This document shows, piece after piece, positions 1 through 37,705 of a stretch of 37,705 nt of DNA. Every line of letters begins with the position of its first letter. Within the stretch, counting starts at the first letter, position 1. The DNA lies in assembly GCA_937870985.1 (NCBI GenBank), contig CALMXF010000045.1, forward strand, positions 1 through 37,705, read 5' to 3'. This DNA comes from an uncultured Chloroflexota bacterium. GTDB taxonomy: Bacteria; Chloroflexota; Chloroflexia; Thermomicrobiales; CFX8. A program made the position numbers and the translations under genes. The notes under the pieces were generated by a model, which saw only the letters and a list, made by a program, of their open reading frames with translations, was not told the DNA's origin and did no database searches.

Positions 1-576
1 CTGACTGTCGAGGACAACGCCCGCCGCGCCGCCAGCAAAGCACGCCGCCGCTGTGTGGAGCCCCACTCCGCCCCACGCCCAGACTGGCAGTCGTAGCCGG
101 CCAATAAGGCGCTGAAGGAGGACGAAGCTGCTCTCCTCACCGATCCAGCCGCCAGCCTCGTGGCCCTTGGCAATCACTGCCTCGGCGCCTGCAACCTCCG
201 CCGCGCGACCGATTTCCTCGGATGTCGCGACAACGAACGCACGACGACGAGCCGCGAGCACATCGGCAACGGCCGGCGCGACTGCTTCTGGAGAGCGTGC
301 GGCGATGCACACGAACTCGATAGATTCAGGCAACGTCGCAAGCACCGTCGATCGTAGCTCGGAGTCATCTGCGTCGAGCAAGACTCCGAGCCGGCCGCGA
401 CCAAAGGTCGCCAGCCGGTCGATAGCGGCAATTGCAAGGATGGGGTCCACAACGAACTCGAGGTTGAGGACTCCAATGGCTCCTGCTCGGCTACCAGCTA
501 TTGGGAGAGCGGGGTCTGGCGCGCCGGGCAAAGAACAGACAACAGCGTCAAACGCAGAGCGAGAATGCACGGTCAT
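1..576 (-). CDS. PfaD-like / nitronate monooxygenase domain, N-terminal part of a probable polyketide or PUFA-type synthase (partial)
   Basis: The reading frame opens with ATG at 576 and stays open to the window edge, giving 192 residues with no stop. An AGAGGA ribosome binding site lies just upstream. The end of the fragment carries the hallmarks of the FMN-binding TIM barrel of PfaD/2-nitropropane dioxygenase proteins: an AKGHEAGG segment at about residues 136-143, LLQRL at 153-157, and VWAWGGVGLHTAAA at 165-178, followed by a GAAGVVLDSQ phosphate-binding strand. These residues match the enoyl-reductase flavin domain seen in PUFA synthases and trans-AT polyketide systems, which sometimes sits at the N-terminus of a multidomain synthase. 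Whether this protein stops after the flavin domain or continues into ketosynthase/acyltransferase domains cannot be seen. The alternative is a stand-alone nitronate monooxygenase. Confidence 0.75.
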   Translation of the reverse strand, partial: MTVHSRSAFDAVVCSLPGAPDPALPIAGSRAGAIGVLNLEFVVDPILAIAAIDRLATFGRGRLGVLLDADDSELRSTVLATLPESIEFVCIAARSPEAVAPAVADVLAARRRAFVVATSEEIGRAAEVAGAEAVIAKGHEAGGWIGEESSFVLLQRLIGRLRLPVWAWGGVGLHTAAACFAGGAAGVVLDSQ

Positions 577-949
577 TGTCCTCTTCGTCTGGATTGGAAG
601 GTTGTGTTACGTCTCTACATAGCGTCCTTGAAACATGAGGACACAGAGGTCGGGTGCATCTCCAAAGATGCGGGGCAGCGCCGGCTGGGGTGCCTCCAGC
701 AGTCGCGATCGATCGGGTCGACTCATTCACAATAACACTCATCTTCGCCGTGTCAATCAAATGCGACAATTGCCTTTGCGCCACACTCAGCAGGATCAGG
801 GCCACGACCACGCTGGTTTGACGTATACCTTGCTGGCAGGCGCGCCGTGTCCGTCGAGCGCGCTTCGGCAATCGTTAGCTGCGACACATGCCGATATTCA
901 GCTGGCATAACTCCGATCGCCCGCCGCGCGAAAATGAAGGAGGAGCAAC
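577..949. other. Intergenic region between divergent genes
   Basis: This 373-base gap separates the minus-strand PfaD-like gene from the plus-strand phosphodiesterase. Apart from the minus-strand promoter candidate at 729-756 and the AAGGAGGAG ribosome binding site at 937-945, I see no convincing gene. Short ORFs here have low-complexity arginine/serine-rich translations without good ribosome binding sites. No clear plus-strand promoter was found. Confidence 0.5.
729..756 (-). promoter_or_regulatory. Candidate promoter for the PfaD-like gene
   Basis: On the minus strand TTGACA (751-756) is followed after 16 nt by TATTGT (729-734). A TG dinucleotide one base ahead of the hexamer makes it an extended -10. 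The predicted start near 722 would leave a leader of about 145 nt. The -10 matches only 4 of 6 bases, so this is moderate evidence. Confidence 0.4.
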
Positions 950-2335
950 GTGAATCGACGAGTGGCCGTCATCGGTCTCGACTGCGCGGAGCCGTCACTC
1001 ATCTTCGACCGGTGGATCGAGGACCTGCCGAACCTCCGCTCGCTGATCGAACGCGGCACATGGGGCCAATTACGGAGCGTTGACCCACCGATCACGGTGC
1101 CGGCGTGGAGCTGCATGATGACCAGCCGGGACCCGGGCGAGCTCGGCATCTACGGCTTTCGCAATCGGGCCGACCATAGTTACGATCGACAGTTCGTCGC
1201 CGACTCGCGAGCTGTGCCAATCCCCAGGTTATGGGATCATCTCGGCGAAGCAGGGAAGCATGTGATCGTGCTCGGTGTGCCGGGCACATACCCGCCCGCT
1301 CCCGTCGCGGGGGAGCTGGTCTCCTGTTTTCTAACGCCGGATCCCCGTGTCGACCAATACACCGAGCCGGCATCGTTGCGCGATGAAATCGAGCGCCTTG
1401 TCGGCCCATATCAAGTCGACGTGCGGAACTACCGCCGCGCGGACCGCGATCGCATCCTCAGCGAGATCTACGAGATGACCGAACAGCACTTCGCGGCTGC
1501 CCGGCATCTGCTCGATACGCGCCCGTGGGATTTCTTCATGATGGTCGAGATCGGTGTCGACCGCATCCATCATGCATTCTGGAGCTTCCACGATCCGACC
1601 CATCGGAACTATGAACCCGGCAACCGCTACCGCGACGTTATTCGCAACTACTACCAGTACCTCGACGACCAGATCGGAGAGCTCCTGGAACGCTTCGGCG
1701 ATGACGACACGGTCATTGTCGTCTCGGATCACGGCGCGGAGCCCATGCGGGGCGCGGTCTGCATCAATCAATGGCTCATTGGCGAAGGGTATCTGACGCT
1801 GCGGTCGACCCCGGAGACGATTACGCCGTTCGACGTCACGAACGTCGACTGGTCGCAAACGCGCGTCTGGGGTGACGGCGGCTACTACGGGCGTATCTGG
1901 CTCAACGTCCGCGGCCGGGAGCCGGACGGGATCGTGGATCCGTCCGAGTACGAAGCGCTTCGCGACGAGCTGATTTCGCGACTGGAGGGACTACCCGATC
2001 CCGACGGCCGACCGATCGGGACGCGGGTGTTCCGTCCGGAAGACCTATGGCTGGAGCAACGTGGAGTCGCGCCGGATCTGATTGCCTATTTTGGCAACCT
2101 CGCGTGGCGCAGCGCTGGCAGCGTCGGCCACGCTGGATATCACACCTTCGAGAACGATACCGGCCCCGACGACGCAAATCACGCCCGCAACGGGGTGTTC
2201 ATCATGGCCGGCCCTGGCGTCCCAGCCGGCCCTCGCGACGGGCTGAGCATCCTCGACGTCGCGCCGACGATTCTCGGCCGCTTCGGCATGCCTCCGATCG
2301 AGAGGATGCGCGGCCAGGTCATCGATATCCACTGA
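950..2335 (+). CDS. Alkaline-phosphatase-superfamily phosphodiesterase (type I phosphodiesterase/nucleotide pyrophosphatase family)
   Basis: A 461-residue protein starts at GTG, chosen because AAGGAGGAG ends five bases upstream. It has the metal-binding pattern of the alkaline phosphatase superfamily: D11 in IGLDCAEP, a nucleophile-region motif PAWSCMMTS at 51-59 (probable nucleophile S54, where many relatives have Thr), D204 and H208 in VDRIHHAFW, and D260-H261 in VVSDHG. A further His lies near the C-terminus in the NHARNGVFIMAGPG segment. Such enzymes hydrolyse phosphodiesters or phosphomonoesters with two zinc-type metals. The substrate cannot be read from sequence. No signal peptide is visible, so it is probably cytoplasmic. 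It stands alone, followed by a 200-base gap. Confidence 0.85.
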   Translation: MNRRVAVIGLDCAEPSLIFDRWIEDLPNLRSLIERGTWGQLRSVDPPITVPAWSCMMTSRDPGELGIYGFRNRADHSYDRQFVADSRAVPIPRLWDHLGEAGKHVIVLGVPGTYPPAPVAGELVSCFLTPDPRVDQYTEPASLRDEIERLVGPYQVDVRNYRRADRDRILSEIYEMTEQHFAAARHLLDTRPWDFFMMVEIGVDRIHHAFWSFHDPTHRNYEPGNRYRDVIRNYYQYLDDQIGELLERFGDDDTVIVVSDHGAEPMRGAVCINQWLIGEGYLTLRSTPETITPFDVTNVDWSQTRVWGDGGYYGRIWLNVRGREPDGIVDPSEYEALRDELISRLEGLPDPDGRPIGTRVFRPEDLWLEQRGVAPDLIAYFGNLAWRSAGSVGHAGYHTFENDTGPDDANHARNGVFIMAGPGVPAGPRDGLSILDVAPTILGRFGMPPIERMRGQVIDIH

Positions 2336-2400
2336 GTCACGACAGGGATCCATCTTCCTGTCAACTCGAGATATTTCGCGACCACCAGCCCACTCAAACG

Positions 2401-2414
2401 TTACAATATTGTAA
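2401..2414. promoter_or_regulatory. Perfect 14-bp AT-rich palindrome, candidate operator
   Basis: TTACAATATTGTAA is exactly self-complementary and stands out in GC-rich DNA, 122 bases ahead of the lipoprotein gene. It contains TACAAT, a near -10 hexamer, on both strands, but no matching -35 lies at the proper distance. It resembles a dimeric repressor site. Which regulator family binds it is unknown. Confidence 0.45.
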
Positions 2415-2489
2415 GAATCGGTGTCACGTTGACGCTTCGAGCGGGCGTGGCTCCGTAGTCGTGGCCAGGGGGTATGTGCCACGGCGACG

Positions 2490-2508
2490 CTGCCGCGATG
2501 CGCGGCAG
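2490..2508 (+). other. Short perfect stem-loop in the leader of the lipoprotein gene
   Basis: CTGCCGCG and CGCGGCAG form an 8-bp stem closed by the trinucleotide ATG, sixteen bases before the GAGGTGGGG ribosome binding site at 2524-2532. It may shape the mRNA leader of the downstream gene. It has no T-run, so it is not a standard terminator. Confidence 0.35.
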
Positions 2509-2535
2509 GGGTGGGGTAACTGAAGAGGTGGGGTA

Positions 2536-3723
2536 ATGACACAACATACGTGGCGTCTGAGGGACGCCGCCCGATTTGGTGTGCTCATCGCCGTCGTGTT
2601 GGCTGGCTGCATGGGGGCAGTTACGCCAACAACAACCGCCGCGCCAGTAAGGCCGGAAATCTCGTTCGTGGACTCGGCAACAGGCGCCTGCAAGGTGACC
2701 GACGCGAAGGCAATGGTCACCGGCGGCGGGGACCAGGATTGGTCGCACACGACAGACCGCATCGTGTACGACCAGCTCGACGCAAACAGGATCTTCCAAC
2801 TGAACACGATGAAGTCAGACGGATCTGACACGAAGTGCCTGAGCTGCGCCGCCCGGGCTGGCGCTCCAGCGGTGAACCAGCACAAATTCAACCCATCGTG
2901 GCACCCATCGGGACAGTACGTCGTCGTCCAGGTCGAGATGAAGAGTCACTGGCTATCCTGGCTGAAGACAGATCCAATGACAACCGAGCTCCTGCAAAAT
3001 GGACTCTGGAACGATCTCTATCTCGTGAGCGCCGACGGGACCTCGTGGCAGAAGCTGACCAACACCACTGCGAGTGTCACTGATGGGGTGCTCGCGCCGG
3101 TGTTTTCTCCGGACGGCACGAAGCTGATGTGGTCGAAGATCATCGCGCCCGCCTCGAAGACCCAGCCATTCGGTGTCTGGCGGTTGATGATCGCGGATTT
3201 CGCCATGTCCGGTGGAAAAGCCAGCCTGGTGAATATCCGAGACATCACGCCGGCCGGGGCGACATTCATCGAGGCCCACGGGTTTGCGCCAGACTCCCGA
3301 TCCGTCCTCTTCACGACCGACATCGGCGTGACAAGCACCTGGGAAAAGCACATCTGGTCGATGGATCTCGCAACGGGCTCAACCCGTAACGTGACGCCCA
3401 ATGTGCACTGGAACGAGCACGCCTACTACAGTCCGGACGGATCCAGCATCACGTTCATGTCGAGCCTTCCGTTCCTCTGGTCGTTCATGAAGACCGAGGT
3501 CATGCTGATGAATGCCGACGGCAGCGGTGTCGTCCGGCTGACGCATTTCAATTCCAAGGGCTATCGGGAATCGACTGCGGAGCAAAGCGCCGCTACCCGG
3601 GTGCGCTGGAATGCTGCCGGCACGAAGATGCTCGTCACCCAACAAATGGCAGACACCTATCCGGCCCGCAAGATGTGGATGCTCACGTTCGCGGGCGCAT
3701 GCGGGATGGCGTCTGGAACATAA
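2536..3723 (+). CDS. TolB-like PD40 beta-propeller lipoprotein
   Basis: A 395-residue protein begins with a lipoprotein signal: a basic start, a hydrophobic stretch (about residues 14-22) and the lipobox LAGC with Cys25. A threonine/alanine-rich spacer follows, then repeated PD40-type blades with motifs such as PSWHPSGQY, PVFSPDGTKL, GFAPDSRSVL, YYSPDGSSI and RVRWNAAGTKM. These repeats are typical of TolB/WD40-like six-bladed propellers that bind partners outside the membrane or precede peptidases. No peptidase domain follows, so it is likely a surface-anchored binding or scaffold protein. GAGGTGGGG lies three bases before the ATG. A hairpin follows the stop codon. Confidence 0.8.
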   Translation: MTQHTWRLRDAARFGVLIAVVLAGCMGAVTPTTTAAPVRPEISFVDSATGACKVTDAKAMVTGGGDQDWSHTTDRIVYDQLDANRIFQLNTMKSDGSDTKCLSCAARAGAPAVNQHKFNPSWHPSGQYVVVQVEMKSHWLSWLKTDPMTTELLQNGLWNDLYLVSADGTSWQKLTNTTASVTDGVLAPVFSPDGTKLMWSKIIAPASKTQPFGVWRLMIADFAMSGGKASLVNIRDITPAGATFIEAHGFAPDSRSVLFTTDIGVTSTWEKHIWSMDLATGSTRNVTPNVHWNEHAYYSPDGSSITFMSSLPFLWSFMKTEVMLMNADGSGVVRLTHFNSKGYRESTAEQSAATRVRWNAAGTKMLVTQQMADTYPARKMWMLTFAGACGMASGT

Positions 3724-3734
3724 CACCCAGCAGT

Positions 3735-3766
3735 CGAGAGTGCGGCGACACACCGCCGCACTCTCG
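3735..3766 (+). terminator. 13-bp perfect hairpin after the lipoprotein gene
   Basis: The arms at 3735-3747 and 3754-3766 are perfectly complementary, with the loop ACACAC. It lies 11 bases after the lipoprotein stop codon. There is no strong T-run after it, so it may act as a terminator or as a 3'-end stabiliser. Confidence 0.55.
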
Positions 3767-3796
3767 GCCCGCTCTGTCCCGATTCGGCTGCGGATA

Positions 3797-3825
3797 TTTA
3801 CAGATGGCCTGCGAGGTGCGATGAT
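3797..3825 (+). promoter_or_regulatory. Candidate promoter of sat-cysC
   Basis: TTTACA (3797-3802) and GATGAT (3820-3825) are separated by 17 nt. TG at 3817-3818 makes an extended -10. The start would be near 3832, giving a leader of about 200 nt. Confidence 0.45.
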
Positions 3826-3862
3826 GCGCGAATGAAAACGCACCCGGTCGGTCGACCCCTTG

Positions 3863-3909
3863 CGATCTCTGGATTACGGCCGAGCGTTTCCAGAGATCGT
3901 GTTGTTGTT
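3863..3909 (+). promoter_or_regulatory. Leader hairpin with T-rich tail upstream of sat-cysC (possible attenuator)
   Basis: An 11-bp perfect stem (3863-3873 with 3889-3899) has a 15-nt loop and is followed by TGTTGTTGTTA. It looks like an intrinsic terminator inside the predicted leader. A second nested inverted repeat (3923-3928 with 3958-3963) lies further downstream. No known sulfur riboswitch motif was recognised. Between 3724 and 4032 I see only this, the hairpin at 3735 and the promoter candidate. Confidence 0.45.
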
Positions 3910-4032
3910 ACTACCAGTGTTTCTGGCGCCCTTTCCTCGGCGAAGCGCTCTGAGCGCCGCCAGCACCACAATTGAATACCCCTCTGACCGTCCAGGGCTG
4001 CGACACACCACACCGCGGAGGGAGCCATTCCG

Positions 4033-5808
4033 ATGTCCTCGATATCGAACGAACCACGCTTGATACGACCATACGGCGGCCAGCTCGTCGATCTGATTGC
4101 GACCGGCGACGCGGCTGACGAGCTCCGCGCACGCGCGAGAGAGATCCCCTCGATTCAGATCTCGGAGCGAACGGCGTGCGACCTGGAGATGCTCGCGATT
4201 GGCGCGTTCTCGCCACTGGATCGATTCATGAACGCGGGGGACCACGCGCGAGTCCTCGATGAGATGCGGCTGGCCGATGGGACGCTGTTTCCGATGCCGC
4301 TGATTCTGCCCGTCGAGCCATCGGACGCGATCCGTCAGGGCCGCGATGTTGCGCTGCGAAGCGCAAAGAACGAGTTGCTCGGAATCATGACCATCGACGA
4401 AGTGTTCGCGTGGGATGCCGACGAGGTGTCGGACAAGGTGTTCGGGACACGCGATCCTCGCCATCCGCTCGTTTCCGAGATGCGGCGTTGGGGCCCACTG
4501 GCAATCAGCGGCCCGCTCAAGGTCCTGCAGCTTCCAGCCCATTACGATTTCCGCGACTTGCGACTGACTCCCGCCGAGGTGCGCGCGCGGCTGGATGCGA
4601 TCGGCCGGCAAAATGTCGTCGCATTTCAAACACGCAATCCGCTCCATCGCGTCCACGAAGAGCTGACCCGGCGCGCCGCTGAGGCGATCGACGGGGTGCT
4701 GTTGCTCCATCCGTCAGTCGGAATGACCAAGCCGGGCGATGTCGACCACTACACACGGGTTCGCACATACGCCGCGCTGGCCGAGCGTCACTACGAGCCA
4801 GGTCGCATCCTCCTCTCCCTGTTGCCGCTGGCGATGCGCATGGGCGGACCACGCGAGGCGCTCTGGCACACGATCATCCGCCGCAATTACGGCGCGAATC
4901 ACTTCATCGTCGGCCGGGATCACGCGAGTCCGGGCAATGACTCGAATGGCCGCCCATTTTATGGACCATACGACGCCCAGGAGTTGGTGTCCCGGCACAG
5001 CGCCGAAGTGGGCGTGACGGTGGTGCCGTTCAGCGAGCTCGTCTATCTGCCGGACGAACAACGGTACGAGGAGGTATCACGCATTCCGGAAGGGACGCGG
5101 ACTGCCAAGATCTCCGGCACCCAGGTGCGCGAAGAGTTCCTGAATCTCGGGCGCAAGCTGCCGGCATGGTTCAGCCGGCCGGAAGTAGCCGACATTCTGG
5201 CCGAGACGTATCCACCACGCCATCGTCAGGGCGCTTGCATCTGGTTCACCGGTCTGAGTGGCGCTGGAAAGTCGACGACCGCCGAGGTGTTGACCGTGCT
5301 GCTGCTGGAACGAGGCCGGCAAGTGACAGTGCTCGATGGAGATGTCGTGCGGACTCACCTGTCGAAGGGGCTCGGCTTCAGCAAAGAGGATCGCGAGACA
5401 AACGTCCGGCGCATCGGATTCGTGGCAGGGGAGATTGTTCGCCACGGGGGCGTCGTGATCTGTGCCGCCATCAGCCCCTACCTCGCCACTCGCGATGAGG
5501 TCCGCGAGATGATCGGCGCGGACCACTTCGTCGAAGTGTTTGTCGACACGCCGCTGGATATCTGCGAAGCGCGCGATTCAAAGGGTCTCTACGCCAAGGC
5601 GCGGCGAGGAGAGATTTCTGATTTCACCGGCATAGACGATCCATACGAACCGCCCGTCACGCCTGAAATCACGCTCGATACCGTCACAAGCACACCCGAA
5701 GAGAATGCAAAACGCATCGTTGCGCACCTTGTTGCGCAGGGGTTCGTTCGGTCCGACGAAGGTTGGGTCACCGAGATCGGCGCCCCCACAGCTGCCCGGT
5801 CCGTTTGA
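4033..5808 (+). CDS. sat-cysC: Bifunctional sulfate adenylyltransferase / adenylylsulfate kinase
   Basis: This 591-residue fusion makes APS from sulfate and ATP and then phosphorylates it to PAPS. The ATP sulfurylase part (about residues 1-390) carries QTRNPLHRVH at 199-208 with the HxxH nucleotide site, GRDHASPG near 294-301, and the SGTQVREEF/LPAWFSRPE segment typical of the family end. The APS kinase part (about 400-575) has the P-loop GLSGAGKS at 407-414 and the DGDVVRTHLSKGLGFS substrate region. Length fits known bacterial fusions. GGAGGGAG precedes the ATG. No other sulfate-reduction gene is adjacent, so the product could serve assimilation or sulfotransferases. Confidence 0.93.
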   Translation: MSSISNEPRLIRPYGGQLVDLIATGDAADELRARAREIPSIQISERTACDLEMLAIGAFSPLDRFMNAGDHARVLDEMRLADGTLFPMPLILPVEPSDAIRQGRDVALRSAKNELLGIMTIDEVFAWDADEVSDKVFGTRDPRHPLVSEMRRWGPLAISGPLKVLQLPAHYDFRDLRLTPAEVRARLDAIGRQNVVAFQTRNPLHRVHEELTRRAAEAIDGVLLLHPSVGMTKPGDVDHYTRVRTYAALAERHYEPGRILLSLLPLAMRMGGPREALWHTIIRRNYGANHFIVGRDHASPGNDSNGRPFYGPYDAQELVSRHSAEVGVTVVPFSELVYLPDEQRYEEVSRIPEGTRTAKISGTQVREEFLNLGRKLPAWFSRPEVADILAETYPPRHRQGACIWFTGLSGAGKSTTAEVLTVLLLERGRQVTVLDGDVVRTHLSKGLGFSKEDRETNVRRIGFVAGEIVRHGGVVICAAISPYLATRDEVREMIGADHFVEVFVDTPLDICEARDSKGLYAKARRGEISDFTGIDDPYEPPVTPEITLDTVTSTPEENAKRIVAHLVAQGFVRSDEGWVTEIGAPTAARSV

Positions 5809-5826
5809 CTTACCACCGGCGACCGG

Positions 5827-7506
5827 TCAGCGCTTTTTCTGGCGCTGACCGGTCACTGGTTGATGCGTCAACACAGCGCCACGCCCCCGATGCGTGTCGT
5901 AGTAGGTGAAGTTCCCGGGATATTCCCGAACAAGCCCGCCGTCGAGCTCGATAATGCGATTGCAGATCCGATCGAGAAAGTACCGATCGTGCGAAATCGT
6001 GAGGATCGTCCCGCCGAAATCGAGCAACGCGGCCTCGAGCTCCTCGATTGATGGCAGATCGAGATTGTTGGTTGGCTCGTCGAGCAGCAGGAAGTTGGCG
6101 CCACGGAGGATCAGCAGCGCGATCTGCAACCGGCTGCGTTCACCACCACTGAGCTTCCCGACCTGGGTCAGCGCGTCTTCGCGAGTGAACAACAACCCGA
6201 CGAGAAAGCCAATGGCCGACTGCTCGGTCATCGCCCGCGCCGAACGCACGAGCTCCAGCGGCGTGCGAGTCGGCTCCAGCGTCTCCTGTTCCTGCGCATA
6301 GTAGCCCGTCACAATCGACGGCCCGATCCGCACACGTCCGGTGGTCGCGGGTTCGTCCCCAAGGACAAGCCGGAAGAGCGTCGTCTTGCCCGCTCCGTTG
6401 TCGCCGACGATCCCGACGCGCTCACCGTGCGTCAGCTCAAAGTCAAACGGTCGCAAGATCTCACGGTCGCCGTACGATTTCGAAAGCGCCTTCATCTCCA
6501 GGACAAGCGACGAGCCGCGGTCGGCAGAGAACTCAACGTCGATACGGCGACGGTCGATCACCGGGACGGGCTTTTCGGCGAGCTTCTCGCGTTCGATCTC
6601 GAGGATGCGCCAGCGATTGCCGGCGCGCGCGGCGAACTTGTGATTCTGCCGCGCCCATTGTGTCAGTTGTTCCGCGCTCGCCTTCAGCTTCTTCAGCTCG
6701 CGTTGGTGAAGCTCGTATAGTTGGGCGTCGCGCTCCAGACGCTCCCGCTTCTGCGTAGTGAACCGACTGTAGTTGCCCGCGTATTTCGATACCCGTCCAT
6801 CTTCCAGCTCGACGATACTGGTTGCGACGCGATCGATGAAATAGCGGTCATGCGAGATGATGACCGTCCCACCCTTGCGACCGGCGAGATAGCTCTCGAG
6901 CCACGTCTTCGCGTTCGCATCGAGGTGGTTGTCGGGTTCGTCAAGCAGCAGCAGATCCGGTTCTTCAAGCAGACATTGTGCCAACCCGACGATGCGCTTT
7001 TCGCCCCCACTCAGCGTCTCGATCGACAGATCCCAACGGTCGTCGGGCAAGCCAAGGGCGCTGAGCGTCTGCTCGACGCGCGCGCCAACCGGCATGCCCG
7101 AAACAGCGTCGGCCCGCTCGATCAGCTCAGCATGTTCGACGAGCACTGCCTCCAGCTCAGCATCGGACAGATCCTCCCCCATGCGCCGCTCAAGCTCGTG
7201 GAGTCGTTCGTCGAGCGCGGCCGCGTCGCCGCTCGCCAGTGCTACGACATCTCGGACGGTATGACCCGGGGTGAACATCGGCTGCTGCGGAAGGTATCCT
7301 GTGCGCAACCCTCGCTGGCGGGCGATCGAGCCTGTGGTGGGCTGAACCTCGCCGGTAAGTAGCCGCAACAGCGTGCTCTTGCCAGCGCCGTTCCCCCCGA
7401 CGAGGGCGACGCGCTCGTCGTCGCGTACCTCGAAGGTCAACTCCTCGAACACCAGGTGACCACCATAGATCACGCCGACTTCGCTCGCCTGCGCCAGGAT
7501 AGCCAC
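5827..7506 (-). CDS. ABC-F family ATPase (duplicated ABC domains, ribosome-associated type)
   Basis: The protein has two ABC ATPase domains and no membrane segments, as in the ABC-F family that acts on the ribosome (translation factors and antibiotic-protection proteins). Counted from the chosen GTG at 7506 it has 559 residues. Domain 1 has Walker A GGNGAGKS (37-44), signature LSGGEK (165-170) and DEPDNHLD (189-196), with Asp where most relatives have Thr. Domain 2 has Walker A GDNGAGKT (368-375), LSGGERS (452-458) and DEPTNNLD. A charged helical linker (about 240-330) separates them. The frame extends to a GTG at 7620, but that extension is low complexity, and GGGAAG lies ten bases before 7506. 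The subfamily cannot be told. The upstream leader (two short ORFs plus terminator) suggests attenuation control. Confidence 0.9.
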   Translation of the reverse strand: MAILAQASEVGVIYGGHLVFEELTFEVRDDERVALVGGNGAGKSTLLRLLTGEVQPTTGSIARQRGLRTGYLPQQPMFTPGHTVRDVVALASGDAAALDERLHELERRMGEDLSDAELEAVLVEHAELIERADAVSGMPVGARVEQTLSALGLPDDRWDLSIETLSGGEKRIVGLAQCLLEEPDLLLLDEPDNHLDANAKTWLESYLAGRKGGTVIISHDRYFIDRVATSIVELEDGRVSKYAGNYSRFTTQKRERLERDAQLYELHQRELKKLKASAEQLTQWARQNHKFAARAGNRWRILEIEREKLAEKPVPVIDRRRIDVEFSADRGSSLVLEMKALSKSYGDREILRPFDFELTHGERVGIVGDNGAGKTTLFRLVLGDEPATTGRVRIGPSIVTGYYAQEQETLEPTRTPLELVRSARAMTEQSAIGFLVGLLFTREDALTQVGKLSGGERSRLQIALLILRGANFLLLDEPTNNLDLPSIEELEAALLDFGGTILTISHDRYFLDRICNRIIELDGGLVREYPGNFTYYDTHRGRGAVLTHQPVTGQRQKKR

Positions 7507-7652
7507 AATGCCCACGCTTCCCAACAATGCCTGATCAACAGAACGGCCGGCCCTCGCGCTGGCGCTTGATGAGCGTAACACGGCAGGCAGACGAGACGAC
7601 TGGCTCGGGCGCGAATTCACCCGCCACGGCCGATCGACGAGGATCTCGAAAC

Positions 7653-7692
7653 AACGACCCCCGGCGCCAATTGCTGGACGCCGGGGGTCGTT
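7653..7692 (-). terminator. Strong intrinsic terminator between the short ORFs and the ABC-F gene
   Basis: A perfect 14-bp, GC-rich stem (7679-7692 with 7653-7666) has a 12-nt loop. Read on the minus strand it ends in TTGTTT. It lies after the second small ORF and about 150 bases before the ABC-F start. A near copy of its 5' arm (12 nt, one mismatch that still allows G-U pairing) lies at 7705-7716 and could compete for the 3' arm. Confidence 0.75.
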
Positions 7693-7719
7693 TGGGTCTG
7701 AGCGCGCCGGGGATCGGGG

Positions 7720-7830
7720 TTAGCGAGCCTTGCGCAGGATGGCGAGCCAGTCGCGCTTGCCTCGGGCACGGTTGAGCTCGGACTGCTTGTGTTCGACCAT
7801 TCGCTCCAGCAGGTAGTTGTCCATGTTCAT
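7720..7830 (-). CDS. Small basic protein, 34-36 residues, second gene of a short-ORF pair
   Basis: The frame ATG(7830)...TAA encodes 36 residues. GAGGAG directly abuts that ATG and sits six bases before a second ATG (7824), so a 34-residue start at 7824 is more likely. The product begins MDNYLLERMVEHKQ and continues as a charged amphipathic helix rich in Arg/Lys, ending RDWLAILRKAR. I recognise no family. It lies 18 bases after the upstream small ORF and 28 bases before the terminator hairpin, under the same strong promoter. It may be a functional microprotein, or a leader peptide controlling the ABC-F gene. Confidence 0.65.
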   Translation of the reverse strand: MNMDNYLLERMVEHKQSELNRARGKRDWLAILRKAR

Positions 7831-7848
7831 CTCCTCGTCTTCTCGTTA

Positions 7849-7980
7849 CTAGCGCATCGTCGGGACGTGCGGATCGGCGGCTCGTTGCAGATAACTGCCT
7901 GCCGTCGCCGGAGCCGGCAGATAGTCTGAATCCCATAGAGATTCGGACCGTATCGTCGTAGGCTTTCGGTAGACAATCAC
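7849..7980 (-). CDS. Small protein or leader peptide of 43 residues, first gene of a short-ORF pair
   Basis: A GTG start at 7980 is preceded by a perfect GGAGG with five-base spacing (7986-7990). The frame runs 43 codons to TAG. The product begins VIVYRKPTTIRSESLW and is rich in Arg, Ser, Thr and Pro. It has no hydrophobic segment and matches no family I know. The consensus promoter lies 23 bases upstream of the start codon. An ideal promoter, an ideal ribosome binding site and an intact short frame argue that it is translated. Its function may lie in the act of translation rather than in the peptide. Confidence 0.6.
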   Translation of the reverse strand: MIVYRKPTTIRSESLWDSDYLPAPATAGSYLQRAADPHVPTMR

Positions 7981-8002
7981 TAGCGCCTCCTATCTAGACC
8001 AG

Positions 8003-8031
8003 ATCATACGATTACAGGAAGTGATTGTCAA
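8003..8031 (-). promoter_or_regulatory. Consensus housekeeping promoter of the short-ORF / ABC-F leader
   Basis: On the minus strand TTGACA (8026-8031) and TATGAT (8003-8008) are separated by exactly 17 nt, matching 11 of 12 consensus bases. The start is predicted near 7996, with the GGAGG of the first small ORF right after it. It is the best promoter in the window. Confidence 0.85.
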
Positions 8032-8197
8032 CTGTTTCTTATGATTCAGTTCAAGATTGGGAACCATCTGCTGGGAATCAGTCCGAATCACGGCTGACAG
8101 CGGCCAATTCGTCATGCGTCGCCCGGTATCGACGGGTTACCATTACGCCGGCTGGCGCGGCCCACCCGCCTGAAGCACCCGGAGGTAAGCGCAGACC

Positions 8198-9964
8198 GTG
8201 CTTCTCGAGCTCACGATCAACAATCTGGCGGTCATTCGCGAGACGCGAATCGCGTTCGGTCCAGGGCTGAATGTGCTGACTGGCGAAACCGGCGCCGGCA
8301 AGTCGATGGTGATCGATGCGCTCGGCGCGGTGCTCGGCGCGCGCGCTTCCGCCGAACTCGTTCGCACTGGGACCAGTAGCGCCCGGGTCGAGGCTATCTT
8401 CGACATCTCCGAGGACATCGCGCGCGATCGGATCCTTGCCACCCTTGCCGAGGCCGGCATCGATCAGGCCCCTGACGAGCCGCTGATCCTCAGCCGCGAT
8501 ATCAGCGCCGCCGGCCGCTCAACAGCGCGAATCGCCAACCGGGCTGTCACCGCTGGCCTTCTGACGCGCATCGGCGAGCTCCTGGTCGATATCCACGGCC
8601 AAAGCGATCACCTGTCGCTCTTACGCCCGGCTATCCAGCTGGATCTTCTCGATCACTTCACCGGGACCTCCGAGCTCCGCGCCGAGGTCGCCTCTGGCGT
8701 CACAAGCTGGAGTCAGCTACGTAGCCGCATTCGCGACTTCGACCAGGAACAGCGCCGAACAGCGCAGCGACTCGACCTGCTTCGGTATCAGGCAGAGGAG
8801 CTGTCGGCGGCCAACGTCCAGCCAGGCGAGGACGATACTCTCCAGCAGGAGCGCGCCCGCCTCGCCAACGCCGAACGCCTGCTCCGCGCATCCGCGGACG
8901 CACAGGCAGCGCTGACAGGTGACTCGTCCGTTGGTGACAACGCCGGCGCGATCGACCGTCTTCGCGCGGCGATCCGGGTAATCAGCGACATCGCCACGCT
9001 CGATATCGCGTTCGAGTCAACCCTCACACGCGCGAACGACGCCATCTTTGCGCTAGAAGATGTTGCCGCTGAGGTTCGAGATTATGCGGAGCGTGTCGAG
9101 CTCGACCCACGGCGTCTCGAGGCAGTCGAGGAGAGACTCGAGCTACTCCGCCTGCTGAAGCGGAAGTACGGGCCGACGCTTGCGGACGCGCTCATCTACA
9201 TGGGAGAAATCGCCAGAGAGCTTGCCAGCATCGAATCCGACGAGCACGATATCGACGCGCTGCGAGCCGACGAGGCGAACCTGCGTCAGCGACTGGGAGA
9301 CACGGCCGCCCGGCTCTCCTCCATCCGTCGCGCGGGCGCTGTGGAGCTCGCTCGTTCGGTGGAGCAATCGATTCGGGACCTGCAGATGGGGAGCGCGATC
9401 TTCGAGGTGCGCTTCGAGACGCTACCGGACGACGACGGGGTGCCTCTGGCCGACGGTACGCGCGTCGCGATCAACCACACCGGCGCCGATCGCATCACGT
9501 TCTACCTCGCCACAAACAGAGGCGAAACGCTCCGTCCTCTGGCGCGAGTTGCTTCTGGCGGGGAGACTGCGCGGCTGATGCTCGCGCTGAAATCGATCCT
9601 CGCGACTGCCGATGACACGCCGGTGCTGGTGTTCGACGAGGTGGACGTCGGGGTCGGCGGACGCAGCGGCCAGGTCGTCGGCGAGAAGCTCTGGAGACTC
9701 AGCGATCGCCATCAGGTGATCGTGATCTCCCATCTGCCCCAGATCGCTGCGTTCGCCGACCACCACATCATCTTGATAAAGCAAGAGGAAGAGGACAGGA
9801 CAGTGACCACCGCAATCACCGTTTCCGGCGACGCTCGCATCGATGAGGTCGCCGCAATGCTCGACGGGTTGCCGATCACGTCCGAATCACGCGCCAGCGC
9901 GAACGCGCTCCTTCAGCGAGCAGCAGGCTGGAAGACCGCGGATCGGTCTGCCGCGACGCGCTGA
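8198..9964 (+). CDS. recN: DNA repair protein RecN
   Basis: An SMC-like ATPase of 588 residues that acts in double-strand break repair. Walker A GETGAGKS lies at residues 29-36, followed by a long coiled-coil middle rich in Glu/Arg/Leu. ASGGETARLMLA is the signature motif, and Walker B VLVFDEVDVGVGG is at about 476-488, then VISHLPQIAAFADHH. Length and order fit RecN. GTG is the start, with GGAGGT eleven bases upstream. It is divergent from the short-ORF promoter at 8003-8031. Confidence 0.95.
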   Translation: MLLELTINNLAVIRETRIAFGPGLNVLTGETGAGKSMVIDALGAVLGARASAELVRTGTSSARVEAIFDISEDIARDRILATLAEAGIDQAPDEPLILSRDISAAGRSTARIANRAVTAGLLTRIGELLVDIHGQSDHLSLLRPAIQLDLLDHFTGTSELRAEVASGVTSWSQLRSRIRDFDQEQRRTAQRLDLLRYQAEELSAANVQPGEDDTLQQERARLANAERLLRASADAQAALTGDSSVGDNAGAIDRLRAAIRVISDIATLDIAFESTLTRANDAIFALEDVAAEVRDYAERVELDPRRLEAVEERLELLRLLKRKYGPTLADALIYMGEIARELASIESDEHDIDALRADEANLRQRLGDTAARLSSIRRAGAVELARSVEQSIRDLQMGSAIFEVRFETLPDDDGVPLADGTRVAINHTGADRITFYLATNRGETLRPLARVASGGETARLMLALKSILATADDTPVLVFDEVDVGVGGRSGQVVGEKLWRLSDRHQVIVISHLPQIAAFADHHIILIKQEEEDRTVTTAITVSGDARIDEVAAMLDGLPITSESRASANALLQRAAGWKTADRSAATR

Positions 9965-9970
9965 TATAAT
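9962..9970 (+). promoter_or_regulatory. Extended -10 promoter overlapping the recN stop codon
   Basis: TGATATAAT is a perfect extended -10. Its TGA is the recN stop codon. No good -35 is seen, which extended -10 promoters tolerate. Transcription would begin near 9977 and give ybaB a leader of about 45 nt. Confidence 0.5.
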
Positions 9971-10023
9971 CGCGGCGCCGTCGCCCGAGGCGACACGCCG
10001 CGCGACAGAAAGGACTGTCCCTG

Positions 10024-10326
10024 ATGCAGCCGAATATGCGGATGCTGCAACAGATGCAGAATCGGATCCAGAAGATCCAGGAGGAGCTTGGCGAGACAAT
10101 CGTCGAGGGCACTGCTGGCGGAGGAATGGTCACCGTGCAGGTGACCGGAATGAAGGCAGTCGTCGGCGTCAAGATCGCGCCGGACGCCCTGGGCCCGGAC
10201 GACGCCGAACTACTCGAAGACACGATCCTCGCCGCGATCAACGACGCAATGGAGAAGGCCGAAGAGCTTGCTGCCGACAAGATGTCGGCCGTGACCGGAG
10301 GCATTCGCATCCCCGGGATCATGTAA
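10024..10326 (+). CDS. ybaB: YbaB/EbfC-family nucleoid-associated protein
   Basis: A 100-residue protein has the YbaB pattern: an N-terminal helix MLQQMQNRIQKIQEELGE, a beta strand block around GGGMVTVQVTGMKAVVGVKI, and a C-terminal helix with AAINDAMEKAEEL ending near IPGIM. These dimeric proteins bind DNA along the nucleoid. The usual partners dnaX and recR are not adjacent here. AAAGGA precedes the ATG. Confidence 0.92.
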   Translation: MQPNMRMLQQMQNRIQKIQEELGETIVEGTAGGGMVTVQVTGMKAVVGVKIAPDALGPDDAELLEDTILAAINDAMEKAEELAADKMSAVTGGIRIPGIM

Positions 10327-10337
10327 TTCCAGGCAGC

Positions 10338-10931
10338 TCAGGCCCGAGATCGATAGCCGGCGACGCGCTCGTTCGCCGGCTTTCCGTTGCTCCGCGACAG
10401 CGAAAATAGCTCTGCCAACACGACCAGAACGAGAAGGAGTGTCCCGCTGGTCGGAGTGAGCGTGCCGATCCCGTGAAAGATGAGCAGCGCAACGACGAAG
10501 CTGGCCGCCAGATATCCCTGCCTGCGGGCGCGAACAACATCGTATCGGCGCGCATCATGTCGATAGAGCCGCAACCCTACAAGGAACGACGCGAGCGTGC
10601 AGACGGTTGCGAGCGCGGCCGTCAGCGCAAGAGTGAAGAACAGAAACTGCCCCATCGAAGGGGGTGAGTCCGGCCGGAGGAAGATGAGAGCGAAGCCGAG
10701 CGTCGACCAGGCCGCAATCCCCTCCAGATCGTATAGGGGGATGCGTGTCCATCTCCGCAGTGGGATGAATGTCGCGGTCGGAGCGGCGAAGAGCAAGAGA
10801 TAGGCAATGATCGCACGACCAGAGCGCATGCCATCGACGCCCGCGTCCGTCACTGCAACGAGCCGCCCAAGCGTGATCCATATCAGGCTGATCATGATCA
10901 GCGCGATAGCGCCGCCGATGAAACGCTTCAT
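10338..10931 (-). CDS. Small integral membrane protein of unknown function
   Basis: From the ATG at 10931 (GGGAG nine bases upstream) the product has 197 residues with about five hydrophobic segments: residues near 5-22, 39-54, 73-84, 93-118 and 140-180, the last probably two helices. Short Arg-rich loops suggest cytoplasmic faces. The frame reaches further upstream to 10988, but that stretch is polar and lacks a better ribosome binding site. I recognise no domain. It converges on ybaB and is divergent from the DUF951 gene. Confidence 0.7.
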
Positions 10932-11043
10932 GTGTACGTACTCCCGGTGCGGAAGTGTAACAGGTCCACCATCCCCTCGGCCGATCATCTGGCTATACTT
11001 GAGCGATCGTCCATACGCCTATCCGTGGAGTCTTGACCGACCG

Positions 11044-11310
11044 ATGCCAGCCAGCGAACCGCTCCAGGTCTTCATTGGTGATGTGGTCAGGTTACGGAAA
11101 CCACATCCATGCGGTTCGCACGAGTGGACCGTCGTCCGGCTCGGCGCGGATATCGGGCTTCGCTGTCATGGCTGCAACCGCCGCGTGCTTCTCCCCCGCC
11201 GCGAGCTCGAGCGTCGGCTGAAGGGGTTCACCTCACGTGGGCCCGATTACCTGCCGATCCCACATGCGGCGGCAGAGACTGATACTCCCACCGAAATCAC
11301 CAGCTCGTGA
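11044..11310 (+). CDS. DUF951 family protein
   Basis: An 88-residue protein matches the DUF951 pattern: [17 protein letters not shown] (residues 12-28), [15 protein letters not shown] (30-44) and [15 protein letters not shown]. Cys23, Cys41 and Cys44 could bind metal. The C-terminal tail after about residue 62 is extra compared with the roughly 65-residue core. The function of the family is unknown. The gene overlaps the MFS gene by four bases (GTGA), so the two are probably translated together. The nearest ribosome binding site, GTGGAG, is somewhat far from the ATG. Confidence 0.85.
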
Positions 11311-12659
11311 CAGCTCGACGCGACGCGGGCGTTGTCGAGGTGCTCCGAAATCAGGCATTCCTGCGGCTCTGGGTGGTCCAGGCAATGTCACAGACGGCCC
11401 AGAACATGATCAACTTCTCACTCCTGATCCTGGTTCGTCAGATCGTTGAGACTCAACACCTGTCTCAGGCGAATACCGCAATCTCACTCCTCGTGCTGGC
11501 CTTTTCGTCGCCGGCCGTCCTCTTCTCGGCGGTTGCCGGCGTTGTCGTCGAACGCGCCGACAAGCGAACGGTCATGATCGCCTCGAATGCGCTGCGGGTA
11601 GTCGGCGTCCTCGGGTTCCTCGTCCTCAATCCTGACTGGCCACCGCTGCTGACGCTTGCTGTGCTCTATTTCCTCACGTTCTTCCTCGGCACAGTAGGGC
11701 AGTTCTTCGGTCCGGCGCAGGCGGCCGCGATTCCGGTGATCGTGAATCCGCGCGAGCTGATGAGCGCCAACGCGCTGTTCAACCTGACCTTCACCGGCTC
11801 GCAGATCATTGGCTTCGCCGCGCTCGGGCCGATCGCGATCAAGGTGCTGGGCGTGCAGAACACGCTCATCGGTATCCTCGTGCTCTATGTGCTATCCACC
11901 GGTCTCGCCTTACTGCTCCCGAAGACTCCCCCGATCCCCCGCGACGAGCCAGACGAAACCGCGGCGCTCCGTCGCTTCATCGATGACGCGCGCGAGGGCG
12001 TTGTGTTTGTGCTCCAGAGTCCGTTATTGATCAAGGCGATCGTCTACCTGACGATGGCAACGACGACGTACCTGATGATCGCTGCCCTCGGGCCGGAGTT
12101 CATCGTCACGGTATTGAAGCTACCCAGCGAGGACATCGCCTACGTCGTCGCGCCGGCCGGCCTGGGCGTGGTGGCGGGCGCATTGCTGGTGAACAGGGTC
12201 GCGCGGTTCATCAGGCCAGTTCGGCTGGTCGACTATGGGTTGATCTCGGCGGGAATCTGGTTGGCGCTATTCGCGCTCAGCGAGCCGATCGGCGGGATCT
12301 TCGGCTTCGGCGGCGAAAATGTCGCGCGGGGGATCATCCTCTTCGCCGTCGGTTGCGCGGCGATGCTCGGCATCTCGAACGCATTTGTCCTGGTGCCAAG
12401 CCAGACGTTGCTGCAGGCTGGTAGTCCGCAGGAAGGTCTGGCGCGAGTTTATGCCACCTACTTTACGATCTCGAATGTGGCGTCCTTCGCCCCGGTTCTC
12501 TTTGCCGGCGCGTTCGCTGATCTGTTTGGCGTGCTGAAAGTCATCATCTTCATCGCGGTATTGCTGGTGATCATCGGCGTCTACAACCTGCGCCACACGA
12601 TCCCCGGCTTGCCAGATCACCCCGCCACAACGCCCGCAACGCCTGATCCGACCGGCTGA
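11307..12659 (+). CDS. Major facilitator superfamily transporter
   Basis: A 450-residue protein with about 12 hydrophobic helices. Its N-terminal [16 protein letters not shown] segment is typical of enterobactin-exporter-like MFS proteins. A polar loop at about residues 200-220 separates the two halves. The loop after helix 2 ([12 protein letters not shown]) resembles the conserved MFS motif A region. The GTG start overlaps the DUF951 stop codon, so translation is coupled. Probably an efflux or uptake carrier in the inner membrane; the substrate cannot be told. Confidence 0.88.
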
Positions 12660-12667
12660 CAGGCAGG

Positions 12668-13603
12668 TCAGGCAGTCAGCAACCGCGGCCCCAGCAGCAG
12701 ATCCAGCAACGCCATGCGGATGTAGACGCCGTTTCGCGCCTGTCGAAAGTACGCCGCACGCGGGTCTGAATCGACGAGCGTGTCGATCTCGTCAACACGG
12801 GGAAGCGGGTGCATCACGATCGCATTCTCGCCAAGCAGCTTCATGTGCTCCGACCCGAGTCGGTAGGAGCCGCTGACTCGGCGGTAGGATTCGACGCTCG
12901 GAAATCGCTCTTTCTGGACCCGTGTCATATAGATGACATCTGCGCGCGGCAGCGCCTCTTCGAGATCGTGAAGCTGTTCCCAAGCCACGCCATGGGTCTC
13001 CATGTAGGCCAGCACATCGCCGGACATTTCGATGCCGGGTGGCGCTACCAGCAGAACACGCGCATTCTCGGTTCTCGTCAGGAGCATCGCCAGCGAGCGC
13101 GGAGCGCGGCCAAAGCGCAGGTCGCCAACGAGCGCGACCGTCAGGTCGTCAATCCTGCCAAGCTCGTCATAGATCGTATAGAGGTCGAGCAGTGCCTGGG
13201 TCGGGTGTTCCCGCGGACCATCCCCAGCGTTCAGAATCGGCACCGACGCGACGGAGGCGGCCGTTTCGGCGGCGCCAGCGAGCGGATGCCGGATGGCGAT
13301 CGCGTCGGCGTATGCCTCAACGATGCGAATCGTGTCCTCGATCGACTCCCCCTTGACCGCCGATGACGTATGTTCGGCACTCTCGGAGGAGATGACGTTG
13401 CCGCCGAGGCGCAACATCGAGGATTCGAAGCTCAGCCGCGTGCGGGTGCTTGGCTCGAAGAAGAGCGTCGCGAGGATCTTGCCGTCCAGACGTTTGTCCC
13501 CGCCGGCCGCCACGACCCTGCGCATCTCGGCTGAGTGAGCTAGCAGCTGAAGCAGATCGCCCCGGCTGAACTGGTCGACCCTCAGGATATGCCTCGGTAG
13601 CAT
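12668..13603 (-). CDS. pyrB: Aspartate carbamoyltransferase catalytic chain
   Basis: This enzyme joins carbamoyl phosphate and aspartate in pyrimidine synthesis. Motifs in order are FEPSTRTRLSFE for carbamoyl phosphate binding, an SSAVKGES loop, GDGPREHPTQALLD, ALVGDLRFGRAPRSLA and MHPLPRVDEI. The ATG at 13603 gives 311 residues, the normal length, with AAGGAAG upstream. An in-frame GTG at 13624 is the alternative. No other pyr gene and no regulatory chain is nearby. TATAAT on the minus strand at 13647-13652 is a likely -10. The stop codon lies eight bases from the convergent MFS gene. Confidence 0.94.
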   Translation of the reverse strand: MLPRHILRVDQFSRGDLLQLLAHSAEMRRVVAAGGDKRLDGKILATLFFEPSTRTRLSFESSMLRLGGNVISSESAEHTSSAVKGESIEDTIRIVEAYADAIAIRHPLAGAAETAASVASVPILNAGDGPREHPTQALLDLYTIYDELGRIDDLTVALVGDLRFGRAPRSLAMLLTRTENARVLLVAPPGIEMSGDVLAYMETHGVAWEQLHDLEEALPRADVIYMTRVQKERFPSVESYRRVSGSYRLGSEHMKLLGENAIVMHPLPRVDEIDTLVDSDPRAAYFRQARNGVYIRMALLDLLLGPRLLTA

Positions 13604-13646
13604 CGCGCCCCACACTTCCTTCACATTATCGGCCGAGCCAACGTCG

Positions 13647-13652
13647 ATTATA
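13647..13652 (-). promoter_or_regulatory. Candidate -10 element for pyrB
   Basis: A perfect TATAAT reads toward pyrB, with a start predicted near 13640. No convincing -35 or extended -10 TG was found. Confidence 0.35.
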
Positions 13653-13669
13653 TCGGCGGCCCGGAATTT

Positions 13670-15085
13670 CTAGCGCAGGGTGCTGGGAAGAATATTCAGC
13701 TCGGCCCGATACTTGGCAACGGTGCGCCGGGCGATGCGCACCCCGCGACGGTTCAGCAGCTCGACAATGCGCTTGTCTGTGAGTGACTGCTCCTCCGTGC
13801 CGACCATCTCCTTGATCATGTCCTTCACGCTCAGCGACGGCGTGAAGAAGTTACTGAATGGGATGACCTGGCGAGTCGGAAGCATGACGAACTTGTTTGC
13901 GGTCGCGCGGCTAACGGTCGATTCGTGGACGCCGACCTGTTGCGCGACGGTGGCCCGAGTGAGCGGGTGCAACTGGCGGACACCGGCGCGGAGAAAATCC
14001 TCCTGTATCTCTGCGACGCAACGTGAGATACGCCCCAGCGTCTCGTGGCGCTGCTTGACGTTACCGAGAAACAGTCGCGCCCGGGCGACGTGATCGCGGA
14101 CATGCGCCCGCGTCGCGGCATCCATGTCGCCCGCCGTCCGATTCGTCTGCGCAACGTGTGCCATCCTGTCGTAAATATCGTTGACTCGCAGCCGAGAGTG
14201 ACGGGATTCGACCACTTCGACGATCAGCTCATTGTCGACGATGCTAATGACGACATCTGGCGCAACGTAGGCGGATTCCACCGGCGATCTCCACTCCTGG
14301 GCTTCCTGCCGCTGGAGTGGGAATGGGGTCAGATTACTGCGGATGAAGTCCCGCGCGTCGTCGACGACCTCGGGCGTCACCCCAAGCTCACGGGCGATCA
14401 ACCCGAACTTGTGCCCGCCGAGCTCATCGAGATATCGATCGACGATCTGTTCGACAGCCATCGGAATCTCGACTCCATTGTCATCGAGGTGGTGAAGTTG
14501 GAGGACGAGACACTCGCGCAGATCTCGCGCACCGACGCCAACCGGGGCAAGCGCCTGCACCGCGGCCAGTGCCCACTCAATATCGGTTGTCTCGACGCCG
14601 AACAGCGTCTCGACCATCTCCATGTCGGCATCGATGTAGCCCCGCTCGTCGAGCGAGTCCAGCAGATAGTTACCGATTCGCAGCAGGTCGTCGCCAAGGA
14701 GCGTCGGGAGGTCGAGAGCGATGCGATCGCGGAGACTGACTGCTTCTCCGACGAGCGTCATCGGATCAAAGTCGTCGGAGTCATCCCGGGTGATCGAACT
14801 CTGGTAGGCAATCTCCGGGTGGTCCTCCCATGACTCCTGAAACGGCGACTCGGCATGGTTGATCATGCAGGTGGCACAGAAGGTTCCTTCAAGAACGCCA
14901 CCGCATCGCGGACAGATCGCTTCGTCGGAGACCTCGAGCGCAGGATTCGAGTCGAGCTCCTGGTTGATGACGACTTCCAGCTCCTGGCGGGAGAGGCTCA
15001 GAATGTAGTTGGCCTCGATCAGGCTGGGCGACACCCACTGGCGTTGCTCGATGTTGAGATCGTACCCGGCCTCCATACGCCTCAT
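13670..15085 (-). CDS. rpoN: RNA polymerase sigma-54 factor with inserted zinc ribbon
   Basis: The ATG at 15085 (AGAAGGGGG nine bases upstream) gives 471 residues. A frame extension to 15148 lacks a good ribosome binding site. Region I shows the IEQRQWVSPSLIEANYILSL activator-contact helix and NQELDSNPALE. The core-binding part follows, with the helix-turn-helix region around HESTVSRATANKF. The RpoN box ARRTVAKYR at 452-460 contacts the -24 element. Odd: residues 58-73 form CPRC-x8-CATC, a zinc-ribbon-like knuckle between region I and the core-binding domain that classical sigma-54 lacks. TATGAT at 15152-15157 (minus) may be its -10. No enhancer-binding activator gene lies in the window. Confidence 0.95.
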   Translation of the reverse strand: MRRMEAGYDLNIEQRQWVSPSLIEANYILSLSRQELEVVINQELDSNPALEVSDEAICPRCGGVLEGTFCATCMINHAESPFQESWEDHPEIAYQSSITRDDSDDFDPMTLVGEAVSLRDRIALDLPTLLGDDLLRIGNYLLDSLDERGYIDADMEMVETLFGVETTDIEWALAAVQALAPVGVGARDLRECLVLQLHHLDDNGVEIPMAVEQIVDRYLDELGGHKFGLIARELGVTPEVVDDARDFIRSNLTPFPLQRQEAQEWRSPVESAYVAPDVVISIVDNELIVEVVESRHSRLRVNDIYDRMAHVAQTNRTAGDMDAATRAHVRDHVARARLFLGNVKQRHETLGRISRCVAEIQEDFLRAGVRQLHPLTRATVAQQVGVHESTVSRATANKFVMLPTRQVIPFSNFFTPSLSVKDMIKEMVGTEEQSLTDKRIVELLNRRGVRIARRTVAKYRAELNILPSTLR

Positions 15086-15258
15086 CGCGAATCGCCCCCT
15101 TCTCCCACAGTCCCGGCTCATCGCTCTGAACGCGGGCTGTATGGACATCGTATCATAGCGCTGGCGCGATTCTTGCTATAGGTAATTCACTCGCTTCATC
15201 ATCGCTCTGTCAGCGCAGGATGCCGCGCAGGAAACCCCCGAGAACGGGCATAGTGAGT

Positions 15259-15289
15259 CGTCTGCTATGATGACTTGACAAGTCAGACG
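15259..15289 (+). promoter_or_regulatory. Extended -10 promoter with overlapping palindrome, upstream of the CBS-type site-2 protease
   Basis: TGCTATGAT (15263-15271) is an extended -10 with start near 15278. Overlapping the start is a near-perfect palindrome, TGACTT-GAC-AAGTCA (15271-15285), flanked by CGTCTG (15259-15264) and CAGACG (15284-15289). The arrangement suits a repressor site covering the promoter. No -35 was found. Confidence 0.45.
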
Positions 15290-15334
15290 CGCGGGCTGGG
15301 CCGGCGCGTCCAGCTCAGTAGTGGATCGAGGAAC

Positions 15335-16483
15335 GTGTTCGGCAGAACGATTCCGCTTGGCAGCGCGCGTGGAATCCCGATCAGGGTCCATCCGACGTTC
15401 CTGATCGTGATGCTCTGGGCGGTCTACCAGTGGGGAATACGCGCGGAAGCCGGCCCGGCCGGCGTTATCTTCGGGCTCGTGACGCTGCTTTGCGTGTTCG
15501 GCTGCGTGCTATTACACGAATTGGCCCACGCAATCGCAGCATTGCGCTACGGAGTCCGCGTGAGAGACATCACGCTCCTACCGGTCGGTGGGGTCGCGCG
15601 AGTCGAATACGCGCCGCTGACTCCCCGATCCGAGACAGTCATCGCGTTGGCCGGCCCGGCCGTTAATCTGGCGATCGTCATCCTGTTGCTACCAATCGTC
15701 ATGGTGATCGCGGCGACGCGCCATATCAGCGATCCCCTTTCACTGGTGCTTCTGATCGACGAAATCTCGCCGGCCGGCTTTGTCATCTATATCTGGATCG
15801 CCAATATTCTGTTGGCCACATTCAACATGCTGCCAGCGTTCCCGATGGACGGCGGCCGCGTCCTCCGCGCCATCCTCGCATCGTTTCGAGGTCAACTCCA
15901 GGCGACGCGCATCGCGGTGGCAGTCGGTGGCGCCATCGCCATCCTGCTCGCCACTGCCGGACTGATGATCGGTGACTATTTCATGCCGATGATCAGCCTG
16001 TTCGTGGTCGTCGCCGCGTACATGGAGTTTCGTCACGTCACAACCGAGTCGTCACTGCGAGGGCTTCCAGTCGGTCAATATGCGCTGTGGGATGGAGGCG
16101 GGATCGGGCCAGACGAGCCATTGGCCCACGCTATCTCCGGTGGGCCGCGCGACCTCGTCGTCGTCGACGGCGGTGTGGTTGTCGGAATGCTCTGGCGGCG
16201 TGACCTGTTGGACAATCTGGCCGGCGGCCACCGTCACCTGAAGGTTGCCGACCTCATGGACCGCAAGGTCCATGTCGTCGAATCAATGGATTCACTCTAC
16301 GATGTCCACCTCTGGCTCAACGAGTCCGAGCTGCCAGCAGTGCCGGTCGTCGAACAAGGACGCTACCGTGGTGTATTCACTGCTGATCGGTTCTGGCATC
16401 TCTACGACCACATTCAGGGTCGCAAATTCGGCCGATATCGGCAGCGCATTCTCACGCTGCGGCGTCGGCTGGGGCAGGTCTGA
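15335..16483 (+). CDS. Site-2 protease family (M50) membrane metalloprotease with CBS domains
   Basis: The protein has 382 residues from the GTG at 15335. The family typically begins FGRTIPLGSARGIPI just before the first helix, and GAGG precedes this codon. A longer frame from TTG 15275 would place the start codon at the predicted transcription start. Catalytic HELAH lies at 61-65 and the second zinc ligand is in NMLPAFPMDGG (164-174). About six hydrophobic helices are followed by a cytosolic C-terminal half with two CBS-like units (about 245-365). Such proteases cut membrane-embedded substrates, often anti-sigma factors, and CBS modules may sense nucleotides. The substrate is unknown. Confidence 0.88.
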   Translation: MFGRTIPLGSARGIPIRVHPTFLIVMLWAVYQWGIRAEAGPAGVIFGLVTLLCVFGCVLLHELAHAIAALRYGVRVRDITLLPVGGVARVEYAPLTPRSETVIALAGPAVNLAIVILLLPIVMVIAATRHISDPLSLVLLIDEISPAGFVIYIWIANILLATFNMLPAFPMDGGRVLRAILASFRGQLQATRIAVAVGGAIAILLATAGLMIGDYFMPMISLFVVVAAYMEFRHVTTESSLRGLPVGQYALWDGGGIGPDEPLAHAISGGPRDLVVVDGGVVVGMLWRRDLLDNLAGGHRHLKVADLMDRKVHVVESMDSLYDVHLWLNESELPAVPVVEQGRYRGVFTADRFWHLYDHIQGRKFGRYRQRILTLRRRLGQV

Positions 16484-16553
16484 CGGCACAGCGCAGGCGA
16501 CTGGATCCGTGAGACGGCAATGAGACTCAGTTGCAGGAGACAATCATTCGCGC

Positions 16554-16582
16554 TTGCCCACCCGAACGAACAGGTGTACGAT
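16554..16582 (+). promoter_or_regulatory. Candidate promoter of the iscR-like gene
   Basis: TTGCCC (16554-16559) and TACGAT (16577-16582) are 17 nt apart, with 4 of 6 matches each. The start would be near 16590, just ahead of the AAAGGAC ribosome binding site. Confidence 0.35.
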
Positions 16583-16626
16583 TCGACGAGCACCATCCTG
16601 GCGGGATCGCGAAAGGACGCCGCCGC

Positions 16627-17100
16627 ATGAAGATTTCCACACGTGGAGAATACGGGCTGCGGGCAATGGTCGCCCTTGCACGGTCGTACGGCAGCGGGCC
16701 GAACGCGCTAGCCTCCGTCGCACACGATTCCGCCGTGCCGCCAGCCTACCTCGAACAGTTGCTCGGCATGCTTCGTCGGGCCGGCCTTGTTGCTTCAACT
16801 CGCGGCGCGCACGGCGGTTATGCGCTCGCGCAGCCCCCGGAAGCAATCCGAATCGGCGATATCTACCGCGTGCTCGAAGGTCCGATCGCGCCGATGGAAT
16901 GCGTGTCCGAAGTCGAGCCGGACGAGCAATGCCCATTGATCGATGGCTGCGCGACCCGAGTCGTCTGGCTCAAGGTGCGAGACAACATCATCGACGCACT
17001 GGACTCGACGACGCTGGCCGATCTGACCGCGCCTCACGCCGTCCGATCTTCGGAGTCGGTCACAGCCGACGTAGATGCCACCAGTCACGTCCCCGCCTGA
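16627..17100 (+). CDS. iscR: Rrf2/IscR-family iron-sulfur cluster regulator
   Basis: The ATG at 16627 gives 157 residues starting MKISTRGEYGLRAMVALA, the conserved Rrf2 opening, with AAAGGAC upstream. An in-frame ATG at 16531 adds an unrelated tail. A winged-helix DNA-binding domain covers about residues 1-75, including YLEQLLGMLRRAGLVASTRGAHGGY. Three cysteines at 92, 102 and 108 (ECVS...QCPLIDGC) match the [2Fe-2S] ligands of IscR, with wider spacing between the first two than in E. coli. It lies directly upstream of a cysteine desulfurase, as in isc operons, and probably represses this operon. The symbol is by similarity. Confidence 0.88.
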   Translation: MKISTRGEYGLRAMVALARSYGSGPNALASVAHDSAVPPAYLEQLLGMLRRAGLVASTRGAHGGYALAQPPEAIRIGDIYRVLEGPIAPMECVSEVEPDEQCPLIDGCATRVVWLKVRDNIIDALDSTTLADLTAPHAVRSSESVTADVDATSHVPA

Positions 17101-17137
17101 CAACGTTCGATCCACCGTTGAACAGCCGATAAGGAAT

Positions 17138-18316
17138 ATGCCGGTGGAGCGCGCCGACATTTACCTTGACCATGCCGCCACGACCCCGGTCGATCAGCGC
17201 GTGCTCGAGGCGATGATTCCGTTCTTCAACAGTCGATTCGGTAATCCGTCCAGCCCATATGCGCTCGGAAGGGACGCCCGCGCTGCGGTCGATTGGGCAC
17301 GTGGCACATTGGCGGCCATCATCAACTGCGCGCCGTCGGAGCTGACTATGACCAGCGGCGCGACGGAATCAGACAACATCGCCGTCAAGGGTGTTGCCTG
17401 GCGGAGTCGCGACATTCAGCCACAACGTAATCGAATCCTCGTGTCCGCGATCGAACACCATGCCGTCCTCCACGCCGCAGATGCGATGAGCGCGCATGGC
17501 TTCGTGGTCGATGTCGTCCAACCCGATTCTGAGGGCATCGTTCAACCCCAAACGGTCGCAGAGATGCTCTCGCCGGAGACATGCCTCGTCTCTATCATGC
17601 TGGCGAACAACGAGATTGGCACGATCCAGCCGGTTCGCGAGATCGCGACGATCGTGCGAGAGGCCGGCGCCGTGATGCACACGGACGCGGTGCAAGCCGC
17701 TGGCGCCGAGCGGCTTGACGTGGAAAGCCTCGGCGTCGATCTCCTCTCATTGAGCGCGCACAAGTTCTACGGCCCGAAGGGGACGGGTCTACTCTATTGC
17801 CGCCGAGGAACACCGATCGCCTGGCAACAGCACGGCGGCGCACAAGAGGGATCCCGCCGGGCCGGAACCGAAAATACGCCCGGTATCGTTGGCATGGCAG
17901 TCGCCTTGCTTCTCGCCACCGAGGAAATGGATGCCCGAAACGCACATTGCGCGGCGCTGCGAGACCGGCTGGTCGAGGGCATCCTCGAACGGGTGCCGGA
18001 TGCGCGACTGAATGGCCACGCCGCCTTGCGGCTGTCGAACAATGCCAATCTGACGTTCGCTGGCGTGGATGGCGAGGCGCTCGTGCTCAGTCTCGACCTC
18101 GCCGGCATCGCTGTGTCGAGCGGCTCGGCCTGCACAACCGGCTCTACCGAGCCATCCCACGTCATCACCGCGCTCGGCGTCAGTCAGAATCTCGCAGGCG
18201 GCTCGCTCCGGCTGACCGTTGGCAAGGACAACACCATCGCAGAGATCGACGCGGCCATCGTCGCGATCGCCGAGACTGTTGCCCGGGTACGCGAAATCAC
18301 GAGCATCACAGACTGA
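17138..18316 (+). CDS. iscS: Cysteine desulfurase (NifS/IscS class)
   Basis: A PLP enzyme that moves sulfur from cysteine to iron-sulfur and tRNA-thiolation systems. The chosen start gives 392 residues, beginning just before IYLDHAATTPVD. In-frame alternatives are ATG 17075 (overlapping iscR) and GTG 17144. The PLP lysine is K209 in LSLSAHKFYGPKG, and the catalytic cysteine is C332 in SSGSACTTGS, the long-loop group I pattern. EHHAVLH and LANNEIGTIQP are also present. It follows iscR by 37 bases. No scaffold (iscU) gene follows. Its 3' end overlaps the convergent scpB by 11 bases. Confidence 0.94.
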   Translation: MPVERADIYLDHAATTPVDQRVLEAMIPFFNSRFGNPSSPYALGRDARAAVDWARGTLAAIINCAPSELTMTSGATESDNIAVKGVAWRSRDIQPQRNRILVSAIEHHAVLHAADAMSAHGFVVDVVQPDSEGIVQPQTVAEMLSPETCLVSIMLANNEIGTIQPVREIATIVREAGAVMHTDAVQAAGAERLDVESLGVDLLSLSAHKFYGPKGTGLLYCRRGTPIAWQQHGGAQEGSRRAGTENTPGIVGMAVALLLATEEMDARNAHCAALRDRLVEGILERVPDARLNGHAALRLSNNANLTFAGVDGEALVLSLDLAGIAVSSGSACTTGSTEPSHVITALGVSQNLAGGSLRLTVGKDNTIAEIDAAIVAIAETVARVREITSITD

Positions 18317-18884
18317 TTCCCGTCGTGTCGCCGGCCAGTGCCTCCTCGAGCGGCGGCAAATCCTCTAGCGATGTCATCCCGAAAAACCGCAGGAAGGCCC
18401 CGGTCGTTCCATATTCCACGGGATTGCCGGGTCCAGGCCGACGCCCACGCGCCTCAACCAGCTCTCTCGCAACAAGCGTCGCCAGAACTCCACTGGAATC
18501 AACCCCACGAATCGCCTCGATCTCGGGTCTGATGACTGGTTGTCGGTAGGCGACAATTGCCAGCGTCTCCAGAGCAGCGCTGGACAGCTTCACCTGTCGC
18601 TCGATGCCGAGCAACCGCTCAATGGCCCGGCCGTATCGCGCAACGGTAACCAGCTGAACGCGATCGCCGTTGCGCTGAAGCGCGATGCCGCGAGGGTGGG
18701 CGCGGAGTTCTTCTTCGAGTGCGCTCAGCGCGCGACGAACGTCACTCTGGCCCCACTCCAACGCTGCGGCAAGCGTTGGCACGTCCTCGGAGCCGCCAGA
18801 GGCGAACAACAACGCCTCCAACGCTGGAACGGCCTCTTCGATTGGAACAATCTCCAGCGACAGCTGGCGATCGGCGTCAACCAT
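18306..18884 (-). CDS. scpB: Segregation and condensation protein B
   Basis: ScpB is the winged-helix partner of ScpA in the SMC condensin. From the ATG at 18884 it has 192 residues: ALEALLFASGG at the start, then a first winged helix, then LSSAALETLAIVAYRQPVIRPEIEAIRGV, the best conserved ScpB stretch, and GRRPGPGNPVEYGTT. The start codon lies inside the scpA end (8-base overlap), which explains this choice over an upstream in-frame ATG at 18956. Last gene of the four-gene operon. Confidence 0.95.
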   Translation of the reverse strand: MVDADRQLSLEIVPIEEAVPALEALLFASGGSEDVPTLAAALEWGQSDVRRALSALEEELRAHPRGIALQRNGDRVQLVTVARYGRAIERLLGIERQVKLSSAALETLAIVAYRQPVIRPEIEAIRGVDSSGVLATLVARELVEARGRRPGPGNPVEYGTTGAFLRFFGMTSLEDLPPLEEALAGDTTGISL

Positions 18885-19626
18885 CCGTGGCCTGCGATTC
18901 CAACGCCGATGGAACCACGTGGATGTCGGAGAACAGCCCATCCTGATGCACATCAACCACTCCGCGACGCCAGAGCGTTAGCAGTGCGATGAATCCGACG
19001 ACTGTCTCGTCACGATCGCGCGGTTCGACAAGGTCGTGGAAGCGTTGAGGATGGCGAAACCGCGCCACTCGGCCGGCGATTCGATTCAGCATCTCGTCAA
19101 GCGAGATCACCCGCCTCAACGGGATCGCTTCCGCCTCGTCCCGGACACGAGCCAGCGTTCGCAGCAACGCGCGTCGCAGATGCCCGACGGGAGGAGCAAC
19201 CAGCACCAGACGGGTCGGAAGGATCGCGGCGAATGGCGGGCGCCCGAACGATCGCCAACCCTGCTCTTCCGTCGCTCGCAATGTCGCCGCCACGAGCTTG
19301 AGCTGCTGGTACTCGCGGAGCTGTCGCGCGAGGTCATCGAGGTCCTGCTCCTCGTCGGTCACTGCCGGCCGTGGGAGCATCGCTCTCGACTTCAGCACGA
19401 GTAGCCTCGTCGCAATTCCCACGAACTCCGCCAGCAGTACAGCAGGCGGGTTATTCATCGCCTCGATATAGGCGATGAATCCATCGGTGACCGAAACCAG
19501 CGAGAGATCGGAGATGTCCATCCGCTCGCGCTCGATCAGCGTCAACAACACGTCCAGCGGCCCCTCATAGCTCGGCAACCGCAACTGGTAACCAATCAGC
19601 AAACCATCGCCCCTGGCAGCGCTCAT
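18877..19626 (-). CDS. scpA: Segregation and condensation protein A
   Basis: ScpA is the kleisin that bridges SMC heads. It has 249 residues from the ATG at 19626, which overlaps the previous stop codon (ATGA) and has AGGGAG upstream. The conserved opening LPSYEGPLDVLLTLIERERMDI is present, followed by LAEFVGIATRLLVLKSRAMLP and a C-terminal winged helix that contains VGFIALLTLWRRGVVDVHQ. Longer frames upstream are arginine-rich and unlikely. SMC itself is not in the window. Confidence 0.95.
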   Translation of the reverse strand: MSAARGDGLLIGYQLRLPSYEGPLDVLLTLIERERMDISDLSLVSVTDGFIAYIEAMNNPPAVLLAEFVGIATRLLVLKSRAMLPRPAVTDEEQDLDDLARQLREYQQLKLVAATLRATEEQGWRSFGRPPFAAILPTRLVLVAPPVGHLRRALLRTLARVRDEAEAIPLRRVISLDEMLNRIAGRVARFRHPQRFHDLVEPRDRDETVVGFIALLTLWRRGVVDVHQDGLFSDIHVVPSALESQATDG

Positions 19627-20192
19627 ACGACGCTCCCTTCGTCGGCCCGTCGCAGAGCGGATAGTCCAGTGTCGTCGGCAGCGCCACCGGCGCCATCGTG
19701 CCACCGGATCAGCTCGCACACCCGCCGGTTCGCGCCAGCCTCGTGTGCCAGCGCAGCGCCTTCTTTCGCGTGGTGGATGGAAAGCCAGACTCCACGCCGC
19801 AGCCAGCGGCCGTGCTCGCGCGCAACTCGGCCGAGCAGAGCCGGCATCCAGCGCTCACCGAGGACGTAGATAACTCGGTGCGCCAACCAGACACGCCCGT
19901 GAGCGTTGGCCTTGCCGACATCGTGCAGGAGCGCTGCCCGGAGGACATCCTGGTCACCACATCCGCCAGCCACCAACGTGTCGTAAACGGCCAGGTGGTG
20001 CGCACGGTCGAAGCTCGAAAGCCGAGCCAGTAACGTCCACTGCCGCTCGTCGACGACGAGCGAGCACAGTCGTGCATCGACTTCGCGATCCGGCCGGATT
20101 GTGAGTGCCGTGAGTCCCTGCCTGAAGCGTCTAATCGCCGCAACGTGGGCGGCGTCGCGCCAGGGCCATCTCGCTGGTCGAATGTCACTCAC
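19623..20192 (-). CDS. HD-domain protein, probable metal-dependent phosphohydrolase
   Basis: This 189-residue protein has an HD pattern: H66 in FDRAHHLAVYDTL, H90-D91 in LRAALLHDVGKA, then His residues in the AREHGRW and SIHHAKEGA segments and a final Asp in IRWHDG. Such proteins hydrolyse phosphate bonds of nucleotides. The start is GTG at 20192, which overlaps the stop codon of the protease gene by four bases. Its stop codon overlaps the scpA start codon, so it is translated with condensin subunits. The substrate is unknown. Confidence 0.82.
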   Translation of the reverse strand: MSDIRPARWPWRDAAHVAAIRRFRQGLTALTIRPDREVDARLCSLVVDERQWTLLARLSSFDRAHHLAVYDTLVAGGCGDQDVLRAALLHDVGKANAHGRVWLAHRVIYVLGERWMPALLGRVAREHGRWLRRGVWLSIHHAKEGAALAHEAGANRRVCELIRWHDGAGGAADDTGLSALRRADEGSVV

Positions 20193-20839
20193 AACGGCAG
20201 CGACCCAACGATCACGGTATGCAGAAGATCGAAGACGGGGGCATACATCGCGCCGATCACCTCGGCGCCAGCGCGACCGCCGATGATGACAACGGCGAAC
20301 AACACCACAAATCCGTATCGTTCCATCGGCGCCGTGAACTGATACCAGAACGGGGGAAGAATCCCGTTCAGGATCTTCAGACCATCGAGCGGCGGTATCG
20401 GGATCATGTTGAACGCCGCCAGGAGCAGATTAACGAAGATCATCTGGGTAACGAGGACATCGGCGAAGCCAACCGGCTGGGTACTCAGCAGCCGGAGCGG
20501 CAACACAAACAGGATCGCCAGCACGACATTCGAAAGCGGGCCCGCCAGCGCCGTCAACGCCATCCCACGATGACCCCAGCGCAGCAGATTCGGATTGACT
20601 GGCACAGGCCGGCCCCAGCCAAACGCCGGCCAGCCAATCGCAATCATCATCAACCCGATGAACCCGATCGGCTCGAAGTGCGCAATCGGGTTGAGTGTGA
20701 TGCGGCCCATGCGCGCGGCCGTCGGGTCGCCAAGCTGGTAAGCAGACCAGGCATGACAGAACTCATGGATTGTGACTGCGACGACGAACGCGATAACCCT
20801 CGCGAGAATCACGTCGCCCGGCAGAGTCGAGCCGAACAT
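20189..20839 (-). CDS. Site-2 protease family (M50) membrane protein, YwhC-like
   Basis: A 216-residue compact M50 protein with HEFCH at residues 25-29 in the first helix and NMIPIPPLDG at 144-153 supplying the third zinc ligand. GPLSNVVLAIL and four to six hydrophobic helices complete the fold. There is no PDZ or CBS domain. GGAGG lies nine bases before the ATG. First gene of the overlapping operon leading to the HD gene, scpA and scpB, an arrangement seen in several phyla. The substrate is unknown. Confidence 0.9.
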   Translation of the reverse strand: MFGSTLPGDVILARVIAFVVAVTIHEFCHAWSAYQLGDPTAARMGRITLNPIAHFEPIGFIGLMMIAIGWPAFGWGRPVPVNPNLLRWGHRGMALTALAGPLSNVVLAILFVLPLRLLSTQPVGFADVLVTQMIFVNLLLAAFNMIPIPPLDGLKILNGILPPFWYQFTAPMERYGFVVLFAVVIIGGRAGAEVIGAMYAPVFDLLHTVIVGSLPL

Positions 20840-20903
20840 GACCTGGTGCCTCCAGCCTCACGGACGATCGTGCGCCATTCCGAGTAAACACCAGACATGA
20901 CGA

Positions 20904-20934
20904 CGAGTGCCACGGTTCTTCTCCGTGGCACTCG
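20904..20934 (-). terminator. 12-bp perfect hairpin after the peptide-ATPase gene
   Basis: The arms 20904-20915 and 20923-20934 are perfectly complementary with the loop TTCTTCT. It lies 23 bases past the stop codon of the oppF-like gene and also just ahead of the site-2 protease gene. There is no T-run on either side, so termination strength is uncertain. Confidence 0.5.
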
Positions 20935-20957
20935 ATCGCTGTCGCTGGTTGCGGCTG

Positions 20958-22013
20958 CTAGGCGCTAGCGCCAGTCGCCTGATCGGCGCCGGACCCTGGG
21001 TAGAGATGGCAGGCAACAAAGTGCCCATTCCCCTGGTCAGAGACGAGCGGATCGATCTCTCGGCACACCGGCATCGCGTACGGGCAACGGGTATGGAAGT
21101 GGCAGCCAGATGGCGGATTGATCGGGCTTGGCACATCTCCCGTGAGGATGATGCGCTCGCGACGCCTCTCGACGACCGGGTCGGGAATCGGCACAGCCGA
21201 GAGGAGTGCCTTCGTATACGGGTGAAGCGGATCCTCGTAGAGCGCGGCTCGGTCGGCAAGCTCAACGATTTTGCCGAGATACATCACCGCGATACGGTCT
21301 GAGATGTGCTTCACGACAGACAGATCGTGGGCGATGAACAGATACGTCAGGTTGAACTGCGACTGGAGATCCTCCATGAGGTTGACGATCTGTGCCTGGA
21401 TCGACACGTCGAGCGCCGAGACAGGCTCGTCGGCGACGATGAAGTCCGGGCTTGCCGCCAGCGCCCGTGCGACGCCGATCCGCTGCCGCTGCCCACCCGA
21501 GAATTCGTGCGGGTAGCGGTTTGCGAAGTACGGGTTCAGGCCGACTGTTTCCAGCAGCTCCTGAACGCGTCGGTTTCGCTCCTCGCGCGCGACGAGATTG
21601 TGAATCTGCATCGGCTCGGAGATGATCGATCCAACTGTCATGCGGGGGTTAAGCGATGCATACGGATCCTGGAAGATCATCTGCAGGTGGCGACGCATCT
21701 TCCGCATCTCGCCACTGTCGAGCTTCGTCAGATCTCGACCCTGATAGAGGACCTCGCCAGATGTTGGCTTGTAGAGCTGGAGGATCGCGCGTCCGGTCGT
21801 GCTCTTGCCGCAACCCGACTCGCCGACGAGGCCGAGCGTCTCACCCTTGCGGACTGAGAACGACACGCCATCGACCGCCCGCACTGCGCCAACCTTGCGT
21901 TGAAAGATAATGCCCTGGGTCAGCGGAAAGTGCATGAAGAGGTTCTTGACATCGAGCAGAACCTCCTGATCCTTCACGTCCGCGTTCGCCTGCTCTGGTG
22001 CCTGCGTTGCCAT
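20958..22013 (-). CDS. Oligopeptide/dipeptide ABC transporter ATP-binding protein, OppF/DppF type
   Basis: The ATG at 22013 gives 351 residues. It shares one base with the stop codon of the upstream ATPase gene (TAATG). A longer frame to 22112 runs inside that gene. Walker [10 protein letters not shown] lies near 64-72, the Q-loop in [13 protein letters not shown], the signature [15 protein letters not shown] and Walker B in [13 protein letters not shown]. The C-terminal oligopeptide-transporter extension has [20 protein letters not shown] with Cys residues that may bind iron-sulfur. Its partner is the ATPase just upstream. No permease or binding-protein gene is adjacent. Confidence 0.92.
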
Positions 22014-23008
22014 TATGTTCGCGGTCCTTCCTTGCTGACTTCCTCCCAGAACCAGCACGCAACCCTGTGGTCCGCGTTCACGTTCGTGAGCAACGGGTTC
22101 TGCTGTCCACATTTTTCGCGAGCATAGTCACAGCGCGGCATGAAGGGGCACATGTCGGGAAGATCGATCAAGTCGGGCGGGAGACCCCGAATCGGCTCCA
22201 GCTTTTCCCTGCGCGTGGAGTCCAGACGTGGGATCGAGTTGAGCAAGCCGACCGTGTACGGGTGCCGCGGGTTCGCGAACAGCTCCTCGGTCGATGCCGT
22301 CTCGACGATATGACCTGCGTACATCACCTGGATGCGGTCGGACATGCCGGCCACAACTCCGAGGTCGTGGGTGATCAGCATGAGTGCTGTATCGTGCTCG
22401 GCCTGCAGGTTGCGCATCAGGTCGAGGATCTGCGCCTGAATCGTCACGTCGAGAGCCGTCGTCGGCTCGTCGGCGATCAGCATCTTCGGGTTGCATGACA
22501 GCGCCATCGCGATCATCACACGCTGACGCATACCACCAGAGAACTGGTGAGGATATTGATCGACGCGCTGCTCGGCATTCGGGATGCCGACCATCTTGAG
22601 GAGCTCGATCGCGCGGTTGCGCGCCTGCCCCCTGCTCATGCCCATGTGCAGCTCGAGCGACTCGCTGATCTGGCGATTGATCGAGAGCACCGGGTTGAGC
22701 GATGTCATCGGATCCTGGAAGATCATTGCGATCTTGTTGCCCCGGACGTGACGCATCTCCTCGTCGCTCATGCCGAGGATATCTTCGCCCTCAAACATGA
22801 TCGACCCGTTAGCGATCTTGCCAGGCGGGCTTGGAATCAGACGCATCAGCGACATCGCGGTGATGCTCTTTCCGCAGCCCGATTCGCCCACGACGCCAAG
22901 CGTCTCACCAGGCATGATCTCGAACGACACGTCATCGACGGCTCTGACAACGCCGTCCTGCGTGTGGAACTGGGTCATCAGGTTTTTCACCTGGAGTAAC
23001 GGTTCCAT
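22013..23008 (-). CDS. Oligopeptide/dipeptide ABC transporter ATP-binding protein, OppD/DppD type
   Basis: A 331-residue ATPase with Walker A GESGCGKS (41-48), Q-loop [13 protein letters not shown], signature [15 protein letters not shown], Walker [13 protein letters not shown] and a C-terminal extension containing [14 protein letters not shown]. It forms a heterodimer with the OppF-type subunit, which begins at its stop codon. The 271-base region upstream (23009-23279) holds a possible TATACT -10 at 23198-23203 (minus), flanked by an 8-bp inverted repeat (23181-23188 with 23218-23225). No permease genes are nearby, so these ATPases probably energise permeases encoded elsewhere. Confidence 0.92.
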
Positions 23009-23279
23009 CGTTGCCCCTTCGCCTCCCGCCCTACACGTCGAGGGTGATTGTGCGACCTGCCACCAACCAACCGAATGTTACTCAACTCGTCACCACCGCG
23101 ATGGCTATGCCTGCATGTGGCGACTCGTTGCAGCGCGACCACCGGTAGCGCCGACTGCGTATTATCCGGATATCGTTCTGTGCTGGCCTCTGGCGCAGTA
23201 TAGCACGGTCCCAAAAAGGCCAGCAAACGAATGAAAGCCACGATCCCGCCATGACGGAAGCCCCCGGAGAGGTGACCGT

Positions 23280-24206
23280 CTACGGCCGAACCGGCACCTT
23301 TGTCAACAAGTCACGATACTTGTTGTCCTCGCCTCGGACACAGGAGAAGAACACCTCCTGGATCCGTGCGGTCAATGGCCCTCGCGCGCCATTTCCCACT
23401 GGCCGGCCATCGATATCGCCAACGGCAACGACTTGCGCCCCTGTGCCACACAGGAACGCCTCGTCGGCAATGTAGAGCTCGGATCGGTCGATCTCTCGCT
23501 CCTCAATGGCGATTCCCATGTCCTCGGCGAATTTCAGAACCGAGCGCCGGGTGATCCCTTCAAGGATATCGCCGGTCACCGGGCTCGTGATGAGTGTCCC
23601 GTTCCGGACGATGAAGAAGTTCGCTCCGCTCGCTTCGGCGATCTTGCCACGCTCGTTAAGCATCAGCGCGTCATCGAAGCCGGCTTCAGCCGCCTGATCC
23701 TTCGCGAGGCTGGAGTTGATGTAGCCGCCGGTGATCTTCGCGCGACTGGGGATGATATTGTCGGCGATCCGCGTCCACGACGACACCATCAGACGCAGCG
23801 GATGATCCATCGCGAAATAGTCGCCGAATGCGATGACGTAGATAGCGATATCGTCTCTGACCCCCTTCAGATGGGGTGTCAGCTCAATACCGGCCTTATA
23901 GATGAAGGGCCGGATATAGATATTGACCTTCGGATTGTTCTTCGCAACCAGATCCTGTATTACCTGTCCGAGACCATCCGCATCCAGCGCGAGATTCGAC
24001 CTCAGGATCCGCGAGCTGTTCATCAGGCGGCGAGTGTGATCCGGCAGACGAAAGATGTTGATCGTCTCGCCACTGACATCCAGATAGCCACGAACTCCGC
24101 CGAACGCCCCGGTTCCATACTGCAGCGCGTGAGTCGCGATACTGACTTTCGCCTGGTCGGACGGGACGATGTTGCCTTCGAAATAGGCAAATGGCTGGAG
24201 ATGCAT
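23280..24206 (-). CDS. ilvE: Branched-chain amino acid aminotransferase (class IV)
   Basis: A PLP fold-type IV transaminase that interconverts branched-chain amino acids and their keto acids. The ATG at 24206 gives 308 residues, the normal length, starting MHLQPFAYFEGNIVP. An in-frame ATG at 24239 is possible. The PLP lysine is K157 in SRAKITGGYINS, and the family glutamate is in KIAEASGANFF (E191). GDILEGITRRSVL and LCGTGAQVVAVGDIDGRPVG also match. D-amino-acid transaminase is less likely given the IYIRPFIY motif. It stands alone. The dprA gene is divergent. Confidence 0.93.
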   Translation of the reverse strand: MHLQPFAYFEGNIVPSDQAKVSIATHALQYGTGAFGGVRGYLDVSGETINIFRLPDHTRRLMNSSRILRSNLALDADGLGQVIQDLVAKNNPKVNIYIRPFIYKAGIELTPHLKGVRDDIAIYVIAFGDYFAMDHPLRLMVSSWTRIADNIIPSRAKITGGYINSSLAKDQAAEAGFDDALMLNERGKIAEASGANFFIVRNGTLITSPVTGDILEGITRRSVLKFAEDMGIAIEEREIDRSELYIADEAFLCGTGAQVVAVGDIDGRPVGNGARGPLTARIQEVFFSCVRGEDNKYRDLLTKVPVRP

Positions 24207-24311
24207 CTCCACGCCGGTCTCCAATCTTCTTCCACACATGCGGGTCGCCCATCCCGGGCGGACGTCCTGCCCGGTCTCGCCACGCTGGGGCGCGGAGGCC
24301 GGGTCGCCGGC

Positions 24312-24320
24312 ATTCTAGCA
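24312..24320 (-). promoter_or_regulatory. Extended -10 candidate for ilvE
   Basis: On the minus strand TGCTAGAAT forms an extended -10 with start near 24305, leaving a leader of about 100 nt. No -35 is evident. Confidence 0.35.
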
Positions 24321-24419
24321 CCGGTCATGGCGTTCGTCGTGCCATAGTATTATCGTCAGTCACAACCTTCGTCCGCCTCCGAGTGGTACTCGCGCGTCTC
24401 GCGCTGAAATCCCAGCTGA

Positions 24420-24449
24420 TTGACTGTCGGTTCGACGGCTCCGTATAAC
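24420..24449 (+). promoter_or_regulatory. Promoter of dprA
   Basis: TTGACT (24420-24425) and TATAAC (24444-24449) are separated by 18 nt, 5 of 6 matches each. The start is near 24457, 36 bases before the ATG at 24493. Confidence 0.6.
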
Positions 24450-24492
24450 TGCGCGGCTCACTGTCAGATCTTTGGATCCATGGAGAGAGACG

Positions 24493-25605
24493 ATGTCCGA
24501 CACCCTGAATGACGATGCGCGCGAGGCAAAGGAGCTGACTCCATGGTTGGGGTTTCAGCGAGTGCCGGGCATCGGGCCAGCCCGGCTCGGCCGGCTTGTC
24601 GAGCTCTTCGGTTCAGTCGCGTCTGCCTGGGCGGCGCCAACCGACGACCTCCGGGCAGTCGGAGTTTCAGACGAAATGATCCGGGCGATTGATCGGGTGC
24701 GCAACACACTCGACATCGAAGCAGAGCTCGGTCGAATGCGCCGCGCCGGCGTCCGCGCGATCCCGTTGAACAGCGACGAATACCCGCGCCTTCTGCGCCA
24801 CGTAACGTCGTCACCGCCACTACTGTTCACACGCGGGCAGCTCGCGCCAGAGGACGATGTCGCGGTCGCGATTGTTGGCACGCGGCGCTCGTCGAGCTAC
24901 GGAATCCATATGACGACGATGCTCGCGAGCGGTCTGGCCGCCGCTGGAGTCACGATCGTGAGTGGGCTAGCCCATGGCGTCGACACGGCCGCTCACCGCG
25001 CTGCGCTGGAGGCGGGCGGTCGAACAGTTGCTGTTTTCGGAAGCGGGCCAGACGTTATCTATCCGGCTCAGAACAAGGATCTTGCCAGGCGAATCATCCA
25101 GTCGGGCGCAGTAGTCAGCGAGCACCCTGTTGGCGTCAAGCCCGACGCGCGGAACTTCCCCGCCCGCAATCGCATCATCAGCGGGATGTCGAGAGGGGTT
25201 CTCGTCGTCGAGGCGCCAACCCAGAGCGGCGCGATGCTCACTGCCTCCTTCGCTGCCGACCAGGGACGTGATGTCTTCGCTGTCCCCGGGCAGGCAACTT
25301 CTGACAAGAGCGCGGGCTGCCACGCGTTGATCCGCAACGGCGCGACCCTTGTCACGAATGTAGAACAGATCCTCGAACAACTCGACCTCGCGTCCGCGAA
25401 GACGCAGAGGCAGACCAGAATGGTGCTTCCCGAGACTCCCAACCAGCGCATCCTCTATGCGGTGCTCAGCACCGAACCTCAACATGTCGACGACATTTGT
25501 CATACTTCGGCGCTGCCGATCCATGAGGTGAGCGGCACACTCCTGGAGATGGAGCTCAAAGGATTGATCCGGCAGACGGCGCCCCAGCATTACGTTCGGG
25601 CATGA
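24493..25605 (+). CDS. dprA: DNA processing protein DprA
   Basis: A 370-residue protein that loads RecA on incoming single-stranded DNA in transformation. The ATG at 24493 follows GGAGAGAG. An in-frame ATG at 24472 overlaps that site. An N-terminal helix-hairpin-helix segment (GFQRVPGIGPARLGRL) is followed by the Rossmann-like DprA core with VAIVGTRRSSSYG, VSGLAHGVDTAAHRAAL, VFGSGPDVIYPAQN, FPARNRIISGMSRGVLVVEA and GAMLTASFAADQGRDVFAVPG. The C-terminal winged helix is in residues 300-370. No other competence gene lies in the window. Downstream genes follow on the same strand. Confidence 0.95.
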   Translation: MSDTLNDDAREAKELTPWLGFQRVPGIGPARLGRLVELFGSVASAWAAPTDDLRAVGVSDEMIRAIDRVRNTLDIEAELGRMRRAGVRAIPLNSDEYPRLLRHVTSSPPLLFTRGQLAPEDDVAVAIVGTRRSSSYGIHMTTMLASGLAAAGVTIVSGLAHGVDTAAHRAALEAGGRTVAVFGSGPDVIYPAQNKDLARRIIQSGAVVSEHPVGVKPDARNFPARNRIISGMSRGVLVVEAPTQSGAMLTASFAADQGRDVFAVPGQATSDKSAGCHALIRNGATLVTNVEQILEQLDLASAKTQRQTRMVLPETPNQRILYAVLSTEPQHVDDICHTSALPIHEVSGTLLEMELKGLIRQTAPQHYVRA

Positions 25606-25650
25606 TGGATCCGGCATCGGAAGGACGTCCTGGGGAATGCGCGAAACCGC

Positions 25651-26763
25651 ATGGCGACAAAGGATCGGGATGTGACAGAACAATTCTTCGCCGTCATCCC
25701 AGCCGGGGGCAGTGGCACCAGGCTCTGGCCGGTCAGCCGCGCGAATCGACCGAAGTTCCTGCTGCCGCTTCCTGGTCCACGCACCATGATCCAGGCGACC
25801 GTCGATCGGCTCGCGGGGGTTGTTCGGCCAGAGAATATCCTCGTGATCACCGGAGCATCGCATGTCGACGAGATCCAGCGGCAGCTTCCCTCTCTCGACG
25901 CCGAGCAGATCATTGCCGAGCCGCTGCCTCGCGGTAGCGGCCCTGCAATAGGACTCGGCGCGGCGATCGCGCTGGCTCGTGACCCCGACGCGATAGTCGG
26001 GTCGTTCGCGGCCGACCATGTCGTCACCGAGAATGACCGTTTCGAACAGGCCGTTCGATCCGCCATCGAGATCGCGAGGCGTGGCTATCTCGTGACGATC
26101 GGGATCAGGCCGAGCTATCCGGAAACCGGATATGGCTACATTCACTCCGGTGCAGAAATCGGCACGCAACACGGCATCGATGCCCGTGAAGTCGATCGAT
26201 TCAAAGAGAAGCCCGATATCGAAACGGCCGAACGCTACGTCGCATCGGGCGAGTACCTCTGGAACGCCAGTATGTTCGTCTGGAAGGCGGGCGTGCTGAT
26301 GGAAGAGATGCGGCGCTACCTCCCCGACCTCGCGGACGCGCTGGAGCGCATCGCCCGCGACTGGGACACTCCCCGCCGTGAGGCAACCCTTTCGGCGATC
26401 TGGCCGACGGTCCCCGACATCACAATCGACCACGGTATTCTCGAACATTCGACGCGGGTTGCAGTCGTCCCGGCGTCGTTTGGCTGGACGGACCTTGGAG
26501 ACTGGAACGGGCTTGGCGCGATGAGCGCTGGATGCGACGATGATCCAGACGAGAATCTCGCGATCAATGCCGAGCTGATCGTGCACGACTCCCGAGGGAG
26601 CTTCATTTTCGGCCAGGGGCGACTCGTTGCTCTTCTGGGTCTGGAGAATGTTGTTGTCATTGACACGGACGACGCACTGCTGATTTGCGATCGGTCGCGC
26701 ACCCAGGAAGTCAAGCAGATCGTCGAGCAGTTGCGGGCACGGGGCTCGACAACGTTGCTATAG
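25651..26763 (+). CDS. manC: Mannose-1-phosphate guanylyltransferase
   Basis: A nucleotidyltransferase of 370 residues that makes GDP-mannose from mannose-1-phosphate and GTP. The N-terminal signature AVIPAGGSGTRLWPVSR (residues 14-30) is diagnostic, followed by EPLPRGSGPAIGLG, FAADHVV and RFKEKP. The segment WNASMFVWKAGVL and the DHGILEHS and WTDLGDW motifs fit the GMP type. The phosphomannose isomerase half found in bifunctional enzymes is absent. The start could also be GTG 25672, with AAAGGAT before it. GDP-mannose could feed the GT2 glycosyltransferase at 31425. Confidence 0.9.
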   Translation: MATKDRDVTEQFFAVIPAGGSGTRLWPVSRANRPKFLLPLPGPRTMIQATVDRLAGVVRPENILVITGASHVDEIQRQLPSLDAEQIIAEPLPRGSGPAIGLGAAIALARDPDAIVGSFAADHVVTENDRFEQAVRSAIEIARRGYLVTIGIRPSYPETGYGYIHSGAEIGTQHGIDAREVDRFKEKPDIETAERYVASGEYLWNASMFVWKAGVLMEEMRRYLPDLADALERIARDWDTPRREATLSAIWPTVPDITIDHGILEHSTRVAVVPASFGWTDLGDWNGLGAMSAGCDDDPDENLAINAELIVHDSRGSFIFGQGRLVALLGLENVVVIDTDDALLICDRSRTQEVKQIVEQLRARGSTTLL

Positions 26764-26853
26764 TCAGAGAATCGACGCCGTTCGCGCCATGACAGCATCA
26801 CGTCAACACGAACACCATATCGACAGCGTTTGCTACGACGTAGTTGGGTAGAG

Positions 26854-29217
26854 ATGACCACGAAAACAACCGCGACAAAGACGACGAAGACCGCGACTGA
26901 AACAGCTCCCGCGAAGAAGACCGCGGCGAAGACCGCGGCTGGAGCAACTCCCGCGAAGAAGACCGCGACGAAGACGACGACCGGGGCAACTCCCGCGAAG
27001 AAAACTGCGGCGAAGACCACGACGACGAGGAAGACAGCCTCGAACGGGACGACCGCGACCAGCGGCCGGCTTGTGATCGTCGAGTCGCCGGCCAAAGCCC
27101 GGACGATCGAGAAATACCTCGGTCGGGGCTACTCGGTGCGAGCCTCGATGGGTCACGTCCGCGACCTGCCGAAAAGCACGCTTGGTATTAACATCGACGA
27201 CGACTTCGCGCCGAAGTACACAGTTCCGCGGGACAAGTCGAAGACCGTCAAGGATCTGAAGGCGGCTGTCCAGAAAGCGCGCGAGGTGATCCTGGCGACC
27301 GACCCCGATCGCGAAGGAGAGGCGATAGCCTGGCACTTGGCAGAGGCAACCCAGCCGGACCCAGCCAAGGTCAAGCGCGTCGTATTCAACGAAATCACCC
27401 CCGACGCCGTCCGGGCGGCGATGGAGCATCCTCGCGCGATCGACATGGACCTCGTCGATGCGCAGCAGGCGCGCCGCGTGCTCGACCGATTGGTCGGCTA
27501 TAGCATTTCGCCGCTGCTCTGGAAGAAGGTGAAGCGCGGACTATCCGCCGGCCGCGTTCAGTCCGTTGCGCTGCGCCTCGTCGTCGAGCGAGAGCGTGAG
27601 ATCGACGCGTTCATTCAGCGCGAATACTGGTCGGTCGAGGCCGAGCTGAATAAGCACGGGGCCGCGGTGACGAAAGCCAACGTCTTCGTTGCCAGTCTCG
27701 CGAGGATTCACGGCGACAAGGCCGAACTGCCCGACCAGGACACGACCAACCAGGTGTTGGCGGGACTTGACGGCGCAGAGTATGTGGTCGCCGACGTCCA
27801 GACGAAGGAGACCCAACGTCGTCCATCGCCGCCGTTCACCACGAGCACACTCCAGCAAGAGGCATCACGCAAGCTGAAGTTCGGAGTGCGGCGAACAATG
27901 CAGATTGCCCAGGAGCTGTACGAGGGTGTCGATCTCGGCGCTGAGGGGGCGCAAGGGCTCATCACCTACATGCGGACCGACTCGACCAACGTCGCGTCGA
28001 TCGCCCAGCAGATGGCGCGAGAAGCAATCACGGCGAAGTTCGGCGCGGAATTCCTGCCGGAGAGACCGCCCGTCTACACGCGTCGCGCCAAGGGCGCCCA
28101 GGAGGCGCACGAGGCAATTCGCCCCACCGACCCGCGCCGTACCCCGGAGATGGTGAAAGGCTATCTGAGCGGGCCGCAGCTCCGGCTGTACGATCTGATC
28201 TGGAAGCGCTTCGTCGCCAGCCAGATGCGCAACGCGATCTTCGACGCCACCGGCGTCGATATCGACGCCGGCCGGCCGGGCGAAGACAAGCCGTATCGCT
28301 TCCGCGCGACCGGCTCCGTGATCAAGTTCGCCGGATTCATCCGCGTCTATCGCGAGGACCGCGACGACGACGAGGTGGACGAGATCGACCGGGCCGCGTT
28401 GCCAGCGCTGACGGCCGGAGCCATGCTCGATCTCCTGAGGCTGACACCCGAGCAGCACTTCACGCAGCCTCCCCCGCGCTACACCGAGGCAACGCTGGTC
28501 AAGGCGCTCGAAGAGAACGGCATCGGACGTCCAAGCACGTATGCGCCAACTATCGCGACGCTCGTTGCTCGCAACTACGTGACAAACGAGGCAAAGCGGC
28601 TCACGCCGACCGAGGTGGGGACTGTCGTCAACGACATCCTCGTCGAGCACTTCCCGTCGATCGTCGACATCGGCTTCACCTCTGGAATGGAGCAGGAGCT
28701 GGACGAGATCGCGTCGGGAGAGCGGCAGTGGGTGCCGGTGATCCGGGAGTTCTACAGTCCATTCCAGGAGACGTTGCAGCACGCCGAGCAAACCATGGAG
28801 CGAGTCAAGGTTCGAGACGAGCCGACCGACGAGGTCTGCGATCTATGCGGCAGGCCGATGGTGATCAAGCTCGGCAAGTACGGCCGATTCCTCGCCTGCA
28901 CCGGCTTTCCGGAATGCCGGAACGCAAAGCCGCTCCTGGTTCGAATCGGCGTCAACTGCCCGAAGTGCCATGTTGGTGATGTCATCGAGCGCCGAACCCG
29001 GCAGGGTCGTGTGTTCTACGGCTGCAGCAACTGGCGCAAGGACGACCCCGCATCTTGCGACTTCACATCGTGGCTCAAGCCGACCGGCGAAACCTGTCCG
29101 CAGTGTGGCGAGCCGCTGGTCTACACCAATCGCAAGGAGACCGAGGTCAAATGCGCATCGTGCGGCTTCAGCCGCCGAGCAACCAGAGCTCGCGTTGCCG
29201 ACGCGGTCCCTGCCTGA
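26854..29217 (+). CDS. topA: DNA topoisomerase I with lysine/threonine-rich N-terminal tail
   Basis: A type IA topoisomerase of 787 residues from the ATG at 26854. Residues 1-70 form a low-complexity, positively charged tail of PAKKTAxKTT repeats, resembling histone H1/AlgP tails and rare in front of TopA. The Toprim domain begins at 72 with RLVIVESPAKA (E77) and has DPDRE at 150-154. The active-site tyrosine is Y372 in GLITYMRTDSTN. RRAKGAQEAHEAIRPT and ENGIGRPSTYAP are family motifs. Three zinc ribbons close the protein (Cys 662/665/682/688, 702/705/724/735 and 748/751/767/770). A frame extension to 26830 is not needed. Confidence 0.95.
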   Translation: MTTKTTATKTTKTATETAPAKKTAAKTAAGATPAKKTATKTTTGATPAKKTAAKTTTTRKTASNGTTATSGRLVIVESPAKARTIEKYLGRGYSVRASMGHVRDLPKSTLGINIDDDFAPKYTVPRDKSKTVKDLKAAVQKAREVILATDPDREGEAIAWHLAEATQPDPAKVKRVVFNEITPDAVRAAMEHPRAIDMDLVDAQQARRVLDRLVGYSISPLLWKKVKRGLSAGRVQSVALRLVVEREREIDAFIQREYWSVEAELNKHGAAVTKANVFVASLARIHGDKAELPDQDTTNQVLAGLDGAEYVVADVQTKETQRRPSPPFTTSTLQQEASRKLKFGVRRTMQIAQELYEGVDLGAEGAQGLITYMRTDSTNVASIAQQMAREAITAKFGAEFLPERPPVYTRRAKGAQEAHEAIRPTDPRRTPEMVKGYLSGPQLRLYDLIWKRFVASQMRNAIFDATGVDIDAGRPGEDKPYRFRATGSVIKFAGFIRVYREDRDDDEVDEIDRAALPALTAGAMLDLLRLTPEQHFTQPPPRYTEATLVKALEENGIGRPSTYAPTIATLVARNYVTNEAKRLTPTEVGTVVNDILVEHFPSIVDIGFTSGMEQELDEIASGERQWVPVIREFYSPFQETLQHAEQTMERVKVRDEPTDEVCDLCGRPMVIKLGKYGRFLACTGFPECRNAKPLLVRIGVNCPKCHVGDVIERRTRQGRVFYGCSNWRKDDPASCDFTSWLKPTGETCPQCGEPLVYTNRKETEVKCASCGFSRRATRARVADAVPA
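26906..27031 (+). repeat. Three 42-bp tandem repeats coding the TopA tail
   Basis: CTCCCGCGAAGAA recurs at 26906, 26948 and 26990, exact 42-base spacing, each encoding a 14-residue unit beginning PAKKTA. Copies diverge slightly at the ends. Confidence 0.8.
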
Positions 29218-29223
29218 CGATTA

Positions 29224-29257
29224 CGCGCCAGCCATCAAGCAGCTGGTGGCTGGCGCG
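29224..29257 (+). terminator. Hairpin after topA
   Basis: Perfect 11-bp GC-rich arms 29224-29234 and 29247-29257 enclose a 12-nt loop, starting seven bases after the topA stop codon. Only a weak pyrimidine stretch follows. Confidence 0.6.
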
Positions 29258-29367
29258 CCGTCTTCCTCCGCGAGATCGACCAGGTCGCCGTCACTGATTG
29301 AGTAGAATTATCAGTTGGCGCAGCGTGGCCGATGGAATCATGCTGCCGCACACATACAGGATTGGCA

Positions 29368-30012
29368 GTGATTTCGAGCGTGAGCTTCCAAACCCAATCT
29401 CCGACCCGTTGGCACGCAACCACGATCCTCGGTGTCGTTCGCGACGGTCAGGTCGCGATTGCTGGCGACGGCCAGGTTACCTTTGGTGACATGATCGTCA
29501 AGCACGGCGCCCGCAAGATCCGGACGCTGCACGATGGCACAGTCATCGCCGGCTTCGCAGGGGCCGTCGCCGACGCAATGACGCTCTTCGAGAAATTCGA
29601 AGCGCAGCTTCGCGAGTGGAAGGGCGACCTCCGCCGAGCCGCGGTTGAGCTCGCCAAAGAATGGCGCACCGACCGCTACCTCCGAAGGCTGGAAGCGCAG
29701 CTTATCGTCTCGGACGGCGAGACTCTGTTGATCCTCTCCGGCGAAGGGGACGTGCTGCAACCCGACGACGGCATCGCCTCGATCGGCACCGGCGCGCCAT
29801 ATGCAATGGCCGCGGCGCGAGCGCTTCGCGACCACACCCAACTGACCGCGCAGGAGATCGTCGAGCAGTCGATGAAGATTGCCTCGGAGCTGTGCATTTA
29901 CACAAATTCGCAGATCACGGTCGAGACCATTCGACTCGAGCCCGACGACGAACATCCCGCCGAGGACGTATCCGCAGAGGACGTATCCGCAGAGGGCGAG
30001 GCGGGAGCATGA
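29368..30012 (+). CDS. hslV: HslV, ATP-dependent protease peptidase subunit
   Basis: A proteasome-like threonine peptidase that forms a hexameric ring pair with HslU. The GTG at 29368 (AGGA six bases upstream) gives 214 residues: a propeptide of about 17 residues ending RWHA, then the catalytic Thr of TTILGVVRDGQVAIAGDGQVTFGD. The HATTI junction matches ClpQ-type HslV. GFAGAVADAMTLFEKFE, ELAKEWRTDRYLRRLEA and IYTNSQITVE follow. A longer frame from 29332 has no ribosome binding site. The acidic C-terminal tail carries a 15-bp tandem duplication. The stop codon overlaps the hslU start. Confidence 0.94.
   Translation: MISSVSFQTQSPTRWHATTILGVVRDGQVAIAGDGQVTFGDMIVKHGARKIRTLHDGTVIAGFAGAVADAMTLFEKFEAQLREWKGDLRRAAVELAKEWRTDRYLRRLEAQLIVSDGETLLILSGEGDVLQPDDGIASIGTGAPYAMAAARALRDHTQLTAQEIVEQSMKIASELCIYTNSQITVETIRLEPDDEHPAEDVSAEDVSAEGEAGA
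29962..29991 (+). repeat. Exact 15-bp tandem duplication in the hslV tail
   Basis: GAGGACGTATCCGCA occurs twice head to tail, encoding EDVSA twice in the acidic C-terminal tail. It keeps the frame and suggests recent slippage. Confidence 0.85.
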
Positions 30013-31388
30013 GCGACATGACGCCAAAGATGATCGTCGCCGAGCTCAACCGCTTCGTCGTCGGGCAGGACGCTGCCAAGCGCGCGGTGGCGGTGGCACT
30101 ACGCAATCGCTGGCGCCGGCAACAGCTCCCGGCCGATCTGCGCGACGAAGTGATGCCGCGCAACATCCTCATGCTGGGCCCGACTGGCGTCGGCAAGACC
30201 GAGATCGCCCGAAGAGTCAGCCGCATCGTCAACGCGCCATTCGTCAAGGTGGAGGCGACGAAGTACACCGAAGCCGGCTACGTCGGCCGCGATGTCGAAT
30301 CGATGATCCGCGATCTCGTCGAAGTCTCAATCACGATGCTCCACGACGAGCAAATCGAGGCTGTCCGTGAGGAAGCGAACAGCGCCGCCGTCCAGATATT
30401 GGTCGACCTGCTGGTCGACCAGCTCGAGCAGGAGGCTGCTACCGGAGCATCCGCCGATGAAACACCCGGCGAGGCGCCATTGTCGCCAGCCGCGAAACGC
30501 CGGCGGACGCGACGCCGCAACAGGGTGATCGAGCAACTCGGACGGAACGCGCTGGAAGAAGAGACAGTTGTCATCGAGGTCCAGCCGGAGGATGACCCGT
30601 TCCTGATGCCGGTCGAGATCATCACTGGCGTGGCGCCCGACGATCTACCCGAAACGCTGCGCGACATCATGCGCGCGTCTGGCCCACGCCGGCAGCGGCG
30701 CAGGGTCTCGGTCGCCGAAGCACGACGGATTCTTGTCCACGAAGAGGCCAGCCGACTTGTCGACCTCGACGCAGTTATTGAGCAGGCTCTGAAGCGCGTC
30801 GAGGAGACCGGGGTCGTCTTCATCGACGAGCTCGACAAGACAATCAACGACGGCGAATATGGCCCGGATGTCTCCGGCGAAGGAGTCCAGCGCGATCTGT
30901 TGCCGATCATCGAAGGATCGGTGGTTCCTACGCGCTATGGACCCGTGCGGACCGATCACATCCTGTTCATCGCCGCCGGCTCATTCTCGGCTCACCGCCC
31001 GAGTGACCTGATCCCGGAGCTCCAGGGTCGATTTCCGATCCGCGTCGAGCTCGATAGCCTCGACGAGGACGATCTCTACGCGATCCTGACGACGCCTGAG
31101 AACGCACTGGCGAGGCAGACGACCGCGCTGCTGGCGACGGAAGGCGTGACACTGCACCTGGGCGAGGATGGGCTCCGCGAGATCGCGCATATCGCATCCG
31201 AGGTGAACATCCGAACTGAAGACATCGGCGCCCGTCGGCTATACACGATCGTCGAGCGCGTGCTGGAAGAGATATCGTTCGACGCGCCGGAATGTGCCGG
31301 CCAGTCGTTCGTCATCGATGCCGCCTACGTCCTCGAGCGCGTCGGAGATATCGCAGCCGACGACGACCTCAGCAACGCAATTCTTTAG
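30009..31388 (+). CDS. hslU: HslU, ATP-dependent protease ATPase subunit
   Basis: The AAA+ unfoldase partner of HslV, 459 residues from the ATG at 30009, which overlaps the hslV stop codon (ATGA) and has GGCGGGAG upstream. The frame stays open far upstream, but only this start fits the family opening MTPKMIVAELNRFVVGQ. Walker A GPTGVGKTE lies at 57-65, the pore loop GYVG at 90-93, Walker B in VVFIDELDK, and the C-terminal LSNAIL tail docks into HslV. The I-domain (about 105-245) is variable here, with an Arg/Lys-rich patch of at least eight basic residues and an acidic stretch. Intact operon with hslV. Confidence 0.95.
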   Translation: MSDMTPKMIVAELNRFVVGQDAAKRAVAVALRNRWRRQQLPADLRDEVMPRNILMLGPTGVGKTEIARRVSRIVNAPFVKVEATKYTEAGYVGRDVESMIRDLVEVSITMLHDEQIEAVREEANSAAVQILVDLLVDQLEQEAATGASADETPGEAPLSPAAKRRRTRRRNRVIEQLGRNALEEETVVIEVQPEDDPFLMPVEIITGVAPDDLPETLRDIMRASGPRRQRRRVSVAEARRILVHEEASRLVDLDAVIEQALKRVEETGVVFIDELDKTINDGEYGPDVSGEGVQRDLLPIIEGSVVPTRYGPVRTDHILFIAAGSFSAHRPSDLIPELQGRFPIRVELDSLDEDDLYAILTTPENALARQTTALLATEGVTLHLGEDGLREIAHIASEVNIRTEDIGARRLYTIVERVLEEISFDAPECAGQSFVIDAAYVLERVGDIAADDDLSNAIL

Positions 31389-31424
31389 GCGCTTGCCGCG
31401 AAACGCCACAGGGAGAACGGGGAC

Positions 31425-32162
31425 ATGGGGTCAACGCCACTAGCGCCCGACATGATTATCCCAGCAAGAAGCGAAGACGATATTGTCTTGAGCGTGATCG
31501 TGCCTGTCTACAACGAGGAGCGCACGATCAGTGAAATCCTTCGCCGGGTTCGGGCGGTCCCTATCGCGAAGCAGATCGTCGTGGTGGACGACTATTCGAC
31601 CGACGGAACGCGATCCCGGCTCTCCGAGGAGGCAGCACACAGCGACACAATAGTCGTCTTGCACGAGCGCAATCTCGGCAAAGGCGGGGCTGTCCGGACC
31701 GGGCTGGCGCACGCGACGGGCGATATCGTGCTGATCCAGGATGCCGACCTTGAGTACGACCCGCGCGACTACCATGCTCTGATCCGCCCGATTCTCGAAG
31801 GGCGCGCGAAGGCGGTCTACGGCTCCCGTTTCCTCGGCGAGCATAAGGCGATGTACTTCTGGCACGCGCTCGGCAACAAGCTCCTGACGCTCGTCACGAA
31901 CGTCCTCTTCGATACGACGCTGACCGATATGGAGACGTGTTACAAGGTCTTCACCGCTGACATTGCCCACTCGCTCGACATCCAGCAGATGCGCTGGGGT
32001 ATCGACCCCGAGATCACGGCGAAGATCCTTCGCGACGGTCATCGGATCTACGAGGTGCCGATCTCCTACAATGGGCGAGAATTCTGGGAGGGGAAGAAGA
32101 TCTCGTGGAAAGATGCCTTTGTCGTCCTGCGGACGCTGCTGCGGTATCGCTTCTTCCGCTAG
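31425..32162 (+). CDS. GT2-family glycosyltransferase (dolichyl-phosphate mannose synthase-like)
   Basis: A 245-residue GT-A fold enzyme with the opening [18 protein letters not shown] and the [11 protein letters not shown] donor-binding segment. [12 protein letters not shown] and [11 protein letters not shown] (DxD motif) follow, then GSRF, then [10 protein letters not shown]. This order matches DPM1-like synthases that transfer a sugar from a nucleotide to a polyprenyl phosphate. There are no membrane helices. The conserved [12 protein letters not shown] motif near the C-terminus is typical of the bacterial subgroup. A GGGAG precedes the ATG. GDP-mannose from the manC product is a possible donor. 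Confidence 0.88.
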
Positions 32163-32190
32163 TCGGCAAACAAGAGGTTGGAGGGTAGCG

Positions 32191-33150
32191 ATGGCTCGTC
32201 TCGCACTGGCCGTCGACCTGGGGGGCACGAATCTGCGCGTTGCCGTTGTCGATGACACCGGCGTCATCCAGGACGAGGCACAGCAACCAACTGATGCCGC
32301 CGAAGGGCCACAGGCGATCGTCGAGAGAATCGGGGAGTCGGTCAACGAGATGGCCTCGAAGGCCCAGATCCCGACCGATGTCCCGATCGGCGTCGCTTCG
32401 CCCGGACCGCTCGACCCGCGCACTGGCATCGTCTACTTCTCGCCAAACCTGGCTGGCTGGACAAACGTTCCGATCTCCGAGTGGCTTCGCGCAAAGACCG
32501 GGCGTAACGTGCTCTTGAGCAATGACGCCAACGCCGCTGCCCTGGGCGAAGTCTTCTTCGGCGCGGGCCGCGGTGTGCGCAACCTCATCTACGTCGGCCT
32601 CGGCACCGGTGTCGGAGGTGGGGTGTATTCCGAGGGATTGCTGATCGACGGCGCCCGCGGGATGGGCGGCGAGCTCGGTCACGTCACCGTCGATCTGAAC
32701 GGTCCTCGCTGCACGTGCGGGTCTGCAGGTTGCATCGAAGCGTATTGTTCGGCCTGGGCGCTGACGCGCGATGCTCACGAGCTCATCGCAAGCGGACGGG
32801 GAGCAGCGATCCTGAAGGCGGCCGGCAGCGACGCAGACGCCGGGCCAAAGGCGATCGGCGAAGCCGCGCGGCAGGGAGACCCAGCAGCGATCGCGCTACT
32901 GGATCGTGCGGGACGGGCCCTGGGCGCTGGGCTTGCCAACTTCGTGAACATCTTCAACCCCGAGATCATCGCGCTCGGCGGTGGTGTCGCCCAGATCGGC
33001 GACTTGTTGATCGACCCCGCGAAGCGCGCGCTGGACGCATTTTCCATGCCGATCATTCGAGACAGTGTCCGATTTGTGCCCTCCGAGCTGGGCGTAAAGA
33101 CCGGGATTTATGGGGCGGCGGCACTGTCATTTTATGACGCCCGGCACTAG
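32191..33150 (+). CDS. ROK-family sugar kinase (glucokinase-like)
   Basis: A 319-residue kinase from the ATG at 32191 with GGAGGG five bases upstream. A longer frame from 31963 overlaps the previous gene. Phosphate motif DLGGTNLR (9-16), catalytic D112 in LSNDANAA, GLGTGVGGGV, GGELGH and the ROK zinc motif with Cys174, Cys176 and Cys181 (CTCGSAGC) are all present, as is ALGGGVA near 270. It probably phosphorylates glucose. N-acetylglucosamine or N-acetylmannosamine cannot be excluded. Confidence 0.9.
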   Translation: MARLALAVDLGGTNLRVAVVDDTGVIQDEAQQPTDAAEGPQAIVERIGESVNEMASKAQIPTDVPIGVASPGPLDPRTGIVYFSPNLAGWTNVPISEWLRAKTGRNVLLSNDANAAALGEVFFGAGRGVRNLIYVGLGTGVGGGVYSEGLLIDGARGMGGELGHVTVDLNGPRCTCGSAGCIEAYCSAWALTRDAHELIASGRGAAILKAAGSDADAGPKAIGEAARQGDPAAIALLDRAGRALGAGLANFVNIFNPEIIALGGGVAQIGDLLIDPAKRALDAFSMPIIRDSVRFVPSELGVKTGIYGAAALSFYDARH

Positions 33151-33199
33151 GCCGGCCTGACGAGATCGTCATTTCCACCTGATCGATGCCTACTGCCGC

Positions 33200-33229
33200 T
33201 TGACACCGCTTTTCGCATCCGTGTATAGT
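33200..33229 (+). promoter_or_regulatory. Strong promoter of the peptide transporter operon
   Basis: TTGACA (33200-33205) and TATAGT (33224-33229) are 18 nt apart, matching 11 of 12 consensus bases. The start is predicted near 33236, leaving a leader of about 285 nt before the first permease. Confidence 0.75.
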
Positions 33230-33235
33230 CCGCCC

Positions 33236-33520
33236 CGAACGAATCGCACTACCAAGCTAGATCGTCTCGGCTCGACCAGCGCCTCGGAAGGCGGGTTAGC
33301 CGTACGCAGTCAGAACCGAACGTCGCCAGATCCCGCAACGAAGCGAGATCGACACGGCGTCAGGCGGTCAAACTGGATGAGTGACTGACCCGGCAGGGGG
33401 TTACACGCAATCCATTTGGACCGACGACTGCTCGATCGTCCTCGGGCGAATGCCCGATCGTTCCCGTAACGCGAGTGCCCCGTCCGGATTGCGGCCGCTC
33501 AGAGGAGGGAATCCCCGAAG
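33236..33520 (+). promoter_or_regulatory. Long structured untranslated leader of the peptide transporter operon
   Basis: The leader has local stem-loops: CGCCT/AGGCG nested inside GGCT/AGCC near 33278-33302, CGC/GCG within a GATC repeat around 33330-33352, and CGGGC/GCCCG around 33440-33456. It ends in GAGGAGGG (33502-33509) before the ATG at 33521. A tiny frame, ATG AGT GAC TGA, lies near 33376. No known riboswitch or tRNA motif was recognised. It may be a regulatory leader or a separate small RNA. No gene is visible between 33151 and 33520. Confidence 0.45.
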
Positions 33521-34474
33521 ATGTTCGCATTCATGATTAAACGTTTCCTCTGGTTCATACCAACCATTCTGGCGATCGCATTGGTTACCTTCATCATGAT
33601 GAATCTCACCCCTGGCTCTCCGTTTCAACCCGCCGGCGCAAACAACCTCCGCGAAGACATCATCAAGCAGATCGAGAAGCAGTACGGCCTGGACAAACCC
33701 CTGCCGGTGCGCTTCGTGATCTACCTCGGAAAGGCGGTTCGCGGGGATTTCGGTGAGTCATACACTCGCCGGCCACAGAAGGTGAACGACATCATTCGCC
33801 GCGGCTTCCCGATCTCATTTCAGCTTGGCGCGATGGCGTTGCTCGCCGCGTCGATTGGCGGCATCATCCTCGGCGTCCTCGCAGCCGTGAACCAGAACGG
33901 CTGGATCGACTACCTTTCGGCGACGTTCGCCATCATGTTCTATAGCGTCCCCAGCTTCGTCCTCGGCATCCTTCTGTTACTGCTCTTCGTCATCTGGATA
34001 CCCAACTGGACGGGTGTGCGCCTGTTTCCGTTGGGCGGCTGGGATAGTCCCAGGGCGTGGGTATTACCAACGATCGCGTTAGGAGCCGGCCCGTTCGCCC
34101 AGCTTGCTCGATACACCCGATCCAGCATGATCGATGTCATCCGCTCCGACTACGTCCGAACAGCTCGCGCCAAGGGTCTTGCCGAGCAGAAGGTCGTCCT
34201 CAAGCACGTACTGAAGAACGCGCTGATCCCGGTGATCACCCTGATCGGCCCACTGTTCGCCGCGCTTGCCACCGGCTCGTTCTTCGTCGAGCAGGTGTTC
34301 AACATCCCGGGAATTGGCAAGTTCTTCGTCGTCAGCATGGCTTCGAAGGATCAACCGATGATCATGGCGGTCGTGCTCCTCTATGGCACGTTCCTGGCCG
34401 TGATGAACCTCGTCGTCGACATCCTGTACGGGGTGATCGACCCGCGCATCCGCATGAGCATCCGAGGAGATTAA
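33521..34474 (+). CDS. dppB: Peptide ABC transporter permease, DppB type
   Basis: The first permease of 317 residues with six helices, starting [19 protein letters not shown]. The [10 protein letters not shown] segment and the EAA loop around [28 protein letters not shown] are diagnostic for OppB/DppB/NikB. [19 protein letters not shown] closes the pattern. GAGGAGGG lies upstream. It pairs with the next gene to form the membrane channel. The gene name is by family only. The substrate may be di- or oligopeptides or nickel. Confidence 0.9.
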   Translation: [317 protein letters not shown]

Positions 34475-34477
34475 CGG

Positions 34478-35407
34478 ATGGCAAGCCAGCAGGACCGCAA
34501 CGCAGACGCCATTTCACAAGCGCAGCTGCTCGCAGAAGCTGCCGAGGTCGTGCCGGCTCGCCAGGCCAGCCTCTGGGGGGATGCCTGGCGACGACTTCTG
34601 AAGAACAAGCTAGCCGTCGTTGGCCTCGCCACTGTGATCCTTCTCGGCCTCCTCGCGGTCTTTGCGCCGTTGTTGGCGCCGTATGGGCCGGCGGAAGTCG
34701 TCTCACCGGATCTCCGGCTGATGAAGCCCTCGTGGAACTTTCCGCTCGGGCTGGACCAGAACGGGCGCGACATGTACAGCCGCATGTTGTACGGCGCTCG
34801 CGTCTCATTGCTCGTCGGGGTCGTTGCGCAGTTGATCGTCCTCGGGATCGGGGTGCCGATCGGAGCAGTGGCCGGCTATTACTCCGGAACCGTCGACAAT
34901 GCCCTCATGCGAACGGTCGATGTCTTCTACGCGATTCCGCAACTCCTGCTCGTGCTGTTGATGGTCAATATGCTCGGGCCCGGGATGAAAAACATCTTCA
35001 TCGCGATCGGCCTCACGGGCTGGGTGACGATGGCTCGTCTCGTTCGGGGGGTCATGCTCACGAACCGGGAACAGGAGTATGTCAAAGCATCGAAGGTTGC
35101 CGGCGCTGGCAGCGGCTATATCATCTTGCGCCACATGTTACCGAACAGCCTGACGCCGATTATTGTCGCGCTGACGTTCGGCATCCCGCAGGCGATCTTC
35201 ATCGAAGCATCACTCTCGTTCGTGGGCGTCGGGATCCGGCCTCCACAGCCATCATGGGGGCAAATGGTCGGCGCGGGCCAGCAATATATCCAGTCCGTCC
35301 AGCACCTGATGTTCTTTCCGAGCCTGGCCATCGCGATCACGATGCTCGCGTTTACGTTCCTCGGCGACGGCCTGCGCGACGCACTCGACGTCAAGATGAA
35401 CGACTGA
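34478..35407 (+). CDS. dppC: Peptide ABC transporter permease, DppC type
   Basis: A 309-residue second permease with an N-terminal polar stretch of about 35 residues, then the OppC-like helix and FPLGLDQNGRDMYSRMLYGARVSLLVG. The EAA loop is in EYVKASKVAGAGSGYIILRHMLPNS, followed by SLSFVGVGIRPPQPSWGQM and FTFLGDGLRDALD. GGAGATTAACGG links it to dppB with only three bases between the stop codon and the ATG. The following ATPase gene begins 75 bases after its end. Confidence 0.92.
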   Translation: MASQQDRNADAISQAQLLAEAAEVVPARQASLWGDAWRRLLKNKLAVVGLATVILLGLLAVFAPLLAPYGPAEVVSPDLRLMKPSWNFPLGLDQNGRDMYSRMLYGARVSLLVGVVAQLIVLGIGVPIGAVAGYYSGTVDNALMRTVDVFYAIPQLLLVLLMVNMLGPGMKNIFIAIGLTGWVTMARLVRGVMLTNREQEYVKASKVAGAGSGYIILRHMLPNSLTPIIVALTFGIPQAIFIEASLSFVGVGIRPPQPSWGQMVGAGQQYIQSVQHLMFFPSLAIAITMLAFTFLGDGLRDALDVKMND

Positions 35408-35482
35408 GCCACGGGGGCGAGAAGGGGACGCTGGTGACGCTACGCGGCCGATGCCGCGCTTGCAGGACGAGGTGGGGTACCG

Positions 35483-36523
<1,041 letters not shown>

Positions 36524-36563
36524 CAGACGACGGCCGGAAGTAATTCGGAGAATCGAGACAAGC

Positions 36564-37577
36564 GTGGCGACTTCAGTCCAGGAAACCACCGCAGAAAAAG
36601 CCGCGAACGAGGACTATATCCTCGAAGTGAAGAACGTGAAGAAGCACTTCAGGATGGGCGGGGGGATGCTGTCTCGCGGCAACGAGATGAATATCCGGGC
36701 CGTCGATGACATTTCGTTCTCGATCCGCCGTGGCGAAACATTCGGGCTGGTCGGCGAATCGGGCTGTGGAAAGACGACGCTCGGCCAGACGATCATCCGA
36801 CTCTACAACCCGACAGCCGGACAAATCGTCTTCAACAATGCCGACATCTCCGCTCTCAACGCCGCCGACATGCGTAAGCACCGTCGTGGCATGCAGATGA
36901 TCTTCCAGGATCCGTCGGCATCGCTGGATCCACGTATGACTGTCGGTTCGATCATTTCCGAGCCACTCAATATCTTCGGCATCGGCTCACGCGAAGAGCG
37001 AAGAGACCGCGTCCGCGAGCTACTGCGTGTGGTCGGGCTGAATGCGTACTTCGTGAATCGCTATCCGCACGAGTTCTCGGGTGGCCAGCGGCAGCGGATC
37101 GGTATCGCGCGGGCGCTCGCACTGCAGCCAGAGCTCGTTATCTGTGACGAGCCGGTGTCGGCACTGGACGTTTCCGTGCAGGCCCAGGTGTTGAACCTGT
37201 TGCGACAGCTGCAGACGGATTTCAAGCTAACGTACTTGTTCATTGCCCACAACCTCGCCGTCGTCGCGCACATCAGTGATCGGGTCGGCGTCATGTATCT
37301 CGGCAAGATGGTCGAGATCGGTGAAGCCCGCGCTATTACCGAACGGCCGAAACACCCGTATACCCAGGCGCTGATCTCGGCGATTCCAGTCGTCGATCCA
37401 GGCCGAAAGCGCGATCGGATCATTCTCGAAGGGGACGTGCCAAGCCCGGCCAACCCACCATCGGGCTGCCGGTTTCACCCCCGGTGCCCGATTGCCCAGC
37501 CGTATTGCTCCGAGGTCGAACCTCAATTGCGCGAGCTGGAGCCGGGGCATTGGGTCGCCTGCCATTACGCGGAGTAG
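36564..37577 (+). CDS. dppF: Peptide ABC transporter ATP-binding protein, DppF type
   Basis: A 337-residue ATPase starting at GTG 36564. The frame extends far upstream, but that part overlaps dppD. Family opening [18 protein letters not shown], Walker [10 protein letters not shown]-loop [14 protein letters not shown], signature [15 protein letters not shown] and Walker [13 protein letters not shown] are present. The C-terminal [14 protein letters not shown] lies before the end. Paired with the upstream DppD ATPase. No substrate-binding protein gene is present in the window. Confidence 0.92.
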
Positions 37578-37581
37578 GCGC

Positions 37582-37705
37582 GTGTCGGTGTCAGGCACTG
37601 TCGATCAGGCACGCGCGCTCGCAGAATCAGTCGCGCGTGACAGGTTACGTGAAAATCTCGACAATCTGGGCAGCGATCTCTTGCCAACCCGCGCGAGGGT
37701 GTGTT
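37582..37705 (+). CDS. Start of an unrecognised ORF running off the window
   Basis: A GTG four bases after the dppF stop codon, with GGAG seven bases upstream, opens a frame that stays open for 41 codons to the edge. The product begins VSVSGTVDQARALAESVARD and looks like a charged amphipathic helix. I recognise no family. Close spacing suggests it belongs to the same operon. The real start or the frame itself could be wrong. Confidence 0.4.
   Translation, partial: MSVSGTVDQARALAESVARDRLRENLDNLGSDLLPTRARVC

Follow-up and report, generated by a model that had tools for sequence, protein, structure and literature searches.

An attenuator-like layout upstream of a Thermomicrobiales ABC-F gene probably reflects an abutting small-protein gene, and orthologous Chloroflexota genes carry a candidate leader family

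Is an ABC-F gene of the Thermomicrobiales controlled by ribosomes that translate short ORFs in front of it? The question is raised by the window, a stretch of 37,705 nucleotides (37.7 kb) from a Thermomicrobiales MAG (G000, 89% complete). Its minus strand carries a promoter, two short ORFs, a hairpin, and an ABC-F start, which the initial annotation read as a candidate ribosome-mediated attenuator; every element it listed was located on that strand (Table 1). ABC-F attenuators have been reported in Firmicutes (PMC9226507, PMC10314930). In the vmlR leader of Bacillus subtilis, antibiotic stalling on a uORF favors an antiterminator (PMC9226507), and the window has in common with it a promoter, a uORF, and an intrinsic terminator before an ABC-F gene. 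By its layout it can also be likened to the msrD leader of streptococci, where a short leader peptide is encoded ahead of an ABC-F gene that is subject to attenuation (PMC10314930).

Table 1. Positions of the features in the window, and the reference example and members of an Anaerolineae leader type
Feature	Position	Strand	Details
Sigma-70-type promoter, TTGACA-17-TATGAT	8003..8031	-	TTGACA 8031-8026, TATGAT 8008-8003
ORF1	7849..7980	-	GTG 7980 to TAG 7849, 43 codons, behind GGAGG
ORF2	7720..7830	-	ATG 7830 (36 codons) or 7824 (34), TAA 7720, behind GAGGAG
Hairpin, intrinsic-terminator-like	7653..7692	-	Perfect 14-bp stem, arms AACGACCCCCGGCG / CGCCGGGGGTCGTT
Weak candidate ABC-F promoter	7572..7580	-	Extended -10 TGTTACGCT, no clear -35
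ABC-F ATPase gene	5827..7506	-	GTG 7506 start, agrees with same-genus relative L002
recN-like gene, divergent	8198..9964	+	Bounds the region upstream
Near-leaderless uORF and strong terminator	L097:2813-2965		Upstream of ABC-F, Anaerolineae
Leaders of the L097 type			L076, L085, L099, L107, L111, L112, L114, L117, L118, L121, L125, L128, L131, L164-L170, L194, L197-L201, L203

The promoter agrees with the consensus at 11 of 12 positions and is the sole match within positions 5000-9000. Both ORFs between it and the terminator are preceded by ribosome-binding sites. Across both strands of the entire window, no second strong terminator-like hairpin was found; the core of this one has a folding energy of -32.1 kcal/mol, against -15.1 for shuffles, and its tail is moderate (TTGTTTCGAG 3' of the CGACC...GGTCG core). 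The plus-strand tail of the same hairpin (7655-7690) also contains T residues (TTTGGGTCT), and the hairpin may terminate in both directions. Also on the plus strand, and convergent with the ABC-F gene, a long ORF at 4033-5808 reads, from its translation, as a fusion of a sulfate adenylyltransferase with an adenylylsulfate kinase.

The ABC-F protein of the window passes only the generic NCBIfam ribo_prot_ABC_F model (ribosomal-protection-like ABC-F). It comes close to the EttA model, yet stays below its cut-off, and falls far below the cut-off of each of the Msr, Vga, Lsa, OptrA, Sal, and TlrC/CarA models. The closest solved chains in the PDB are those of EttA, and the nearest relatives of the gene are Thermomicrobiales records. 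A resistance role is not indicated by these matches, and in the NCBIfam and PDB comparisons the protein is nearer to EttA than to the resistance ABC-Fs, unlike in the msrD case.

A relative of the same genus (g1), locus L002 in genome G001, encodes an ABC-F protein 75% identical to that of the window. Gene order is common to the two (recN, promoter, ORF2, hairpin, ABC-F), and L002 is the only other place where the recN-like gene neighbors ABC-F. L002 retains the promoter in the form TTGACA-17-TATAGT. The ORF2 copies of the two loci are 65% identical, with a dN of 0.20, a dS of 0.93, and a dN/dS of about 0.22, and 14 of their 26 differences fall at third positions; ORF2 is under purifying selection between the two g1 species. 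The L002 hairpin occupies the same place with a different sequence and without a T-run (CATTCGTGTC). The coding status of ORF1 is doubtful, because it has no similarity to any leader frame of L002 (best score 19, shuffle mean 23, p 0.93). L002 does have a 42-codon frame at the place of ORF1; its sequence is unrelated, and such a frame would not be surprising at this base composition. The exact arrangement occurs in two genomes only. Of the leader that the initial annotation proposed to compare in related genomes, the promoter, ORF2, and the position of the hairpin recur in L002, and ORF1 and the T-run of the hairpin do not.

What decides between a leader and a gene in its own right, for the window, is whether homologues of the short ORF stand at unrelated loci. 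ORF2 belongs to a family found at 10 places in three Thermomicrobiales genomes (G000, G001, and G002), among them the unrelated places G000:C53, G001:C12, G001:C32, G002:C163, G002:C177, and G002:C367, the last with three copies in tandem. Family members have 33-36 amino acids and the consensus MDxYxxxxxVExxxxELxRxRGxRxWxxIFRK; M, L, R, G, and W do not vary in the alignment, and the window ORF2 matches the family profile across all 34 residues. Profile searches of 150 genomes of the class and 301 of the phylum gave no credible further members; weak matches of the profile in other genomes (E 0.006 to 0.05) were partial in coverage, lay mostly inside longer frames, and were rejected as chance. 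Neither ORF1 nor ORF2 has a match in Pfam or NCBIfam, and the PHROGs match of ORF2 is insignificant. We infer that ORF2 acts as a protein. In the tandem array (G002:C367:7099-7547; L037, L039, L041), the last of the three genes has an in-frame TAG.

The surroundings of the copies are varied. At L033, the copy is flanked by a divergent DUF983-like gene and a convergent acetyltransferase-like gene, and therefore cannot be the leader of any downstream gene; an 11-bp hairpin follows its stop. Elsewhere, the gene that comes after the copy is glgX-like, MMPL-like, beta-lactamase-like, or a membrane-protein gene, names that were read from the translations and not from a family search. At most copies, the stop is followed 15-45 nt later by a strong hairpin, whose tail is T-rich at L021 (the window), L034, and L037. 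The L038 hairpin lacks a T-run and lies only about 27 nt ahead of an MMPL-like gene in the same orientation. A riboswitch-like leader common to the copies was considered and not borne out, as a GGACAGG block alone recurs. At L023, L033, L034, L035, and L038, this block precedes the start of the ORF2-family gene by about 130-200 nt; it is absent from both ABC-F-linked copies and is possibly a common promoter or operator.

We conclude that the window probably holds two abutting transcription units, one a small-protein gene (ORF2) that has a promoter and a terminator to itself, the other the ABC-F gene. The promoter at 8031-8003 would drive the leader and ORF2, and the hairpin (7692-7653) would end the ORF2 transcript; the ORF2 family itself has multiplied within two sister Thermomicrobiales genera (g1 and g2). 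ABC-F would have a promoter of its own within the 150 nt that separate it from the hairpin, or be fed by readthrough. Because hairpins stand after most ORF2 copies, the terminator in the window is most likely that of ORF2. The transcript boundaries and the ABC-F promoter are those that we infer from this arrangement. Between hairpin and ABC-F, the sole block colinear with L002 is CGTG[T/A]TACGCT (chance 0.04), which weakly supports a putative ABC-F promoter at that site, and other genomes of family f1 have no strong terminator before their ABC-F. Against separate units, ORF2 and a hairpin precede ABC-F in both g1 species, and distances of 100-200 nt from terminator to start are also seen in the probable true attenuators of the orthologues. 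The weakness of the promoter candidate, a repeat of the 5' arm described below, and the restriction of the exact arrangement to two genomes also count against them. A layout that looks like a textbook attenuator can, on the two-unit reading, come from a small-protein gene that adjoins an ABC-F gene.

The mechanism first proposed, in which stalling on ORF1 or ORF2 blocks the 7692-7653 terminator and lets polymerase reach ABC-F, appears unlikely at this locus. It draws on the order of the elements, which is right for an attenuator (a promoter, then two ORFs that each have a Shine-Dalgarno sequence, then a strong terminator), and on the leaders with uORF and terminator that orthologous ABC-F genes have in the same order and phylum (see below). 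Against it, the hairpin of L002 lacks a T-run, ORF2 and hairpins are also found without an ABC-F gene, ORF1 matches no leader-uORF profile, and a scan of the window leader for pairing with the 5' arm of the terminator found no segment better than shuffles. Neither short ORF is specific to ABC-F as a leader, ORF1 being unconserved and ORF2 dispersed and freestanding elsewhere. With a dispersed ORF2 family, an unconserved ORF1, and no antiterminator found to the 5' arm, the window differs from the vmlR leader, and on these same points attenuation by uORF and terminator fits poorly here; the general idea gains strong support from different leaders on ABC-F orthologues elsewhere in Chloroflexota, the window's own order included. 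Around 7706, the window leader carries a sequence close to that of the 5' arm (CCCCGGCG), which is able to pair with the 3' arm (-26.4 kcal/mol, with 3% of shuffles as good), and expression of ABC-F by readthrough of the hairpin is possible. A further reading, which we judge improbable, places ORF2 and ABC-F in a single operon. The hairpin would there act, without sensing ribosomes, as a leaky terminator or stability element and so set how much small protein is made relative to ABC-F. The shared orientation, the order conserved in both g1 species, and the position of the L038 hairpin before its codirectional gene agree with a single operon; the strength of the window hairpin, unique of its kind in 37.7 kb, and the weak promoter candidate downstream of it do not.

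Upstream regions were compared at 175 deduplicated orthologous ABC-F loci of Chloroflexota. A strong terminator lies at most 420 nt upstream in 49% of them, compared with 0-2% of shuffles and 1% inside genes. In many Anaerolineae, a uORF has its ATG about 7-9 nt past a TATAAT box (Table 1), a spacing which implies that the uORF start is leaderless or nearly so. The uORF has about 30-36 codons, its stop mostly 16-40 nt before the terminator, and the peptide consensus MIYxFxxGxxxLxIGVRGFIxAxPxRIAPVx (also MIYxF..GKSPLIIGVRGF....RIAPV-stop). In 15 of the 18 Anaerolineae genomes searched, its profile had a single strong match, which lay just upstream of ABC-F. Over 88 pairs from the 23 gap-free members, the median dN/dS was 0.28 and half of the differences were at third positions; the uORF is under purifying selection. 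About 40 orthologous loci match this profile, whereas the leaders of the window and L002 do not, and upstream of ABC-F in G000 the profile again found no match.

The end of this uORF looks constrained as RNA, because its bases (GCG CCT G) show no variation, even synonymous, among the 23 gap-free members and are kept where a CGA to TGA change stops the uORF early (L093, L098). Its pairing is also better with the 5' arm of the terminator at the same locus than with the 5' arms found elsewhere (permutation p 0.0012, uncorrected for kinship), for example TGGTGCGC with GCGCACCA at L087 and CGCCTC with GAGGCG at L119. Antiterminator scans of single loci were for the most part no better than shuffles, the matched-versus-mismatched permutation alone being so, and for this reason the data suggest that the Anaerolineae leaders may contain an antiterminator formed by the uORF end. 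We lean, by a little, toward the view that an undescribed leader family controls ABC-F in much of Chloroflexota, in which the R-I-A-P end of the uORF lies over an antiterminator and the position of the ribosome at that end decides whether ABC-F is made. The window lineage would then have an unrelated small-protein gene in the place of the leader.

Five genomes of family f3 (L011-L014 and L140), from the window's own order, have a uORF, a GGGAGnAGTG element, and a terminator before ABC-F. These leaders sit about 180 nt upstream of the gene, and L013, L014, and L140 also show a promoter of the form TTGACG-18-TAGGAT or TACGAT. The terminator (CCTCCCTTCG...CGGAGGG-T-run, with a variant in L011) ends about 20-45 nt before the ABC-F start, and readthrough into ABC-F is likely, because this leaves little space for another promoter. 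Three of the five leaders encode a uORF with the sequence QFYLKATI...; in L011, the frame of the uORF differs past the GGGAGnAGTG element. A WEQC peptide motif was rejected as a conserved unit of these uORFs, since L140 has TGEQC, and it is the GGGAGnAGTG nucleotides rather than the tryptophan that look constrained. Pairing is possible between GGGAG and the CTCCC of the terminator, and folds of the leader up to the 3' arm show it in L012-L014. The window has neither an Anaerolineae-type nor an f3-type leader.

Rfam gave no credible match for the window leader, the ORF2 copies, the f3 leaders, or the Anaerolineae leaders, and a literature search of open-licence papers found ABC-F attenuators in Firmicutes and none for Chloroflexota. 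The Anaerolineae and f3 leaders with uORF and terminator are apparently undescribed. They bear a loose likeness to RAPP-type arrest peptides (PMC12992588), in that the related Chloroflexota uORFs have R-I-A-P or A-P-P at their ends, close to the stop; unlike those peptides, they have no exact RAPP or RGPP, and the downstream gene is ABC-F. The window itself has no such uORF. Two ABC-F proteins, YfmR and YkpA/YbiT, reportedly aid in resolving stalled ribosomes (PMC11381351). This suggests that an ABC-F of that kind could be its own regulator through a uORF with R-I-A-P or A-P-P at its end; if the Chloroflexota protein eases translation of difficult proline sequences, it would regulate itself. 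The leader family on the ABC-F orthologues is the part of these results worth following. A conserved leader with uORF and terminator on a largely uncharacterised ABC-F clade offers a direct handle on the role of the protein. The uORF end is the sequence that the ribosome likely reads when the switch is thrown, and the signal, be it an antibiotic, proline stalling, or amino-acid shortage, is therefore testable.

Two variants were seen among the orthologous leaders. In L093, L098, and L126, the uORF is shortened by a TGA at the conserved CGA codon, and the downstream ATCGCGCCTG bases are kept. A second leader group (L096, L103, L108, L116, L119, L130, L133, L134, and L174) has a recurring TTATGTAAA-like or TTATGTCAA motif, which sits between the uORF stop and the terminator.
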